A stretch of 64,000 nucleotides of DNA, from NCBI GenBank assembly GCA_902761585.1, contig CACWKX010000006.1:62001-126000 (forward strand). The letters are read 5' to 3'. Position 1 is the stretch's first letter; the number at the start of each line of letters is the position of its first letter. The notes below the pieces were generated by a model. It was not told the origin of the DNA and ran no database searches. It was given only the letters and a program-made list of their open reading frames with translations. The translations under genes were made by a program, and so were the position numbers. Origin of the DNA: an uncultured Lachnospiraceae bacterium (GTDB lineage Bacteria; Bacillota; Clostridia; Lachnospirales; Lachnospiraceae). Below, in pieces: positions 1 to 64,000 of this stretch.

Positions 1-1338
1 AGCCATGACCGTCATGTTTGGAATCAGTGACAGATACGACAGGTCAAAGATCCCCTGATGCGTCTCCCCGTCCGCGCCGACCAGGCCTGCCCGGTCGATT
101 GCGAAAACGACATGAAGATTCTGGAGACAGACGTCATGAATCATCTGATCGAACCCGCGCTGCAGAAACGATGAGTAGACAGCAAAGACCGGGATCATCC
201 CGCCGACTGCAAGCCCAGCACAGAACGTCACGGCATGCTCCTCCGCGATGCCGACGTCAAAAAACCGCTCCGGATACATCCCCCGGAACCGCCTCAGACC
301 CGTTCCCTCCGCCATCGCTGCCGTCACAGCGCAGAGATTCGGAACCCTCGCTCCTTCCTTGCACATGACTGTTGAGAATACGTCTGTCCAGTCCGCCTTT
401 GTCTTCTTCGCCTTCGGCAGACCGGTCTCTATGTCAAACGGCCCGGTTCCGTGGAACCGCTCCGGCATCCTCTCTGCAGGCCCGAAGCCTTTTCCTTTCT
501 TTGTCCGGACATGGACAATGACCGGACCCTCGACCTTCTTCGCATTCTCAAACAGCCGGACCATCTGATCGATGTTTGCTCCATCCACCGGTCCGAAGTA
601 CTTGATGCCGAAATTTTCCAGCAGTGCACCGCCAGGCATCAGAATCGTCTTAAGGTTGTTCTTTGTCCGCCGGACGCGCTCGACCGCCCAGCCTCCCGCA
701 AGCGGAAGCTGCCTCAAGGCATCCTCCGTAGCTTTCTTGAGATCGGTGTATCCCTCACTCGTCCTCAGATCAGACAGATATGTACTCAGGCCGCCAACAT
801 TCCTGGAGATGGACATCCCGTTGTCGTTGAAGACGATGATGAAGTTGGTCTTCAGGTTGGCAGCATTGTTGATCGCCTCGTAGACCATGCCGCCCGTCGC
901 GGATCCATCTCCGATGATCGATACGACCGAATAATTTTCACCTGCCAGATCCCGCGCACGGACAATCCCGAGTCCTGCGGAGATCGAGGTGGAGCTGTGT
1001 CCGGTGTCAAACACGTCGCAGCTGCTCTCAGACCGCTTCGGAAACCCGGACATGCCGCCCAGCTTTCTCAGAGAGGTGAACCCCTCCTTGCGTCCGGTCA
1101 GAATCTTGTGCGTGTAGGACTGATGACCCACATCCCAGATCAGACGGTCCTTCGCCGGATCAAACGCGAGGTGAAGTGCCATCGTCAGCTCCACCACACC
1201 AAGGTTCGAAGCCAGGTGTCCGCCCGTCACGGACAGCTTCTCGATCAGAAACTGCCGGATCTCCTCTGCCAGCTGCGGGAGCTGATCATGCGGAATCTTT
1301 CGAATATCACCTGGCTGATTGATCTTCTCCAGTACCAT
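1..1338 (-). CDS. dxs: 1-deoxy-D-xylulose-5-phosphate synthase (C-terminus cut by window edge)
   Basis: Thiamine diphosphate enzyme that condenses pyruvate and glyceraldehyde-3-phosphate, the first step of the MEP isoprenoid pathway. The 446 visible codons run off base 1 without a stop, so the C-terminal domain is missing. The GDGSATGG cofactor site lies near residues 143-150, followed by NDNGMS. HLASNLG near 41 and GHQSYTHK near 71 carry conserved histidines, and EEHAVTFCAG holds the catalytic glutamate of the pyrimidine-binding domain. The ATG follows an AGGAAG ribosome site, 4 nt after the ispA stop. It is the last visible gene of Asp23-nusB-xseA-xseB-ispA-dxs, so isoprenoid precursor and chain-elongation genes are co-transcribed. 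Confidence 0.96.
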   Translation of the reverse strand, partial: MVLEKINQPGDIRKIPHDQLPQLAEEIRQFLIEKLSVTGGHLASNLGVVELTMALHLAFDPAKDRLIWDVGHQSYTHKILTGRKEGFTSLRKLGGMSGFPKRSESSCDVFDTGHSSTSISAGLGIVRARDLAGENYSVVSIIGDGSATGGMVYEAINNAANLKTNFIIVFNDNGMSISRNVGGLSTYLSDLRTSEGYTDLKKATEDALRQLPLAGGWAVERVRRTKNNLKTILMPGGALLENFGIKYFGPVDGANIDQMVRLFENAKKVEGPVIVHVRTKKGKGFGPAERMPERFHGTGPFDIETGLPKAKKTKADWTDVFSTVMCKEGARVPNLCAVTAAMAEGTGLRRFRGMYPERFFDVGIAEEHAVTFCAGLAVGGMIPVFAVYSSFLQRGFDQMIHDVCLQNLHVVFAIDRAGLVGADGETHQGIFDLSYLSLIPNMTVMA

Positions 1339-1342
1339 AGGC

Positions 1343-2236
1343 TCACTTCCTGCGGTTCGTCAGAGAGGCGAGAAGCGCTCTCAGGAACGGATTCTCCACC
1401 TCCAGATCGTCAAACTGTCTGAGCGCGCGCGCCGAGAGCTGTCTCACAGTCTCCTCTGCTGCCTCCACGCCATGTATACCCGCATAGGTCGTCTTTTTAT
1501 TTCTCTCATCCGACCCTGCCGGCTTTCCGAGTTCCTCCGTCGTTTCTGTCATGTCGAGAATATCATCGCGGATCTGGAACGCATTGCCTACATCGGTCCC
1601 GATTGCCTCCAGCTTTGCAATCTCCGTGTCCGGCGCTCCGGCCAGCACAGCGCCGATCATCAGCGAGGCCTCGATCAGCGCCCCGGTCTTATGGCTGTAG
1701 ATATAGTCGATCTGCTCTTCTGACAGCGGCTGCCCGTCCAGCTCGACATCGACAGACTGCCCGCCGAGCATACCGCCGGGACCCGTTTTTTGGGAGAGAA
1801 TCTGAAGCGCCTTTGCGACATATGCCGTCTCCTGCCCGCTGCAGCGGGCAAATGCTCCCGCCGCTGTCTCATATCCAAGGCTCAGGAGTCCGTCACCCGC
1901 CAGAATCGCCATCGCCTCACCGTACACAACATGGGTTGTCTTCTTCCCGCGCCGGTATTCATCGTTATCCATCGCCGGAAGATCATCATGCACCAGAGAG
2001 TGCGTATGGATCATTTCCATGGCAGCCATGAAAGGCTCCGCCAGTTTTTCATTTCCGCCGTACATCCGGCAGGTGCTCTCGATCATCAGCGGGCGAAGGC
2101 GTTTGCCGCCAGCCCGCACACTGTAGTTCATCGCCGAAAGAAGCGTCTCATCCGCCCCCTCCACAGCCGGGAGAAATGAACAGACGACTTCGTCCGCATG
2201 CCTTGTGCGCTTCTTCAGCTCCTCTTCGAAATTCAT
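1343..2236 (-). CDS. ispA: Polyprenyl (farnesyl/geranyl) diphosphate synthase
   Basis: Trans-isoprenyl diphosphate synthase of 297 aa that condenses IPP with allylic diphosphates. The first aspartate-rich motif DDLPAMDND begins near residue 84 after GGKRLRP. The second, DDILDMT, lies near residue 230. Both bind the magnesium-diphosphate. The reading frame stays open upstream, but MNFEEEL is chosen because GGAGG sits about 10 nt before it and the earlier residues resemble no family member. It lies 91 nt after xseB and directly before dxs. Chain-length specificity (C15 or C20) cannot be fixed by reading; the usual annotation in this operon position is ispA. Confidence 0.93.
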   Translation of the reverse strand: MNFEEELKKRTRHADEVVCSFLPAVEGADETLLSAMNYSVRAGGKRLRPLMIESTCRMYGGNEKLAEPFMAAMEMIHTHSLVHDDLPAMDNDEYRRGKKTTHVVYGEAMAILAGDGLLSLGYETAAGAFARCSGQETAYVAKALQILSQKTGPGGMLGGQSVDVELDGQPLSEEQIDYIYSHKTGALIEASLMIGAVLAGAPDTEIAKLEAIGTDVGNAFQIRDDILDMTETTEELGKPAGSDERNKKTTYAGIHGVEAAEETVRQLSARALRQFDDLEVENPFLRALLASLTNRRK

Positions 2237-2327
2237 CCTGGCACGATCCTCCTTCCCTCTTCCGCACGCTGGTTCTGCCTGTATGCGCGGCGCATCATCA
2301 TACGTACAGGATACTGCCGCATCCAGT

Positions 2328-2591
2328 TTACTGGAAATCGACCTCCGTCCCGTCATCCTCCAGCGCCCGGACCTGTTTGTCCACAAGACTGATCCGCTTC
2401 TCCGCCTCCTTCAGAAGGGTATCTCCCTCCTTATAGAGAGCAAAGGCATCCTCCAGGCCTGTCTCCGGATTCTCCATCTTTTTTGTGATTTCCTCAAGTC
2501 GGCTGAAGATCTGCTCCAGCGTCATTCCATCTGCCGTTTCCCCTGCCTGGCTCTGGTCCATCTTCCGGTCTTCCTGTCCCTTCTCCGCCAT
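2328..2591 (-). CDS. xseB: Exodeoxyribonuclease VII small subunit
   Basis: Small subunit that assembles in several copies on XseA to form the single-strand DNA exonuclease ExoVII. The protein is about 87 aa. The conserved core runs through LEQIFSRLEEITKKMENP and GLEDAFALYKEGDTLLKEAE, the helical hairpin of the family. Two starts are possible. The ATG at 2591 has GGGAGG four bases upstream. An ATG at 2615 would add eight residues (MKMHMGGS) with a weaker site. It lies 50 nt downstream of xseA, its usual partner. Confidence 0.9.
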   Translation of the reverse strand: MAEKGQEDRKMDQSQAGETADGMTLEQIFSRLEEITKKMENPETGLEDAFALYKEGDTLLKEAEKRISLVDKQVRALEDDGTEVDFQ

Positions 2592-2641
2592 CGATCCTCC
2601 CATATGCATCTTCACCCGAAACGCTCCCTGTTTGTCCCCCT

Positions 2642-4000
2642 TTATTTTGTGGACTGAGGCTGGAGTCCTTCCGGCCGGATCTGCTGTACCGTTGCGTCCA
2701 GACTTCCATCCTTGAGCGTAATGTTCAAAAGCTCTCCCCGTACAAGCGAGGATACCGACTGAACAGCCCTTCCTCTGCTGTCGGCAACAAAGGCATAGCC
2801 GCGGTTCAGATGGTCCTGCGGGGAGAGCATCCGTACCTTTGCCTCCAGTACCTTGTATCTGCCTTCCGTCCCCTGAAGCCGCTGCCGCATCGCTGCCTTC
2901 AGCGGCGGCACCGCCATCCGAAGCTGATTTTCCGTTTCCCGGATCTTTGTCTTCATCCTAAGATCAAGATTCAGAGCTCGCACGGCCTCCCGCGCACTGT
3001 CGACTCTGGCCCGGCAGGCATTTGTCATCCGCTCCTGCAGGTTCTCGAGCTGCATCATCCGTTCTCTGAGCCGGCCTGCCGGACCCTTCGCCTGCAGACG
3101 AAGCCGGTATCCCTCCGCTTCTCTCCGGACATACGCACACTTCTGCATCATCTGATTTCTGAGCCGGACCCTGTCCTGCTCAATGCCAGCCCGAATGGAA
3201 ACCATGTCATCTACAGCGAGTTCTGCGGCCGCCGAGGGCGTCGGTGCCCTCAGATCCGCGACATAGTCCGCAATGGTGAAATCCGTCTCATGTCCGACCG
3301 CAGAAATGATCGGCGTCGAGGCATTGAAGATTGCCTCTGCGACGACCCGCTCATTGAATGCCCACAGGTCCTCGATGCTGCCTCCGCCGCGGCCGACGAT
3401 GATAGTGTCAACATGATGGCTGTCGAGCAGCCGGATTCCCCTAGCGACGCTCTGTGACGCCCCTTCACCCTGAACAAGCGCCGGGTAAAGCAGGATCTCG
3501 ATCCCGGGGTTGCGCCGTTTAGACACGTTGATGATATCCCGTACCGCCGCTCCGGTCGGTGCCGTGACAACGCCGAGCCTTTTGATATAGTGTGGAATCG
3601 GCTTCTTGTACATCTGGTCAAACATGCCCATATCCGACAGCTCGCTTTTTAACGCCTCAAAGCGCTCGTACAGCACCCCGATTCCGTCCAGCCGGATCGC
3701 CGATGCGTACAGCTGATAGCTTCCACCCTTCTCGTAGACGCCCATGCTTCCGAAGACAATGACCTTCTGACCATCCTCCAGCCGGAAATTCAGCTTCTTC
3801 CGGTTTCCGGCAAACATAATGCAGTTTACCTGTGCCAGCTCGTCCTTCAAAGAGAAATAGATGTGCCCGGAGGAATGATACTTGCAGTTCGAGATCTCCC
3901 CCTTGACGTAAATTCGTGTCAGGAAGGGATCAGCCGAGAACATCTGATGAATGTAGCTGTTGACCTGGGCGACTGTGTAGACAGATCGCTGCGTGCTCAT
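2642..4000 (-). CDS. xseA: Exodeoxyribonuclease VII large subunit
   Basis: Catalytic subunit of ExoVII (452 aa), which degrades single-stranded DNA in both directions. An N-terminal OB-fold (roughly residues 1-100, YVKGEISNCKYHSSGHIYFSLKD) is followed by the nuclease domain with GAAVRDI and the signature IIVGRGGGSIEDLWAFN, then HETDFTIADYVADLRAPTPSAAAE. A long helical region and a C-terminal domain complete a normal length. The ATG overlaps the nusB stop by four bases (ATGA), showing translational coupling. xseB follows directly. Confidence 0.97.
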   Translation of the reverse strand: MSTQRSVYTVAQVNSYIHQMFSADPFLTRIYVKGEISNCKYHSSGHIYFSLKDELAQVNCIMFAGNRKKLNFRLEDGQKVIVFGSMGVYEKGGSYQLYASAIRLDGIGVLYERFEALKSELSDMGMFDQMYKKPIPHYIKRLGVVTAPTGAAVRDIINVSKRRNPGIEILLYPALVQGEGASQSVARGIRLLDSHHVDTIIVGRGGGSIEDLWAFNERVVAEAIFNASTPIISAVGHETDFTIADYVADLRAPTPSAAAELAVDDMVSIRAGIEQDRVRLRNQMMQKCAYVRREAEGYRLRLQAKGPAGRLRERMMQLENLQERMTNACRARVDSAREAVRALNLDLRMKTKIRETENQLRMAVPPLKAAMRQRLQGTEGRYKVLEAKVRMLSPQDHLNRGYAFVADSRGRAVQSVSSLVRGELLNITLKDGSLDATVQQIRPEGLQPQSTK

Positions 4001-4470
4001 CCGTTCTTCTGGCGCTGGATCTTTGCGAGGATCCCATTGACAAAGGACGAGGAATCATCCCCGCCGAACTTCTTTGCAAGCAGCACGGCCTCATTGATCG
4101 CCACACCTGCCGGAATATTCTCGTCAAAGAGGAGCTCGTATACCGCAACTCTCAGGATGCAGAGGTCGGTTCTGGCCATACGTCCGGTCTTCCATCCGGT
4201 CGAGGTTTCATCCAGAATCCGGTCAATCTCCGGTACCTTCGCGCAGACCTCCAGCGCCCGCTGGCGGACCTCATCCTGGTCCTGCGGCTGCACCTCGCAG
4301 GGCGGAAATTCCAGCTCCTCACCACTCTCATGTGTGAAGTACAGGTCAATCTGCTCTGAAACAGCCGCCTCATCCGGCCACATATACGGGGCATCCTGTC
4401 TGTGAGACCGCAGAAATTCACAGGCAAACAGAATCCGGAACACATGCTCTCTCAGTTCTCTTCTGGTCAT
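3997..4470 (-). CDS. nusB: Transcription antitermination factor NusB
   Basis: RNA-binding helical protein (157 aa) that joins NusE/S10 at boxA during rRNA antitermination. Family hallmarks are the N-terminal MTRRELREHVFRILF and the C-terminal RTDLCILRVAVYELLFDENIPAGVAINEAVLLAKKFG, ending with SFVNGILAKI. The start at MTRRELR is supported by GGGAG six bases upstream; a longer open frame to 4542 lacks family similarity. It overlaps xseA by four bases and follows the Asp23 gene, a usual Clostridia order. Confidence 0.96.
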   Translation of the reverse strand: MTRRELREHVFRILFACEFLRSHRQDAPYMWPDEAAVSEQIDLYFTHESGEELEFPPCEVQPQDQDEVRQRALEVCAKVPEIDRILDETSTGWKTGRMARTDLCILRVAVYELLFDENIPAGVAINEAVLLAKKFGGDDSSSFVNGILAKIQRQKNG

Positions 4471-4592
4471 AAAAATCTCCCTGTACAGAAAAAGCCATTG
4501 CATGAACACCTCTCCCGACCGGGACCACCAGTATCTCTGCAACAGCCTCTGCTGTGTCTTATGATGATATGAAAGGTACGATAATGATGCTG

Positions 4593-5003
4593 TTATTCCT
4601 TCTCGGCAGACTGCTGGGACTTGCCGACGACAATCGAAGCGACACGGATATTGACCTCTCCCACCGAGAGCCCGGTCATGGTCTCGATCGCGGTCTTGAC
4701 CCTGTCCTGTACCTTCGCGCAGGTTTCCGGAACATTGTAGCCGTAGCGCACATTCACAGACAGTGTGACATTCGCCTGCCCGTCTGCATCGACGGACAGC
4801 TTCACGCCCTTGCCGATGCTCTTGATTCCAAGCTTCGAGATGACGTCCCTCGTGACGTTCCCGCCCAGAGAGGCAACACCCTTCACATCTGACGCCGCAA
4901 GCCCTGCAATGATCGCAACCACATCATCCGCGATCTTTACGACACCCTCGCAGCCGTCTGTATGCATCGTTATGGTATTGATATGAGCTGTTTCAGAAGA
5001 CAT
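4593..5003 (-). CDS. Asp23/Gls24 family envelope stress protein
   Basis: Small Asp23/Gls24 domain protein (136 aa), a Bacillota family linked to the cell envelope and alkaline or envelope stress; the molecular role is unsettled. The visible core is GVVKIADDVVAIIAGLAASDVKGVASLGG, then GVKLSVDADGQANVTLSVNVRYG and the VQDRVKTAIETMTGLSV helix. GGGAGG seven bases before MSSETAH fixes the start. It is the first gene of the operon reading into nusB-xseA-xseB-ispA-dxs. A promoter (TTGCAA, 17 nt, TAGAAT) lies about 45 nt upstream of the start. Confidence 0.92.
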   Translation of the reverse strand: MSSETAHINTITMHTDGCEGVVKIADDVVAIIAGLAASDVKGVASLGGNVTRDVISKLGIKSIGKGVKLSVDADGQANVTLSVNVRYGYNVPETCAKVQDRVKTAIETMTGLSVGEVNIRVASIVVGKSQQSAEKE

Positions 5004-5043
5004 GTGACAACCTCCCTGATGATCCTCAGACTTATTTATACCG

Positions 5044-5072
5044 ATTCTATTACAAAGAAGGGTTGTTTGCAA
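5044..5072 (-). promoter_or_regulatory. Promoter of the Asp23-nusB-xseAB-ispA-dxs operon
   Basis: A -35 TTGCAA (5067-5072) and -10 TAGAAT (5044-5049) are separated by exactly 17 nt on the minus strand, about 40 nt before the Asp23 start. This is read directly and fits a housekeeping sigma-A site. Confidence 0.6.
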
Positions 5073-5124
5073 CCGCCGCCGTCAAACACCTGCAGATTCG
5101 GCGGATTTCGCAAAATGACTGCCG

Positions 5125-6714
5125 TTACCGGGCGAATTCCGCCAGCTTCAGCTTCGGATTACGCTCCTCGACCATGCCAACCGACCAGCTGTTCACAAAC
5201 AGAAGCAGCGGACGTCCCTTCAGATCCACAATCCGCTTCATATCAGAGGTTCCGGTAATCTTCTCCGGCGCAACCTCCTCCGGGTTCTCGATCCAGCGGA
5301 TATACTCGTACGGCAGATCCTCCATACGGATCTCCACGTTGTACTCATTCTCAAGGCGATACTTCAGGACATCAAACTGCAGCATGCCGACGACGCCGAC
5401 GATGGTCTCCTCGAGACTGCCGTTCGGCTCCTCGAAGATCTGGATGGCACCCTCCTGGGCGATCTGCGTCATACCCTTGACAAACTGCTTCCGCTTCATG
5501 GTATCCATCGGCCTGACACGCGCAAAATGTTCCGGCGCGAAAGTCGGAATTCCTTCATATGTAAACTTATGTCCCGGCATGCAGACTGTATCTCCAATCG
5601 AGAAAATGCCCGGATCGAAGACCCCGATGATGTCGCCCGCATATGCTTCGCTGACCACGTGTCTGGAGGACGCCATCATCTGCTGCGGCTGCGACAGCCG
5701 CAGCGTGCGCTTTCCCTGCACATGATAGACTTCCTTGTCCGCCTCGAACTTTCCGGAACAGATGCGCATGAAGGCGATTCTGTCACGGTGCATCTTGTTC
5801 ATGTTCGCCTGAATCTTGAACACGAAGGCTGAGAACGGCTCCTTCACCGGGTCAATCGTGCCGCAGTCCGCCTCGCGGGCAAGCGGCGGCATCGTCATCT
5901 CCAGGAAATAGTTCAGGAAAATCTCGACGCCGAAATTTGTAAGCGCAGATCCGAAGAACACCGGGCTCAGCTCTCCCTTTGACACCTTCTCCTGGTCAAA
6001 TGCGGCGGAGGCGCCGTCGAGAAGCTCGATCTCCTCCTCCAGCTTTTCCTGCGCATCCTGCCCGATGAAACTTGTCAGCTTCGGGTCATCAACCTCATAG
6101 ATGGTTTCCGTCCCTTCCTTCGTTCCCTTCTCCGTCCCGGAATAGGTCACGACATGTCTGCCTCTTCTGTCGTAGACACCCTTGAAATTCTTTCCAGACC
6201 CGATCGGCCAGTTGATCGGGCAGGTGGCGATTCCAAGCTCCGTCTCGATGTCATCGAGCAGATCGAAGGTATCCCGTGCATCGCGGTCCATCTTGTTGAT
6301 GAATGTAAAGATGGGGATGTGCCTCATGACGCAGACCTTGAACAGCTTTCTTGTCTGGGCCTCGACGCCCTTGGACGCATCGATGACCATGACTGCCGAG
6401 TCTGCCGCCATCAGTGTCCGGTAGGTATCCTCCGAGAAGTCCTGATGTCCCGGTGTATCCAGAATATTGATGCAGAATCCCTTGTATGGAAACTGAAGAA
6501 CAGAGCTGGTCACGGAGATTCCTCGCTGCTTCTCGATGTCCATCCAGTCGGAGACTGCATGGCGTGCCGTCGCCTTCCCCTTCACGGAGCCGGCAAGGTT
6601 GATCGCCCCTCCGTACAGCAGGAACTTCTCCGTCAGGGTTGTCTTTCCGGCATCCGGATGGGAGATGATTGCAAAGGTTCTTCTTTTCTCAATTTCCGTT
6701 CTCAGGTCACTCAC
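5125..6714 (-). CDS. prfC: Peptide chain release factor 3
   Basis: GTPase that recycles RF1/RF2 from the ribosome after termination (529 aa). G-domain motifs in order: P-loop SHPDAGKTT near residues 18-26, the switch-I region with SDWMDIEKQRGISVTSS, DTPGHQDFSEDT (G3), NKMDRDARD (G4). An EF-Tu-like domain II and the RF3 C-terminal domain follow. I choose the GTG at 6714, giving MSDLRTEIEKRR. It has GGGAG six bases upstream and matches usual RF3 N-termini; an ATG at 6732 would add six residues without a good ribosome site. Transcription is monocistronic from a promoter at 6857-6885. Confidence 0.96.
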   Translation of the reverse strand: MSDLRTEIEKRRTFAIISHPDAGKTTLTEKFLLYGGAINLAGSVKGKATARHAVSDWMDIEKQRGISVTSSVLQFPYKGFCINILDTPGHQDFSEDTYRTLMAADSAVMVIDASKGVEAQTRKLFKVCVMRHIPIFTFINKMDRDARDTFDLLDDIETELGIATCPINWPIGSGKNFKGVYDRRGRHVVTYSGTEKGTKEGTETIYEVDDPKLTSFIGQDAQEKLEEEIELLDGASAAFDQEKVSKGELSPVFFGSALTNFGVEIFLNYFLEMTMPPLAREADCGTIDPVKEPFSAFVFKIQANMNKMHRDRIAFMRICSGKFEADKEVYHVQGKRTLRLSQPQQMMASSRHVVSEAYAGDIIGVFDPGIFSIGDTVCMPGHKFTYEGIPTFAPEHFARVRPMDTMKRKQFVKGMTQIAQEGAIQIFEEPNGSLEETIVGVVGMLQFDVLKYRLENEYNVEIRMEDLPYEYIRWIENPEEVAPEKITGTSDMKRIVDLKGRPLLLFVNSWSVGMVEERNPKLKLAEFAR

Positions 6715-6856
6715 TATAAACTCCCGGGGCATGACTTAATCATCAGCCATGCCCTCTCACGGCAAAGCCGTACATGATTCCTGCACGGAATGTCCTGGCG
6801 CTGGCTGATATCTGCATGAATCCCCACTATCTGTATAATCGTCAATACCATAGCGG

Positions 6857-6885
6857 ATTCTATCAGCAATGCCGTGGGCTGTCAA
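6857..6885 (-). promoter_or_regulatory. prfC promoter
   Basis: TTGACA (6880-6885) and TAGAAT (6857-6862) are 17 nt apart on the minus strand, just beyond the small-RNA terminator and about 140 nt before the prfC start. This indicates prfC transcription independent of the upstream unit. Confidence 0.65.
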
Positions 6886-6894
6886 CAAACCTAA

Positions 6895-6939
6895 GACAAA
6901 AGAAAAAGGGACATCGACAACTTCTCTCGATGTCCCTTT
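6895..6939 (-). terminator. Terminator ending the small-RNA candidate
   Basis: A 13-bp perfect stem pairs 6905-6917 with 6927-6939 around a nine-base loop. On the minus strand it is followed by TTTTTCTTTTG. This is a strong intrinsic terminator. Confidence 0.85.
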
Positions 6940-7063
6940 CACTGATGAATCGGTTCAGTTCCCATTGGAGGGTACCTGCCTTTCTCAGATTTCTCCTTCT
7001 TTCCGGAGAGCTGCCTCCTGATCGTTGGAGGCTTTTAAGAAGAACCTCTTTTGTTTTCTTCTT
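6895..7063 (-). ncRNA. Candidate small RNA of unknown family
   Basis: A roughly 165-nt unit is bounded by a near-consensus promoter (TTGACA, 17 nt, TATGAT at 7070-7098) and an intrinsic terminator at 6895-6939. It holds no plausible open frame. Local hairpins are visible: an 8-bp AAGAAGAA/TTCTTCTT stem near the 5' end, GCCTCC/GGAGGC, CTCC/GGAG and CCC/GGG. Purine-rich patches (AAGAGG, GGAGGC, AAGGAG) alternate with pyrimidine patches. It does not show T-box, SRP or tmRNA signatures. A 6S-like role or an unknown regulator are both possible. prfC has its own promoter, so this is unlikely to be simply its leader. Confidence 0.55.
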
Positions 7064-7069
7064 GTCTGT

Positions 7070-7098
7070 ATCATAGCAGTGTGAACCGTTTTTGTCAA
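7070..7098 (-). promoter_or_regulatory. Strong promoter of the small-RNA candidate
   Basis: TTGACA (7093-7098), a 17-nt spacer and TATGAT (7070-7075) on the minus strand. Five of six -10 bases and all -35 bases match the sigma-A consensus. Confidence 0.75.
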
Positions 7099-7285
7099 TA
7101 TATAATCGAATCATTTTTTATTTTATCTGAAAGTGTTCATATTGCTTATAATATTTCAGATATTTCAAGTCCTGTTCTGTATTCCTCATTCGTCAAGTGC
7201 GCAGGGATTCCAGCTTCATCCTCCTGTGCTGTCCATATGCTTTGTCCAGACAGAACGCATCCTCCGATCTCAGGAAGAGGGCCGG

Positions 7286-8209
7286 TTACTGGATCGTCGT
7301 CCCTGCCTCGCCCCTGAGCGCTGCCAGTGCTTTCTCCGGCGAGGTGATGACCGCCTTCCTGCCAGCTTTCTGGGATACAAAATTGACCCCAGCCTCGATC
7401 TTCGGCTGCATGCCGGTCTCGTCGAACTCTCCGTCTGCCATGCAGGCTCTGGCCTGAGCAGCCGACAGATGGTCGACTGGCTCCGGGTGGCTGCTTCCGT
7501 AATGAAGGGAAACCTGATCGACGCCTGTGAGGAACAGCAGGATGTCGGCGTCTGTCAGATCTGCCAGCTTACCGGCCGTCAGATCCTTCTCCACGATCGC
7601 ACTCGCGCTCTTGAGTCTGTGCGGCTGCTTCAGAACCGGGATCCCGCCGCCACCTCCGGCAATTACGATCTGTCCGGCCTGAACGAGTGCATTGATGGCA
7701 TCGATCTCAACAATATCAACCGGCTTCGGAGAGGCAACAATCCGGCGGTATCCGCCTTCGACCTCGACAACATAATTGCCCTTGCTCTCTTCCTCCTGCG
7801 CTTCCTCCTTCGTGAGAATGCGCCCGATCACCTTGACCGGATGGTAGAATGCTTCGTCGTATGGATCCACGATCACCTGCGTGATCACAGTTGAGACCGT
7901 CCTGTAGATACCGCGGTCCATCAGCTCACTATGCAGCATGTTCTGAATATCATATCCCACCAGCCCCTGGCTCATCGACGAGCAGAGGGACATCGGCGCA
8001 TTGTAGGTCTCATGATTTTTCGCATACTCATTGAGCGCCGTGTGGATCATGCCTACCTGCGGGGCATTGCTGTGGGTAATCACCAGCTGGCATCCAGCCT
8101 CGATCAGATCGGCCAGCACCTTCACGGATGCATGAACTGCCTTGTACTGCTCCGGAAAATTCGTTCCCACTGCGTGATGCCCAAGCGCTGCCACTACTCT
8201 CTTTTCCAT
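7286..8209 (-). CDS. arcC: Carbamate kinase
   Basis: Transfers phosphate between carbamoyl phosphate and ADP, normally giving ATP in the last step of arginine deiminase or allantoin/agmatine catabolism. The 307-aa protein has the family N-terminus RVVAALGHHAVG, the carbamate-binding QLVITHSNAPQVG, SMSQGLVGYDIQ, VIAGGGGGIPV and the C-terminal GRKAVITSPEKA. The start MEKRVV is set by GGAG five bases upstream; the longer frame to 8338 is not family-like. No arcA, arcB or transporter is adjacent, so the source of carbamoyl phosphate is not visible here. Confidence 0.94.
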   Translation of the reverse strand: MEKRVVAALGHHAVGTNFPEQYKAVHASVKVLADLIEAGCQLVITHSNAPQVGMIHTALNEYAKNHETYNAPMSLCSSMSQGLVGYDIQNMLHSELMDRGIYRTVSTVITQVIVDPYDEAFYHPVKVIGRILTKEEAQEEESKGNYVVEVEGGYRRIVASPKPVDIVEIDAINALVQAGQIVIAGGGGGIPVLKQPHRLKSASAIVEKDLTAGKLADLTDADILLFLTGVDQVSLHYGSSHPEPVDHLSAAQARACMADGEFDETGMQPKIEAGVNFVSQKAGRKAVITSPEKALAALRGEAGTTIQ

Positions 8210-8288
8210 AGCATCTCCATTTCCGCCGCCTGTCCTGGCGGCATGATTCCCTCTGCCTGCTGCGATCGCTGTCTGTCTCTTCCGGCGA

Positions 8289-9575
8289 TCAGGCATCTCC
8301 GGAAGCTTCTCTGTTCTCCTGTTCTGTGAGCCCCGCAAAGGGTCTGAGTGCGAAATCGGTAATCACCTGCGCAACTCTTCTGATATGGAGAAGACGGAAG
8401 GCAGCCATCCTCACCAGGTCAACTGCCGTGCACTCCAGATACAGGGCTGCTGCCATAACGAGCACCATCAGGCACGCCGCTGCCGGTCCAAGTTTCGCAA
8501 TGAACTGATACCTTCCTGCCAGCACATACTCCCAGAAGTAAGGCTGAAGCTGCAGCAGATACACAGAGAACGCCAGTGGGGAGAAGAACCGGATCAGCCC
8601 TCTCAGCCCCCGTCCTCTGCATTTCAGCCTGCTGAAAATCATCAGCAGACAAAATGCACAGATGACAATCGTCGGACTGGCATATGAAAAGAGAAGCCGG
8701 CCGTATCTTGCCTCTCCGAACACGGATGTCGTCCAGTTCTCGATCAGAATCTTTGAAATCCAGGTCACCAGCACACAGATTGTGTACAGCATAACATAGA
8801 AGCCACCTGACCGGTGCAGGAAATCCACGTTTTTCTCAGAATCATGTTCTTTCATGCCAGCCGTTTCTTCTGCCTCTGTGATGCTGGTTTCCGCACCGCC
8901 GACTTCTGAACGCTCCTGCTTCTGTCTCTCCGGGCCGTTCTGATCCGTAAGTTCCCTGACACAGGCCCCTATGATATACATGACAGCCAGCCACAGAAAG
9001 CTGTATCCGGCACCAATTCCCAGGAAGTCTCCTCCTGTCTTCGCAACGCGGGGAACCATCGTGAAGACAGAGCAGAGGAGAAACAAAGTGATCGTCAGCT
9101 TCTTCTTGCCGGCGTTCCCCAGCGACTTCACCAGACGGTTCAGGTACGGCTCAACCACAAACACCCCCACATAGCTTGAAAAGTACCAGTAGGTTTTCCA
9201 CATGGTCGGAAACAGCGCTTTATAGAGGGTATCCGATTCCACCGGGAGATGAAAAACAGTCACAGCGATCAACGTTCCCAGCGCCGAATACCAGAAGACC
9301 CTCAGCCAGAGCTCAACGAGCCTGGATGGCCGGCGCACAGAGCGGATGCCGACATATCCGGAGATCATCCCATAGGTGTTGACAGCACAGTATGCTGCTG
9401 TCTCGAGGATATAGACACTGTACCAGACTTCCTCCCGCCCGACATAGCGGACCATCGCTCTTCCCTGCCCACAGACATGCAGAATGCAGATCAGGAACAT
9501 GCAGAAAATTCTCAGAAGGTCTATTCCCAGATTCCGTTCCTGCCGCTCTCTTCCAGTCCTCATGATCCCGTCCAT
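8289..9575 (-). CDS. Acyltransferase 3 family membrane protein
   Basis: Integral membrane acyltransferase (428 aa) of the family that O-acetylates surface polysaccharides or other acceptors; its substrate is unknown. It opens with NLGIDLLRIFCMFLICILHVCG, the first membrane helix with the conserved histidine. About ten hydrophobic segments follow, including AVNTYGMISGYVG and YWYFSSYVGVFVVEPYLN. A charged insertion rich in Glu, Lys and Arg lies between helices near residues 215-265. The ATG at 9575 has GAGAGGAAG close upstream; 9563 is an alternative. It lies between the ACT protein and carbamate kinase, but a functional link is not evident. Confidence 0.82.
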   Translation of the reverse strand: MDGIMRTGRERQERNLGIDLLRIFCMFLICILHVCGQGRAMVRYVGREEVWYSVYILETAAYCAVNTYGMISGYVGIRSVRRPSRLVELWLRVFWYSALGTLIAVTVFHLPVESDTLYKALFPTMWKTYWYFSSYVGVFVVEPYLNRLVKSLGNAGKKKLTITLFLLCSVFTMVPRVAKTGGDFLGIGAGYSFLWLAVMYIIGACVRELTDQNGPERQKQERSEVGGAETSITEAEETAGMKEHDSEKNVDFLHRSGGFYVMLYTICVLVTWISKILIENWTTSVFGEARYGRLLFSYASPTIVICAFCLLMIFSRLKCRGRGLRGLIRFFSPLAFSVYLLQLQPYFWEYVLAGRYQFIAKLGPAAACLMVLVMAAALYLECTAVDLVRMAAFRLLHIRRVAQVITDFALRPFAGLTEQENREASGDA

Positions 9576-9606
9576 CTTCCTCTCCAGCCTTGTTTCAATT
9601 TCTGTA

Positions 9607-10011
9607 TTACAGGGTATGGAACCCTCTGTCGCGGATTGCGTTCTCCACCTCCCAGACATCATCGGTGCTGAAGACCATGATCGGAAGACCGCTCTGCCTG
9701 TTGAAGGACAAGTAGAGGTATCCGACATTGATATTCATGTCCAGGAGCGCTTTCAGAAGGTGGTTCAGATTTCCGACCTTGTCCTCCACTTCAACGCCGA
9801 CCACATCCCTGACACTGACCTGGTACCCCTCTTTCCGGAGCGCCTCCTTTGCCTTCTCCGGATCGGAAACCACCATCCGGTTGACGCCGTACTCCGCACT
9901 GTCCTCCGTCATGGAGCCCAGGATGTTGATTTCCTCCCGGAGCAGAACCCCCGTAATATGCTCCAGTGTTCCTTTTTTATTCTCTGCGTAGATTGATAAC
10001 TGCTTCAGCAT
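9607..10011 (-). CDS. Tandem ACT domain protein
   Basis: A 134-aa stand-alone regulator with two ACT domains. The first starts MLKQLSIYAENKKGTLEHITGVL, the second VEVEDKVGNLNHLLKALLDMNI. ACT domains bind amino acids or other small ligands at dimer interfaces. Stand-alone double-ACT proteins of this type often neighbour phenylacetate-CoA ligase genes in anaerobes, but none is present in this window. GGGAGG five bases before the ATG fixes the start. Ligand unknown. Confidence 0.85.
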   Translation of the reverse strand: MLKQLSIYAENKKGTLEHITGVLLREEINILGSMTEDSAEYGVNRMVVSDPEKAKEALRKEGYQVSVRDVVGVEVEDKVGNLNHLLKALLDMNINVGYLYLSFNRQSGLPIMVFSTDDVWEVENAIRDRGFHTL

Positions 10012-10046
10012 GTTTTCCTCCCGACATCTGTATGATCATGACTTTG

Positions 10047-10685
10047 TTATCTGGCAAGATCCGGCAGCTGTTCAAGCTCGGCGATGGCTCTCAGTCTCAT
10101 CTCCGGCGAGCTGAGCGTAATGGCATTCATCCCAAGTTTTCCAGCTGCATCTGTATTGTCCTTGCGGTCGTCGAGGAACAGGCACTCCTCCGGCTTCAGC
10201 CCATAGCGCTCAAATAAGGTCCGGTAGAAGCGTTCCGACGGCTTTCCGCAGCCCTCCTCCCAGGAAACGACTGCGCCGTCAACATCTGTCATGAACGGTG
10301 CGCTCTCCACCTGACACTTCCAGAGCCGCTCCGGGTAGTTGGACAGAAGATAAACGCCATAGCCCTTCTTTTTCATCACAGGAATGGTGTCCGCGAGATC
10401 AGAAAGACAGACAGACCAGACAGATGGATCCCTGAAAAACCACTTCAGTGCCCTGGTATCCTGCGGAAAATGGCTGTAGCAGTATTCCTCAATCTCCTCG
10501 TCGCTGATTTCGTTCAGATCGTACTTCTCCCAGTAGGTGCGGATGCTTTTCGGGTCCTTGCTGCCAAACAGCTGCTCCGAAAGGCGGCGGACGCCAGCCT
10601 CGTCATAGCCGAATCCTTTGAAATCCTCCCGCCAGGTATAGCTGACAAGAACATATCCCACATCATATACGATATTGCGAATCAT
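10047..10685 (-). CDS. HAD family hydrolase (HAD-IA, phosphatase-like)
   Basis: Cytosolic HAD-superfamily protein of 212 aa. Motif I is YDVGYVL with the nucleophilic aspartate near residue 7, motif II is LLSNYPE, motif III the lysine in CGKPSERFY, and motif IV FLDDRKDN. The helical cap between motifs I and II fits the HAD-IA class containing epoxide-hydrolase N-like and YihX-like phosphatases. The substrate is unknown. GGGAGG upstream of MIRNIVYD supports this start over the longer frame to 10727. It lies directly after trmD. Confidence 0.85.
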   Translation of the reverse strand: MIRNIVYDVGYVLVSYTWREDFKGFGYDEAGVRRLSEQLFGSKDPKSIRTYWEKYDLNEISDEEIEEYCYSHFPQDTRALKWFFRDPSVWSVCLSDLADTIPVMKKKGYGVYLLSNYPERLWKCQVESAPFMTDVDGAVVSWEEGCGKPSERFYRTLFERYGLKPEECLFLDDRKDNTDAAGKLGMNAITLSSPEMRLRAIAELEQLPDLAR

Positions 10686-10732
10686 GGCTCCTCCCTCTCT
10701 CAACATCCACCAGGCATCCGGGTACACTCCTC

Positions 10733-11509
10733 TCAGACTTCCCGGGCCTCCCGATAAGCCTCGGCCAATCCCGATTCTCTCAGAAACTTCCGGTCCTTTT
10801 TATCCAAAACGGCGCCGGTGCACAGATCCGGACGTTTCCTCGCCGTGATCATCAGAGACTGTTCCCGGCGCCAGCGATCCACTGCTCCATGGTTTCCGGA
10901 CAGAAGGATCTCCGGTACCTGGTGTCCTCGCCAAAGCTCCGGTCTGGAATACTGCGGATACTCCAGCAGACCGTCCCCCATAAAGCTCTCTGTCCCGGCG
11001 GACTCCTCATTGCTCAGCACACCGGGTACCATGCGGGAAATTGCATCCATCATCACCAGCGCAGGGAGTTCGCCACCTGTCATGACGAAGTCTCCGATCG
11101 ACACCTCGTCCGTCACCACTTCATCGATCACACGCTGGTCGATTCCTTCGTAGTGCCCGCATAAAAAGACAAGATCGTCCTCCCGGGAGAGCTCCTCCGC
11201 CATCCGCTGGCTGAATCTGCTTCCTGCGGGAGACATATATAAAACGTGCGGTCTCCTGCCGCCCTGCCCGGCTATCCGGTCAAGGACAGATACGCACGCC
11301 CGGTACACCGGTTCCGCCTGCATGATCATGCCTGCCCCGCCACCGTACGAGTAATCGTCAACTCTTCCTTTTCGCTTCTCCTCCGCAAAGTCCCGAATAT
11401 TGACACAGTCCAGCGTCAGTATCCCCTTTTCCTTCGCTCTCCCCGTGATGCTCGAGGAAAATGCCCCCTCGATCATCTCCGGAAACAATGTCAGCACATG
11501 AAAATTCAA
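10733..11509 (-). CDS. trmD: tRNA (guanine-N1-)-methyltransferase
   Basis: SPOUT-fold enzyme that methylates G37 of tRNAs to prevent +1 frameshifting (258 aa). Family motifs: FHVLTLFPEM, YGGGAGMIMQAEP, LCGHYEGIDQRV, the knotted SAM site with SIGDFVMTGGELPALV, and SGNHGAVDRWRREQSL. A TTG start at 11509 is chosen because AGGAGG lies seven bases upstream and it places LNFHVLTLFP at the expected N-terminus. In-frame ATGs further up (11542) lack such a site. It follows rimM as usual. Confidence 0.95.
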   Translation of the reverse strand: MNFHVLTLFPEMIEGAFSSSITGRAKEKGILTLDCVNIRDFAEEKRKGRVDDYSYGGGAGMIMQAEPVYRACVSVLDRIAGQGGRRPHVLYMSPAGSRFSQRMAEELSREDDLVFLCGHYEGIDQRVIDEVVTDEVSIGDFVMTGGELPALVMMDAISRMVPGVLSNEESAGTESFMGDGLLEYPQYSRPELWRGHQVPEILLSGNHGAVDRWRREQSLMITARKRPDLCTGAVLDKKDRKFLRESGLAEAYREAREV

Positions 11510-11615
11510 GGAGCTCCTCCTGCTCCCGCCCCGGGAGCGCATCTCTGATCGTCCGTGATCCAGCGTCCGCATTTTTCCATATCAGATTCTGATCTGTTCT
11601 GCCGGTCCTGCGGCC

Positions 11616-12140
11616 TCAGACTAGCCCATCAGGCAGATGCACTGTCATCGTTCCGGCCTCAAGATCGACCTTCCGGATACAGTCTCTGATCGCCGGAATC
11701 AGAATTTCCTTCTTCGGATCCTGCTGCTCTTTGACAACATAGACGTCGTTGGCACCTGTCACCAGGACATCCGTGATCTTTCCAAGAGTTGTCCCGTCTT
11801 CCTCCCGGACGACCTCCATCCCGTACAGATCCGCCACATAATACTGGTTCTCTCCGAGGGGTACCGCATCCTTCCTGGCGACATACAGATTCTTTCTGAG
11901 AAGTGTCTGCACATCCTCAATGCGGTCGAATCCCCGGAATTTGAGAATCACCATATTTTTGAAATAGCGGACGGACTCTACGAAAAGCGCCTCTCCTGCA
12001 TGCTCCGGGTCTGAGGCTGCGTATACCTCCGTGAGGTCTTCGAACCGTCTCACATCATCGGTTGTCGGATAGACCTTGACCTCTCCCCTCAGGGCATGTG
12101 TGGATGTAATGACGCCGATTTGCAGGTATGGCTGCAGCAT
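11616..12140 (-). CDS. rimM: 16S rRNA processing protein RimM
   Basis: Ribosome maturation factor (174 aa) that binds S19 in the 30S head. The N-terminal domain shows IGVITSTHALRGEVKVYP and the PRC-barrel C-terminal part shows YYVADLYGMEVV, ITDVLVTGANDVYVV and ILIPAIRDCIRKVDLEAGTM. AAAGGAG seven bases before the ATG is a good ribosome site. It directly abuts the T-run of a hairpin at 12154-12195, so expression may be partly uncoupled from khpA. Confidence 0.95.
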   Translation of the reverse strand: MLQPYLQIGVITSTHALRGEVKVYPTTDDVRRFEDLTEVYAASDPEHAGEALFVESVRYFKNMVILKFRGFDRIEDVQTLLRKNLYVARKDAVPLGENQYYVADLYGMEVVREEDGTTLGKITDVLVTGANDVYVVKEQQDPKKEILIPAIRDCIRKVDLEAGTMTVHLPDGLV

Positions 12141-12153
12141 AGATATACTCCTT

Positions 12154-12195
12154 TAAAAAAAGTCCCGCGCCTTGGCGGATGCCAAAGTGCGGGAC
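12154..12195 (-). terminator. Intercistronic terminator or attenuator between khpA and rimM
   Basis: A GTCCCGC/GCGGGAC stem (12162-12168 with 12189-12195) and an inner TTGGC/GCCAA stem are followed on the minus strand by seven T residues, then immediately by the rimM ribosome site. The structure looks like a full intrinsic terminator placed inside the operon. Confidence 0.75.
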
Positions 12196-12201
12196 ACCAG
12201 G

Positions 12202-12432
12202 TCATTGAAGGATATCAACGATCACTTTCTTGTCGTCTCTGGAAGCAGCAGCCTTCACGACGGAGCGGATGGCTTTCGCAATTCTGCCCTGTTTTCCGAT
12301 CACCTTGCCCATATCAGACGGGGCAACCTTCAGCTCAACCAGGATTGATCTCCCGCTTTCCTTCTCCGTAACCTCAACTTCATCAGGGTGTTCGACAAGA
12401 GCCTTTGCAATTGTTTCCACTAACTCTTTCAT
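12202..12432 (-). CDS. khpA: KH-domain RNA-binding protein KhpA
   Basis: A 76-aa single KH-domain protein that acts with KhpB/EloR in Gram-positive bacteria to bind RNA and affect cell elongation. The GKQGRI loop (GXXG motif) lies near residues 46-51 after VAPSDMGKVI. It sits 16 nt after rpsP in the standard order rpsP-khpA-rimM-trmD. AGGGGACG precedes the ATG. Confidence 0.93.
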   Translation of the reverse strand: MKELVETIAKALVEHPDEVEVTEKESGRSILVELKVAPSDMGKVIGKQGRIAKAIRSVVKAAASRDDKKVIVDILQ

Positions 12433-12448
12433 CGGCGTCCCCTTCGTC

Positions 12449-12694
12449 TTATTTTACGATTCCGGCGATTTTAAAAAGTTTGCCTACGACTGCGGTCGGC
12501 TGAGCGCCATTGCTGAGCCACTTCTTTGCCTCTTCCTCATTGATGTGGAAGGTGCTCGGATCGGTGTTCGGATCATAGGTTCCAATCTCAGCGATGCACT
12601 TGCCATCGCGCGGTGATCTGGAATCCGCGACAACAATTCTGTAATGCGGAGTCTTCAGCTTTCCTGTTCTTCTGAGTCTGATCTTGACTGACAT
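12449..12694 (-). CDS. rpsP: 30S ribosomal protein S16
   Basis: Small-subunit protein of 81 aa that stabilises the 30S platform. The N-terminus [32 protein letters not shown] is diagnostic, as is [13 protein letters not shown] eight bases upstream fixes the start. It lies between ffh and khpA. A hairpin at 12732-12765 lies just upstream and could end ffh transcription or act as a leader element. Confidence 0.98.
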
Positions 12695-12731
12695 GTTTCA
12701 TTCCTCCAAAAATAAGATTGATGCTTGTAAT

Positions 12732-12765
12732 GAATATATGTGAAAATGCGCATCTGCGCATATTC
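12732..12765. promoter_or_regulatory. Hairpin in the rpsP leader
   Basis: ATGCGC (12746-12751) pairs with GCGCAT (12756-12761) around a four-base loop, and GAATAT (12732-12737) can pair with ATATTC (12760-12765) in an alternative longer stem. On the minus strand the inner stem runs into TTTTC. It could be a weak ffh terminator or a regulatory leader for rpsP. Confidence 0.4.
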
Positions 12766-12896
12766 ATCCGTTTTTATATTCCTGTATGTGAACCGTACGG
12801 ATACCTGTCTGGTCTCTGGCGTCCGTCTGCTGGTTCCATCAGCTTCGTTTTTTCACGGCACAGCTGTCCGTCTCCCTGTGCACCGAACGCGCTTGT

Positions 12897-14273
12897 TCAG
12901 AACGGGAGCCTCATGCCGCCCAGACCGCCCAGACCGCCAAAGCCGCGGCGCTTTTTTCCGCCCTTCAGCATACTGCCATACTGCTTCATCAGTTTTCTGG
13001 ACTGTTCAAACTGCCTGCACAGACGGTTGACCTCGTCAATCGAAACGCCTGCTCCCTTCGCTATCCTTGCCCGCCTGGACGGGGTCAGGATATCCGGATT
13101 GGACCGTTCCTTCGGCGTCATGGAATAGATGATGGCTTCGGTTCTCGCCATGGCCTTTTCGTCAATCGCATCCTCAAACTGGGACATCTGAGACGAACTG
13201 ACCCCGGGGATCATCGACAGCACAGACTTCATCCCGCCCATCTTCTTCATCTGGTCCATCGAAGCCAGATAGTCGTCAAATCCGAAGGATGCCTTGCGGA
13301 GCTTCTGCTCCATCGCCCGTGCCTGTTCCTCGTTGACATTCTGCTGGGCTTTCTCAATCAGCGTCATCACATCGCCCATGCCGAGGATTCTTGACGCCAT
13401 GCGGTCCGGGTAGAACTGCTGAAGATCATCCAGCTTCTCGCCCATCCCGACATAGAGGATCGGCTTCCCGACCGTCGCACGGATCGAGAGGGCTGCGCCG
13501 CCTCGTGTGTCGCCGTCTAGCTTTGTGAGGATCACACCGTCGATTCCGACCTTCTCCTCGAACGCAGAAGCCACATTCACGGCATCCTGTCCGGTCATGG
13601 CATCCACAACAAGGATGGAGTCATCGACTGTGACCTTCTCCTTGATCTCATGCAGCTCGTCCATCATGTCCTTGTCGATCTGCAGGCGGCCTGCTGTATC
13701 GAGGATGACAATATTGTATCCGTTCTGCTGAGCATAGCCAACCGCATTCTTCGCAATGTCAGGCGGCAGGAATTCATGTTTGTCGTCCCAGTAGACATCA
13801 ATTCCGATCTTCTCCGCATTGACCTGCAGCTGCTTCACGGCAGCCGGTCTGTAGATATCAAGACCGGCCAGGAGCGGCCTGTAACCTCTGCTCTTGAGCT
13901 TCGCCGCGAGTTTTGCGGATGTGGTTGTCTTACCGGCGCCGTTCAGTCCCATCATCATGATGACAGTCATCGAGGTCTGCGGATTCAGTTTCAGGTCGAC
14001 CATCTCTGATCCCATCAGGGATGTCAGCTCGTCACTGACAATCTTAATCACCATCTGACCTGGATTCAGACCATTCATGACATCCGCGCCAACCGCCCGG
14101 TCCTGCACATCCTTCATGAAGCTCTTTACAACCTTGAACGAAACATCTGCCTCCAGGAGCGCCAGTTTGACCTCCTTCAGCGCGCTTTTGACATCCTCCT
14201 CCGTCAGCTTTCCCTTCTTGCGGAGGTTCTTGAAGATATTCTGAAGTTTATCTGACAAACTCTCGAATGCCAT
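12897..14273 (-). CDS. ffh: Signal recognition particle protein
   Basis: SRP54 GTPase (458 aa) that binds signal sequences and 4.5S RNA and docks with FtsY. The N-domain (1-90) precedes the G-domain with GLNGAGKTTTSAK, DTAGRLQ, TKLDGDTRGG and the insertion-box region. The methionine-rich M-domain contains GGMKSVLSMIPG and SRRARIAKGAG, the RNA-binding helix-loop region. It ends with a Gly-rich GFGGLGGLGGM tail. GAGGAGG precedes the ATG. Co-transcribed with ylxM upstream and rpsP downstream. Confidence 0.98.
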   Translation of the reverse strand: MAFESLSDKLQNIFKNLRKKGKLTEEDVKSALKEVKLALLEADVSFKVVKSFMKDVQDRAVGADVMNGLNPGQMVIKIVSDELTSLMGSEMVDLKLNPQTSMTVIMMMGLNGAGKTTTSAKLAAKLKSRGYRPLLAGLDIYRPAAVKQLQVNAEKIGIDVYWDDKHEFLPPDIAKNAVGYAQQNGYNIVILDTAGRLQIDKDMMDELHEIKEKVTVDDSILVVDAMTGQDAVNVASAFEEKVGIDGVILTKLDGDTRGGAALSIRATVGKPILYVGMGEKLDDLQQFYPDRMASRILGMGDVMTLIEKAQQNVNEEQARAMEQKLRKASFGFDDYLASMDQMKKMGGMKSVLSMIPGVSSSQMSQFEDAIDEKAMARTEAIIYSMTPKERSNPDILTPSRRARIAKGAGVSIDEVNRLCRQFEQSRKLMKQYGSMLKGGKKRRGFGGLGGLGGMRLPF

Positions 14274-14340
14274 TCACTGCCTCCTCTCTGGCTGTCTGCC
14301 TCCGGTTTCTGCCTGTCCAGTGGAAGACCACTCCCACACA

Positions 14341-14679
14341 TCACAGCTCGTTCAAAATCCGATCACAAATCTGTTTGACGCTGCCGACACCTGCCCCAAC
14401 GACCTCACCGTTCTCACACATCTGCCGGATCTGAAGCGCTTCCTTCCGGATTTTCAGGAAGCGCTCTACCAGATGAAGTTTCGACTCGTACTCCCTCAAC
14501 TGCACATCCACACGCCTTACCAGGTCATGGATGCCCTGCCTGCTGACGCCGTACTGCGCCGCAGCCTCACTCAGGGACAGATCGCCAAGGATGACATCGC
14601 CAAATACCTGTTTCTGGTGCTCGGTCAGAAGCTCACCGTAGAAATCAAAGAGCATCGTCTGCTCGACAATCTTTTCCAT
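14341..14679 (-). CDS. ylxM: YlxM/p13 family helix-turn-helix protein
   Basis: A 112-aa UPF0122 protein, normally encoded directly before ffh and thought to influence SRP assembly. A sigma-factor-like helix-turn-helix is seen in LSLSEAAAQYGVSRQGIHDLVRR after QKQVFGDVILGD. It is the first gene of the ylxM-ffh-rpsP-khpA-rimM-trmD operon. The promoter overlaps the preceding ilvA terminator (14698-14726). Confidence 0.92.
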   Translation of the reverse strand: MEKIVEQTMLFDFYGELLTEHQKQVFGDVILGDLSLSEAAAQYGVSRQGIHDLVRRVDVQLREYESKLHLVERFLKIRKEALQIRQMCENGEVVGAGVGSVKQICDRILNEL

Positions 14680-14697
14680 AAGAACATCACCTGCGTT

Positions 14698-14726
14698 AGA
14701 ATACAGGATAACAAAAAGGGTGTCAA
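14698..14726 (-). promoter_or_regulatory. Promoter of the ylxM-ffh operon, overlapping a terminator stem
   Basis: TTGACA (14721-14726) and TATTCT (14698-14703) lie 17 nt apart on the minus strand. The -35 hexamer is part of the 3' arm of the ilvA terminator stem at 14719-14744. Confidence 0.65.
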
Positions 14727-14744
14727 GTGTTTTTTCTTGACACC
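14711..14744 (-). terminator. Terminator of ilvA
   Basis: A perfect 9-bp stem pairs 14719-14727 with 14736-14744 and is followed on the minus strand by CTTTTTG. It ends the ilvA transcript just before ylxM. Confidence 0.8.
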
Positions 14745-14817
14745 TCTCTCATTTCTGAATTTCCCTCCTGAAGGTGGATCGTACACCGGCTGCCATCCTG
14801 CAAAATGGCTGTCCCGC

Positions 14818-16038
14818 TTACAGGGCGGCATCCTCCATCTTCGGCTCAAAGCCTGCCTCCCGAACCTTCTTCAGGATCATCTCCTTGTGCTCTGTCCCGA
14901 ATGCCTCCAGCGTGATTGTCAGCTTGACTGCAGCGCTTCGGTTGGTCGTTACAAACTGGTTGTGTGCCAGACGGATGACATTGCCCTGCGCCTGCGCGAT
15001 GGCGGTAGCAACCTTGACAAGACTGCCCGGCTTATCCGGCAGCATAACTGAGAACGTGAAGATCCGGTCTCTCTGGATCAGTCCTCTCTGCACGACGGAG
15101 GACATCGTGATGACATCCATATTGCCGCCGGACAGAACGGACACAACCCGCTTGTCCTTCACCTTGAGATGACGCAGTGCCGCGACCGTGAGGAGTCCGG
15201 AATTTTCCACGATCATCTTATGGTTTTCGACCATATCCAGAAAGGCCACAATCAGCTCGTCGTCATCGACCGTGATGACCTCATCAATATTCTTCTGAAG
15301 ATAGGGGAACACATGCTCGCCCGGTGTCTTCACGGCTGTCCCGTCCGCAATGGTGCTGACAGTCGGAAGTGTAACAACATGGCCAGCCTTCAGAGAAGCC
15401 GAAAGGCACGCTGCCCCCGAAGGTTCGACACCGATCACCTTGATGTTCGGATTCAGCATCTTTGCCAGCGTGGACACGCCTGTTGCCAGTCCGCCGCCAC
15501 CGACAGGAACCAGGACATACTCCACAAGCGGAAGGTCCTTGAAGATCTCCATCATGATTGTCCCCTGGCCGGTTGCAACGGTCGGATCATCAAACGGATG
15601 GACGAAGGTATAGCCCTTCTCCTGCGCAAGCTTCAGCGCATAGGCACAGGACTCATCGTACACATCTCCGTACAGAACAACTTCCGCTCCATATGAGCGG
15701 GTCCGGTTGACCTTGATCAGCGGTGTCGTCGTCGGCATGACGATGGTCGCATGACAGCCATACTTTCTCGCGGCATAGGCGACTCCCTGGGCATGGTTCC
15801 CGGCTGATGCCGTGATCAGGCCCTTCTTTCTGTCCTCCTCGCTCATCGTGGAAACCTTGTAATAGGCGCCGCGGATCTTATAGGCCCCCGTCACCTGCAT
15901 GTTTTCCGGCTTCAGCCATACCTTGTTTCCGCACTGGCTACTGAAGTAATCACTGTAGACAAGCCTTGTATCTTCTGTGACCTGTCTTACGATCTGTGAG
16001 GCTTCCTCAAAGGCCTCTCTTGTCAGCATCTTTTTCAT
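14818..16038 (-). CDS. ilvA: Threonine ammonia-lyase with C-terminal ACT domain
   Basis: PLP enzyme (406 aa) converting threonine to 2-oxobutanoate, the first committed step to isoleucine or a catabolic step. The PLP lysine is in TGAYKIRGAYYK. SAGNHAQGVAYAARKYG and the phosphate loop PVGGGGLATGVS are canonical. The C-terminus carries one ACT domain (FTFSVMLPDKPGSLVKVATAIA). Length and the single ACT domain match the shorter IlvA/TdcB-type enzymes of Gram-positive bacteria. The start MKKMLTREA has GGAGG about 10 nt upstream. It follows ftsY and ends at a strong terminator. Confidence 0.93.
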   Translation of the reverse strand: MKKMLTREAFEEASQIVRQVTEDTRLVYSDYFSSQCGNKVWLKPENMQVTGAYKIRGAYYKVSTMSEEDRKKGLITASAGNHAQGVAYAARKYGCHATIVMPTTTPLIKVNRTRSYGAEVVLYGDVYDESCAYALKLAQEKGYTFVHPFDDPTVATGQGTIMMEIFKDLPLVEYVLVPVGGGGLATGVSTLAKMLNPNIKVIGVEPSGAACLSASLKAGHVVTLPTVSTIADGTAVKTPGEHVFPYLQKNIDEVITVDDDELIVAFLDMVENHKMIVENSGLLTVAALRHLKVKDKRVVSVLSGGNMDVITMSSVVQRGLIQRDRIFTFSVMLPDKPGSLVKVATAIAQAQGNVIRLAHNQFVTTNRSAAVKLTITLEAFGTEHKEMILKKVREAGFEPKMEDAAL

Positions 16039-16150
16039 TTTGAATAGGCCTCCTCCAGCTGCCTGAATGCCGTTCTTTTGCATCCGGCGGTTTTCCCGCA
16101 CTGCTCAGCAGAAGCGCAGCTGCTGTGTCCTTTACTCCTGTCCAACTGTC

Positions 16151-17098
16151 TCAAAGGTCCGACTTTTTGACATCGAACAGCGCGTTCACAAACTGGTCCG
16201 CGTCAAACTTCTGCAAATCATCAACCCGTTCTCCAACTCCGATGTACTTCACAGGAATCCCAAGTTCAGAGTGAATCGCAATCGCGATGCCCCCCTTTGC
16301 CGTCCCGTCAAGCTTTGTCAGGATAATGCCAGTTACATTGGTGACTTCCTTGAATTCCCTGGCCTGCGCCAGCGCATTCTGCCCGGTTGTTCCGTCCAGA
16401 ACCACCAGCGTTTCCTTGTAGGCTTCCGGATATTCTCTGTCAATGATCCGGTTGATCTTTCCCAGCTCCGCCATGAGGTTTTTCTTATTATGAAGCCGCC
16501 CTGCCGTGTCGATGAGCAGAACATCCGCGTCCCGTGCCTTCGCCGCTGCGATGGCATCGTAGACAACCGAGCCTGGATCCGATCCTTCCTGTCCGCTGAT
16601 CATCGGCACATCTGCCTTTTTTGCCCAGATATCAAGCTGCTCTCCTGCCGCGGCACGAAATGTATCTGCCGCAGCCAGGACGACCTTCCTGCCTTCCTGC
16701 TTCAGAAGGCCGGCCAGTTTGCCAATGGATGTCGTCTTGCCGACGCCATTGACACCAACCACAAGGACAACACTCTTCTCTTGCTCAAACCGGTAGTCCG
16801 CCTGTCCGACATTCATCTCATCCTTGATGCTCTGCAGCAGCAGCTCCCTGCACTCGGCAGGCTTTCTGACATGCTGCTCCTTCACCTTCTGCTTCAGATG
16901 ATTCAGGATGGAGGTCGTCGCACCGATGCCGACATCTCCCATGACCAGGATCTCCTCGATTTCATCATAGAAATCGTCATCGATCGATGTATATCCAGAC
17001 AGGGCATCCTCCACACTGCTGCCGAGATTGTCCCTTGACTTGGTCAGTCCCCGGACAAGCCTGCTGAAAAACCCTCCCTTTTTCTCCGATCCTGCCAT
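16151..17098 (-). CDS. ftsY: Signal recognition particle receptor FtsY
   Basis: Membrane-associated SRP receptor GTPase (315 aa). A short basic N-terminus ([18 protein letters not shown]) replaces the long acidic A-domain of enterobacteria. The NG domain has [35 protein letters not shown] and [10 protein letters not shown], ending [26 protein letters not shown] at 17098 is chosen since the smc stop is at 17115 and GGGAG lies upstream. smc and ftsY are adjacent as in many Bacillota. Confidence 0.97.
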
Positions 17099-17114
17099 GA
17101 ATCCTGCTCCCTTC

Positions 17115-20100
17115 TCATGCATCAAGCTTGTCAGCTACCAGGTCGACGGAAACCAGTGCCGAGATACCTTTCTCCTGCATGGTAATACCGTACAGCCTGT
17201 CAGCCGCGGTCATGGATCCGCGTCTGTGAGTTATGATAATGAACTGGGTATGCTTTGTCAACTTGCGCAGATACTGGGCATAACGCTCCACATTGTTCTC
17301 ATCCAGCGCCGACTCGATCTCATCAAGCAGGCAGAACGGGGACGGCTTCAGGTTCTGGATTGCGAACAAGAGAGCAATGGCAGCCAGTGATTTCTCCCCG
17401 CCGGAGAGCTGCATCATGTTCTGGAGTTTCTTTCCCGGCGGCTGAGCGATGACCCGGATACCGGCATCCAGGATGTCCGCACCCTCCTCCAGCTCCAGCG
17501 TCCCCTTCCCGCCGCCGAAAAGGTCCCGGAACGTACGATCAAACTCAGTCTGGATCAGCGAGAACTGTTCCTTGAATCGATCCCGCATTCCTTCATCCAG
17601 ATCCTTGATAATCCTCTCAAGATCCGCTGCGGATTTCACCAGATCCTCATGCTGGGCAGAGAGGAACTCGTATCGCTGTGACAGCTCGCGGTACTCCTCG
17701 ATTGCACCGACATTGACGCTTCCAAGCTGACGGATGTCATGGCGCAGCTCGCCGATGCGCTTTCTCATCTCCGTGAGGCCTCCCAGATCATCCCGCCTGA
17801 GTTCTCTGCAGGCAACCGGGGTCAGCTCATACTCCTCCCAGAGGTATGCGATGTCCTTCTCCCGGTCAGCCTTCATCTTCTCGATCTGCTGTTCCAGTCG
17901 AAAAACCTCCCTGTCCAGATAGGTGCTGTGCTCCGCAAGCTGCTCTCGCTCGGTAAAGAAGGTCTTCTGCTTTTTCTCTTTCTCCTCCCTGAGCGCTGTC
18001 AGCTGCTGAAGCTCTTCCTTCAGCTGTGCCTCCTTCTCCTGCTCCTGCTGAGCCTGCTCTTTCAGATTGCTGATCTTCTCTTCCTTGTCCGCCTTCGAGG
18101 CTGCATGATTCCGGAGCGTTTTCTCGATCCCGTCCTGCTCCATTTCCCGCGCATGAATTTCTTCACGAAGACGTTCCTGATTCTGTGTGATGAATGTCCG
18201 CTCCTGGCCACTTCCAGCAAGCTGAACCTGCAGTCTGGAGAGCGAGGCATCTGCCTCTGCTGCACTCCGTTTCAGCGCATCCAGCTCCTTCGTCTGGCTG
18301 TCAATGTCGTCATTGAGCGCTTTCTGGGACGCATCCGACTGCTTCAGACTGTCACCGCTGACATCATGCTGTGCCTTGAGGCTTTCGCGCTGGTGGGCGA
18401 TCTCCTCCCGCTGAACATTGATCTGCGCAAATGCATCCTGCGTCTTCTGAATGCGAAGATCCACATCCTGCATCTTCAGCTTCAGGGTTCCGAGATCATA
18501 GCTGCTCTGCTGAATCCTGCCTGTCACCGCGGCAATCTCCTCCCTGAGGCGATTTCTGCGGTCGTGTGCCTGCTCCACCTCTTTCTCAAGGCTTTCAAGC
18601 GCCTGCCTTTTCTTGGAAAGCGCCCGCGAAAGATCATCAATCTCCCGGCGTCTTCCAAGCAGATTGCTGCTTGAACGGAAGGCACCGCCAGTCATCGATC
18701 CGCCCGGACTGAGCAGTTCACCGTCGAGCGTCACAATCCGGATCGAATAGTGATATTTTCTTGCGATCGCCACCGCATGGTCAATCTGATCGACGACAAG
18801 TGTTCTTCCGAGAAGATGCCCGGCGAGCTGCCGGAACATATCCTGGCAGGTGACAAGTCCGGAGGCAAGCCCGACCACCCCCGGCTCACTCAGCGCGCCC
18901 TTCTGCGAGAAGTCCTGGGCTTTCATCGCCGTCAGCGGGAGAAATGTTGCTCTTCCGAACTTATTCTCCTTCAGAAAAGCAATCATGCTCTTGGCCGTTT
19001 GCTCATTGTCAGTGACAATGTTCTGAATGGAACCACCAAGTGCCGTCTCAACTGCCAGCTCATATTTCTTCGTGGTCTGGATCAGATCCGCGACCACACC
19101 CAGTATTCCAGGGAAATGATCCTTCTGCTCCATGACTCTGCGGATCGAGCCGCCGTAGCCCTCATATCGCTCCGTCATCGATCGGAGTGTCTCGAAGCGG
19201 GCACTCTGTCTCTGATAATCTTCCCTGGCCTGCGCCAGCTTCTCATTTCCGGATGCAAAGGCTTCCTGAGCGTCGTTGAGGTCCAGATTCAGCTTTCTGG
19301 AACGTAGCTTCAGATCTCCGGCTTCCTGTTCGGCGCCAGTTTGCTGCTCCTCCAGCTCCTTTCTGGAGGTTGTCTCCTCCTTCTCGTCGCTCTTCAGAAC
19401 CAGCTCACGCGCATTCAGCTGCGCCTCCTGCACGGAGAGCTGCTCCATCAGTGTCTCCGCCCTCTGTCTGTCGGTCTGGATATCGGTCCGCTCGCCGAGC
19501 AGCCGGATGATCTCCGACTTCTCCTCCTCAATCTTCTGGCTGAGCGTCTCCATCTTCCCCTGAAGCGCCTTTCTGGAACGCTCCTGCTCAGCTTTCTGCG
19601 CCTCAAGCTTCAGGACAGACTCGTCGAGCGCCTGAAGGCGGCTGACGGACTCCCCCAGCTTTTCCCTTCGCTCCTCAATCTCCGCGGACAGTCTGTCCCT
19701 CCGCTCTCCCTGCTCCTTCTGGCCCGCTTCCAGCGTCCGGATCTGTTCAAGCAGAAGTTCTGTCTGGCTGAGGAGCTGCTGGCGGGAAAGTCTGGCCGCG
19801 TTCATCTCATCGCTGAGGGCGGTCATCCTTCCGGCATCCTCCTTCAGCTCTGCCTCCAGCTTCTCATAGCGCTCCTTCGTCTCCCCGAGCTTTCTGCCGG
19901 CTTCCTCCAGCTCATCCTTCGCAACGCGCAGCTTTTTATCCGCGTCCTCAAGGGCCGTCTCTGACTTTTCACTGCTGAGCAGAAACACATTGGCATCGAG
20001 TGCCTTCAGACTGTCGCGTTTTTCAAGATAGACCTTTGCCTTCTCGGACTGCTTCTTCAGCGGTCCAACCTGGCGCTCAAGCTCCGAGAGAATGTCGTTG

Positions 20101-20672
20101 ACGCGGACAAGGTTTGCCTGCTCGCTCTCGAGCTTCTTCAGCGTGGAGGCCTTCCGGTGCTTGTACTTCACAATGCCGGCTGCCTCGTCAAACAGCTCCC
20201 GTCGTTCGTCCGGTCTTCCGTTCAGAATCTTTTCGACCTGACCCTGCCCGATCAGCGAATAGCCCTCCTTTCCGATTCCGGTATCGAAAAAAAGCTCCTG
20301 GACATCCCGCATCCGCACTTCGGTTCCGTTGATCAGATACTCACTCTCACCTGAGCGGTACAGCCGCCTGGCAACCGTGACCTCATCATACTCAACCGGA
20401 AGAAGATGGTCCGCATTGTCAAAGGTAATCGCGACATAGGCATAGCTCATCGGCTTTCTGGTCTGCGTTCCCGCAAAGATGACGTCCTGCATGGATCCGC
20501 CTCTGAGGGACTTGGCACTCTGCTCTCCGAGTACCCACCGGATTGCATCGGAAACATTGCTCTTTCCCGAGCCATTCGGTCCTACAACAGCCGTAATACC
20601 GTTGTGGAACTGAAACAGTATTCTGTTTGCAAAGGATTTAAAACCCTGAACTTCTAGAGATTTCAGATACAT
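17115..20672 (-). CDS. smc: Chromosome partition protein SMC
   Basis: Structural maintenance of chromosomes ATPase (1185 aa) that extrudes DNA loops with ScpA and ScpB. Walker A GPNGSGKSN lies near residue 32 after FKSFANR. Long coiled coils flank a hinge near residues 500-660 (YEGYGGSIRRVMEQ to DGELLSPGGSMTGG). The C-terminal head has the signature LSGGEKSLAAIALLFA and Walker B CLLDEIESALD. The start MYLKSLEVQGFKSF is preceded by AGGAA; the frame extends upstream without family similarity. It follows rnc and precedes ftsY. Confidence 0.98.
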   Translation of the reverse strand: MYLKSLEVQGFKSFANRILFQFHNGITAVVGPNGSGKSNVSDAIRWVLGEQSAKSLRGGSMQDVIFAGTQTRKPMSYAYVAITFDNADHLLPVEYDEVTVARRLYRSGESEYLINGTEVRMRDVQELFFDTGIGKEGYSLIGQGQVEKILNGRPDERRELFDEAAGIVKYKHRKASTLKKLESEQANLVRVNDILSELERQVGPLKKQSEKAKVYLEKRDSLKALDANVFLLSSEKSETALEDADKKLRVAKDELEEAGRKLGETKERYEKLEAELKEDAGRMTALSDEMNAARLSRQQLLSQTELLLEQIRTLEAGQKEQGERRDRLSAEIEERREKLGESVSRLQALDESVLKLEAQKAEQERSRKALQGKMETLSQKIEEEKSEIIRLLGERTDIQTDRQRAETLMEQLSVQEAQLNARELVLKSDEKEETTSRKELEEQQTGAEQEAGDLKLRSRKLNLDLNDAQEAFASGNEKLAQAREDYQRQSARFETLRSMTERYEGYGGSIRRVMEQKDHFPGILGVVADLIQTTKKYELAVETALGGSIQNIVTDNEQTAKSMIAFLKENKFGRATFLPLTAMKAQDFSQKGALSEPGVVGLASGLVTCQDMFRQLAGHLLGRTLVVDQIDHAVAIARKYHYSIRIVTLDGELLSPGGSMTGGAFRSSSNLLGRRREIDDLSRALSKKRQALESLEKEVEQAHDRRNRLREEIAAVTGRIQQSSYDLGTLKLKMQDVDLRIQKTQDAFAQINVQREEIAHQRESLKAQHDVSGDSLKQSDASQKALNDDIDSQTKELDALKRSAAEADASLSRLQVQLAGSGQERTFITQNQERLREEIHAREMEQDGIEKTLRNHAASKADKEEKISNLKEQAQQEQEKEAQLKEELQQLTALREEKEKKQKTFFTEREQLAEHSTYLDREVFRLEQQIEKMKADREKDIAYLWEEYELTPVACRELRRDDLGGLTEMRKRIGELRHDIRQLGSVNVGAIEEYRELSQRYEFLSAQHEDLVKSAADLERIIKDLDEGMRDRFKEQFSLIQTEFDRTFRDLFGGGKGTLELEEGADILDAGIRVIAQPPGKKLQNMMQLSGGEKSLAAIALLFAIQNLKPSPFCLLDEIESALDENNVERYAQYLRKLTKHTQFIIITHRRGSMTAADRLYGITMQEKGISALVSVDLVADKLDA

Positions 20673-20800
20673 AGAATCGAATTCCTGATAATAGAAAATG
20701 GGCGTGGCGCATCGCACCAACGCCCCGGCCAGCTGAGCCTGGCTCCCTGTTTTTGAGATGCAATCAGTTCAACAAGCTGACAGTGAGAAATAAAACCGTG

Positions 20801-21517
20801 TCAGCTGATCCGCACTCCCTGCTTTTTCAGCTGCAGGAGGGTGTTGTAGGCGGCTTCCTGCTCCGCCGCCTTTTTCGTGCTTCCGGTTCCCCGTCCGTAA
20901 GTTCCGCCGTCAATCACCACCTCGACGGAAAAGTGCTTATCGTGATCCGGCCCCTCCTCGCCTGTCAGGACATAGGAAATCTCCGAATCAGGTTTTCGCT
21001 GGACGACCTCCTGCAGGATGGTCTTGCTGTCCACAAACAGCTTTTTATGTTCCGCGTCGTCCATAATGAAACGGTCGATGAAAGTTTTGGACGGCTCCAG
21101 ACCACCGTCCAGATAGATGGCGCCAATCACCGCCTCAAGCGCATCGGAAACGATTGAATTTCTTCTCCTGCCGCCAGTCAGCTCCTCGCCCTTTCCGAGG
21201 TTCAGATAGCCGGGCAGCCCAAACTGCCGTGCGCAGAGTGCCAGGGTCGGTTCACAAACAATGCTTGCGCGAAACTTCGTCAGATCACCCTCCGGCATCT
21301 CCGGGTATTTCCTGTAGAGAAAATCGGAGCTGCATACCTCAAGAACACTGTCCCCGAGAAACTCCAGTCGCTCATTGTCCTGGGCACCCTCCTCGCGATG
21401 TTCATTTGCGTAAGAACTATGACAGAGTGCCTGGAACAGCAGCTGCCTGTCCCGAAATGTATAGCCGATCACACCTTCCAGATTCCGAAGCTTCTCTGCC
21501 TCTGCCGCTGAGAACAT
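20801..21517 (-). CDS. rnc: Ribonuclease III
   Basis: Double-strand RNA endonuclease (238 aa) that processes rRNA precursors and structured mRNAs. The signature NERLEFLGDSVLEV holds catalytic acidic residues, with a second cluster in DALEAVIGAIYLDGG. A C-terminal dsRNA-binding domain follows (SKTILQEVVQRKPDSEISY to GSTKKAAEQEAAYNTLLQL). GAGGTGA upstream supports MFSAAEAE. It lies 10 nt after acpP and 128 nt before smc. Confidence 0.97.
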   Translation of the reverse strand: MFSAAEAEKLRNLEGVIGYTFRDRQLLFQALCHSSYANEHREEGAQDNERLEFLGDSVLEVCSSDFLYRKYPEMPEGDLTKFRASIVCEPTLALCARQFGLPGYLNLGKGEELTGGRRRNSIVSDALEAVIGAIYLDGGLEPSKTFIDRFIMDDAEHKKLFVDSKTILQEVVQRKPDSEISYVLTGEEGPDHDKHFSVEVVIDGGTYGRGTGSTKKAAEQEAAYNTLLQLKKQGVRIS

Positions 21518-21527
21518 GGCTTTCACC

Positions 21528-21773
21528 TCACTTGACCGCCTTGGCAATCGCGTCTGCCGCATCGCCGACGGTTACAATCTTCTCTGCCTCTTCTGTGGGA
21601 ATCTGGATGCTGAATTCTTCCTCCAATCCCATGATGATCTGGAAGACATCCAGACTGTCCGCTCCGAGATCATCCTTGAATGTCGTCTCCGGTTTGATCT
21701 CGTCCACGTCTACGCTCAGGACATCGGCAATGATCTGCTGCAGCTTCTCAAATTCCACGCTGTTTCCTTCCAT
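21528..21773 (-). CDS. acpP: Acyl carrier protein
   Basis: Carries growing acyl chains on a phosphopantetheine arm during fatty acid synthesis. The attachment serine is in [20 protein letters not shown]. Two starts are possible. The ATG at 21773 (81 aa) has AAAGGAG seven bases upstream, overlapping the plsX stop. A GTG at 21758 (76 aa, [10 protein letters not shown]) has AAGGA six bases upstream and matches the most usual ACP N-terminus. It lies directly behind plsX, which needs acyl-ACP as substrate. Confidence 0.96.
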
Positions 21774-21775
21774 CC

Positions 21776-22867
21776 TTAAACTCCTTTTTCCGCCGCTCTT
21801 GCGGCATCCTGTTTTTTCTTCTCTCCGGCCGCGTACTCCTGGATCCTCTCAGCGATCCGCTGCTCCCGGTACTGAACACACTGATCCATGGCTTTCTCGA
21901 CCTCGACGGCCTTAGAGCTTCCGTGCATCTTCACGACCAGCCCTGTCAGCCCGATGATCGGTGCGCCGCCGTACTGGCTGCTGTCGAACTTCTTGAGTGT
22001 TTTCTTCAGCGCTGGCTTGATCAGAAGCGCACCGATCTTTGACCTTGTGCTGGAGAGCAGCCCCGCCTTCATCTCGGAGAGGAGGACCTTTGCAACCCCC
22101 TCATACATCTTCAGCACGACGTTGCCCACAAAACCGTCACAGACAACGACATCGAATTCCCCTGCCGGGATATCTCTTGCCTCGCAGCTTCCCCCAAAGT
22201 TAATCTCGCCGTCCTCATGCATCTTCTTCAGAAGCGGAAATGTATCCTTGACAAGCTGATTGCCTTTCTCCTCCTCCGCCCCAATGTTCACAATTCCAAC
22301 CTTCGGGCTTTTGATGCCGAGGCTGCTCTGCATGTAGATGGTTCCAAGCTTTGCCCACTGCGCCAGAAACTGTGGGCGGGCATCCACGTTAGCCCCTGAA
22401 TCTACGAGCAGAAGAACACCTCTCTTTGTCGGAATCAGTGTCCCGAAAGGTGGTCTCTGAACGCCTCTGACTCTGCCGACGATTCCCTGACCGCCTACCA
22501 TCAGAGCGCCGGAGTTTCCGGCCGATGCGACTGCATCCGCCTCGCCCTTCTTTACCATCGTCAGGGCGACGACCATCGAGGAATCCCGTTTGTGCATGAT
22601 GGCATCCACAGGATGATCGGAAGTGGAGATGACCTCCCCCGCGTCCCGGATGCTGATCCGGTCCTGCCAGCCGGATAAAGCAGACGCATCCGCCTTGGCA
22701 GCCTGCGTCTCTTCCTCCAGCGCCCGGCGGACCTCCTCCTGTTTTCCGACGAGAATGATCCTCATGCCGTCATGGTGCATGACAGCATGTACCGCTCCCT
22801 TTACGATCTCCCCCGGCGCATGGTCGCCTCCCATCGCATCCAGGGCAATTCTGATCTCTCCTGCCAC
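21776..22867 (-). CDS. plsX: Phosphate acyltransferase PlsX
   Basis: Converts acyl-ACP and phosphate to acyl phosphate for phospholipid synthesis with PlsY (363 aa). [14 protein letters not shown] at the N-terminus and [35 protein letters not shown] and [17 protein letters not shown] are family hallmarks. A GTG start at 22867 is preferred because GGAGG stands seven bases upstream, while the ATG at 22882 has a poor site. The C-terminal tail is Lys/Ala-rich. A promoter at 22907-22935 precedes it. Confidence 0.96.
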
Positions 22868-22906
22868 CTTGAAACCTCCCATCAGGCTGTTTCCATATCC
22901 GCGTTT

Positions 22907-22935
22907 ACTATACTAAATCGGCTGTCCGTTTGCAA
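22907..22935 (-). promoter_or_regulatory. Promoter of the plsX-acpP-rnc-smc-ftsY cluster
   Basis: TTGCAA (22930-22935), 17 nt and TATAGT (22907-22912) on the minus strand, 40 nt before the plsX start and just past the rpmF terminator. No TTCC-rich FapR box was recognised, so fatty-acid-level control is not shown. Confidence 0.6.
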
Positions 22936-22937
22936 GA

Positions 22938-22973
22938 CAACAAAAGGGATCACCGCATTCGCAGCAATCCCTT
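22938..22973 (-). terminator. Terminator of yceD-rpmF
   Basis: AAGGGAT (22967-22973 read on minus) pairs with ATCCCTT (22944-22950), with a partly paired interior. TTGTTG follows on the minus strand. Confidence 0.6.
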
Positions 22974-23035
22974 ATGTATACAACTTGACAGGAAATCGGA
23001 CAACAGCTGCCCTCCTTCCTCTGCAGTCATCAGCG

Positions 23036-23224
23036 TCAGGCCTCAGCGCCAACCTTGATGATCTCTCTCTTGTTGTAGCATCCGCAAGCCTTGCAGACCT
23101 GATGCGGCTTCATCAGAGCGCCGCACTTGCTGCACTTTACAAGAGTCGGAGCAGACATCTTCCACTGCGCATGCTTCATATCTCTTCTAGACTTGGAATG
23201 TTTATTCTTCGGGCAGATCGACAT
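23036..23224 (-). CDS. rpmF: 50S ribosomal protein L32
   Basis: Large-subunit protein of 62 aa. The N-terminus carries PKNKHSKSRRDMKHAQWK, and two CxxC pairs (CSKCG and CKACGC) form a zinc ribbon, so this is the zinc-containing paralogue type. AAGGAGG lies upstream of the ATG and overlaps the yceD stop. yceD-rpmF-plsX is the standard gene order. Confidence 0.98.
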   Translation of the reverse strand: MSICPKNKHSKSRRDMKHAQWKMSAPTLVKCSKCGALMKPHQVCKACGCYNKREIIKVGAEA

Positions 23225-23227
23225 GGG

Positions 23228-23797
23228 TTACACCTCCTTATCAACACTTCTGAAAACATCCAGGACAGTTGCCATTCTTGGATCAAGCTGTCTGCGATCG
23301 CAGCCGCACTCACCCTGATTCAGGTTGTGGCCGCAGACCGGGCACAGGCCCCTGCAGTCCTCCCTGCAGAGGACACGGGACGGCCAGTTCAGCAATGCCT
23401 CACCGGAAATGAGCTTATCCACGTCCAGGTTGTATCCTTGAATTATGTAGTCCTTCTCGAATGCGCCCTCCTGAGAAGCAGCGGAGTCATCCTCTTCTTC
23501 TGCAGATGCATTCTCAGAACCGCTCTCGCCCAGATTCACCCTCTCATCGAACGACAGGTCAAGCGGCACCCGCACGGGTTCCAGACATCTGTCACAGGGA
23601 ATCTCGACCACAATCCTCACCTTTCCGGAGATGAGCAGGTTCTCTTTCTTGTCCCTGCAAACCGTAATCTTCAGGGGTGTCTTCTCCAGAACCGGGTAGG
23701 TTCCAAACGAGAATTCCAGCTGATTGAGATCGACCGGCAATTCCTTCTCCAGTACAGTCCCCTCTTCGAGGAGCACTTCGGTCAGATTCAGGTTCAT
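23228..23797 (-). CDS. DUF177 (YceD) family protein
   Basis: A 189-aa YceD/DUF177 protein, normally encoded just before rpmF and implicated in 23S rRNA accumulation in other bacteria. IPCDRCLEPVRVPLDL and the C-terminal CREDCRGLCPVCGHNLNQGECGC carry paired cysteines suggesting a metal site. An acidic stretch with clustered Glu, Asp and Ser lies near residues 92-110. GGAGG 10 nt before the ATG. Its promoter (23827-23855) lies within a hairpin downstream of ackA. Confidence 0.9.
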   Translation of the reverse strand: MNLNLTEVLLEEGTVLEKELPVDLNQLEFSFGTYPVLEKTPLKITVCRDKKENLLISGKVRIVVEIPCDRCLEPVRVPLDLSFDERVNLGESGSENASAEEEDDSAASQEGAFEKDYIIQGYNLDVDKLISGEALLNWPSRVLCREDCRGLCPVCGHNLNQGECGCDRRQLDPRMATVLDVFRSVDKEV

Positions 23798-23826
23798 AGA
23801 CAGAATTCCTCCAAGCGCACTTTGAT

Positions 23827-23855
23827 ATTATAAAGTCCTGCTCACATGATGTCAA
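23827..23855 (-). promoter_or_regulatory. Consensus promoter of yceD-rpmF
   Basis: A perfect TTGACA (23850-23855), 17-nt spacer and perfect TATAAT (23827-23832) on the minus strand. The spacer contains one arm of the hairpin at 23832-23865. Confidence 0.85.
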
Positions 23856-23865
23856 GCAGGACTTT
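23832..23865. terminator. Hairpin after ackA, possible bidirectional terminator
   Basis: A perfect 11-bp stem pairs 23832-23842 with 23855-23865. The T-run is better on the plus strand (TTTTT) than on the minus strand (CTTTATAAT), so termination of ackA would be modest. The stem is fused with the yceD promoter. Confidence 0.5.
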
Positions 23866-23881
23866 TTGCGACAATTGCGTC

Positions 23882-25081
23882 TTACTGTGCGTTCACAAGA
23901 GCGACCGTCTCACGGCAGATCGCAAGCTCCTCGTTGGTCGGAATCACAGAGACCGTCACCTTTGAATCCTTCGTGGAAAGGATAAACCGCTCGCCGCGCT
24001 TCTTGTTCTGTTCCTCGTCCATCGTAATGCCAAGGTAGCCGAGATGTGCGAGCACCTTCTTGCGGACGATTCCTGCATTCTCACCAATACCGCCTGTGAA
24101 TGTAATCGCGTCCACCCCGTTCATTGCCGCAACATAAGCACCGACATACTTCGCAACACGATAGCAGAACGCATCGATTGCAAGACCTGCTGCCTTGTTT
24201 CCGTTGTCCATCGCTTCCTCAAGATCGCGGAAGTCAGAGCTCAGGCCATTTGACAGCGCCATCACGCCAGACTCCTTGTTCAGGATACGCAGCATCTCAT
24301 TGATGTCAATCTTCTCGTGGTTGCAGATGTACTGCAGAATCGCCGGATCGAGATCTCCGGAACGTGTCCCCATGACCAGCCCCTCCAGCGGAGTCAGTCC
24401 CATAGACGTATCGACGCACTTGCTGTTTTTGACGGCTGTGATCGAAGCTCCGTTGCCAAGATGGCAGACAATGACCTTTGAGTTGTCTGGGTCAAGTCCA
24501 AGGAACTTGATCGTCTCCTTCGAGACAAAACTGTGTGAGGTTCCATGGAAGCCGTAGCGGCGGATCTTGTACTTGTCATAATACTTCGTCGGGATTGCAT
24601 AGCGATATGCATATTCCGGAAGTGTCATGCCGAAGGAGGTATCGAAGACCGCAACATTCGGCTTGCCCGGCATCAGCTTCTGGCAGGCGCGGATCCCGAT
24701 CAGATTCGCCGGATTGTGGAGCGGCCCGAGGTCAGAAGCCTCGTCGATGGCTGCAATGACCTCATCGTCCACAATGCGGGACTCTGTCAGCTTTGCGCCT
24801 CCGTGCAGGACACGATGACCAATCGCCTGAATCTCGTCAAGGCTCTTCAGGACGCCTGTCTTCGGATTCACAAGTGCCTTCAATACAAGGGTAATCGCTT
24901 CGTTGTGCGTCGGCATCGGTGCATCGGTGACTTCCTTCTCACCGCCGGTCGGCTGATAGGTCAGTCTTCCATCCAGCCCGATTCTCTCACAGATTCCCTT
25001 CGCTTCTACCTGTTCGCTCTCAGAATCAATAATCTGATATTTCAGAGAAGAGCTTCCGCAGTTGATAATCAGTACTTTCAT
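23882..25081 (-). CDS. ackA: Acetate kinase
   Basis: Makes ATP and acetate from acetyl phosphate (399 aa), the energy-yielding end of mixed-acid fermentation. The N-terminal MKVLIINCGSSSLKYQI, the VVHGG-equivalent HRVLHGGAKL, GFHGTSHSFVS, CHLGNGASITAV and GGIGENAGIVR are all canonical nucleotide and substrate sites. AGAGGAG precedes the ATG. It lies 15 nt after pta, so the pair is co-transcribed. Confidence 0.98.
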   Translation of the reverse strand: MKVLIINCGSSSLKYQIIDSESEQVEAKGICERIGLDGRLTYQPTGGEKEVTDAPMPTHNEAITLVLKALVNPKTGVLKSLDEIQAIGHRVLHGGAKLTESRIVDDEVIAAIDEASDLGPLHNPANLIGIRACQKLMPGKPNVAVFDTSFGMTLPEYAYRYAIPTKYYDKYKIRRYGFHGTSHSFVSKETIKFLGLDPDNSKVIVCHLGNGASITAVKNSKCVDTSMGLTPLEGLVMGTRSGDLDPAILQYICNHEKIDINEMLRILNKESGVMALSNGLSSDFRDLEEAMDNGNKAAGLAIDAFCYRVAKYVGAYVAAMNGVDAITFTGGIGENAGIVRKKVLAHLGYLGITMDEEQNKKRGERFILSTKDSKVTVSVIPTNEELAICRETVALVNAQ

Positions 25082-25096
25082 CGATCTTCTCCTCTC

Positions 25097-26101
25097 TCAG
25101 CCCTGCATCTGTGCCTGGACAGCGGTGATGGCAATGACGCCGACGATATCCTCCCAGCTGCAGCCTCTGGACAGATCGTTGACCGGTGCCGCGATTCCCT
25201 GTGTCATCGGCCCGTATGCCTCTGCCTTCGCAAGCCTCTGAACCAACTTGTAGCCAATGTTTCCGGCATCCAGATTCGGGAAGATCAGGACATTCGCATG
25301 GCCAGCCACCTTGCTGCCCGGTGCCTTGAACTCTCCAACAGACGGAACAATTGCCGCATCCAGCTGCATCTCTCCGTCAAGCGCGATGTCCGGATACTCT
25401 TCCTTCGCGATTCTTGTCGCTTCCTGAACCTTTGTGACATCGTCATGCTTTGCGGAGCCCATCGTCGAGTAGGACAGCATCGCAACGCGCGGCTCATGGC
25501 CGGTCAGTGCCTTGAAGGACTTTGCCGTGGAGCCTGCGATCGCTGCCAGCTCCTCCGCTGTCGGATTCTGATTCAGTCCACAGTCTGCAAACGCAAAGGT
25601 TCCGTTATCACCATACTCGCAATTCGGAACATTCATCAGGAAGAATGCGGAGACAAGCTTCGTGCCCGGAGCAGTCTTCAGGATCTGAAGAGACGGACGG
25701 AGCGTATTGGCTGTAGAATGGCATGCACCGGAGACAAGACCGTCTGCGTCACCCATCTTCACCATCATGACTCCATAGTAGATATACTGGTTCAGAAGGG
25801 TGTCCTTTGCCTGCTCAGGAGTCATGCCCTTCTTCTTTCTCAACTCGACCAGCTTGTCGATGTAGCTCTGAAGCTTATCACTCTTCTCCGGATCAATCAC
25901 GGTTGCCTTGGAAAGGTCTACACCGTACTCCTTCTCCTTCGCTGCAACGACATCTGCTTTCCCGATCAGGATGATATCTGCGATATCCTCCTCGATTGCC
26001 TTGGCAGCGGCACGGTATGTTCTCTCATCCTCGGTCTCCGGCAGAACAATTCTCTTTCTGTCCGCTCTCGCCTTCGCCTTGATTTCATCCATGAATCCCA
26101 T
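25097..26101 (-). CDS. pta: Phosphate acetyltransferase
   Basis: Converts acetyl-CoA and phosphate to acetyl phosphate (334 aa), the short form without the N-terminal regulatory domain of E. coli Pta. Visible motifs include ADRKRIVLPETEDERTYRAA, SGACHSTANTLRPSLQILK, AFADCGLNQNPTAEELA and NVLIFPNLDAGNIGYKLVQR. AAAGGAG seven to eight bases before the ATG. A promoter with TATAAT lies about 100 nt upstream. Confidence 0.98.
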   Translation of the reverse strand: MGFMDEIKAKARADRKRIVLPETEDERTYRAAAKAIEEDIADIILIGKADVVAAKEKEYGVDLSKATVIDPEKSDKLQSYIDKLVELRKKKGMTPEQAKDTLLNQYIYYGVMMVKMGDADGLVSGACHSTANTLRPSLQILKTAPGTKLVSAFFLMNVPNCEYGDNGTFAFADCGLNQNPTAEELAAIAGSTAKSFKALTGHEPRVAMLSYSTMGSAKHDDVTKVQEATRIAKEEYPDIALDGEMQLDAAIVPSVGEFKAPGSKVAGHANVLIFPNLDAGNIGYKLVQRLAKAEAYGPMTQGIAAPVNDLSRGCSWEDIVGVIAITAVQAQMQG

Positions 26102-26199
26102 AACAAAAGCTCCTTTCCTGTATACACAGTTTTACTGGATGTACGCGATTTCACGCACATTGTGGCCGCAGTGAATCTGCAATGCGCACACCTTTTTTT

Positions 26200-26228
26200 A
26201 TTATAGGCTTCTGCAACTGGCGGCACAA
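26200..26228 (-). promoter_or_regulatory. Promoter of pta-ackA
   Basis: TTGTGC (26223-26228), 17 nt and a perfect TATAAT (26200-26205) on the minus strand. The -35 is weak, so activation by another factor is possible. Confidence 0.5.
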
Positions 26229-26309
26229 GTACGTTATTCAGTTCAAAATCCTGACAAGCATGCATCCGTCCAGCCGTTCATCCTGTCGATCCTCCATAAA
26301 CTTTGCTCT

Positions 26310-27827
26310 TCAGTTGTCCAGAGCGGCTGCTTTCCCGGCCTCCTTGAGCGATGTCTCCGAACAGCGGGCAAATGGTGCTTCCTTCACAGCCTTCGCCAGT
26401 GACACCTTCGACTTTGCCACCGGCTGAATGGTTCCCGCTCCGGCGATGCAGCCGCCCGGACAGGCCATGCCCTCCAGCAGATACCCGTTCAGCTTGCCGG
26501 TTTTTGCCATCATGACCATCTTTTTGCAGTTTTCAAGACCCTCCGCCGCCATTGTTTTAACATCCCTGTCCGGTTCCAGCTCTCTTGCCCGGTTCACAAC
26601 CGCCTGTGCAACGCCGCCGGACTGTGCAAAGCCTTCTCCGTCACCAGACGCAATCGAATCCCACGGCTCGCTCTCCAGCTGATCGAACTCGATTCCCTTT
26701 GCTGCTATCATACCGGCAAGCTCCTCGAAGGTCAGGACAAAATCAACATCGGACCGGATCGTCTTCCGCTGCGCTTCCAGCTTCTTTGCGGCACAGGGCC
26801 CCACGAAGCATACCTTGCAGTCCCTGCCGAATTTACGCTTGACCATACGCCCTGTGAAGACCATCGGCGTCAACGCCATGGAAATCATCTCCGGGTGCTC
26901 CGGAACCAGCTTCTTCGCCATCGCAGACCATGCCGGGCAGCAACTTGTCCCCATGAATGGCTGTTTTTCCGGAACGAGCTTTAAAAACTCTTCCGCCTCC
27001 TGGAGTGTGCAGATATCAGCGCCTGCCGATACCTGCCAGACGCCATTAAATCCCAGCGACCTGAAAAGCGGCCGGAGCTTGTCAGGCGTACATTTCGGTC
27101 CGAACTGACCTGCAATCGCCGGTGCCACAATCGCATAGACCGGCTCCTCCGAGTGAATGGCCTGAATACACTGATAGATCTGGGACTTGTCCGCAATTGC
27201 CCCGAACGGGCAGTTCACCAGGCACATCCCGCAGGACACACACTTATCATAGTCAATATCAGCCAGTCCATGCTCATCTGAGCGAATCGCATCGACCCCG
27301 CAGGCCTTCCTGCACGGTCTTTCCTGCCGGATGATCGCACCGTACGGACACTCCCGGATACACCTGCCGCACTTGATGCAGAGGCTCTGATCGATATGCG
27401 ATTTGTGGTCATAGACCCTGATCGCGCCCTTCGGGCAGACTTCCTGGCACGGATGGCCAAGACATCCCTGGCAGACATCCGTGACATGGATGACGTTGTC
27501 CGGACAGGCATTGCAGGCGAACTTGATGACATTGATCAGCGGTGGCTCATAATAACATTCCGGCCTGTCGGCTGCCTCAACCCCCTTTGACACAGGCTGG
27601 TTTTCATTCGCCCTGTGCGGACTCAGGCCGACTGCCAGCCGGATCCGCTGCCGGACGACTGCCCGCTCCAGAAAGACACTGTCACGGTATGTCCCGTACT
27701 CCCCGGAAATGATATGGTAGGGCACGTCATTGAATGCCTCGTAGGGTGCCTGCTCATAGGCAAGCCTGGCTACCTCTTCAAATACCTGCCTCCTCAAATT
27801 GTTCAGTGATGTATAAGTTCCTTTCAT
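26310..27827 (-). CDS. [FeFe]-hydrogenase-like ferredoxin/H-cluster protein
   Basis: Iron-sulfur protein of 505 aa with the [FeFe]-hydrogenase large-subunit domain. The N-terminal part (about 100-215) holds several 4Fe-4S motifs: CNACPD with CQGCLGHPCQEVCP, CIKCGRCIRECP and CVSCGMCLVNCP. The H-domain motifs are L1 TSCCPAW (294-300), L2 VGPCAAKK (near 342-349) and L3 GMACPGGCIAGAGT (from 453), so all four H-cluster cysteines are present. L2 begins GPC rather than the MPC of classical group A, and L3 ends GAGT. These resemble the less-studied group B enzymes; that placement is inference. The ATG at 27827 has GGAGG eight bases upstream. No maturation genes (hydEFG) are nearby. It could evolve hydrogen or act as a sensor. 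Confidence 0.85.
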   Translation of the reverse strand: MKGTYTSLNNLRRQVFEEVARLAYEQAPYEAFNDVPYHIISGEYGTYRDSVFLERAVVRQRIRLAVGLSPHRANENQPVSKGVEAADRPECYYEPPLINVIKFACNACPDNVIHVTDVCQGCLGHPCQEVCPKGAIRVYDHKSHIDQSLCIKCGRCIRECPYGAIIRQERPCRKACGVDAIRSDEHGLADIDYDKCVSCGMCLVNCPFGAIADKSQIYQCIQAIHSEEPVYAIVAPAIAGQFGPKCTPDKLRPLFRSLGFNGVWQVSAGADICTLQEAEEFLKLVPEKQPFMGTSCCPAWSAMAKKLVPEHPEMISMALTPMVFTGRMVKRKFGRDCKVCFVGPCAAKKLEAQRKTIRSDVDFVLTFEELAGMIAAKGIEFDQLESEPWDSIASGDGEGFAQSGGVAQAVVNRARELEPDRDVKTMAAEGLENCKKMVMMAKTGKLNGYLLEGMACPGGCIAGAGTIQPVAKSKVSLAKAVKEAPFARCSETSLKEAGKAAALDN

Positions 27828-27896
27828 CAACAGCTCCTCCCCGTCTGCATAACGGACATCGGCCGCGCCGATACACAGCCTTGTATAGATAAGTTT

Positions 27897-27925
27897 ATTT
27901 TAATCGGTTTTACTCCTTCAGGCAA
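27897..27925 (-). promoter_or_regulatory. Promoter of the hydrogenase-like gene
   Basis: TTGCCT (27920-27925), 17 nt and TAAAAT (27897-27902) on the minus strand, about 70 nt before the start. An inverted repeat (27924-27941) overlaps its -35. Confidence 0.5.
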
Positions 27926-27941
27926 TCCTATATACAGGATT
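27924..27941. repeat. Inverted repeat overlapping the hydrogenase promoter
   Basis: AATCCT (27924-27929), six bases, then AGGATT (27936-27941): a perfect 6-bp dyad touching the -35. It may be an operator. It does not match the Rex consensus. Confidence 0.45.
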
Positions 27942-28012
27942 TACACCTCTCCTTTCATTTGCCCCGTTCCTATACCCATGATAAGATGGCTCCTGAAAAT
28001 CAAGTTGCCTTT

Positions 28013-28058
28013 ATCTCGTGCACCGCACTCGATGATGAGCGGTCGCCTTCACAAAAAA
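28013..28058 (+). repeat. 46-bp intergenic repeat, copy 1
   Basis: Matches the segment at 59870-59915 at 42 of 46 positions, same orientation, ending in six A residues. It lies upstream of tmcAL. The CCGC and GCGG segments can pair around a 12-base loop. Confidence 0.7.
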
Positions 28059-28105
28059 CGCCGCCCACGGATGCGCAGATCGACGATCACATCAGGGAAT
28101 CAGAC

Positions 28106-29527
28106 ATGAAGACAGTTGGAATCATTGCAGAATATAACCCGTTTCACAAGGGTCACACTTATCAGATTCAAAAGGCAAGGGAGCTGTCCGGCGCGGACTA
28201 TGTCATTGCGGTCATGAGCCCGGATTTTGTACAGCGCGGAAGTGTCGCCCTTGTCGACAAATGGACGCGCACCCGAATGGCGCTTCTCGGCGGCGCAGAT
28301 CTGGTACTGGAACTGCCCGTCTGCTATGCCTGCGCGAGTGCAGAATATTTTGCAGAAGGCGGCGTCGCCCTCCTGAACGCGCTGAACACAGTCGACGGAC
28401 TGTCATTTGGCTGTGAAGCGGGAAACCTTGAGCTTTTAAGCGGTGCTGCGCACTTCTTTGCCCTCCCAAGGGAAGAAGAGCCCTCATTGTACAGGAACGA
28501 TCTTCAAAAGCGGCTGAAAATGGGACATTCCTATCCTCAGGCACGCATGGAAGCATACCTGGATTTCTGCAACAAAAAGAAAACATGCTCCTGTGCAGGT
28601 CTATGTGCTTCTGAAGAATCTGGCGGGGGCACTGCCCGCCTTGCAGCGCAGCTTTCTCAGCCAAACAACATTCTGGCGGTTGAATATCTCAAAGCCATCG
28701 AGCGGCTGCACAGCCCACTCAAGCCGGTTCCGATCCAGCGGATTGGAGAAGGCTATCATGGCAAAACTGCTGTGTCTGATTCTGATGCGCATGATTCTGC
28801 TTCGTCAGGCTTCGCCGGTTCGGAAAGCAGCAGCTCAATCGCCTCAGCTGCCACAATCCGCCGTCTGATTCGGGATGGACATACCGACAGGCTTCAAAGT
28901 CTTCTTCCAGACAGCTCCTATTTTCTCCTTCAGCAGGCTTCTCAGCATGATGCCCTGCTCTTTGATGATGCCCTTGGCCAGATGCTGCAGCTGCGGCTGG
29001 TTGAACTGGCCTGTCAGGAACGATATGGAAACACCCCGCTCACAGACTTTCTGGATGTCACGCCGGATCTGGCGAACCGGATCCGGAATCGCCTGAATGC
29101 GTACAAGTCGCCTGACCAGTTCGTCACACTGATAAAAACCAGGCAGATGACAGAAGCCCGGGTCCGCCGCGCCCTGCTCCACATCCTGCTGGATATCCGA
29201 ACATCGGATACGGCACATATCCGGCCAGAGAAGCCGGTATTATATGCCCGCATTCTTGGTTTCCGAAAGAGCGCGCGGCCGCTGATTCGAAAGATCCGAA
29301 GTGACGCCTCAGTTCCCGTCATCTCTGACCTTCCCGCTGCCCTGCGTCTTCCTGCCTTCCATATCCCATCCGGAACTCTCGATACAGAAGACAAGGCAGA
29401 CGCAGCTGCACGCCGCGCCATGCTTCTGCAGACCGTCTACGCTTCCCGCATCCGAAGTCTTGCTGTTCAGAATCAGACAGGCCATCTGCCGGTTTCTGAG
29501 TACCGGAGACAGCCTGTTATCCTGTGA
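28106..29527 (+). CDS. tmcAL: tRNA(Met) cytidine acetate ligase
   Basis: Forms N4-acetylcytidine at the wobble position of elongator tRNA(Met) from acetate and ATP (473 aa). The nucleotidyltransferase motif VGIIAEYNPFHKGHTYQI opens the protein, followed by VMSPDFVQRGSVALVDKWTRTRMAL and GADLVLELPVCYACASAEYFAEG. The start is MKTVGIIAEYN, which matches family members; the open frame upstream to 27959 crosses the 46-bp repeat and is unlikely to be translated. It is longer than usual (about 400 aa) because of a Cys/Gly-rich insertion near residue 160 and a Ser-rich one near 225-245. It uses acetate, which pta-ackA next door produces. Confidence 0.92.
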   Translation: MKTVGIIAEYNPFHKGHTYQIQKARELSGADYVIAVMSPDFVQRGSVALVDKWTRTRMALLGGADLVLELPVCYACASAEYFAEGGVALLNALNTVDGLSFGCEAGNLELLSGAAHFFALPREEEPSLYRNDLQKRLKMGHSYPQARMEAYLDFCNKKKTCSCAGLCASEESGGGTARLAAQLSQPNNILAVEYLKAIERLHSPLKPVPIQRIGEGYHGKTAVSDSDAHDSASSGFAGSESSSSIASAATIRRLIRDGHTDRLQSLLPDSSYFLLQQASQHDALLFDDALGQMLQLRLVELACQERYGNTPLTDFLDVTPDLANRIRNRLNAYKSPDQFVTLIKTRQMTEARVRRALLHILLDIRTSDTAHIRPEKPVLYARILGFRKSARPLIRKIRSDASVPVISDLPAALRLPAFHIPSGTLDTEDKADAAARRAMLLQTVYASRIRSLAVQNQTGHLPVSEYRRQPVIL

Positions 29528-29607
29528 ACCATCTTGCAGCTGCAGCTTTCGTTGATATGATCAAGTCCGGCTTGCGTCAGGATACCGTCAACAGACACAT
29601 GCCTGCG

Positions 29608-30276
29608 CTATCTGCGGCCGGAGGTCACCTTCGGCAGGTTCCATTTGAACCGGTGCGCCATACATCTGATGAAAATCACCGTAAAGAACCCCGCCAGAAT
29701 CGCCGTGTTCCGCTCTATTCCTCCCTCCAGGCAAAGTGCCATCACAAGCGCGCCTGCGATGGACGCGCAGGCATAGATATTCCGTGTCAGAATGACAGGC
29801 ATCTGATTTGCCAGCAGATCTCTCAGCACGCCTCCTCCAACTCCGGTCATGACCCCCAAAAATGTCAGCAAGAACACGCTCTTGTGCTGGCCGACGGATA
29901 GTCCCGCATATACACCGTCGACAGAGAAAGCCGCCAGTCCCAGCGTATCGAACCAGAAAAATACCTTCGCGTATACCTTGACCATATTGTCCGGGATCGC
30001 CACTTTTCTGCGTGCCTTGATGAAAAAGAAAACGAAGCAGCAGTTCGCAGTAATCGAGGAGATCAGGACATAAAACGGATTCCTGAACATGACTGGCGGA
30101 AACTTTCCGATCAGCGTATCGCGGATCATCCCACCGCCGGTTGCAGTTACAATCGCCAGAATATTGACACCGAAAATATCCATGTCCCGGCCGATCGCCA
30201 GCACTGCTCCAGACAGCGCAAAGGCAATCGTTCCGATCAAATCCATCAGAGGAATAAAAAAAGCCGTCTGTTCCAT
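29608..30276 (-). CDS. TRIC-type cation channel family membrane protein (UPF0126)
   Basis: A 222-aa membrane protein with about seven helices and the internal duplication typical of the YicG/TRIC family. The two repeat motifs ATGGGMIRDTLIGKFPPVMFR and GVGGGVLRDLLANQMPVILTR both contain the GGG-x-RD signature. Prokaryotic members form trimeric potassium-selective channels or have been linked to glycine transport; the substrate here is not shown. AGAGG seven bases before the ATG. It is convergent with tmcAL and divergent from the HicB-like gene. Confidence 0.88.
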   Translation of the reverse strand: MEQTAFFIPLMDLIGTIAFALSGAVLAIGRDMDIFGVNILAIVTATGGGMIRDTLIGKFPPVMFRNPFYVLISSITANCCFVFFFIKARRKVAIPDNMVKVYAKVFFWFDTLGLAAFSVDGVYAGLSVGQHKSVFLLTFLGVMTGVGGGVLRDLLANQMPVILTRNIYACASIAGALVMALCLEGGIERNTAILAGFFTVIFIRCMAHRFKWNLPKVTSGRR

Positions 30277-30304
30277 CGAAAAACCTCTGTATATAAAGTC
30301 TGTT

Positions 30305-30334
30305 TTGACAATTTATGCGTATTGTATATATGAT
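30305..30334 (+). promoter_or_regulatory. Promoter of the HicB-like gene
   Basis: TTGACA (30305-30310), 18-nt spacer and TATGAT (30329-30334), 60 nt before the start codon. A strong site for a small orphan gene. Confidence 0.6.
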
Positions 30335-30393
30335 GAAGATGATTTATTTACTCCGTCAACTATATCATATTGCAGCATGCAGGAGGAATTGAT

Positions 30394-30801
30394 ATGAAGC
30401 TCATCTATCCGGCAATCTTTACGCCTTATGACGATCATGGTGGCTATGATGTGGAGGTCCCGGATCTTGAGGGCTGCTCTTCCGGCGGCGATACACTGGA
30501 AGAAGCGATGGAGAACATCTGTGATGAGGCTGCCCGCTATATCCTCATCCACATGGAATCCGGCAGACAAATCCGGAAGGCATCGCCCTATGAAGCGATC
30601 AAGGCGCCGGGAAAAGGTGCCTTTGTCAGCCTGATCCTGATTGACATGGGTGCATACTCCGACGCACACGCTGAGAAGGCTGTCCGCAAAAACATCACAA
30701 TCCCCGCCTGGCTGAATGCCTACGGGGAAGCGCGGAATGTCAATTTCTCCCGCCTTCTTCAGGACGCGCTGCTCGGGCTGACGCAGAGATCCATAGATTG
30801 A
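30394..30801 (+). CDS. HicB-like antitoxin without HicA
   Basis: A 135-aa type II HicB family protein. The partial RNase-H-like fold is seen in MKLIYPAIFTPYDDHGGYDVEVPDLEGCSSGG-type residues with the EVPDLEGC signature, then DTLEEAMENICDEAARYIL. The C-terminal part (ITIPAWLNAYGEARNVNFSRLLQDAL) resembles the DNA-binding ribbon-helix-helix or antitoxin tail. AGGAGG about seven bases before the ATG. Only about 90 nt separate its promoter region from the TRIC gene and a tRNA follows, so there is no room for a HicA toxin. It may be an orphan regulator or remnant. Confidence 0.85.
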   Translation: MKLIYPAIFTPYDDHGGYDVEVPDLEGCSSGGDTLEEAMENICDEAARYILIHMESGRQIRKASPYEAIKAPGKGAFVSLILIDMGAYSDAHAEKAVRKNITIPAWLNAYGEARNVNFSRLLQDALLGLTQRSID

Positions 30802-30817
30802 CAAGTTCTTCAAGGCA

Positions 30818-30859
30818 CGAAAAAGCCCCAGGAATGCGATCAAATCAGCATTCTGGGAC
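30818..30859 (-). terminator. Terminator of tRNA-Leu
   Basis: A stem of about 10 bp (CCCAG-x-AATGC with GCATT-CTGGG, one bulge) between 30827 and 30857, followed on the minus strand by GCTTTTTC. It can also act on the convergent HicB transcript. Confidence 0.75.
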
Positions 30860-30869
30860 TTATTCATGA

Positions 30870-30952
30870 TGCCGGTGGTGGGACTTGAACCCACACGCAG
30901 TTTCCTGCCGCAGATTTTGAGTCTGCTTCGTCTGCCATTCCGACACACCGGC
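30870..30952 (-). tRNA. tRNA-Leu (anticodon CAA)
   Basis: An 83-nt class II tRNA. The acceptor GCCGGTG pairs with CACCGGC, leaving A as discriminator; CCA is not encoded. The anticodon stem GCAGA/TCTGC encloses CTCAAAA, giving anticodon CAA (reads UUG). A long variable arm and the GGTTCAAGTCC T-loop region confirm Leu type. Confidence 0.97.
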
Positions 30953-30990
30953 TGAACCGTTCTTAAAATAATTGAAACCACACAAGCTGG

Positions 30991-31019
30991 ATTTTATCAC
31001 AGACGGATGGTTGTGACAA
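30991..31019 (-). promoter_or_regulatory. Promoter of tRNA-Leu
   Basis: TTGTCA (31014-31019), 17 nt and TAAAAT (30991-30996) on the minus strand, about 38 nt before the mature tRNA 5' end. Confidence 0.6.
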
Positions 31020-31056
31020 TCATTTTTGATAATTTGAACAGCGACTAGTTTGTAAT

Positions 31057-31086
31057 AATAATGCGTCCGCTTTTCAGCAGACGCAT
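31057..31086 (-). terminator. Terminator-like hairpin after lysA
   Basis: ATGCGTC-type arms (31061-31067 with 31080-31086) form a 7-bp stem extended by GC pairs. TATTATTAC follows on the minus strand, a weak T-run. Confidence 0.5.
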
Positions 31087-31150
31087 CCCTCGACAACGAT
31101 CTTCACATTATTGATATCCATATTCACCGTGCTTCTGGTGCCGGATTCTC

Positions 31151-32443
31151 TCAGAACTTCTCCCTGTCCGCAATCTCATCCAGTTTTTTCCCGACCGGGA
31201 AACAGTCGAAGGTCGCGAAATAGTCCCTCGGCGTCTCCCTTCTCCGGATCAGCTGCACGCTTCCGTCTTCCTTCAGAAGCAGTTCCGATGACCAGAGGCG
31301 GCCGTTGTAGTTATAGCCCATCGAGAAGCCATGTGCACCGGCGTCGTGAATGAACAGGTAGTCTCCCTTGTTGATCTCCGGAAGGTCGCGGTCAACCGCA
31401 AATTTATCATTGTTCTCGCACAGAGATCCCGTCACATCATATCTGTGATCATGCGGCAGCTGTTCCTTGCCGAGCACAGTGATATGATGATATGCGCCGT
31501 ACATGGCCGGCCTCATCAGGTTTGCCGCGCAGGCATCGACACCAATATACTCCTTGTAGATATGCTTCTCGTTGATCGCCCTGGTAATAAGCGCCCCGTA
31601 CGGTCCCATCATGAAGCGTCCCATCTCCGTGAAGATCTTTACACCGCCCATACCGTTCTTTGTCAGGATCTCATCATAGACCTTGTGCACGCCCTCTCCG
31701 ATCTTCAGGATGTCATTCGGCTCCTGATCCGGGCGATATGGAATACCGACGCCGCCGGAAAGGTTGATGAACTCGATGCTGCAGCCGGTCTCATTCCGGA
31801 GCCTGACGGCAAGCTCAAACAGCGTCCGCGCCAGCGCCGGATAGTAGTCATTGGTCACAGTATTGGATACCAGAAATGCATGAAGGCCGAAGTGTTTCAC
31901 ACCTTTCTGCTTCAGAATCCGGTACGCCTCAAAAATCTGTTCCTCCGTCATCCCATACTTGGAATCTCCCGGATTGTCCATGATGCCATTTGAAAGTCTG
32001 TAAACTCCGCCTGGATTAAAGCGGCAGCTCATCGTCTCCGGCAGTCTGCCCAGCACCTTCTCCACAACCGGAATATGTGTAATGTCGTCAAGATTGATGA
32101 TGGCACCGAGCTCATTGGCATAGCGGAACTCCTCCGGCTCTGTGTCATTGGAGGAATACATAATCTCCTGTCCGGTGATCCCGGCTGCCTCCGCCAGCAT
32201 CAGCTCTGCAGGGGAAGAACAATCGCTCCCACAGCCATACTCATGCAGAATCTTCATCAGAAACGGGTTGGGTGTTGCCTTTACGGCAAAATATTCCTTG
32301 AAGCCCGGATTCCATGCAAAAGCTCTCTGAACCTTCTTTGCGTTCTCCCGAATCCCTTTCTCGTCATACAGGTAGAAGGGAGTCGGATACCCCTTCGCAA
32401 TCTCCTGTACCTGCTCTAATGTCACGAACGGATTTTTAACCAC
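31151..32443 (-). CDS. lysA: Diaminopimelate decarboxylase-like PLP enzyme
   Basis: Fold-III PLP decarboxylase (430 aa) expected to convert meso-diaminopimelate to lysine. The PLP lysine is in EYFAVKATPNP. GGVGIPY is close to the GGG-x-G phosphate loop, TEMGRFMMGPYG follows, and SLCENNDKF carries the active-site cysteine. The usual HIGSQ motif is replaced by LHAFLVSNTVTNDYY, so it belongs to a divergent branch and the substrate is less certain. A GTG start at 32443 is chosen: AGGAGG stands six bases upstream and VKNPFVTLEQV begins the conserved part. Divergent from the NAD(P)HX repair gene. Confidence 0.82.
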   Translation of the reverse strand: MVKNPFVTLEQVQEIAKGYPTPFYLYDEKGIRENAKKVQRAFAWNPGFKEYFAVKATPNPFLMKILHEYGCGSDCSSPAELMLAEAAGITGQEIMYSSNDTEPEEFRYANELGAIINLDDITHIPVVEKVLGRLPETMSCRFNPGGVYRLSNGIMDNPGDSKYGMTEEQIFEAYRILKQKGVKHFGLHAFLVSNTVTNDYYPALARTLFELAVRLRNETGCSIEFINLSGGVGIPYRPDQEPNDILKIGEGVHKVYDEILTKNGMGGVKIFTEMGRFMMGPYGALITRAINEKHIYKEYIGVDACAANLMRPAMYGAYHHITVLGKEQLPHDHRYDVTGSLCENNDKFAVDRDLPEINKGDYLFIHDAGAHGFSMGYNYNGRLWSSELLLKEDGSVQLIRRRETPRDYFATFDCFPVGKKLDEIADREKF

Positions 32444-32574
32444 CTGGCGCCTCCTGATCAATTGAGTCGAACAACCGCATTCCCTCTTATTTAACACAAA
32501 TGACGGCAGACTGTAAAGTGTATCTCCAGATGTCCAGCGCCGAACCGCCCCGCCGTCTTTATTCTGTTTTTTTC

Positions 32575-32603
32575 TTCTCATCATGTAAATTGTCTGCTAA
32601 AAT
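32575..32603 (+). promoter_or_regulatory. Possible promoter of nnrE/nnrD
   Basis: TAAAAT (32598-32603) lies 17 nt after TTCTCA (32575-32580), about 30 nt before the start codon. The -10 is good and the -35 poor. Confidence 0.35.
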
Positions 32604-32633
32604 ATTTCTGACAAACGACCGGGAGGTGATGGC

Positions 32634-34232
32634 ATGAAGGTTCTCTTAAACAGCTCGGAAATGAAATCGTGTGACGTTTCCACCATGATGCTATATGGGA
32701 TCCCGTCCGCTGTCTTGATGGAGCGGGCCGCGCTCGCTGTCAGAGACGCAGCGGTGGAACATTTTCATCCTGAGAACGTACTTGTGCTGTGCGGGAGCGG
32801 CAACAATGGCGGTGACGGATTTGCCGCTGCAAGGCTTCTGATGGATCAGGGGATTCGGGCAGATGTCCTCTTCCTCGGAACACATGCCCGCATGACTGAA
32901 CAATGCCAGCTGGAAGAGGATATCTTCCAGCGCTGCGGCGGACAGGTTCTCCCGGATGATGCCAGCCTTTCGGGCTACGATCTGATCATCGACGCCCTGT
33001 TCGGAATCGGCCTTTCACGGGAAGTTCTGGGACGGTATGCCGATCTCATCAATGCTGTAAACCGGTCGGATACACCGGTGCTTTCCGTGGACATGCCGTC
33101 CGGTGTGTCCGCCGACAGCGGGCAGGTTCTCGGCACGGCCATCCGTGCAGACCTGACGGTCACCTTCCAGTTTGAAAAGCTCGGGCAGAAGCTGTTTCCC
33201 GGTGCTGAACGATGCGGAAAGCTGCTCGTCTGCGATGTCGGAATTCGGAATGCTGTTCCCTGCCACGCCGGCTTTTCAGCAGCCTCCGGCAGCGGCAGTC
33301 CGGATCAGGAAATCTCCCCGGTCTATACCCTGGAGGAAAAAGATCTTCCCGCCCTTCTTCCCAGGCGGCATGCCGATGACCACAAGGGCGATTGCGGAAA
33401 ACTGCTCATCATCTCCGGAAACACCGGCATGGCCGGTGCGGCAATCCTGGCTGCCAAATCTGCACTGCGAAGCGGCGTTGGTATGGTGTGCGTGCTGTCT
33501 CATCCTGACAACCGGCTGGCGATCCAGACCGCTGTCCCGGAAGCGCTCTTTGCTCCGTGGCCAGCCGATCTCTCTCCGGATTCGGAGGGCAGGAAACAGC
33601 TTGCCCGCTGGCTCTCCTGGTGCGATTCAGCTGCTGCCGGTCCGGGGCTGGGAACAGACGCCTTCAGTCTCAAGCTGCTGACAGCCTTCCTTCAGAGCTA
33701 CAAAGGTCCTGTCGTCCTCGATGCAGATGCGCTGAACCTGCTGGCAGAACACCCGGAGCTTCTTCCTCTCAAAAGACTGTCCGATCCTGTATCTGACACA
33801 GCCACAGAAACAGATTATGGTGGCATTTCCGCTGTCATCACCCCTCACCCGGGGGAAATGAGCCGGCTCACTCATTTGCCGGTGAACGAAATCCTTGCCG
33901 ACTCTATTCATACAGCGCGGTCCTGTTCCCGGAAATCGGGACTGACGGTCGTCCTGAAGGGTGCACGGACCGTCGTCACGGACGGCATTGATACGATGCT
34001 CAATACGCTTGGCAATGAAGGCATGGCGACTGCCGGCTCCGGCGATTCTCTGACCGGAATCATCGGTGCTCTGCTGGCGCAGGGACTTGAGCCCTTTGAT
34101 GCGGCGCAGACCGGGGTCCTTCTTCATGCAATGGCCGGAGACAAGGCTGCAGCAGCCCTCGGTACAAGGAGCATGAAAGCCGGAGACCTGGCGAATTTTC
34201 TCCCCGAAGTGCTGAAAGATATTCGCTTCTAA
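32634..34232 (+). CDS. nnrE/nnrD: Bifunctional NAD(P)H-hydrate epimerase / ADP-dependent NAD(P)HX dehydratase
   Basis: Two-domain repair enzyme (532 aa). The N-terminal epimerase (about 1-215) shows MKSCDVSTMMLYGIPSAVLMERAA, LCGSGNNGGDGFAAARLL and SVDMPSGVSADSG. The C-terminal kinase-like dehydratase (about 230-532) shows HKGDCGKLLIISG, ALRSGVGMVCV, AAGPGLG, VLDADALNLLAEHP, ITPHPGEMSRL and the signature NEGMATAGSGDSLTGIIGALLAQG. The two together salvage damaged, hydrated NAD(P)H. GGGAGG precedes the ATG. A bidirectional terminator follows. Confidence 0.96.
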   Translation: MKVLLNSSEMKSCDVSTMMLYGIPSAVLMERAALAVRDAAVEHFHPENVLVLCGSGNNGGDGFAAARLLMDQGIRADVLFLGTHARMTEQCQLEEDIFQRCGGQVLPDDASLSGYDLIIDALFGIGLSREVLGRYADLINAVNRSDTPVLSVDMPSGVSADSGQVLGTAIRADLTVTFQFEKLGQKLFPGAERCGKLLVCDVGIRNAVPCHAGFSAASGSGSPDQEISPVYTLEEKDLPALLPRRHADDHKGDCGKLLIISGNTGMAGAAILAAKSALRSGVGMVCVLSHPDNRLAIQTAVPEALFAPWPADLSPDSEGRKQLARWLSWCDSAAAGPGLGTDAFSLKLLTAFLQSYKGPVVLDADALNLLAEHPELLPLKRLSDPVSDTATETDYGGISAVITPHPGEMSRLTHLPVNEILADSIHTARSCSRKSGLTVVLKGARTVVTDGIDTMLNTLGNEGMATAGSGDSLTGIIGALLAQGLEPFDAAQTGVLLHAMAGDKAAAALGTRSMKAGDLANFLPEVLKDIRF

Positions 34233-34242
34233 GACAAGTCTG

Positions 34243-34284
34243 AAAAAAAGCGGTCCGCGCCAGATTTGGTGCGAACCGCTTTTT
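34243..34284. terminator. Bidirectional terminator between nnrD and the GGGtGRT gene
   Basis: AAAAAGCGGT (34245-34254) pairs with ACCGCTTTTT (34275-34284), with an interior CGC/GCG pairing. A/T runs on both sides serve both convergent transcripts. Confidence 0.85.
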
Positions 34285-34302
34285 GATCTATAATCACACA
34301 GA

Positions 34303-35313
34303 TCAGAACTTTCCAGCCTTTGCAGCTTCCTCGATTGCGACTGCGGTGGAAACCGTCATGCCGACCATCGGGTTGTTTCCTGCGCCGATCAGACCCATCA
34401 TCTCGACATGAGCCGGGACGGAGGAGGAACCAGCGAACTGCGCATCGGAATGCATACGGCCAAGGGTATCCGTGAAGCCATAGGAAGCCGGGCCTGCTGC
34501 CATGTTATCCGGATGCAGGGTACGGCCCGTGCCGCCGCCGGATGCAACAGAGAAGTACTTCTTGCCAGCCTCAAGGCGCTCCTTCTTGTAGGTGCCTGCT
34601 ACCGGATGCTGGAATCTGGTCGGGTTGGTGGAGTTGCCGGTGATGGAGACATCCACGTTCTCCTTCCACATGATCGCAACACCCTCCGGTACGGAGTTTG
34701 CGCCATAGCAGTTGACAGAAGCGCGTACGCCGTCGGAGTAGCTCTTGCGGAAGACTTCCTTGACGGTATTGGTGTACGGATCATACTCTGTCTCAACATA
34801 GGTGAAACCGTTGATACGGGAAATGATCTGCGCTGCGTCTTTTCCAAGTCCGTTCAGGATGACGCGCAGCGGCTTCTGACGAACCTTGTTTGCATTGGTC
34901 GCAATTCCGATTGCACCCTCAGCAGCCGCGAAGGACTCATGACCTGCAAGGAAGCAGAAGCACTCCGTCTCCTCGTCGAGCAGTCTTGCGCCCAGTCTTC
35001 CATGTCCAAGACCAACCTTACGGGTGTCTGCGACAGAACCCGGGATGCAGAATGCCTGAAGACCTTCGCCGATCGCCTCAGCAGCGTCGGATGCCTTGCG
35101 GCAGCCCTTCTTGATTGCGATTGCAGCACCGGTAATGTATGCCCAGCATGCGTTCTCGAAGCAGATCGGCTGAATGCTCTTGATCAGGTTGTAGACATCC
35201 AGTCCGGCATCCTTTGTGATCTGCTGTGCTTCCTCGAGGGAAGAGATGCCGTATGAATTGAGGACGCTGTTGATCTTGTCAATACGTCTCTCATATGATT
35301 CAAATAAAGCCAT
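34303..35313 (-). CDS. GGGtGRT protein (conserved, function unknown)
   Basis: A 336-aa protein of the conserved anaerobe family named after its GGGTGRT motif, seen here as VASGGGTGRTLHPDN near residues 255-270. Other recognisable parts are ENACWAYITGAAIAIKKG, IPGSVADTRKVGLGHGRLGARLLDEET, FLAGHESFAAAEGAIGIA and the C-terminal GLIGAGNNPMVGMTVSTAVAIEEA. No biochemical activity is known to me. It lies 35 nt downstream of an IscU/NifU-like scaffold, a recurrent pairing, which suggests a role with iron-sulfur clusters or a metalloenzyme. Glycine-rich loops could bind a nucleotide or phosphate; that is inference. Confidence 0.85.
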   Translation of the reverse strand: MALFESYERRIDKINSVLNSYGISSLEEAQQITKDAGLDVYNLIKSIQPICFENACWAYITGAAIAIKKGCRKASDAAEAIGEGLQAFCIPGSVADTRKVGLGHGRLGARLLDEETECFCFLAGHESFAAAEGAIGIATNANKVRQKPLRVILNGLGKDAAQIISRINGFTYVETEYDPYTNTVKEVFRKSYSDGVRASVNCYGANSVPEGVAIMWKENVDVSITGNSTNPTRFQHPVAGTYKKERLEAGKKYFSVASGGGTGRTLHPDNMAAGPASYGFTDTLGRMHSDAQFAGSSSVPAHVEMMGLIGAGNNPMVGMTVSTAVAIEEAAKAGKF

Positions 35314-35348
35314 TATCGTATCCTCCTTATCTCAAAAGCCCATCAGCC

Positions 35349-36092
35349 TTATTTCAGAAGCGCATCGTCCTTCTTCAGGACATCCTTGAGGGCGACTTCC
35401 TTGTCGGTACGGGGATCCAGAATCTTCACTGCATCCTGTACGCGGCCATAGCGTCCCTTTGCCTTCTCCCATGCATCGTTCGGAGCCATTCCGCCCTTCA
35501 CGAAGTCGGTGAACTTTCCAAGAGATACGAAGGTGTAGCCGATGATCTCATTGTCTGCGTCCAGCGCGATGCCGGTGACATAACCCTCTGTCATCTCCAG
35601 ATAACGCGGGCCCTTCTTCAGCGTGCCATACATGGTTCCGACCTGGGAACGCATCCCCTTGCCGAGATCCTCAAGACCGGCACCGACCGGAAGACCATTC
35701 TCAGAGAAAGCAGACTGGCTGCGGCCATAGGCGATCTGAAGGAACAGCTCTCTCATGGCTGTGTTGATTGCGTCGCAGACGAGGTCTGTGTTCAGAGCCT
35801 CGAGAACCGTCAGACCCGGAAGGATCTCGGAAGCCATGGCTGCGGAATGCGTCATGCCGGAACATCCGATGGTCTCAACAAGACACTCCTGAATAACACC
35901 TTCCTTAATATTCAGAGACAGTTTGCAGGCACCCTGCTGCGGTGCGCACCAGCCTACGCCATGGGTGAATCCGGAGATATCCTTGACTTCCTTTGCCTGT
36001 ACCCACTTCGCTTCCTCCGGGATTGGAGCAGCGCCATGATGCACACCCTGTGCAACCGGGCACATCTCTTCTACTTCTCGTGAATAAATCAT
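35349..36092 (-). CDS. Iron-sulfur cluster assembly scaffold-like protein (NifU N-terminal type)
   Basis: A 247-aa protein whose first half resembles IscU/NifU scaffolds. Cysteines are visible in HGVGWCAPQQGACKL and IGCSGMTHSAAMASEILPG; the latter corresponds to the GC-x-A segment of IscU. The second half (GLPVGAGLEDLGKGMRSQVGT and FVSLGKFTDFVKGG) is not found in classical IscU. MIYSREVEEM is the start, with AAAGGAG eight bases upstream. It forms an operon with the downstream GGGtGRT gene and is probably its functional partner. Confidence 0.82.
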   Translation of the reverse strand: MIYSREVEEMCPVAQGVHHGAAPIPEEAKWVQAKEVKDISGFTHGVGWCAPQQGACKLSLNIKEGVIQECLVETIGCSGMTHSAAMASEILPGLTVLEALNTDLVCDAINTAMRELFLQIAYGRSQSAFSENGLPVGAGLEDLGKGMRSQVGTMYGTLKKGPRYLEMTEGYVTGIALDADNEIIGYTFVSLGKFTDFVKGGMAPNDAWEKAKGRYGRVQDAVKILDPRTDKEVALKDVLKKDDALLK

Positions 36093-36192
36093 GTCAAAAA
36101 CTCCTTTCAACAATGTAGAAGTTCACAGTTCGTGTGTATTCTCGCATATTTTTTTCCGGTGCTGCCCGGAGACTTCAGGGCCTGTTTCCGGC

Positions 36193-37530
36193 TCATCTGT
36201 CCGTCTTCTTTTTCTGTCTTTTACAGACAACTGAAAGCAGGCTGCAGACATAGGAAAGTGCCTCTTCGCTGTCCGTCCGGAGGCTTTCCATAACCCCGTC
36301 CGTCAGCTGTATCCACCCGGTTTTATCCTTTCTGCTCTCCAAAAATACCAGAGCGTCTGCAAGCGTCCGGCGCGTTTCATCCCCCTGTCTGCCTGCAGTC
36401 GAAGACGGGCAGGGAAGAAAGACTCCGCGTACCCTGATATAGCAGTTCTCCGCTTTCGCCTGTTCCCGGAACCGGCTGTCCACAAACTGTCCGACAGACT
36501 TATGAACGGCCCGGTCCTCTTCAGGAAGATAATAATAGTTTTTATAGTCCGGAAAAAAATGAAACAATGTCCGCTCCCTCAGCGGAATATGGATTTCCGC
36601 CTTCGATCCATACAGTTCCACCGAGAAGCCGGCCGCCTCGCTGGAAACCGGTACAGGAACCGGGACTGGCATCCGCAGACTCAGCCTGAGTTCCTCGGTG
36701 CACATTCCTCTCTCTGCTCCTTCCATGTCCGCCTTCCCTGTGCCGTCTGCAAAGTTCACGGTACTCAGCCCCATCGGGCAGCTGCAGCGCCGCACATCTG
36801 CAGCCGGCAGATCCTTCCGGGTCTCCCGATCTTCTGTGCTGTCATTTTTCTCACTGTTTTTCCCGCGGGTATTCGCTCTGTTCTTCCCGCTGGTTTTCCC
36901 GCTGTTCTTCACCATCTGAAAGAAAGCCGGGTAGGCCGTCAGCATTGTCAGCGACAGCATTCCAAGCACATCCTCGTAATTGTGGAGCAGAAGCTTCTCA
37001 AGATCCCCCTTCGGATCCCCCGAGTGCCCGTCTCTGTACGCCCTGTAGATCCAGATCAGCTGCCCTCCATCGTACCGGTCCTTCCGTCTGATTCCGAGAA
37101 ACTGCTCGATTGTCTTCTGATTGAGCCTTTCCAGCCCAAGAAGGTCCTTATAAGGCCTGACCAATCTGTAGATGTCAGCTGTATCCATCTGGTGAAATGG
37201 GGACGGCATTGAATACTCCTGGTATTTCGTTTCCAGATATGGAATGTCAAACCGGTCTCCGTTAAAATGGATGACCGTCCGGTACCGCATGCAGATGTCA
37301 GAGAAAGCTTTCAGAAGGTCTCTCTCATCTTCGGTCTTCTCCGCAAAAAGCTGCCTGATCTCCCAGCTTCCCGGCTTCTTCTGCACTGCATAGCCGATCA
37401 GATACAGATGCGAGGTCTCCGCCTTCAGCCCTGTCGTCTCAATATCAAAATAGATGCATGTCTCCGGGTTGAGTTCCATCGCCGCAATGTAACGCTCATC
37501 GACCGCTGCACAGTGTGTTGTCTGAATCAT
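36193..37530 (-). CDS. YprB-like RNase H-fold exonuclease domain protein
   Basis: A 445-aa protein with a DnaQ/RNase H-like nuclease domain in its first 220 residues: CIYFDIETTGL (motif I), VIHFNGDRFDIPYLETKY (motif II) and LLHNYEDVLGMLSL (motif III). KTIEQFLGIRRKDRYDGGQL is typical of YprB. The middle part is low complexity, with repeated K/N/S/G units near residues 210-235 and a MPVPVPVPV run near 285. The C-terminal part is not recognised. GGGAGG lies four bases before the ATG. Substrate and role unknown; YprB relatives are linked to DNA metabolism. Confidence 0.78.
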   Translation of the reverse strand: MIQTTHCAAVDERYIAAMELNPETCIYFDIETTGLKAETSHLYLIGYAVQKKPGSWEIRQLFAEKTEDERDLLKAFSDICMRYRTVIHFNGDRFDIPYLETKYQEYSMPSPFHQMDTADIYRLVRPYKDLLGLERLNQKTIEQFLGIRRKDRYDGGQLIWIYRAYRDGHSGDPKGDLEKLLLHNYEDVLGMLSLTMLTAYPAFFQMVKNSGKTSGKNRANTRGKNSEKNDSTEDRETRKDLPAADVRRCSCPMGLSTVNFADGTGKADMEGAERGMCTEELRLSLRMPVPVPVPVSSEAAGFSVELYGSKAEIHIPLRERTLFHFFPDYKNYYYLPEEDRAVHKSVGQFVDSRFREQAKAENCYIRVRGVFLPCPSSTAGRQGDETRRTLADALVFLESRKDKTGWIQLTDGVMESLRTDSEEALSYVCSLLSVVCKRQKKKTDR

Positions 37531-37687
37531 CCGGCCTCCCTCTGCTCTCTCGGTTCACCAGCCATACCTGTCCGGATCCGCAGAACCATCTTTCCTTCTT
37601 CCCTTGCGTCTTTTCATCCGTTCAAGCCCTGAAGGCAGCCTCTGCCGGCACGTGTCTCTGCTGCACTTGATGATGTATGGCCGCCTT

Positions 37688-37722
37688 TAAAAAAAGAGCC
37701 GCGGCAAACGCCGCAGCTCTTT
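37688..37722 (-). terminator. Terminator of rpsA
   Basis: A 13-bp stem (37693-37705 with 37710-37722, one mismatch) around a four-base loop is followed on the minus strand by more T residues. Strong intrinsic terminator. Confidence 0.85.
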
Positions 37723-37741
37723 CGAAATTCAACAAAACAGA

Positions 37742-38830
37742 TTACTCTTCCTCAGCATCGCTCTTCGGAGCGGATGTCTCAAGAGCCTTCATGCTCAGGG
37801 AAATCTTGTGGTCCTCGCCATTGAAGTCAACGATCTTTGCCTCGATCTCCTGACCGACCTTCAGAACATCGGACGGCTTGTCCACATGCTCATGAGAGAT
37901 CTGGGATACATGAAGCAGGGCATCAACGCCTGGCTCCAGCTCGACAAATGCGCCAAAGTCTGTCATGCGGGCAACCTTGCCGGTGATCACGGTTCCGACT
38001 GCGTACTTCTCGGACGCATCATTCCACGGGTTCGCATCCGGGAACTTGCGGGTCAGCGCAATCTTACCGCTCTCGCTGTTGATGTTCTTGATCATGACCT
38101 CGACCTTCTCGCCAACCTTGAAGACCTTCTTCGGGTTCTCAACATGGCCCCAGGACATCTCGGAAATATGAAGAAGTCCATCTGCGCCGCCCAGATCGAT
38201 GAATGCGCCAAAATCTGTCACATTCTTGACAACGCCCTCGACACGGTCGCCGACATGAATCCGCTCGAACAGCTCCTTCTGCAGTTCCTTCTTGCGCTCG
38301 ACAAGAAGCTGCTTGCGGTCACCGATGATGCGGCGTCTGCGCGGATTGAACTCTGTGACAACGAACTCGATCTCCTGATCCTTGTACTTGTCAAGATTCT
38401 TCTCATATGTATCAGACACAAGAGATGCCGGAATGAAGACGCGAGCGCCTTCGACCACAACGGAAAGCCCGCCGGAAAGAACCTGGACAACCGGTGCCTT
38501 GAGTACCTCATGGTTGTTGAAGGCCTCCTCCAGTCTCTTGTTGCCCTTCTCTGCAGCCAGTCTCTTGTACGTCAGAACGGTCTGACCCTCGCCATCGTTG
38601 ACCTTCATGATCTTGACTTCCATCTTGTCGCCAACATGAATCTTTTCAGTGAGGTCGCACGGTTCATTGGAATACTCATTTCTTGTGAGAATTCCGTCTG
38701 ACTTGCCGTTGATATTCAGGATCGCCTCATCCGGCTTTACATCGATGACCTCTCCCTCAACGACTTCCCCGACATGAATCGGCTTAAATGTTTCATTCAG
38801 CATCTGTTCAAAAGTATTGTCTTCCGACAT
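37742..38830 (-). CDS. rpsA: S1 RNA-binding domain protein (ribosomal protein S1 homologue)
   Basis: A 362-aa S1-type protein with four OB-fold S1 domains: VGEVVEGEVIDVKPDEAILNI, then VLSGGLSVVVEGARVFIPASLV, then HVGDRVEGVVKNVTDFGAFIDLGGADGLLHISEMSWGHV-type and AVGTVITGKVARMTDFGAFVELEPGVDALLHVSQIS. Low-GC Gram-positives carry such shortened S1 forms that bind mRNA. AGGAGG lies 10 nt before the ATG, inside the 3' end of the ispH frame. The two genes overlap by 34 bases in different frames. In many Clostridia ispH and rpsA are fused; here they are separate. Confidence 0.94.
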   Translation of the reverse strand: MSEDNTFEQMLNETFKPIHVGEVVEGEVIDVKPDEAILNINGKSDGILTRNEYSNEPCDLTEKIHVGDKMEVKIMKVNDGEGQTVLTYKRLAAEKGNKRLEEAFNNHEVLKAPVVQVLSGGLSVVVEGARVFIPASLVSDTYEKNLDKYKDQEIEFVVTEFNPRRRRIIGDRKQLLVERKKELQKELFERIHVGDRVEGVVKNVTDFGAFIDLGGADGLLHISEMSWGHVENPKKVFKVGEKVEVMIKNINSESGKIALTRKFPDANPWNDASEKYAVGTVITGKVARMTDFGAFVELEPGVDALLHVSQISHEHVDKPSDVLKVGQEIEAKIVDFNGEDHKISLSMKALETSAPKSDAEEE

Positions 38831-40467
38831 TGTTTTGAAACCTCCTCGATAATATTGTTTGGGGTAGATGCCCCCGCTGAAATACCAACGATGCCCCTGG
38901 ATGGCACTAGCCGAAGATTCAAATCATCGAAAGTTTGCACAAAAAAGGTACTTTCGCACTCTTTTCTGCAGATATCAACCAACTTCTGTGTGTTTGAACT
39001 GTTTCTGCCGCCGATTACAATCATCGCATCAGCAATGTGTGCGATCGCATCAGCTTCCGTCTGCCGCTCTTCCGTTGCATTACATATAGTATTCAATATA
39101 GCGTTTTCATGATACCTCAATTGCGTAATGATTTCAACCAGTTTGTGAAATTTCTTCAGATTAAAGGTTGTCTGACTGACAACGCACAAGGGCTTCTGTA
39201 TGCCGCTCTCCACAAGCCTCTGCGCCTCTTCCTCCGTGCCGATTACAATCGCCGGAGAGCTGCACCATCCCATGATGCCCTCAACCTCCGGGTGATGCGC
39301 GTTGCCGATGATGACAATCTGGAAGCCCTCCGCGCTCTTCTCCTTCACAATCTGATGAATCTTCTTCACATACGGGCAGGTTGCATCAACCAGCTTCAGC
39401 CCCTGTCCTTTAATCTGCTTGCAGATGTGCTCCGGAACTCCATGTGACCGGATCACAACCGTCCCCTCCCTGACACCGGACAGCTGTGCCTCGTCATCGA
39501 TCTCCACGACACCATGCTGCCTCAGATCCGCAACGACCATCTCGTTGTGAATAATCGGCCCGTAGGTGAAGATGGGGGTCTTTCCTTCCTTGATCTGATC
39601 ATAGACGGTATCCACTGCCCGATGGACTCCGAAGCAGAACCCGGCGCTGGCTGCAAGATACACAGCCGCCTCCCCGTCATCCGATACCCACAGCTGTCCC
39701 TTCAGCGGACTGTCCTCCCTCTGCATCAGGGCCTTCAGTTCCTGAATTCTTTCCTCCGGCGACTGGTTGTTTTGCCTGGCGCACTCCCTTCTCTTTGTCT
39801 CGCGCATCGCCGTCTCTGCCAGGTTCACGATCCTGTCCACCGCCTCTTCGGCGCTGAGATCTGAAGTATCCAGCAGAACTGCGTCATCTGCCTGCCTGAG
39901 CGGCGCTTCTGCTCTGTGACTGTCGCGGTCGTCCCGTTCCTCTATTTCTCTCTGAATCTCCTCAAGGCTGCAGGGCTCTCCCTTCTGCTGAAGCTCCGCA
40001 TACCGGCGTCTTGCCCGCTCCCTGCTGCTGGCCGTCAGAAAAATCTTCAGCGGCGCATCCGGAAGGATGCGTGTGCCGATATCCCGTCCGTCCATGATCA
40101 CATTTTCCTGTCTTGCAAGATCTCTCTGAAGATTCAGGAGCTTCTCCCGCACTGCCGGCTTCGCTGCCGTCACAGAGGCCTGGTCCGACACCTCCTGCGT
40201 CCGAATTCGTCCGCTGACATCCACTCCGTTCAGAAGCATCTGCTGCATACCGTCCTGATATCGGACCTCGATCCTGATCTGGCTCAGGGCCTCCTCAAGC
40301 GCATTCTGGTTTTCTACATCCACCTTGTGCTCCAGCATATAAAGCGCGATGGTGCGGTACATTGCCCCTGTGTCGACATACACAAAACCCAGCTTCTGCG
40401 CTGCACACCTCGCAACTGTGCTCTTTCCCGCTCCTGCCGGCCCGTCAATTGCAATTGAAAAACTCAT
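38797..40467 (-). CDS. cmk-ispH: Cytidylate kinase fused to HMBPP reductase (Cmk-IspH)
   Basis: A 556-aa fusion. Residues 1 to about 225 are CMP kinase: AIDGPAGAGKSTVARCAAQKLGFVYVDTGAMYR, VIMDGRDIGTRILPDAPLKIFLTAS, and the lid with arginines. After a linker to about 270, the rest is 4-hydroxy-3-methylbut-2-enyl diphosphate reductase, the last MEP step giving IPP and DMAPP. The three cluster cysteines are in AGFCFGVHRAV, VDATCPYV and LNTICNATEERQ, and histidines in IIHNEMVV, RSHGVPEH and NAHHPEV. GGGAGGAG precedes the ATG. It overlaps rpsA by 34 nt. Product of dxs and substrate of ispA lie elsewhere in the window. Confidence 0.95.
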   Translation of the reverse strand: MSFSIAIDGPAGAGKSTVARCAAQKLGFVYVDTGAMYRTIALYMLEHKVDVENQNALEEALSQIRIEVRYQDGMQQMLLNGVDVSGRIRTQEVSDQASVTAAKPAVREKLLNLQRDLARQENVIMDGRDIGTRILPDAPLKIFLTASSRERARRRYAELQQKGEPCSLEEIQREIEERDDRDSHRAEAPLRQADDAVLLDTSDLSAEEAVDRIVNLAETAMRETKRRECARQNNQSPEERIQELKALMQREDSPLKGQLWVSDDGEAAVYLAASAGFCFGVHRAVDTVYDQIKEGKTPIFTYGPIIHNEMVVADLRQHGVVEIDDEAQLSGVREGTVVIRSHGVPEHICKQIKGQGLKLVDATCPYVKKIHQIVKEKSAEGFQIVIIGNAHHPEVEGIMGWCSSPAIVIGTEEEAQRLVESGIQKPLCVVSQTTFNLKKFHKLVEIITQLRYHENAILNTICNATEERQTEADAIAHIADAMIVIGGRNSSNTQKLVDICRKECESTFFVQTFDDLNLRLVPSRGIVGISAGASTPNNIIEEVSKQCRKTILLNRC

Positions 40468-40522
40468 GTCTCCTCCCTCGTTCAGCCTGTACTGGCGCAC
40501 AGTTTGTACTGGCACTCATCTC

Positions 40523-41893
40523 TCATTCAGCTTCTTTGCTTTGGCCCTTTGCATACGCCGCTGCCCCAAGACCTGCTGCGCGGCCTGTTGACCAGGCAAT
40601 CTGCAGGTTATAACCGCCGGTGTGCGCATCCACATCAAGCACCTCGCCCGCAAAAAACAGCCCCGCTGTTTTTCTGGATTCCATTGTCCCCGGATCGACT
40701 TCCCGCACCCGGACGCCTCCGTGTGTCACGACTGCCTCCCGGAAACTCCCCGGATGTGTAATCGTAAAGGAAAAATGCTTCGTCTCATAGACAAGCCTGG
40801 CGCGCTCAGCCTTCGTGATGCTGTTGACCACCTTCTGCGGATCAATCCGGCACCGTCTGAGCAGAACGGGAACCATCTTCTGCGGATACACTTCAGGCGC
40901 CACATTGCGGATCTCCTTGTTCGGATTCTGTTCGAAGGCTCTCAGGATCCGCTCATCCAGCTTCAGTTCTGGCAGCGCCGGTTTCAGGTCGATTTCCGCC
41001 TTCAGCTGTCCCTTTCTCAGGCAGTCGGCAAGGTCAGCGCTTGCCGTCAGAACCAGCGGTCCCGTCACGCCGAAATGCGTGAACATCATCTCGCCAAATC
41101 CGTCCCAGGCCTTCCGCTTTCCATTGAAAATCCGAAGCGTTACATTCTTCAGAGACAAACCCTGCATCTCAGACAGATCTTCCTCCGCGCAGCAAAGCGG
41201 GACAAGCGAAGGGCTGCACGGCTCCACCGTATGACCCGCCTTCTCCGCAAGCCGGTACCCGTCACCGGTAGAGCCCGTCGTCGGATAGGAAAGCCCTCCT
41301 GTCGCGATCACAACCGCTCTCGCAGAAAGGACAGTCCCGTCGGACAGACAGACGCCTGTTACCTTCCGGCGGTCTACCTGCTGCACATCCGCCCTGTCTG
41401 CAGCCTTCTCCCCGCAGTGTTCTGAATCGTCCGTCAAGGATACATCTTCCCGCTCTGTTTCATCCTGCTGCCCCGGGAATAAAATCCTGGCAGCCTCTGA
41501 ATGGAGCCTGATCTGTACCCCGCTCTCCCGCATCGCCCTTTCAAGCGCTTTTGTAATATCTGAGGCGTGATCGCTCTGAGGGAAGGCCCGGTTTCCACGC
41601 TCCACCTTCGTCCGGCAGCCATGCTCCTCAAACCACGCAATCACTGCCGCCGGATCAAACCCATAGACAGACGAGTATAAAAAAGAAGCATGACACGGAA
41701 CATGGCTCAGAAAATCTTCCGGATCGCAGGCATTGGTGAAATTACATCTGCCCTTTCCGGTGATATAAATCTTCTTCCCTGCCTTCTCATTTTTTTCGAG
41801 CAGCATCACACGGGCACCGGCTTCCGCCGCAGAGCAGGCTGCCATCATGCCTGCCGCTCCACCGCCGATCACAAGAACATCCGCGTCGGGCAT
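40523..41893 (-). CDS. NAD(P)/FAD-dependent oxidoreductase, BaiN/HI0933 family
   Basis: Flavoprotein of about 456 aa. The FAD-binding ADVLVIGGGAAGMMAACSAAEAG stands at the N-terminus, followed by LLEKNEKAGKKIYITGKGRCNFTNA, characteristic of HI0933/YhiN/BaiN proteins. ATGGLSYPTTGSTGDGYRLAEKAGH, THFGVTGPLVL and the C-terminal AGLFFAGEVLDVDAHTGGYNLQIAWSTG are also family motifs. The frame is open to 42169 and overlaps the kinase gene. MPDADVL at 41893 fits the family, but its ribosome site (AAAGGGG) is too close; an ATG at 42052 is the alternative with a basic extension. The physiological substrate is unknown; one relative reduces bile acid intermediates. Confidence 0.85.
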   Translation of the reverse strand: MPDADVLVIGGGAAGMMAACSAAEAGARVMLLEKNEKAGKKIYITGKGRCNFTNACDPEDFLSHVPCHASFLYSSVYGFDPAAVIAWFEEHGCRTKVERGNRAFPQSDHASDITKALERAMRESGVQIRLHSEAARILFPGQQDETEREDVSLTDDSEHCGEKAADRADVQQVDRRKVTGVCLSDGTVLSARAVVIATGGLSYPTTGSTGDGYRLAEKAGHTVEPCSPSLVPLCCAEEDLSEMQGLSLKNVTLRIFNGKRKAWDGFGEMMFTHFGVTGPLVLTASADLADCLRKGQLKAEIDLKPALPELKLDERILRAFEQNPNKEIRNVAPEVYPQKMVPVLLRRCRIDPQKVVNSITKAERARLVYETKHFSFTITHPGSFREAVVTHGGVRVREVDPGTMESRKTAGLFFAGEVLDVDAHTGGYNLQIAWSTGRAAGLGAAAYAKGQSKEAE

Positions 41894-41954
41894 CCCCTTT
41901 CCCGTCTTTCTCAGAAGACCTGGCTTCCCGACCGATTTCTTTCCGGAAACCTTC

Positions 41955-43895
41955 TCACGAACTGCTCTCTGAGGAGCTGTCGCCTGGCTTCCTGCATTCT
42001 CTCTCACGAATCTCTGCTCCCCCGTTCTCCGGCTTTTTGCTTCCTGCCTCATCTTTACTGATCCCGTCTTCCATTCTTTCTTTTTCTTCCTGCCGGCTTT
42101 CAGCCATCTGCTGATCCTTTGAATCCTCTTTTCGGCCTGCTTTTTTTCCGACCGGCACCCAGACAGCATCTACTGCCCGGTTTTCCTCCTCCCGTTCTCT
42201 GCGGGCTTCCTCTTTTCTTGCAGCCGCCTCCTGCTGCCTCTGCTGCTGCCTCCTGTATTCCAGATCCTCCTCCCTGGAGCCCTCGGTCCGTCTGAAGATC
42301 GGAGTCCTGACCTGCCCACCGTTTTCGCGGTTCTGTCTTGTCAGAAGATTCTTCTCATCTTCCATCTCTTCATCCACCAGCTCACCGTCTCCGTCTTCCA
42401 GCTCAAACCAGAATTCCACACCATCCTCCACGTTACGGACACCATAACGCTGATGGAAAGACTCCATGATTGCCTTCACAATCGCCAGTCCGACGCCCGA
42501 TCCCCCGTAAGCGCGGGTCCGAGCCTTGTCAACCTTGAAAAACTTGTCCCAGACATGCTCCAGGTCCTCCTCCGGAATCGGCTTTCCTGTGTTGAAGACC
42601 GTTGTGCGGACGACACCCCTCTCACTGTCCTCCTCCACCCGGATCTGAATCCGCAGCGCCCCTTCCACATGGTTGATGGCATTGCTGAGGTAGTTGGTCA
42701 GAACCTCCTCCACCTTGAACTCATCGCCCCAGACGTGGACACAGGACGGACACTGCACCTCGATCGAGGCGCCCTTCTGGTCTGCCAGAATCTTTGTGGA
42801 AGCGGTCTTCCCACGGATTAGTTCTGCCAGATCAAACCGTGTCATCTCCACCTTGTCATAGCCGGATTCCAGCTGGTTGAGCGCCATCAGCTTACGAACA
42901 AGCTGGTTCATTTTCCCAGCCTCGTCTATGATGACGCTACAATAATAATCTCTGGATCCCGGATCATCATTGACACAATCCTGAAGCCCTTCCGCGTATC
43001 CCTGGATCAGCGCCAGCGGTGTCTTCAGTTCATGTGAAACATTCGACAAAAATTCACGGCGCTCATCCTCTGCCTTGATCTTCGCATCCAGATTCGCCTG
43101 CAATTCATTGTTGGCCGTCTTCAGCTCAGAGATTGTCTTTTCCAGTGTCTGACTCATCTGATTGAAATGTTCGCCCAGCCGTCCGATTTCATTCGTGCCG
43201 CCCGACGTATACCTGGCATTGAAGTCCAGGTTTGCCATGCGCTCGGACAGCTCTGTCAGCTCTGTCAGCGGTTTTGTGAGCCGTTTCGACATCCAGCCGA
43301 TCATGATGACGCTGAGGATAATCGCCAGCAGAATCATGTACATGACAAACTCATTGGAAATCTTCGCAGAAGTCCGGATGCTCTCCACCGGAACCCGGAG
43401 CAGGATGTGGTAGCCGTTTTTCGTGAAGGTTCCATACAGCTCCAGATAGACCACATTTCCAAGATGGTCATCCTTCTTCTTCTGAATGGTGTAATTGTTC
43501 TCCTTCTTTACAACCTGACTGCCCTGGTCGATCCCCCAGATGTATCCATTCAGCCTTGCAGACAGAATCTCAAGGCTGTCGTTCCCCGTTCCATATACGA
43601 GAACCGGAACATAGTCCGCATCCGTAATTGCAGCGATGACACTGTTCTTCTGCGTCGTTTCCAGAAAGGTTTTGTTAAAAAATGTTTGATTCAGCCCATC
43701 CGCTGTCACATGCCCGTCTGCCATCTCGAACATAGAGACAAGCGTGTTCTCAAGCCGTCTCTCATAGAACTTTTCCAGCAGAAAGGTGTTTGCCAGAAAC
43801 ATCAGCAGCATGATGATCCCGATGATCGACAGGAAGGTAACCGTCAGCTGTCTGGATATGGACGTGCGCTTATTCTTTTGCTTCCTTTTGTTCAT
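41955..43895 (-). CDS. Sensor histidine kinase with a long charged C-terminal tail
   Basis: Membrane sensor kinase (646 aa) of a two-component pair. TM1 lies near residues 17-40, an extracellular sensor region to about 185, and TM2 near 186-207. HAMP (KPLTELTELSERMANLD) and a short coiled coil follow. The phosphoacceptor histidine is in SNVSHELKTPLALIQGYAEGL (near 285), and the ATPase boxes are NYLSNAINHV, VFNTGKPIPEED and YGGSGVGLAIVKAIM. After the catalytic core at about 490, about 150 residues of Glu/Lys/Arg/Gln-rich sequence extend to the end, unusual for the family. GAGG precedes the ATG. It overlaps the regulator gene by 26 nt. Confidence 0.93.
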   Translation of the reverse strand: MNKRKQKNKRTSISRQLTVTFLSIIGIIMLLMFLANTFLLEKFYERRLENTLVSMFEMADGHVTADGLNQTFFNKTFLETTQKNSVIAAITDADYVPVLVYGTGNDSLEILSARLNGYIWGIDQGSQVVKKENNYTIQKKKDDHLGNVVYLELYGTFTKNGYHILLRVPVESIRTSAKISNEFVMYMILLAIILSVIMIGWMSKRLTKPLTELTELSERMANLDFNARYTSGGTNEIGRLGEHFNQMSQTLEKTISELKTANNELQANLDAKIKAEDERREFLSNVSHELKTPLALIQGYAEGLQDCVNDDPGSRDYYCSVIIDEAGKMNQLVRKLMALNQLESGYDKVEMTRFDLAELIRGKTASTKILADQKGASIEVQCPSCVHVWGDEFKVEEVLTNYLSNAINHVEGALRIQIRVEEDSERGVVRTTVFNTGKPIPEEDLEHVWDKFFKVDKARTRAYGGSGVGLAIVKAIMESFHQRYGVRNVEDGVEFWFELEDGDGELVDEEMEDEKNLLTRQNRENGGQVRTPIFRRTEGSREEDLEYRRQQQRQQEAAARKEEARREREEENRAVDAVWVPVGKKAGRKEDSKDQQMAESRQEEKERMEDGISKDEAGSKKPENGGAEIRERECRKPGDSSSESSS

Positions 43896-44571
43896 CGTCC
43901 GCCTCGAACTTGTAGCCCATTCCCCAGATGGTCTTGATATAGTTGCCGCGCTTCCCCATCTTTGCTCTCAGTTTCTTGACATGCGTGTCGATTGTCCGGG
44001 CATCCCCGAAATAATCATAATTCCAGACGCTGTTGAGAATCTTCTCACGTGACAGCGCGATTCCCTCGTTCTCCACAAAATAGGTCAGGAGCTCAAATTC
44101 CTTGAAGGAAAGCTCCACCGGCTGTCCGTCAATCTGAACCTGATGCGCGGCCTTGTCAATCTCAATCGCCCCTGCCTTCAGACTATCATCCGACCCAAAT
44201 GCCCCGCTCCTGCGCAGGAGAGCCTCCACACGTGCCACCAGAATCTTCGGGCTGAACGGCTTCGACACATAGTCGTCAACCCCGAGCTCAAATCCAAGCG
44301 CCTCGTCCCGCTCATCCGATTTGGCTGTCAGCATGATGATCGGTACCTTCGACTCCTTCCGGATCGCGCGGACGACCTCCCAACCATCCATTTTCGGCAT
44401 CATGACATCCAGAATGATCAGCGCAATATCCCGTGTCGAGAAAAACGTATCGACTGCCTCGGCGCCGTCACCGGCTTCGATGACTTCAAAATTCTTCCTG
44501 ACCAGAAAGTCCCGGACAAGCTTTCTCATCCGTTCCTCATCATCGACGACCATCACCTTCAGTGTTTCCAT
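43870..44571 (-). CDS. OmpR-family response regulator
   Basis: A 233-aa DNA-binding regulator paired with the downstream kinase. The receiver domain has acidic VVDDEE, the phospho-acceptor aspartate in ALIILDVMMPKMDGWE, the threonine in IIMLTAKSDERD and the lysine in DDYVSKPFSP. The winged-helix domain contains LSFKEFELLTYFVENEG and DARTIDTHVKKLRAKM, ending IKTIWGMGYKFE. It overlaps the kinase start and lies three bases after the small alarmone synthetase, so these three are probably one transcript. The signal is unknown. Confidence 0.95.
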   Translation of the reverse strand: METLKVMVVDDEERMRKLVRDFLVRKNFEVIEAGDGAEAVDTFFSTRDIALIILDVMMPKMDGWEVVRAIRKESKVPIIMLTAKSDERDEALGFELGVDDYVSKPFSPKILVARVEALLRRSGAFGSDDSLKAGAIEIDKAAHQVQIDGQPVELSFKEFELLTYFVENEGIALSREKILNSVWNYDYFGDARTIDTHVKKLRAKMGKRGNYIKTIWGMGYKFEADDEQKEAKE

Positions 44572-44574
44572 CGC

Positions 44575-45273
44575 TCAATCCTCCTCCATGTCTTCATATT
44601 TTGCCAGGCGGTTTTTAATGTCAAGCATCCGCCTGTCTGTCTCCGCAATTGTATCTGCGCACTCGCGCAGCTCCGAAGAGATTGCATTCAGGTCGACGTC
44701 CCCTGGCAGTGTCTTCTTGTACCGGATCTGATGTTCAAGGCTCGCCCAGAAATTCATCGCAATCGTCCGGATCTGGATCTCCACGCGCAGGTACCTGGTC
44801 GTCCGCGAAAAGTAAACCGGAATCTCGACAATCATGTGATAACTGCGGTACCCGTTTTCCTTCGGGTTTCTGATGTAATCCTTGATGGATATGACCTTCA
44901 GGTCGTCCTGCCTTCCGAGCATCCGCGCGATATCATAGATGTCATCGATGAAATTGCAGATGACACGGACTCCTGCCACATCGTTCAGATTCCGGACGAT
45001 GCTTTTGACAGAGATTTCCTGACCGCGCTTTTTCAGCTTTCTGTAGATACTCATCGGTGTCTTAACCCTGCTCTCGATCGAAGAGATCGGGTTGCGCCTG
45101 TATCTGACAGAAAACTCCTCATCCAGAATCTCCAGCTTCGTCTGAACCTGCCGGATCGCGCAGTCATACATCATCATCAGCTCTTCAAACTGCTTTGTCT
45201 CCTCAAACAGGCCGTCCCCATTCTTCTGCCTGCCCTGCTCTTCGGTCTGGCTCCGGATCTCCTGGTTCATCAT
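44575..45273 (-). CDS. relQ: Small alarmone (p)ppGpp synthetase
   Basis: A 232-aa single-domain GTP pyrophosphokinase of the RelQ/RelP group, making (p)ppGpp without a hydrolase domain. RVKTPMSIYRKLKKRG, NDVAGVRVICNFIDDIYDIA, DYIRNPKENGYRSYHMIVEIPV and VEIQIRTIAMNFWASLEHQIRYK are the canonical synthetase motifs. The start at 45273 is chosen because AGGAG stands seven bases before it; the frame extends upstream to 45324. It precedes the response regulator and lies beside ssrA, so stress alarmone synthesis and ribosome rescue genes are neighbours. Confidence 0.93.
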   Translation of the reverse strand: MMNQEIRSQTEEQGRQKNGDGLFEETKQFEELMMMYDCAIRQVQTKLEILDEEFSVRYRRNPISSIESRVKTPMSIYRKLKKRGQEISVKSIVRNLNDVAGVRVICNFIDDIYDIARMLGRQDDLKVISIKDYIRNPKENGYRSYHMIVEIPVYFSRTTRYLRVEIQIRTIAMNFWASLEHQIRYKKTLPGDVDLNAISSELRECADTIAETDRRMLDIKNRLAKYEDMEED

Positions 45274-45385
45274 CTCTTCACTCCTGCTCATTTTACACAT
45301 TTTTTCTATAATACCACGCAGCAATGTTGAAACTGTGAAAAACTTCCGGCATGTTTTCCGGTGTTTGCCGGTAACGGATCCTTCC

Positions 45386-45414
45386 TTGACGGTTTGTCCT
45401 GCAGACGGTATACT
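45386..45414 (+). promoter_or_regulatory. Promoter of ssrA
   Basis: TTGACG (45386-45391), 17 nt and TATACT (45409-45414), about 20 nt before the mature tmRNA 5' end. Confidence 0.65.
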
Positions 45415-45434
45415 GGAGGCACAGATTCACCTCC

Positions 45435-45776
45435 GGGGTAGTAAAGGTTTCGACGGGGGCTGTGAAGCTGGAGAAGCTATCCGCAGGGCGATGCGTCAAA
45501 TCCCAACCTAAATATAAACGCTGATAACAACGTTGAACTCGCTGCAGCCTGACGGCTGCAACTGCCTGATCTGAAGCACCTGCACTGCAGACTCAGGTAT
45601 CGAACTTGCAGGAAACGACTTATGCAAAGCTTTGAGCATATGGGCGTATCATGAAGCTACTGAAACCGCAAGGGTGTCTGTTCCCGTGCGGCAGAGGGAA
45701 TGTCAATAGACAGACTACGATAGTAGAAGGACAGGGGATTGGCTTTCGGACACGAGTTCGACTCTCGTCTACTCCA
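45435..45776 (+). ncRNA. ssrA: Transfer-messenger RNA (tmRNA)
   Basis: About 342 nt. The 5' acceptor strand GGGGTAG pairs (one G-U) with CTACTCC at the 3' end, followed by discriminator A; CCA is not encoded. The AAAGGTTTCGACGGGGG block near the 5' end and the GAGTTCGACTCTC T-arm near the 3' end are diagnostic. The tag frame reads GCT at 45520 to a TGA at 45550-45552, giving A-D-N-N-V-E-L-A-A-A. With the tRNA-borne alanine this is a typical degradation tag ending in alanines. smpB lies about 0.7 kb away on the other strand. Confidence 0.97.
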
Positions 45777-45785
45777 CTCATTATG

Positions 45786-45820
45786 CAAAATCCGGGCTCT
45801 CATGGGTCCGGATTTTTTAT
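45786..45820 (+). terminator. Terminator of ssrA
   Basis: AAAATCCGG (from 45787) pairs with CCGGATTTT around a roughly 12-base loop and continues into TTTTTT on the plus strand. Confidence 0.8.
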
Positions 45821-45849
45821 GCGCCGCACACCTGCTCCGCTCATTCTCT

Positions 45850-46386
45850 TCACCGGTTCAGCGAGCAGGTTCGAATGAACGGCCTGATGTCTGCCCCGCT
45901 CTGGAGATACCTCAGGAGAATCTGAGCGCAGGCTCTGCTGTCGCTGTCCGCTTTGTGATGATCAAGCGCAATTCCGTAGTAGTCACACAGATCGTTCAGC
46001 TTGTGGCTGATGCCCGGAAGGAGGCGTCTTCCCATCTGAACCGTGCAGATATAGTGTGCACAGGGCTTCCACTCAATCTCATACGCAAGCAGACATTTCT
46101 TCAGAACGCCCATATCGAACTGAGCGTTATGCGCCACAAGAAGGCCGCCTGACATGAACGGCTCAATCTTCTCCCAGACCTCCGGAAAAGAAGGTGCATT
46201 TCGGACGGATTCTTCGCTGATCCCGGTCAGCATCGTATTGAACGGATCAAAATGAGTCTCCGGATTGACAAGTGTGTAGAATTCTTTCTCGATCTGTCGG
46301 TCCTCAATGATCGTGATGCCGATCGCACTCATCCGGTTGTTCATTCTGTTTGGCGTTTCTACATCGAATACCGTAAATTGTGACAT
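45850..46386 (-). CDS. DnaQ-like 3'-5' exonuclease
   Basis: A 178-aa stand-alone exonuclease domain related to the DNA polymerase III epsilon subunit. ExoI is seen as FTVFDVETPN (D-x-E), ExoII as LVAHNAQFDMGVL, and ExoIII as the HKADSDSRACAQILL segment (H-x4-D). ISHKLNDLCDYYGI is typical of DEDDh members. AGAGGAG stands six bases before MSQFTV; the longer frame to 46455 is less likely. It is eight bases short of smpB in the same direction. It may serve DNA repair or RNA turnover; not determinable here. Confidence 0.88.
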   Translation of the reverse strand: MSQFTVFDVETPNRMNNRMSAIGITIIEDRQIEKEFYTLVNPETHFDPFNTMLTGISEESVRNAPSFPEVWEKIEPFMSGGLLVAHNAQFDMGVLKKCLLAYEIEWKPCAHYICTVQMGRRLLPGISHKLNDLCDYYGIALDHHKADSDSRACAQILLRYLQSGADIRPFIRTCSLNR

Positions 46387-46462
46387 TGCCATCTCCTCTG
46401 CCGGATACAGCATGACTGCTGCTCGTATCCGCACATTCTGTCCTGCCGGCAACATTCAGCGA

Positions 46463-46927
46463 TCAGCGGTTGTACTCCTTGAATGCCCGCTCCATTGATC
46501 GCTTTGCATCCCTCTTTGCAATATCTGCCCGCTTATCATACTGCTTCTTTCCTCTTGCCACGCCGATTTCGACCTTCACAAGCGATCCCTTCAGGTAAAC
46601 CTTGAGCGGAACAATGGTAAAGCCCTTCTGCTGGATGGCCCCCCAGAGTTTGTTGAGCTCCTGCCTGTGAAGCAGAAGCTTCCTTGGCCGTAGCGGATCC
46701 TTGTTGAAGATGTTTCCCTTCTCATACGGGCTGATATTCATGCCGTAGATCAGGGCTTCTCCGTTGACCATGCTGATATAAGCTTCCTTGATGCTGCACT
46801 TTCCCATCCGAAGCGACTTGACTTCCGTTCCTGCAAGTGCGATTCCTGCCTCGTATGTCTCATCGATGAAGTAGTCATGATAAGCCTTTTTATTGTTCGC
46901 GATCAGTCTGACTGATTCCTTTCCCAT
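46463..46927 (-). CDS. smpB: SsrA-binding protein
   Basis: OB-fold partner of tmRNA for rescue of stalled ribosomes (154 aa). [32 protein letters not shown] and [28 protein letters not shown] are diagnostic, and the C-terminal basic tail [18 protein letters not shown] reaches into the empty mRNA channel. It follows htrA on the minus strand and lies near the divergent ssrA. Confidence 0.98.
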
Positions 46928-47085
46928 TCTTCTTCTCCTGAAATTCCGGTCTCCAACAACTCATCTGCCTGGCCTCTGCAATTTCTTCCAATTGCTGTTT
47001 TCTGCATCGCATACCTGCTTCTCCGCCTGTATGTCAGCTTCTCTCACGGTTTATTCTTCAGCCTCCGGCAGACATTCTGTGATCA

Positions 47086-47127
47086 GAAAAAGTGCGGGGC
47101 GCTGGATTTCCTGCCCCGCACTTTTTC
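47086..47127 (-). terminator. Terminator of htrA
   Basis: A 14-bp perfect stem pairs 47087-47100 with 47113-47126 around a twelve-base loop, and the T-run on the minus strand is TTTTTCT. Confidence 0.85.
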
Positions 47128-47176
47128 TATATTACCGCTGCCCGGTCTTTTCTGCAATCAGATCCAGAACTCACAT

Positions 47177-48799
47177 TCAGAATTCTGCACTTCCATTTCC
47201 GGCGGCACCTGAAGCATTGCCGCCCTGTCCGCTGTACGGGAAACCAGAGCCGTTTCCGTAGCCCCCGCCGAACGGATAACCGAACTCATTTCCACTGCTG
47301 TTTCCGTCCTGCCCTCCGAAAAAGCTGCCCCATGGAATCGTGATGCTTCCGTCTCCATCACTGTTGTCTGACGGCGGGAGCGTCTGAGATCCGTCGTCGG
47401 TGTCACCTGATGATCCGTCCTTATCCTGCCCGTCAGACTTGTCTCCGTCTGAGTTCTCTTTGTCAGAGCTGTCAGAAGAGGAATCAGAGGAATCCGATGC
47501 GTTCTGCGCCTTCCTGGCTGCTTTCACCTCATCTGTTGCCTCGCCAAGCGTGACCTCAACTGTCTTCTCGTTGTAACTGTTTCCATCAGCCCTCTGGTAG
47601 GCAATTTCTACCTTTTCGCCCGGTGCATAATACTGAATCTTCTTCAGAAGCGTATCTCTGGAATCGATCGACAGACCGTCAAACTTTGTGATGACGTCGC
47701 CCTTCTGAAGACCTGCCTTCTCAGCGGCGGATCCCTTCTCAACCGAGTATACATAAGCACCCTTCGGGATATTATACATCTGGCTGGCTTCGTCTGTCAC
47801 CGGTGCCACTGTAATACCGAGATATCCGTAATCATCCAGCGTATCCCTCGTCTTGCGGTTGATCAGGTCCTGAAGAACCGGAATCGCTGTATTGATCGGA
47901 ACCGCATACCCGACATTGTCTCCTTCCAGATAACCGGCGTTGAAGATCCCGATGACTTCCCCCTTTGCATTCAATACAGCTCCGCCGCTCTGTCCCTGGT
48001 TTGCGGCGCCATCTGTCTGAAACTCCGTCCAGGTTCCCTCGTCCGTCTCGACCTTGCAGTTCAGTGCCGCGACAATGCCTGATGTCACGGTCAATCCCTG
48101 GCCAAGCGTGTTTCCGATCGTAATGGCGGTCTGCCCAACCTTCAGCTTGTCAGAGTTACCGAGGACTGCAACCTTCAGCTGCTTCAGCACATCCTCCTTG
48201 ATGTCCTTCAGCTGAACAGCGACAACTGCCACGTCCGTCGAGGGATCCGCTCCTTTCACCTTGGCTGCAACGACCTTGTCCTCCTCATTGTCTGTGTCAA
48301 CCGAAAAAGCAACTGTAACATCCGTCGCATTATCCACAACATGATTATTCGTTGCAATCAGCAGCTCGTCACCGGTCTGCGCAATAATAAATCCCGATGC
48401 AGCGCCCTCCTCCTCAACACTGTGCTTCCCGCCAAAGTAATCCTCGACTTCCTGTACACTCTTCTCTGAAATGGTGACAATGGACGGCATGCATGCAGAG
48501 ACGACATCCGAAACATCAATCGCCGTAACCTTTCCGTCCTGTGTCCCGGTTGTCTCAAGCTGCGGATAGCTGTTTTTTTTCGAATCCTTCTCATCGGCAG
48601 ATGCATCCTGCTGCTTGTCAGCTTCCGTCTGCTGCTCTGTTTCTGTCTGACTGTCTGCCTCTGTCAGCTTCTCTGTCCCGACCTGGAGGATACTGCCGGC
48701 AAATGTATACGGGGCTGCACTCACGCTCATTGCTGCGGTCAGAATCGCCGCCAGCACCCTTGCGGAGATTCTTTTGTTTCTCAGCTTCTTATCGTACAT
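47177..48799 (-). CDS. HtrA/DegP-like serine protease, membrane-anchored or secreted
   Basis: S1C protease (540 aa). A signal-type hydrophobic segment (VLAAILTAAMSVSAAPYTFA) near residues 14-33 is followed by a Gln/Glu/Asp-rich linker to about 90. The trypsin-like domain carries the catalytic His in ATNNHVVDNA, Asp in PSTDVAVVAV and Ser in ANQGQSGGAVLNAKG (QSGGA in place of the more usual NSGGP). A single PDZ domain follows (YGYLGITVAP to QYYAPGEKVEIAYQ). The last 100 residues are Ser/Asp-rich, then Gly/Asn/Phe/Tyr-rich. AAGGAG seven bases before MYDKKLRN. It likely handles misfolded envelope proteins. Confidence 0.92.
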   Translation of the reverse strand: MYDKKLRNKRISARVLAAILTAAMSVSAAPYTFAGSILQVGTEKLTEADSQTETEQQTEADKQQDASADEKDSKKNSYPQLETTGTQDGKVTAIDVSDVVSACMPSIVTISEKSVQEVEDYFGGKHSVEEEGAASGFIIAQTGDELLIATNNHVVDNATDVTVAFSVDTDNEEDKVVAAKVKGADPSTDVAVVAVQLKDIKEDVLKQLKVAVLGNSDKLKVGQTAITIGNTLGQGLTVTSGIVAALNCKVETDEGTWTEFQTDGAANQGQSGGAVLNAKGEVIGIFNAGYLEGDNVGYAVPINTAIPVLQDLINRKTRDTLDDYGYLGITVAPVTDEASQMYNIPKGAYVYSVEKGSAAEKAGLQKGDVITKFDGLSIDSRDTLLKKIQYYAPGEKVEIAYQRADGNSYNEKTVEVTLGEATDEVKAARKAQNASDSSDSSSDSSDKENSDGDKSDGQDKDGSSGDTDDGSQTLPPSDNSDGDGSITIPWGSFFGGQDGNSSGNEFGYPFGGGYGNGSGFPYSGQGGNASGAAGNGSAEF

Positions 48800-48831
48800 T
48801 GGAAAGCTCCTTTCATGCATTCAAATGATAC

Positions 48832-48859
48832 TTCCTATCTTAAAAAGCTTCTGTGTCAA
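48832..48859 (-). promoter_or_regulatory. Possible promoter of htrA
   Basis: TTGACA (48854-48859) and TAGGAA (48832-48837) lie 16 nt apart on the minus strand. The -35 is perfect and the -10 poor. It follows the gpmI terminator directly. Confidence 0.4.
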
Positions 48860-48894
48860 AGGTGTGAAAATTCAGCTGATTCTGTGTGTCCATG

Positions 48895-48930
48895 TGAAAA
48901 AGGGCAGCTCCCGCAGGAGACTGCCCTTTA
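48895..48930 (-). terminator. Terminator of gpmI
   Basis: AAAGGGCAG (48899-48907) pairs with CTGCCCTTT (48921-48929), and the minus strand runs into TTTTTCAC. Confidence 0.85.
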
Positions 48931-48952
48931 ACGTCCATTCAACGATATTCAC

Positions 48953-50497
48953 TTAGCTTTTCTTCACAAGCAGACTCTTTCCCGTCATCTCCTCCGGCTG
49001 CTTCATGCCCATCATCTCGATCAGCGTCGGGATGATATCGCACAGCGCGCCGCCTTCTCTGAGCGTATAAGCCGGATCATAGTTGACCAGAATAAACGGA
49101 ACAGGGTTTGTCGTATGGGATGTGAGCGGCTCGCCCGTCTCATAATCCACAAGCTGCTCCGCGTTGCCGTGATCCGCCGTGATAAACATCTGTCCGTTCA
49201 CTTCGAGCAGAGCATCGACAACCCGTCCGACGCACTTGTCGACCGTCTCGATCGCCTTGATGCAGGCCGGCTCCACGCCTGTGTGTCCGACCATATCCGG
49301 GTTTGCGAAATTGGTAATGATTACATCATATTTTCCGGACTTGATTGCGTCGACAAACTTGTCGCAGACCTCCGGCGCGCTCATCTCCGGCTGAAGATCA
49401 TAGGTCGCAACCTTCGGACTCTTGACCAGGATACGGTCCTCGCCCGGATTCGGGGCCTCCACACCGCCGTTGAAGAAGAAGGTCACATGTGCATACTTCT
49501 CTGTCTCGGCAATTCTGGCCTGGGTCATATGATGCTGCGCAAGGAATTCCCCGAATGTCTCCTTGATCTCCGTCTTCGGGAAGGCGACATGCTTGTTCGG
49601 GATCGTGACATCGTAGTCGGTGAAGCAGGTGTAGTAAACCTTCTTGCGCGGTCCTCTGTCAAACTGATCGAAGTCATCCATGCAGAAGCATCTGGTCAGC
49701 TCTCTTGCACGATCAGGACGGAAATTGAAGAAGATGATCGAATCGCCATCCTTGATCGTGGTAACCGGCTTGCCATCCTCCATCACAACCGCCGGAATGA
49801 CGAACTCATCGGTCACCCCATTTGCATAGGAGTCCTTCACCGCCTGCACGCCACTTGAAGCCGGCACGCCCTCTCCCAGCGTCAGGGCCCTGTATGCCTT
49901 CTCGACTCTGTCCCATCTGTTGTCACGGTCCATCGCATAGTAGCGGCCGGAGACAACGCCGATTTTGCCGACACCAAGCTCGTCCATCTTATCCTGGACC
50001 TGCTGAACAAACCCTGCTCCGGAATCCGGCGGTGTGTCACGTCCATCGAGGAAGCAGTGTACAAAGACCTTTTTCAGCCCCTCCCTCTTTGCCATCTCCA
50101 GAAGCGCAAAGATATGGGAAATGTGGCTGTGAACGCCTCCGTCGGAAACGAGTCCGTACAGATGAAGGGAGGAATCGTTCTTCTTTGCATTCTCCATGGC
50201 TCCCTTCAGAGCCGGGTTTTCAAAGAAAGTTCCCTCGCGGATCGCTTTCGTAATCTTCGTCAAATCCTGATATACAATACGGCCTGCTCCCATATTCAGA
50301 TGACCGACCTCTGAATTGCCCATCTGACCATCCGGAAGTCCGACATACTCCCCGGATGCCTGTCCCTGCACAAATGGGTATTCCTTCATCAGTCTGTCCA
50401 TGACAGGCGTATTCGCCTCTGCGATTGCATTGTGATCCTTCCTCGGATTCAGTCCGTACCCGTCCAGGATCATCAGTACTGTTGGTCTCTTGCTCAT
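48953..50497 (-). CDS. gpmI: 2,3-bisphosphoglycerate-independent phosphoglycerate mutase
   Basis: Manganese-dependent mutase (514 aa) interconverting 3- and 2-phosphoglycerate. The N-terminal VLMILDGYGLNPRKDHNAIAEANTP includes a metal-binding aspartate. QMGNSEVGHLNMGAGRIVYQ holds the phospho-serine. VHCFLDGRDTPP, SGRYYAMDRDNRWDRVEKAY, NFANPDMVGHTG and ITADHGNAEQ complete the alkaline-phosphatase fold. It overlaps hom by four bases (ATGA), so the two are translated together, and it ends the glycolytic cluster. Confidence 0.98.
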   Translation of the reverse strand: MSKRPTVLMILDGYGLNPRKDHNAIAEANTPVMDRLMKEYPFVQGQASGEYVGLPDGQMGNSEVGHLNMGAGRIVYQDLTKITKAIREGTFFENPALKGAMENAKKNDSSLHLYGLVSDGGVHSHISHIFALLEMAKREGLKKVFVHCFLDGRDTPPDSGAGFVQQVQDKMDELGVGKIGVVSGRYYAMDRDNRWDRVEKAYRALTLGEGVPASSGVQAVKDSYANGVTDEFVIPAVVMEDGKPVTTIKDGDSIIFFNFRPDRARELTRCFCMDDFDQFDRGPRKKVYYTCFTDYDVTIPNKHVAFPKTEIKETFGEFLAQHHMTQARIAETEKYAHVTFFFNGGVEAPNPGEDRILVKSPKVATYDLQPEMSAPEVCDKFVDAIKSGKYDVIITNFANPDMVGHTGVEPACIKAIETVDKCVGRVVDALLEVNGQMFITADHGNAEQLVDYETGEPLTSHTTNPVPFILVNYDPAYTLREGGALCDIIPTLIEMMGMKQPEEMTGKSLLVKKS

Positions 50498-51807
50498 GAT
50501 ATTTCTCCTTCTCTCTGATCGATATACACCCTGATCATGCTTGCAACCCGTTTCACAACGCTGCTTGAATTGATGATCAGCAGCGCGTCCCTGATATGGC
50601 GCTCCCGAACCGGGCTTGTAATGATTACAAGCTCTGCATTTGTCCCGATCTTGTCCTTCTGGATCACCTGCTCAATTGAAACGGAATTGTTGCCGAAGAT
50701 GCTGGCAATCGTGGCGAGGACGCCCGGCTTGTCCTCCACCTCCATTCTCAGGAAATAGCTGGAGACCGTGTTCTCAATCCTGCGGATCGGAATCTTCCGG
50801 TACACATTGTCTCTTGTCGTTCCCTGGGAGTGATAGACCGTGTGGCGCGCGACAGAAAAGACATCTCCCATCACAGCGCTGGCTGTCGGCATCTCACCGG
50901 CTCCTCTGCCATAGAACATGACATCCCCAACGGCATCTCCGCGCACATAGACGGCATTGTAGGATCCTTTCACCGTCGCGATCGGGTGGGCCTGCGGGAT
51001 CAGCATCGGATGCACCCGGACCTCGATTCCTTCCTTCCCGTTTGTCGCGAGGCCAATCAGCTTGATGACCCAGCCAAGTGTCTTCGCGTAAGCGATGTCC
51101 TGCGCCGTGATTTTCGTGATCCCCTCCGTGTACACATCCCGGAAGGTGACTCTGGAATGAAACGCGATGGATGCCATGATGGCCATCTTTCTGGCCGCGT
51201 CATACCCCTCGACATCAGCGGTCGGATCCGCCTCCGCATAACCCAGCGCGGTCGCCTCTCTCAGCGCCTGCTCATAGTCCATTCCCTCATCTGTCATCTT
51301 GGACAGAATAAAGTTTGTCGTCCCGTTGACGATTCCCATGACCTCGCTGATCTCGTTGGCAGACAGGCTGTTCTTCAGAGGGGATATGATCGGGATGCCG
51401 CCGGCTACGGAAGCCTCAAACCTCAGCTCCGCATGATTTTCCTCGGCGATCTCCATCAGCTCTCCGCCTCGCTCCGCAATCAGATCCTTGTTCGCGGTGA
51501 CAACGCTTTTTCCCGCCTCGAGAGCGTCCCGGATATAGGTGCAGGCCGGTTCAATGCCGCCGATCAACTCGATGACGATGTCGATGTCCGGATCATCCAC
51601 AATCTGCGAATAGTCACTGGTCAATATGGAAGGGTCATCCACATCCTTCACATGTGCCTCCGGATGCCGCACCAGAATCTTTTTCAGATTCAGGACCGTG
51701 TTCAGCTTCTGAGGCATCTCAGGCCGCTGTGTTTTCATTACCTTGTAGACACCCTTTCCGACCGTTCCAAGGCCGAGAAGCGCCACATTCATTCCGTCTT
51801 TTCCCAT
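50494..51807 (-). CDS. hom: Homoserine dehydrogenase with ACT domain
   Basis: Reduces aspartate semialdehyde to homoserine, the branch to threonine and methionine (437 aa). The Rossmann motif NVALLGLGTVGKGVYKVM, then GGIEPACTYIRDALEAGKSVVTANK, VAGGIPIISPLKNSLSANEI, MGIVNGTTNFILSKM and GYAEADPTADVEGYDAARKMAIMA. The C-terminal ACT domain (RMEVEDKPGVLATIASIFG) suggests feedback control by threonine. The start is M at 51807 or at 51792. It sits unexpectedly between tpiA and gpmI and overlaps gpmI by four bases. Confidence 0.96.
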   Translation of the reverse strand: MGKDGMNVALLGLGTVGKGVYKVMKTQRPEMPQKLNTVLNLKKILVRHPEAHVKDVDDPSILTSDYSQIVDDPDIDIVIELIGGIEPACTYIRDALEAGKSVVTANKDLIAERGGELMEIAEENHAELRFEASVAGGIPIISPLKNSLSANEISEVMGIVNGTTNFILSKMTDEGMDYEQALREATALGYAEADPTADVEGYDAARKMAIMASIAFHSRVTFRDVYTEGITKITAQDIAYAKTLGWVIKLIGLATNGKEGIEVRVHPMLIPQAHPIATVKGSYNAVYVRGDAVGDVMFYGRGAGEMPTASAVMGDVFSVARHTVYHSQGTTRDNVYRKIPIRRIENTVSSYFLRMEVEDKPGVLATIASIFGNNSVSIEQVIQKDKIGTNAELVIITSPVRERHIRDALLIINSSSVVKRVASMIRVYIDQREGEIS

Positions 51808-51963
51808 GTCTCTTTTCCATCCTGCCGATGCCGGTTTGACCCGTTCCGGCTGCTGCCAGTCAGTTGTCACTCATCTGCAATCAGTTCTGGCGATCAGGCC
51901 AGCGCAGTCATCTTACCATACTGCCAAGCTCCTTGTAAATGCACGGCCGTTCATTTTACATGT

Positions 51964-52025
51964 GCTGTTCTCCTTCGCTGTTCTCCTCCGCAGTTTCCCT
52001 GCACTGTTCTCCTGCGCTGTCCTCC
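51964..52025. repeat. Degenerate 11-13-bp tandem repeat array
   Basis: Five units in a row: GCTGTTCTCCTTC, GCTGTTCTCCTCC, GCAGTTTCCCT, GCACTGTTCTCCT and GCGCTGTCCTCC. The first two differ at one base. Confidence 0.6.
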
Positions 52026-52119
52026 TTCATGAAAGACTTGCACAATTCGGCAAATTCCGCCAGCCAGGTTCTTTCGCATATGAAAACCACCGGTTCACAG
52101 GCAGTCACTCCGCCGGCAT

Positions 52120-52149
52120 ATGAAAAGGCAGGCCTCATGGCCTGCCCTT
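52120..52149 (-). terminator. Terminator of tpiA
   Basis: GGCAGGCC (52127-52134) pairs with GGCCTGCC (52139-52146) around a four-base loop, followed on the minus strand by TTTTC. Confidence 0.75.
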
Positions 52150-52167
52150 CATGGTCAGATATCTGTA

Positions 52168-52920
52168 TTACTTATTGTAGTTGACGATTGCCGCAAAGTC
52201 AGCCTTGAGGGATGCGCCACCGATCAGGCCGCCATCGATATCCGGCTTTGCAAGCAGCTCCTTGCAGTTGGACGGCTTCATCGATCCGCCGTACTGGATG
52301 CGGATCTTCTCAGCCGTATCCGTGTCATAGATCTCCGCAATGGTATCGCGGATTGCCTTGCAGACCTCCTCAGCCTGGTCAGCCGTTGCGGTCTTGCCGG
52401 TTCCGATTGCCCAGATCGGCTCGTAAGCGATGACCATGGAAGCCGCCTGCTCCTTTGTCACCCCCTGGAGGTCAGACTTGATCTGAAGGCGGATCCAGTC
52501 GAGGGTCACGCCTGCTTCTCTCTGCTCGAGCGTCTCGCCGCAGCAGAGGATCGGTGTCAGGCCATGCTCAAATGCCTTCAGAACCTTCTTGTTCAGGAAC
52601 TCATCTGTCTCATTGAAGTACTGACGTCTCTCGGAATGTCCGATGATGACCCACTTGCAGCCCGCATCGACAAGCATGTTCGGGGAAATCTCACCGGTGA
52701 AGGCTCCCTTCTCCTCGATATACATATTCTCAGCGCCGACCGTGACGTTCGTCCCCTTCACAGCCTCGACAACCGGGACAATATCAACTGCCGGTACGCA
52801 GTAAACAACATCGGTGTCAGCTCCGGCAACAAGCGGCTTCAGGGTCTCCACCAGAGCCTTCGCCTCGGTCGGAGTCATATTCATCTTCCAGTTGCCGGCA
52901 ATAATCTTCTTTCTAGCCAT
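52168..52920 (-). CDS. tpiA: Triosephosphate isomerase
   Basis: Interconverts dihydroxyacetone phosphate and glyceraldehyde-3-phosphate (250 aa). [11 protein letters not shown] holds the catalytic lysine, [13 protein letters not shown] the histidine, and [16 protein letters not shown] the glutamate and flexible loop. [12 protein letters not shown] and [11 protein letters not shown] bind phosphate. It lies 61 nt after pgk, in the order gapA-pgk-tpiA. Confidence 0.98.
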
Positions 52921-52981
52921 GGATTTTTAATCTCCTTTTACTTCAATCAAATGTCTTTCGCTTCGAATGATCTTCTATTGA

Positions 52982-54193
52982 TTACTCTGCATCGTCAGCA
53001 GCGACAACGCCCGGGAGGTCCTTCCCCTCCAGGAACTCAAGGGAAGCTCCGCCGCCGGTGGAGATATGCGTCATCTTGCTGCCATAGCCAAGCTGGTTGA
53101 CGGCTGCCGCAGAGTCGCCGCCGCCGATGATGGTGACGGCATCTGTCTCTGCAAGTGCTGCCGCAACTGCCTTTGTTCCCTTTGCAAGAGTCGGATTCTC
53201 GAACACACCCATCGGTCCGTTCCAGACAACCGTCTTTGCAGTCTTCACAGCGTCTGTATAGAGAGCAACCGTCTTCGGTCCGATATCCATGCCCATCTTG
53301 TCAGCCGGAATCTTGTCCGCATCGACAACCGCAGTCTCAATCTCCGCATCGATCGGCTCCGGGAAATGATCGGTCACAACCGCATCGACCGGAAGAAGGA
53401 GCTTCTTGCCAAGCTTCTGCGCCTTCTCAATCATCTCCTTGCAGTAATCAACCTTCGTCTCATCGAGCAGGGAGGTTCCGACCTCGTAGCCCTTTGCCTT
53501 CAGGAAGGTATACGCCATGCCGCCGCCGATGATCAGCGTATCGCACTTCTCAAGCAGGTTGGAGATGACGTTCAGCTTATCAGCAACCTTTGCACCGCCA
53601 AGAATCGCAACAAACGGGCGCTTCGGATCGTCGACAGCGTTGCTGAGATACTTGATTTCCTTCTGCATCAGATAGCCGACAACGCAGTCACCCTTGATAT
53701 ACTTCGTGACACCGACATTGGAGCAATGGGCTCTGTGAGCAGTACCAAAAGCATCATTGACAAATACATCTGCCAGGGAAGCAAGCTCCTTGGAGAACTC
53801 CTCCCCGTTCTTGGTCTCCTCTGCTCTGTAGCGGGTGTTCTGAAGCAGAATTACATCCCCGTCCTTCATCGCTTCAACAGCAGCCTTTGCATTCGGCCCG
53901 ACAACATTATCGTCCGCTGCAAACTTTACCTCCTGTCCGAGCAGCTCGCTCAGACGCACAGCAACCGGAGCCAGGGAAAGCTTCGGATCCGCAACTCCCT
54001 TCGGTTTTCCAAGATGAGAGCAAAGGATGACCCTTCCACCGTCTGCAATCAGCTTCTTGATTGTCGGAAGTGCTGCTACCAGACGGTTCTCGTCCGTGAT
54101 CTTGCCATCCTTCAGCGGAACGTTGAAGTCGCAGCGAACCAGAACTCTCTTGCCTTTTACGTTGATGTCATCAACGGTCTTCTTTTTCAGCAT
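52982..54193 (-). CDS. pgk: Phosphoglycerate kinase
   Basis: First ATP-producing step of glycolysis (403 aa). [86 protein letters not shown] and [15 protein letters not shown] are all diagnostic. The start MLKKKTVDD is set by AAAGGAGG nine bases upstream; the frame is open to 54310 but not family-like. A terminator separates it from gapA, so read-through or a separate promoter is needed. Confidence 0.98.
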
Positions 54194-54316
54194 GTCAGTA
54201 TGCCTCCTTTTTGAATACCAGGCCAGCAGGCTTCCCTGTCTTCCCCATTGAATGTCCTTCTCCCAAAGAAAACAGGTCCAGGGCCTGTGTCCTGCCATGT
54301 TCTTTCTCAAAACCGA

Positions 54317-54347
54317 AGAAAAGGTCCGGTCCTTTCAGACCGGACCT
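54317..54347 (-). terminator. Terminator between gapA and pgk
   Basis: GGTCCGGTC (54324-54332) pairs with GACCGGACC (54339-54347) around a six-base loop, and TTTTC follows on the minus strand. It could allow gapA to be expressed in excess over pgk. Confidence 0.8.
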
Positions 54348-54381
54348 CCTCAGGTCTTATCGTAATTCAGTTGAGATCCAA

Positions 54382-55389
54382 TTACTGAAGCTCAGAGAAA
54401 TACTTGATGGTACGAACCATCTGGCTGGTATAGGAATTCTCGTTGTCATACCAGGAAACAACCTGAACAAGTGTCTTGCCGTTGCCCATATCAAGAACCT
54501 TTGTCTGGGTTGCATCGAAGATGGAACCAGCCTTGCTGTTGATGATATCGGAGGAAACGATCTCATCAGTGTTGTACTCGAAGGACTCGGTGGACTCCTT
54601 CTTCATCTGAGCATTGACATCATCTGCAGAAACCACTCCGTCGACAACAGCGTCAAGGATGGTGGTGGATCCTGTAGCGACCGGTACACGCTGAGCTGCG
54701 CCGTTCAGCTTTCCGTTCAGCTCCGGGATAACCAGGCCGATTGCCTTAGCTGCGCCGGAGGAAGCCGGAACAATGTTCTGAGCTGCTGCACGGCTGCGGC
54801 GAAGGTTGCCCTTTCTCTGCGGTCCATCAAGAACCATCTGATCACCGGTGTAAGCGTGAACGGTGGTCATGAATCCGGACTCAACCGGTGCCAGATCGTT
54901 CAGAGCCTTTGCCATCGGTGCAAGGCAGTTGGTTGTGCAGGAAGCTGCGGAGATGATGGTATCGGAAGCCTTCAGGGTCTTGTGGTTGACATTGAAGACA
55001 ATGGTCGGAAGGTCATTGCCTGCCGGAGCAGAGATGACAACCTTGCGAGCGCCTGCATCGATGTGAGCCTGAGCCTTTGCCTTGCTGGTGTAGAAGCCGG
55101 TGCACTCCAGAACAACATCGATCTTCAGCTCGCCCCACGGAAGATCCTTTGCATCCTTCTCCTTGTAGATCTCGATCTCCTTGCCGTTGACAATGATGGA
55201 ATGATCGGTAGACTCAACAGTGCCCTCATAATGACCATGAGTTGTATCATACTTAAGAAGATAAGCAAGCATCTCCGGGCTGGTCAGATCGTTGATTGCG
55301 ACAACATCATAACCCGGTGCCTGGAACATCTGACGGAATGCAAGGCGTCCAATACGGCCAAAGCCATTGATTGCAACTCTTACTGCCAT
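54382..55389 (-). CDS. gapA: Glyceraldehyde-3-phosphate dehydrogenase
   Basis: NAD-linked glycolytic dehydrogenase (335 aa). [17 protein letters not shown] binds NAD. The catalytic cysteine is in [18 protein letters not shown], with the histidine in [10 protein letters not shown], and [21 protein letters not shown] and [12 protein letters not shown] complete the site. The aspartate in [11 protein letters not shown] favours NAD over NADP. It is the first gene of the glycolytic cluster. AGGAGG stands about eight bases before the ATG. Confidence 0.98.
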
Positions 55390-55506
55390 AATTTAATCCT
55401 CCTGGATAAAGTAAAACTATAAGTTTTCCGTCGAGCCGCCATCATAACCGCAAGCAGTCCACGGCGCTCAACCTGTTAAATATTCTACATTCACTTTTCC
55501 GAAAAA

Positions 55507-56706
55507 TCAAGTATATGCCCGAAGTTTCCGGACATCCTGCTCGAGAATTCTCGCTGTCTGCGTGATCTCCTCCTCCGTATTAAACGCGCCGATGCTAAAC
55601 CGCACACTGCTTCTTGCCTGTGCATGATTTCTTCCGACCGCAAGCAGAACATGAGAGGGATCCAGCGAACCGGCGGAGCACGCACTCCCGGATGAAGCAC
55701 AAATTCCCTGCATATCAAGCAAAGCCAGCAGTGCCTCTCCGTCCACTCCTTCAAAGCAGAAATTTGCGTTGCCGGGCAGCCTTCTTATTTCAGAGCAACC
55801 CTCATTCTCCGCTGCAGCCGGTCCATTCAGAAGCGTTCCCGGAATTCTGGCCATGATCTGCCTGATCAACAGATTTCGGAGGCATCTCTCATGCTCCATC
55901 CGGTCTTTCATCCGCCCGCCTGCAGCCTCCGCCGCCTTTGCGAAACCAACGATTCCCGGAACGTTCTCGGTTCCGGCGCGTTTTCCTCGCTCCTGTCCGC
56001 CCCCGTGAATGAAAGACGGCAGCTGAATGCCCCTCCTGATATAAAGAAAGCCCACCCCCTTCGGGCCATAGAGCTTATGGCTGCTGGCAGAAAGCAGGTC
56101 AATGCCCATGTCCCGCACGCTCACCGGGATCTGTCCATATGCCTGGACAGCGTCTGTGTGAAACAGGATGCCGTGATCGTGTGCGATCTGCCCGATTCTG
56201 GCAATCGGCTCTACTGTGCCGATTTCATTGTTTGCAAACATCACGGAGATCAGCACCGTCTCTTTCCGGATTGCCCGCTCTACATCCTCCGGATCGATAA
56301 ATCCTTCCTTGTCCGGCTGAATGAACGTGACCTCCGCCCCCTGTTTCTTCAGCCACTCACAGGTGTGCAGGACAGCGTGATGCTCAATTGCCGTCGTGAT
56401 GATATGCGGCGGTCTGTCTCCGCCTTTGTCCAGCGTCAGTTCAAACACACCCTTGAGCGCCCAGTTGTCCGCCTCGCTTCCTCCGGATGTAAAAAAGACT
56501 TCGTCCCTGTCCGCCCCGATCAGATCTGCAATTGTCTTTCTGGACCGCATGACTGCACCGCGGCAGATCTGTCCTGCCTCATACACAGCAGAAGCATTGC
56601 CAAAGGTTTCTGTCAAAAACGGCAGCATGGCCGAGACTGCCTCGGGCAGCATCCTTGTTGTTGCCGCATTGTCCAGATAGATGAATTCCGGTTTATCCCC
56701 GCTCAT
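55507..56706 (-). CDS. nifS: Cysteine desulfurase (NifS/IscS type)
   Basis: PLP enzyme (399 aa) that releases sulfur from cysteine for iron-sulfur cluster assembly. YLDNAATTRMLPEAVSAM, FTSGGSEADNWAL, TTAIEHHAVLHTCEWL, SVMFANNEIGTVEPI, HTDAVQAYGQIPV and the PLP lysine in SASSHKLYGPKGVGF. The sulfur-carrying cysteine is in the loop ICASSGSACSAGS. It overlaps the iscR stop by four bases. No scaffold gene follows; the IscU-like gene lies at 35.3 kb. Confidence 0.96.
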   Translation of the reverse strand: MSGDKPEFIYLDNAATTRMLPEAVSAMLPFLTETFGNASAVYEAGQICRGAVMRSRKTIADLIGADRDEVFFTSGGSEADNWALKGVFELTLDKGGDRPPHIITTAIEHHAVLHTCEWLKKQGAEVTFIQPDKEGFIDPEDVERAIRKETVLISVMFANNEIGTVEPIARIGQIAHDHGILFHTDAVQAYGQIPVSVRDMGIDLLSASSHKLYGPKGVGFLYIRRGIQLPSFIHGGGQERGKRAGTENVPGIVGFAKAAEAAGGRMKDRMEHERCLRNLLIRQIMARIPGTLLNGPAAAENEGCSEIRRLPGNANFCFEGVDGEALLALLDMQGICASSGSACSAGSLDPSHVLLAVGRNHAQARSSVRFSIGAFNTEEEITQTARILEQDVRKLRAYT

Positions 56707-57188
56707 CTCTTTCCTCCTGCAGCACAGCCAGGCAGCTCGTCCGGATGACCGGTTCGTGCTTTTCTCGATTCTTTGACAAGCTCAGACAGGTAGATGCCAT
56801 CGACCGTATCCGTGATCGCCGTGTTGATTTTCTCCCATACATACTTTGACACGCACATCTCGGCCCCTGCACAGCCGCTCTCCTTCCCGGCCGACTCCGA
56901 CTTCAGTCCCGGACAGGAGACTGCATCTGTGCTGCCCTCACAGGCCCTCAGCACATCCCCTACCGAGATTTCAGAAGCATCCCGTCCAAGCCTGTAGCCT
57001 CCCTGTGCTCCTCTGCTCGATGTGACAAGCCCGGCTTTCTTCAGCGACGATGCCAGCTGTTCCAGGTAGGACTCCGAGATGCACTCCCTTCGGGCAATAC
57101 TGCTCAAAGAGACCGTCTCCTCATCCATATGTGATGCAAGATCAATCATAGCCCGAAGGCCATACCTGCCCTTCGTGGATAATTTCAT
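56703..57188 (-). CDS. iscR: Rrf2/IscR family regulator
   Basis: A 161-aa winged-helix regulator of Fe-S biogenesis or cysteine metabolism. MKLSTKGRYGLRAMIDLA and the recognition segment ISESYLEQLASSLKKAGLVTSSRGAQGGYRLGR are typical Rrf2. The C-terminal loop has cysteines in the CPGL, SGCAG and EMCVS segments, so an Fe-S ligand set is plausible, though the spacing is wider than in E. coli IscR. It overlaps nifS by four bases. An operator-like dyad at 57216-57232 lies in its own leader, suggesting autoregulation. Confidence 0.93.
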   Translation of the reverse strand: MKLSTKGRYGLRAMIDLASHMDEETVSLSSIARRECISESYLEQLASSLKKAGLVTSSRGAQGGYRLGRDASEISVGDVLRACEGSTDAVSCPGLKSESAGKESGCAGAEMCVSKYVWEKINTAITDTVDGIYLSELVKESRKARTGHPDELPGCAAGGKR

Positions 57189-57215
57189 GCTTGTTCTTTC
57201 CTCCGATATTTTAAT

Positions 57216-57232
57216 CCTAGTATTTTACTTGG
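57216..57232. promoter_or_regulatory. IscR/Rrf2 operator candidate
   Basis: A dyad CC-x-AGTA, three bases, TACT-x-GG spans 57216-57232, just downstream of the iscR -10. The layout resembles known IscR and CymR sites. Confidence 0.55.
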
Positions 57233-57241
57233 AATTAAAAA

Positions 57242-57270
57242 AATATATCACAGGACAACCAAGGCGTCAA
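57242..57270 (-). promoter_or_regulatory. Promoter of iscR-nifS
   Basis: TTGACG (57265-57270), 17 nt and TATATT (57242-57247) on the minus strand, directly after the glgA terminator. Confidence 0.65.
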
Positions 57271-57311
57271 GAAAGAAGAGGGGCAACGGGATTTTCCCGC
57301 TGCCCCTCTTC
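57271..57311 (-). terminator. Terminator of glgA
   Basis: GAAGAGGGGCA-type arms pair 57275-57285 with 57301-57311, with an inner CGGG/CCCG pairing. CTTTCTTG follows on the minus strand and contains the start of the iscR -35. Confidence 0.7.
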
Positions 57312-57352
57312 TACTATTTTTCCTTCTTTTTATTCCTTCTTCTTACTCCTGC

Positions 57353-58798
57353 TTACCAGCCCAGCAGATGATCGTACAGCTCCTCATACTGTTTTGCAGA
57401 AGTCTTCCATGAAAAATCCTTCGCCATCGCGCGGTCAATCATCTTGTTCCACTCTCTTCTGCGGTTATAGAAGACATCCATCGCGTACTTGATTGTGCCA
57501 AGCATCTCATGTGCATTATAGTTTGCAAATGAGAATCCGGTTCCGGTCGACTCGTATTCATTGTAGGGCTCCACTGTATCCTTCAGTCCACCCGTTTCCC
57601 TGACAATCGGGATAGTCCCGTAGCGAAGGCTCATCAGCTGGCTGAGTCCGCACGGTTCAAACAGGGACGGCATCAGGAATGCATCGCAGGATGCATAGAT
57701 CTTGTGACTCATCGCCTCAGAATAATATATGTTTGCCGAGACCTTTCCCTGATATTTCCACGCGAAATGACGGAACATATTCTCATATCGTTCCTCACCT
57801 GTTCCAAGCACGACAATCTGCAGATCCTGCTGGCAGATCTCATCCATCATGTACGCAATCAGGTCAAAGCCCTTCTGGTCTGTCAGTCTTGAAACAATGC
57901 CGATCATAAACTTCCGATCGTCCTGCTCAAGCCCCAGCTCCCGCTGCAGTGCCCTCTTGTTCTTAATCTTCTCCTTGCGGAAATTTCTTGCATTATAGGG
58001 CTGCTCGATAAACTGATCGGTCTCCGGATTGTACTCATCATAGTCAATTCCGTTCACAATTCCGCTCAGACAGTTGGAGCGCGCACGCATCAGTCCATCC
58101 AGTCGTTCCCCATAGAATGGCGTCTTAATCTCCTCTGCATAGGTTCTGGACACCGTCGTGATCCAGTCCGCGTAGACAATACCGCCCTTCAGATAATTGG
58201 CATCCCCGTATGCCTCCAGCTTGTCCGGCGTAAAATAGGACTTGTCAAGCCCTGTGATATCCTGAATGGTCTTCACGTCCCATACCCCCTGAAACTTCAG
58301 GTTGTGAATGGTCATGACCGACTTCATGTTCCGGTAGAAATCGCCCTGATGGAAGCTGTCCTTCAGGTAGACCGGAACAAGTCCCGTCTGCCAGTCATGG
58401 CAGTGGACAATATCCGGCTGGAATCCGATAACCGGAAGTGCAGAGAGAGCCGCCCTTGAGAAGAACGCGAACTTCTCCACATCCTGATAGATATTCCCAT
58501 AGGGCTTTGGCCCTGCAAAGTAGTACTCATTGTCAATGAAGTAGAAATGTACGCCCTGGTATTCCATCTCCAGGATACCGACATACTGGCTTCTCCAAGA
58601 CAGATCCATGTAGAAGTGGGTCAGATACTGCATCTTATCCTTCCACTCCTGTCTCATACACATATACTTCGGCAGGATCACGCGGCAGTCATACTTCTCC
58701 TTGTCGAAGCACTTCGGCAGCGATCCAACCACATCGGCAAGGCCGCCTGTCTTGATAAACGGCACGCCCTCCGATGCCACAAACAGTATCTTTTTCAT
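57353..58798 (-). CDS. glgA: Glycogen (starch) synthase
   Basis: GT5 glucosyltransferase (481 aa) that extends alpha-1,4-glucan from ADP-glucose. KKILFVASEGVPFIKTGGLADVVGSLPK carries the KTGGL nucleotide-binding motif. DIVHCHDWQTGLVPVYL, MTIHNLKFQGVWD, NGIDYDEYNPETD, IGIVSRLTDQKGFDLI and SLFEPCGLSQLMSLRYGTIPIVRETGGLKDTV are all canonical. GGAGG eight bases before MKKILFV sets the start. It is not accompanied by glgC, glgD, glgB or glgP here, so it appears monocistronic. Confidence 0.96.
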   Translation of the reverse strand: MKKILFVASEGVPFIKTGGLADVVGSLPKCFDKEKYDCRVILPKYMCMRQEWKDKMQYLTHFYMDLSWRSQYVGILEMEYQGVHFYFIDNEYYFAGPKPYGNIYQDVEKFAFFSRAALSALPVIGFQPDIVHCHDWQTGLVPVYLKDSFHQGDFYRNMKSVMTIHNLKFQGVWDVKTIQDITGLDKSYFTPDKLEAYGDANYLKGGIVYADWITTVSRTYAEEIKTPFYGERLDGLMRARSNCLSGIVNGIDYDEYNPETDQFIEQPYNARNFRKEKIKNKRALQRELGLEQDDRKFMIGIVSRLTDQKGFDLIAYMMDEICQQDLQIVVLGTGEERYENMFRHFAWKYQGKVSANIYYSEAMSHKIYASCDAFLMPSLFEPCGLSQLMSLRYGTIPIVRETGGLKDTVEPYNEYESTGTGFSFANYNAHEMLGTIKYAMDVFYNRRREWNKMIDRAMAKDFSWKTSAKQYEELYDHLLGW

Positions 58799-58917
58799 GC
58801 TGATATCCTCCAATCCTTTCCGGGATTTTCACGTTCTGTTTCCCATATCATAACTCATCTGAACAAATATATCCACAGTTGATCTTATTTACGAATTCAT
58901 TTGCGAATGACATTCCG

Positions 58918-58951
58918 AAAAAAGTCCCCGGAAAATCGCTTCTCCGGGGAC
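58918..58951 (-). terminator. Terminator of ridA
   Basis: GTCCCCGGA (58924-58932) pairs with TCCGGGGAC (58943-58951), followed on the minus strand by TTTTTTC. Confidence 0.85.
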
Positions 58952-58979
58952 ACCTCTGTCCTTCTGTCTGATCACATTA

Positions 58980-59348
58980 TCAAACTTCTGCAACGGCCTC
59001 GATCTCGCACCCTACGCCAAGCGGGAGGTCCTTCACCGCTACACAGCTGCGTGCCGGCTTCGAAACAAAATACTTCGCATAGACTTCGTTGAATGCCTTG
59101 AAATCCTGAATGTCTGCAAGGAAGCAGGTTGTCTTGACAACCTTCTCAAAGCCACTTCCAGCTGCCTTCAGAATCTCTCCGACATTCCTGCAGCTCTGCT
59201 CAGCCTGCGCCGCGATATCCTCCGCGAACTTTCCTGTCTGCGGATCAATCGGTGTCTGTCCGGACACAAATACGAGTCCTCCGGTCACGATTCCCTGGGA
59301 ATACGGGCCGATTGCCGCCGGTGCCTTCTCTGTCGATACAACCTTCAT
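58980..59348 (-). CDS. ridA: RidA family enamine/imine deaminase
   Basis: A 122-aa trimeric protein that hydrolyses reactive 2-aminoacrylate released by PLP enzymes such as threonine ammonia-lyase (ilvA at 14.8 kb). APAAIGPYSQGIVTGGLVFVSGQ, QAEQSCRNVGEILKAAGSGFEKVVKTTCFLADI, and the conserved arginine in KPARSCVAVKDLPLGVGCEIEAVA. Two adjacent ATGs; the second has GGAGG seven bases upstream. It has its own promoter and terminator. Confidence 0.96.
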   Translation of the reverse strand: MKVVSTEKAPAAIGPYSQGIVTGGLVFVSGQTPIDPQTGKFAEDIAAQAEQSCRNVGEILKAAGSGFEKVVKTTCFLADIQDFKAFNEVYAKYFVSKPARSCVAVKDLPLGVGCEIEAVAEV

Positions 59349-59385
59349 CATTCCGCCTCCTTTTTCTTTATGAAATCCTGTGACA

Positions 59386-59415
59386 ATTATACCTGCCCCC
59401 GCAGCAGAAAATCAA
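59386..59415 (-). promoter_or_regulatory. Promoter of ridA
   Basis: TTGATT (59410-59415), 18 nt and a perfect TATAAT (59386-59391) on the minus strand, about 40 nt before the start codon. Confidence 0.55.
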
Positions 59416-59525
59416 GCTCCCTCTTTTCCCTGTCAGACAAACGCTGTATCATCATGTCTGAATGGCAGCCGGAAATCATCGGATCAGCGGGCTGCGTACC
59501 TGTATATGATAGGAGGTTTTTCTAT

Positions 59526-59798
59526 ATGGATGCTGCTGCGACCCTGTATCTGATTGTGCTCAATGTCATCACGTTGATTGTCTACGGCGCCGACAAGTAC
59601 AAAGCCGTCCACAATCAGTGGCGGATTCCGGAGAAAACACTGCTCATCCTGGCCGCTGCCGGCGGCAGCATCGGGGCCCTGGCAGGCATGTACCTCTTTC
59701 ATCATAAGACGAGAAAACCGAAGTTCTCCATCGGTGTCCCCTTTATTCTGGTGATTCAAGTCATCCTGTTCCGTCTGCTACAGACTCGAATCATATAA
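59526..59798 (+). CDS. DUF1294 family small membrane protein
   Basis: A 90-aa protein with two to three hydrophobic segments: YLIVLNVITLIVYGADKYKA, LLILAAAGGSIGALAGMYLF, and FILVIQVILFRLL. The HHKTRKPKFSIGVPF motif is typical of DUF1294 proteins, whose function is unknown. AGGAGG about nine bases before the ATG; the longer frame to 59370 is unlikely. It is divergent from ridA and faces tsf. Confidence 0.85.
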   Translation: MDAAATLYLIVLNVITLIVYGADKYKAVHNQWRIPEKTLLILAAAGGSIGALAGMYLFHHKTRKPKFSIGVPFILVIQVILFRLLQTRII

Positions 59799-59869
59799 TA
59801 ATCTGATAATAATCTGATTCGGGCAGGACAGAGTGAATCTGCTCTGCCCGATACGGCGCCTCCGCCTTC

Positions 59870-59915
59870 ATCTCGTGCTCCGCACCCGATGATGAGCGGT
59901 CGCCTTCCTAAAAAA
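59870..59915 (+). repeat. 46-bp intergenic repeat, copy 2
   Basis: Matches 28013-28058 at 42 of 46 positions in the same orientation. Its terminal A-run is also the T-run of the tsf terminator on the other strand. Confidence 0.7.
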
Positions 59916-59957
59916 GGGGATACTGCATGGTATCCATATACCACGCGCATCCCCTTT
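59908..59957 (-). terminator. Terminator of rpsB-tsf
   Basis: AAAGGGGAT (59913-59921) pairs with ATCCCCTTT (59949-59957), with an inner GGTAT/ATACC stem, followed on the minus strand by TTTTTTAGG. Confidence 0.8.
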
Positions 59958-59986
59958 CCTTACTTCAAGTCCTTACAATGCAGTTA

Positions 59987-60925
59987 TTACTTCTGAAGCT
60001 GTGCAGCAACCTCTGCTGCAAAGTCCTCGTTCTTCTTCTCCAGCCCTTCGCCGGTCTCAAAACGGACAAAGCCCTTGATGTTGATCTTTGCGTTCTGAGC
60101 CTTCGCCACAGAAGCGACATACTGTGCAACAGACTGCTTACCGTCCTCAGCCTTGACATACTCCTGATCAAGCAGGCAGATCTCCTTGAGCTCTTTCTTC
60201 AGACGGCCCATAACCGCACCGCTGATGACCTTCTCCGGCTTTCCTGCCATCTTCGGATCATTCTTTGTCTGCTCTGTCAGGATTGCAATCTCATGATCCT
60301 TGTAATCCTGCGGAACCTCTGCATCGCTGGTATATTTCGGATTCAGGGCTGCGATCTGCATTGCGATGTTCTTGCCCATCTCACGGACAGCTTCGTTGTC
60401 CACATCAGACACAACATCGACCAGAACGACAATCTTGCCGTTCATATGCGTGTAGCCGGTGACAAAGCCATTCTGCTCTTCAAGCTGCTGGAAGCGGCGG
60501 ATCTTCAGATTCTCACCGATGACGGCGATCATGCTTGCATTGTACTCTGCAACCGTCTTTGTCGGATCTGCCTTGCTGGTCTCAGCAAGAAATGCATCAA
60601 TATCTGCAGCCTTTGTGTCAAGAGCCTGGTCCGCAACAGTCTTGACATAGTTTCTGAACTTCTCATTCTGAGCAACGAAGTCGGTCTCGGAGTTGACCTC
60701 GACAGCAACACCCTTCTTTGCATCCTCAGAGAGAACGATCATGGAAAGACCTTCGGAAGCAATTCTTCCAGACTTCTTCTCCGCCGTTGCAAGTCCCTTC
60801 TTGCGGAGCCACTCAATTGCTGCCTCCTTGTCGCCATTCGTTGCGACGAGCGCCTTCTTGCAGTCCATCATACCGGAACCAGTCTCTTCTCTCAGTTCTC
60901 TTACCAGAGCAGCTGTGATAGCCAT
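59987..60925 (-). CDS. tsf: Translation elongation factor Ts
   Basis: Guanine nucleotide exchange factor for EF-Tu (312 aa). The N-terminal MAITAALVRELREETGSGMMDCKKAL and the core GDKEAAIEWLRKKGL, ASEGLSMIVLSED, VEVNSETDFVAQNEKFRNYV are diagnostic. The C-terminal part (GKPEKVISGAVMGRLKKELKEICLLDQEYVK) completes a normal length. It follows rpsB with an 84-nt spacer and ends in a strong terminator. Confidence 0.98.
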   Translation of the reverse strand: MAITAALVRELREETGSGMMDCKKALVATNGDKEAAIEWLRKKGLATAEKKSGRIASEGLSMIVLSEDAKKGVAVEVNSETDFVAQNEKFRNYVKTVADQALDTKAADIDAFLAETSKADPTKTVAEYNASMIAVIGENLKIRRFQQLEEQNGFVTGYTHMNGKIVVLVDVVSDVDNEAVREMGKNIAMQIAALNPKYTSDAEVPQDYKDHEIAILTEQTKNDPKMAGKPEKVISGAVMGRLKKELKEICLLDQEYVKAEDGKQSVAQYVASVAKAQNAKINIKGFVRFETGEGLEKKNEDFAAEVAAQLQK

Positions 60926-61009
60926 ATATATCCTCCTTCAGTATGAAGTGCGGAAGTACGCGGGACTCCCGCACCTGTTCATTTTGAAATTAATGATCAA
61001 AGGCATCCC

Positions 61010-61765
61010 TTACTCGGCTGCTACTGCATCAACCGGTGCTGCCTCTTCCTCAGCCTCAGTCGACTCACCCTCAGCCTGCTCCATGCCCTGGCGCGCCTCA
61101 ATGACTGCGTCCGCCATCTTGGAAACGATCAGCTTGACGGCGCGGATTGCATCGTCATTGCCCGGGATGACATAATCAAGGTCCTCCGGATCGCAGTTGG
61201 TATCGCAGATACCGATCAGCGGAATACCCAGCGCGTGAGCCTCCTCGACGCAGATTCTCTCCTTCTTCAGATCGACGATGAAGATCGCATCCGGAAGCTT
61301 CTTCATCTCCTCAATGCCTCCGAGGTTCCTCTCCAGCTTGTCAAGCTCCTTCTTCAGCTTGATGACTTCCTTCTTCGGCAGGACATCGAATGTCCCGTCC
61401 TCTTCCATCTTCTTGATGTCCTTCATGCGCTTGATGCGGCTCTGAATGGTCTTGAAGTTGGTCAGCATACCGCCGAGCCATCTCTCATTGACATAGAACT
61501 CTCCGCATCTCTCAGCCTCTGCCTTGATGGAGTCCTGCGCCTGCTTCTTGGTTCCGACAAAGAGGATGCTTCCCCCGTTTGCAACGATGTCTCCGACAGC
61601 ATTGTATGCGTCATCGATCATGCCGACCGTCTTCTGAAGGTCGATGATATAGATGCCGTTGCGCTCTGTATAGATATACGGAGCCATCTTGGGGTTCCAT
61701 CTTCTTGTCTGATGTCCGAAGTGAACGCCTGCTTCCAGCAGCTGCTTCATAGAAAGTACACTCAT
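61010..61765 (-). CDS. rpsB: 30S ribosomal protein S2
   Basis: Small-subunit protein (251 aa). [22 protein letters not shown] near the N-terminus, [37 protein letters not shown]-type segments, and [29 protein letters not shown] are diagnostic. The C-terminus ends in an acidic Glu/Ala tail. AAAGGAG seven bases before MSVLSMK fixes the start. It leads the rpsB-tsf operon with a promoter about 110 nt upstream. Confidence 0.98.
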
Positions 61766-61870
61766 GTCATATCTCCTTTGGTTTTGTTCTTCCGCACGTT
61801 TCAGGTCTGTGAAAGCCCGGATGGGCACCCTTCGCAGAATCCGCATGCGTGCTTTTTTCGCAACTTTTTC

Positions 61871-61899
61871 AGTTTATCATTGTTTTCTTTACTGTGCAA
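61871..61899 (-). promoter_or_regulatory. Promoter of rpsB-tsf
   Basis: TTGCAC (61894-61899), 17 nt and TAAACT (61871-61876) on the minus strand. The resulting leader of about 100 nt is a possible site for S2 autoregulation. Confidence 0.55.
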
Positions 61900-61909
61900 C
61901 TAGTTTCTT

Positions 61910-61996
61910 GTACAGTTTCCATCCGGTTTCCATGCCAGTTTCCCCAGTTTTCCCCCGGGTTCCACGTACAGCTTCTACGCGGTACAGCTTCCGCGG
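61910..61996. repeat. Degenerate GTACAG / GTTTCC repeats upstream of rpsB
   Basis: GTACAGTTTCC, GGTTTCC, CAGTTTCC, CAGTTTTCC and GGGTTCC follow one another, then two GTACAGCTTC units. They lie just upstream of the rpsB promoter. Confidence 0.5.
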
Positions 61997-62038
61997 CCAT
62001 CCTCTGCTATTATCCTGCACAATTGCCGCATAAGGTTT

Positions 62039-63301
62039 TCATTCCCGTCTCAGCGCATTGATCGGATCCATTCTGGCCGCTTTCTGAGCAGGCAGAAGGC
62101 CGGATATAACACCGATCAGCATGGAAATCAGAACAGCACCTGCCGACCACGGGATGGAAATCGCGACCGGGATGCCTGAAAAGCGGTTGATCAGGTAGGA
62201 AAGCAGGACACCGACTCCGACGCCGATCAGGCCGCCCATCGTTGTCAGCACCGCTGCCTCTGTCAGAAATTGTCCAAGGATGGCACTCTGCCTCGCGCCG
62301 ATGGCTTTCTTCAGGCCGATCTCCGCCGTCCGCTCGGTAACAGAGACGAGCATGATATTCATGACGCCGATTGCACCGACCAGGAGCGATATCCCTGCGA
62401 TCCAGATCAGCTGCATATTGGCTGCGGCTGTAAGCTTCTGCTGACTCTTTACAATACCGAGCAAATCCTCTGCCTGGTACTTCGGTGTGTCATCGGAGGT
62501 GCTGGTGATCGTCTGATTCAGGATCTTGGCTGCTGCCCCGCCGGCAGTCGTCATATCATCCGTTGAGGTTGCCTTCACAATCACATTTTCCGGTTCATCG
62601 TAATTGAACACAATCGGCCAGTCCGCCTTCGGAATAAAAAACAGTCCGTTTGAATTATCCTGGTTGTTGTAATAATCCTCCACTGTCTGAATATCGGGTT
62701 CATAGTCGTCCGGCTCATACATAACACCGATCACTGTAAATGGCTGCCCCATGAACTCGACCGTTTTCCCGAGCGGATCCGTATCCGGGAACAGTTTCTG
62801 CGAAGCAACCTGATCGAGAATCATCACCTTCCTGAACAAAGTGTAGTCACTCTCCAGAAATGCTCTCCCGGTTTTCAGGCGATACCCGACGGTGTCAAAG
62901 TAGACATCGTCCACACCGTACATATTGAACTGACTGACAGAATTGTCCCCATAGAATACAGAACTGTCCGTCACAAACCGTTTATTGTAGAGGGTGACCT
63001 GCTTCACCGTCTTCAGATCCGCAATCTTCTGTCTGGTCTCGTCAGCAATCGGCTGCACATTCTGCGGCACCGATGATGCATCATAGATGCTCAGCTCCTG
63101 CCCTCCGGAAGAAAGGCTGACCTTCACTGTGTTGTTTCCCGAGCCCACCAGCTTGTCGCGCAGCGCGTCATTTGTCCCCTTGATCGTGGATACAATCGAC
63201 ATGATGGACGCAATTCCGATGATAATTCCAAGCATGGTAAGAAACGAACGCATCTTGTGCGAAGCGATTCCCCGGAATGCAAGTCTGATATTCTCAAGCA
63301 T
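62039..63301 (-). CDS. MacB/FtsX-type ABC transporter permease
   Basis: A 420-aa permease. TM1 near residues 20-42 (KMRSFLTMLGIIIGIASIMSI), a large extracytoplasmic MacB-PCD domain to about 285, then three C-terminal helices (LIWIAGISLLVGAIGVMNIMLVS, VLTTMGGLIGVGVGVLLSYL, WSAGAVLISMLIGVISGLLPA). The ERTAEIGLKKAIGARQ loop that contacts the ATPase is conserved. The ATG at 63301 has AAGGAG upstream; a GTG at 63310 is too near that site. It lies 15 nt after the adaptor gene. The ATPase gene is not in the window. Likely exports peptides or drugs. Confidence 0.92.
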   Translation of the reverse strand: MLENIRLAFRGIASHKMRSFLTMLGIIIGIASIMSIVSTIKGTNDALRDKLVGSGNNTVKVSLSSGGQELSIYDASSVPQNVQPIADETRQKIADLKTVKQVTLYNKRFVTDSSVFYGDNSVSQFNMYGVDDVYFDTVGYRLKTGRAFLESDYTLFRKVMILDQVASQKLFPDTDPLGKTVEFMGQPFTVIGVMYEPDDYEPDIQTVEDYYNNQDNSNGLFFIPKADWPIVFNYDEPENVIVKATSTDDMTTAGGAAAKILNQTITSTSDDTPKYQAEDLLGIVKSQQKLTAAANMQLIWIAGISLLVGAIGVMNIMLVSVTERTAEIGLKKAIGARQSAILGQFLTEAAVLTTMGGLIGVGVGVLLSYLINRFSGIPVAISIPWSAGAVLISMLIGVISGLLPAQKAARMDPINALRRE

Positions 63302-63316
63302 GTATTTCACACTCCT

Positions 63317-64000
63317 TCAGCCGACGCCATAGTAGCTTCCGCTGACTGCGCTCAGCGTCTCGACTTCTTTCGTCGGCGCGCCGTCCTTCACATCGTCTCC
63401 ATACGGGAAGGCAATGTAATCATCCGAGCTGAGCCCGGACAGAATCATCGTGATCCCATACCCTGTATCCTTGGTCTTCACATATTTTCTCGCAAGCTTT
63501 CCGTCTTCTCCGCGCACATAGCAGAAACTCTTTCCGGCGGAGTCCGTCCGGATCAGATAAGGGGGAAGCATCAGGCCGGATTCTGTATCCTGGGATGTCA
63601 CGCTCAGCTCAACCGTCGACCCTGCTGTCAGCCCTTCTGCCTCGTCAATATACGCCAGGAACGGATACTGGGAGGAATTCTGGTCATTCGTTGAATCATA
63701 GTAGTACACATTGCTGCCGGAGTCGGACGGATACTTGGAGATCTCCGTGATTTTCGCTGTAAATGTACTTCCGGTATCCCACGAGGTTCCCGAAATCATA
63801 TCCCCGACCTTCAGGCTGTCGAGCGACCGCTCACTCAGTGTTCCCTGGACATACATGCCGGCCTTCCCGGTAATGACAATGAACCCCCCGGATGAAGGCT
63901 GCTCCGTCGTTGTTCCTGCCTGCTTCACAATTCCATCCATCGTGGCTGTGACTGTCTCGTTCTGGAGATTTGCGTCATATTCCTTGATCGCCAGGTCTGC
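63317..64000 (-). CDS. Efflux RND/HlyD-like periplasmic adaptor subunit (N-terminus beyond window)
   Basis: The 227 visible C-terminal residues begin at the window edge, reading LAIKEYDANLQNETVTATMDGIV, which matches the return half of a lipoyl/coiled-coil domain. GFIVITGKAGMYVQGTLSERSLDSLKVGDMIS is the beta-barrel domain. The membrane-proximal part ends YVKTKDTGYGITMILSGLSSDDYIAFPYG. In Gram-positives such YknX-type adaptors work with a MacB-like permease and an ATPase. It ends 15 nt before the permease gene, so the two are co-transcribed. Confidence 0.88.
   Translation of the reverse strand, partial: ADLAIKEYDANLQNETVTATMDGIVKQAGTTTEQPSSGGFIVITGKAGMYVQGTLSERSLDSLKVGDMISGTSWDTGSTFTAKITEISKYPSDSGSNVYYYDSTNDQNSSQYPFLAYIDEAEGLTAGSTVELSVTSQDTESGLMLPPYLIRTDSAGKSFCYVRGEDGKLARKYVKTKDTGYGITMILSGLSSDDYIAFPYGDDVKDGAPTKEVETLSAVSGSYYGVG

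Follow-up and report, generated by a model that had tools for sequence, protein, structure and literature searches.

The small RNA predicted beside prfC in the window (the whole 64,000-nt stretch of Lachnospiraceae DNA that we analyzed) is, with good support from sequence comparison, one copy of a large uncatalogued RNA family. The RNA appears to be a kind of small translated RNA, and we predict its gene in at least one third of Lachnospiraceae genomes. The family presents what appears to be a novel combination: its ribosome-binding motifs recur with a fixed spacer, its minigenes span 2-14 codons, and its stop codon is locked to the terminator. It would tie translation to what becomes of a small RNA. 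We give an even chance to the reading that it is independently transcribed and works by ribosome docking. A conserved RNA gene of a dominant gut family appears to be unannotated and missing from Rfam. A blind spot is involved: ORFs of 5-8 codons fall below the limit of every gene finder, and linear motifs escape structure-based RNA searches.

The RNA locus beside prfC

All features of the RNA locus lie on the minus strand, and its neighbors encode RF3 (prfC) and a protein of the amino-acid-kinase family that would fit carbamate kinase. The promoter P1 (7070-7098) consists of TTGACA, beginning at 7098, a 17-nt spacer and TATGAT, ending at 7070, and matches 11 of 12 consensus positions. Its -10 box is extended, with TG preceding TATGAT (TGCTATGAT), and relatives carry, at the corresponding position, TTGACAAA and boxes like TATAAT. 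The predicted transcript of ~165 nt (6896-7063) is supported by sequence, fold and orthologues, the latter 96% and 77% identical to it; its start is an estimate placed 7 nt past the -10 box. At its 3' end is an intrinsic terminator (6896-6936), recognized by sequence, fold and a hairpin scan, in which the stem GGGACATCGA/TCGATGTCCC is followed by TTTTTCTTTTGT. The 10-bp GC-containing core of the stem at 6936-6908 grows to 14-16 pairs with the flanking A-U, and in the relatives L003, L008 and L011 the stem has changed in sequence yet is still paired.

An earlier note on this DNA had described a near-perfect promoter and an intrinsic terminator around ~165 nt, and both were borne out on the minus strand, the promoter as near-consensus and the terminator as strong. 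It had also given prfC its own promoter past the terminator. A promoter-like site, P2, does lie outside the RNA and just beyond the terminator (minus strand, 6857-6885; TTGACA from 6885, 17 nt, TAGAAT to 6857), and it is conserved in L003, L008 and L011. Promoter-like sites by themselves occur at chance frequency in this region (4 found versus 3.5 expected), so it is conservation, and not the motif counts, that argues for a real RNA feature. Conservation in related genomes had been proposed as a check, and we found it widely in the Lachnospiraceae.

The fold of the predicted transcript is stabler than that of 200 shuffles (z -4.4), with the terminator supplying much of the difference. Hairpin 1 of the predicted fold (minus strand, 7013-7032) has the form GCCTCC aacgatca GGAGGC, so that Shine-Dalgarno-like GGAGG pairs with CCTCC. 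The same place in L003 is occupied by GATCCTC aaagatcc GAGGATC, which amounts to compensatory changes. Hairpin 2 (minus strand, 6992-7009), predicted from TCTCC/GGAGA and present in L003 too, contains the Shine-Dalgarno-like patch AAGGAGA. The purine patches of this type that the note had pointed out are real, and they are what marks the family. A proposed pairing of 5'-ACAAAAGA with TCTTTTGT fared worse: it is not kept as a specific pairing in L003 and resembles A-rich against U-rich sequence.

Downstream of the hairpins is the family core motif CTGAGAAAGGCAGGTACCCTCCAATGGGA (minus strand, 6954-6987), which matches the model R1 described below with 23.3 bits (E 1.1e-4). It is made up of an extended Shine-Dalgarno sequence, a conserved spacer and a start codon, and its computed duplex with the 16S tail has an energy of -13.2 kcal/mol. 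The window RNA has this single core motif, whose start codon is ATG.

Size and distribution of the family

The core shared across the family is AGGTAC..TCCAATGGG. An exact search for promoter plus core in 84,980 species returned 16 loci, of which 14 are in Lachnospiraceae-type genomes, one is in a Clostridia bacterium (L054) and one is a chance match within a gene. A looser promoter-plus-core pattern gave 37 matches in 33 of 397 Lachnospiraceae genomes, versus 4 for the reversed pattern. We then used R1, a sequence model of 37 nt that was derived from 44 copies of the motif. At E<=0.01 it matches in 221 of the 397 genomes (~4 expected by chance), a count to be read as an upper bound since weak R1 matches include ordinary ribosome-binding sites, for example that of secD. 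Because weak matches found throughout one genus are the secD ribosome-binding site, we also give the stricter count at E<=1e-4, ~137 of 397 genomes by hand. The true number of family genomes lies between ~137 and 221 of 397, as the window copy itself scores only 1.1e-4. Outside the Lachnospiraceae, R1 matches in 19 of ~281 genomes, ~7% of Clostridia genomes; a few other Clostridia families hold strong members with the family architecture, and the occurrence there is sporadic.

In six species of the genus with the secD matches (L157-L162, at about locus position 1500) the secD ribosome-binding site reads GAGGAACAGACCAATG and contains the family's conserved spacer, which may serve these bacteria more generally as an element of strong initiation.

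The note had recognized no known family, and this agrees with Rfam 15, which has no match within this RNA, at gathering score or at permissive E-values; elsewhere in the window the permissive thresholds added only miRNA and snoRNA matches at chance level. Across the RNA in relatives Rfam likewise gave nothing, its matches being to separate neighboring features; among these are Clostridiales-1 RNAs (RF01699) in L063 (1234-1356) and L075 (1892-2058), at most ~300 nt upstream of two family members. The sole gathering-level matches in the window are a tmRNA gene (45435-45779, plus strand) and a tRNA gene (30870-30952, minus strand). We rejected 6S RNA as an identity, the 6S RNA of this genome (RF00013) being at another locus (C1:163474-163659). 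To our knowledge, the architecture set out below is unlike that of any named RNA family. As far as the literature was searched, no report of such a family was found, and the main text of two Breaker-lab surveys (PMC11109978, PMC8632094) does not mention the Lachnospiraceae.

A phage origin was also considered and rejected. Of five matches in viral contigs only L099 is real, and it sits at a prophage border beside host DNA; the others are chance matches in genes. The border in L099 (9199-11000) is of the tyrosine-recombinase type and lies directly upstream of the family member, and could make the RNA gene a marker of an attachment site.

Family architecture

Comparison of the members establishes their common parts. 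A strong promoter of the form TTGACAAA..17..TATAAT is followed by a purine-rich 5' end, like ACAACAAAAAGAAAGAG, and by one to seven copies of (CTAAGAAAG)GAGGTACRGWCCA, each continued by a start codon (ATG) or by a CCR-type sequence. Copies with a start codon often open an ORF of one to three codons (ATG AAA TAG, ATG GGA TAG, ATG AGA AAG TAA), and the start-less copies in relatives have the form ACCACCR-NNNNNN-TAA. Some members have a long variable middle. The 3' end of the RNA is formed by a terminal mini-ORF of 5-14 codons and then the terminator.

The motif is an extended Shine-Dalgarno sequence whose duplexes with the 16S tail mostly have energies of about -10 to -15 kcal/mol. Strong anti-Shine-Dalgarno sites number 140 in 56 RNAs versus 74 +/- 6 in shuffles, a roughly twofold enrichment that is partly circular because the motif served as the search key for members. 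Folding the core as a hairpin (GGU-ACRG-ACC) suits the ACC-type copies and fails for the ATG-type copies (GGU..UCC), and the core was therefore treated as a linear motif. A possible pairing of the whole core with the 16S tail, extending past the Shine-Dalgarno part (GWCC with GG(A)UC, one bulge), is no more than suggestive.

Individual loci show how far the arrangement can be extended. A single RNA in L103 holds seven motif copies. L111 has two RNA genes in tandem, and both are complete from the promoter through the motifs and the terminal mini-ORF to the terminator. The long members from other Clostridia families (L133-L148) share a ACACGRCGGTGT hairpin, a long-range helix TTCGCCTTTTG...GCAAAAGGCAGAC and TTCTC..TAGAGAA; members in these families end in the peptide MLDIKSEQK. 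A second long subtype (L041, L047, L050, L053, L056, L062) has the long-range complementarity CAATATGAGAGTGGTA...CATATTGAATA..TACCAC. A long-subtype copy in L039 lies between aconitase-like and rluA-like genes.

The terminal mini-ORF and its stop codon

The earlier note had seen no plausible open frame in the RNA. An 8-codon ORF is nevertheless present at 6939-6965 (minus strand) behind the Shine-Dalgarno site AGGTACCCTCC, and it is conserved in orthologues. It reads ATG GGA ACT GAA CCG ATT CAT CAG TGA (MGTEPIHQ*), with the in-frame stop 2 nt from the computed start of the terminator stem. The orthologous peptides upstream of prfC are MGTEPIHE, MGSLKYHQ and MGSLKKHQ. Their genes differ by CAT/CAC, ACT/ACG and TTG/TTA changes and by TGA/TAA stop swaps, and each has eight codons and ends at the stem despite the altered stem sequence.

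The position of the stop was examined across the family with one automatic rule, which takes a start codon with a Shine-Dalgarno site at most 48 nt from the stem. The sample comprised 60 members with a recognizable terminator, 3 of which had no qualifying start, leaving 57 distinct sequences. The first in-frame stop lies at most 10 nt from the stem start in 55 of the 57 (55 of 60 when all members with a terminator are counted). In the other two frames of the same 57 sequences a stop falls near the stem in 11 and 20 cases. Among other terminator-like hairpins at the same loci, 11 of 157 qualify, and some of these 11 may themselves be unrecognized members. From this comparison we conclude that selection acts on where the stop lies with respect to the terminator.

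In 71 pairs of related mini-ORFs the differences at codon positions 1, 2 and 3 number 53, 52 and 142, in pairs picked at 60% or higher amino-acid identity, which favors synonymous changes. The interchange of start codons (ATG 45, TTG 13, GTG 2) and of stop codons (TAA 26, TAG 19, TGA 15) does not depend on selecting pairs by amino-acid similarity. Given both the third-position bias and the free swapping of starts and stops, the mini-ORF is very probably translated. Certain peptides recur within clades (MDSIV/MDEIV/MDSEV, MKLLEIH, MIEPxx, MLDIKSEQK). Family-wide the peptide sequence is not conserved, and it can be as short as five residues.

Genomic context and alternative explanations

The adjacency to prfC invites the explanation that the RNA is a cis attenuator of this gene, in which a ribosome slowed at the stop of the mini-ORF, for instance when RF3 is low, would cover the stem, causing read-through and induction of prfC. 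prfC encodes RF3, it lies directly downstream and co-oriented in genomes G000, G005, G004 and G008, and a stop that abuts the terminator is the geometry that ribosome-dependent antitermination needs. The adjacency holds only in part of the genus, however. In G001 the RNA is 96% identical and is parted from prfC by an ABC-transporter cassette of ~4 kb, and elsewhere the RNA stands before diverse genes (purC, plsX, aroA, radical SAM, GH3, MFS, spoIIIAA, iPGM, gltX and others). Of 55 downstream genes, 37 are co-oriented and 18 are convergent. A leader peptide would be expected at a constant, co-oriented site directly upstream of the gene it controls, and the family does not occupy such a site; moreover, prfC has the conserved promoter past the terminator. 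We consider attenuation of prfC rather unlikely. Because the downstream genes vary, a third of them are convergent, and 4 kb separate RNA and prfC in G001, the RNA gene is, judged by its context, a stand-alone gene and not a prfC leader, and its position beside prfC is probably incidental. The earlier note's reading as an independent small RNA is supported by the varied contexts and the insertion in G001. A non-coding character is not supported, because the RNA has a conserved mini-ORF that is very probably translated.

Two further explanations keep the stand-alone gene and place its function elsewhere. An ordinary base-pairing regulatory RNA or sRNA sponge, with AGGAGG patches that pair with C-rich loops or targets and an ORF that is a side effect, would suit the purine-rich single-stranded patches, the stand-alone location and the variable middle; it leaves unexplained the conservation of the frame at the terminator in 55 of 57 distinct ORFs, and we hold it to be unlikely. 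The RNA could instead be the mRNA of a functional micropeptide of 5-14 mostly acidic residues, with its RNA features merely securing high translation. The bias toward synonymous changes, the exchangeable start and stop codons and the recurrence of peptides within clades agree with this. A peptide that is not conserved across the family and can shrink to five residues does not, and a peptide function would leave unexplained why the stop always lies at the terminator and why some motif copies lack a start. In our judgment the micropeptide is distinctly improbable. Sequestration of CsrA by repeated GGA motifs, in the manner of CsrB, draws on the several GGA motifs of the RNA, some within hairpins. 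The search for CsrA (PF02599) found none in the genome of the window (98% complete) and did detect it in the controls, E. coli, B. subtilis and T. maritima; we regard this idea as almost certainly wrong.

The G001 cassette (L034, Porcincola intestinalis, 2459-6300, minus strand), which is missing from the window's genome, encodes an ABC transporter ATPase, two membrane proteins and secreted proteins, and resembles a locus for bacteriocin/lantibiotic immunity or export.

Comparison with known systems

Dual-function small RNAs such as SgrS/SgrT, SR1/SR1P and RNAIII have known trans targets. The family resembles them in having a promoter and terminator of its own, as read from the sequence, and a short ORF, but ORFs of the SgrS/SR1/RNAIII type are longer and are not locked to the terminator. 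Minigenes of the lambda bar type are phage-borne. They find a parallel in the internal copies, where strong Shine-Dalgarno sites precede ORFs of two to three codons, whereas the family is chromosomal, conserved across genera and equipped with a separate terminal ORF. Clostridiales-1 (RF01699) and skipping-rope (RF02924) RNAs show no sequence or structure match and are separate segments of the same loci; like the family, they are stand-alone orphan RNAs, the bacteria that carry them are the same, and at times they lie close to a family member.

Leader-peptide attenuators and arrest peptides include trp, tnaC and ermC. In another Firmicute, the uORF of the S. aureus rbf leader provides an example of extended Shine-Dalgarno pairing and tiny regulatory uORFs (PMC13009471). 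Common to these systems and the family is a very short ORF placed beside a hairpin or terminator, so that a ribosome could govern how this structure folds. The family differs in having no constant downstream gene, with a third convergent, in placing the stop of the ORF at the stem itself, and in often having several ribosome-binding motifs.

STAB-SD, the 5' stabilizer of Bacillus thuringiensis cry3A, binds the 30S subunit without initiating and blocks RNase J1 (PMC4113751). The family likewise has, in a Gram-positive transcript, a strong Shine-Dalgarno sequence toward the 5' end, complementary to the 3' end of 16S rRNA, and many internal family copies (GGAGGTACRGACCACC) are without a start codon. 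STAB-SD belongs to the 5' UTR of a protein-coding gene, whereas the family motif is found in repeated copies within a stand-alone RNA, has a fixed spacer and is combined with a terminal mini-ORF at the terminator.

A proposed mechanism

Ribosome docking is favored on the basis of the extended Shine-Dalgarno pairing, the likeness to STAB-SD and the documented tiny uORFs. By analogy with STAB-SD, the RNA would be shielded by a 30S subunit, or by an initiating ribosome, sitting on its 5' motif or motifs, and a ribosome that translates the terminal mini-ORF would halt at the foot of the terminator hairpin. The supply of free ribosomes would thereby set the folding, the lifetime and the trans activity of the RNA, the latter exerted either by way of the variable middle or because the RNA holds ribosomes; we infer the docking and lifetime step from the analogy. 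A bolder version, which we think doubtful, is that this RNA class captures ribosomes, senses or buffers the free 30S subunits in this way, and acts as a global regulator of translation. Here the tandem, super-strong initiation sites, some start-less and some leading to minigenes of 2-3 codons, would serve the capture, and the terminal mini-ORF would park a ribosome on the terminator. In the window's species, additional Shine-Dalgarno-like patches are buried in the two predicted upstream hairpins.
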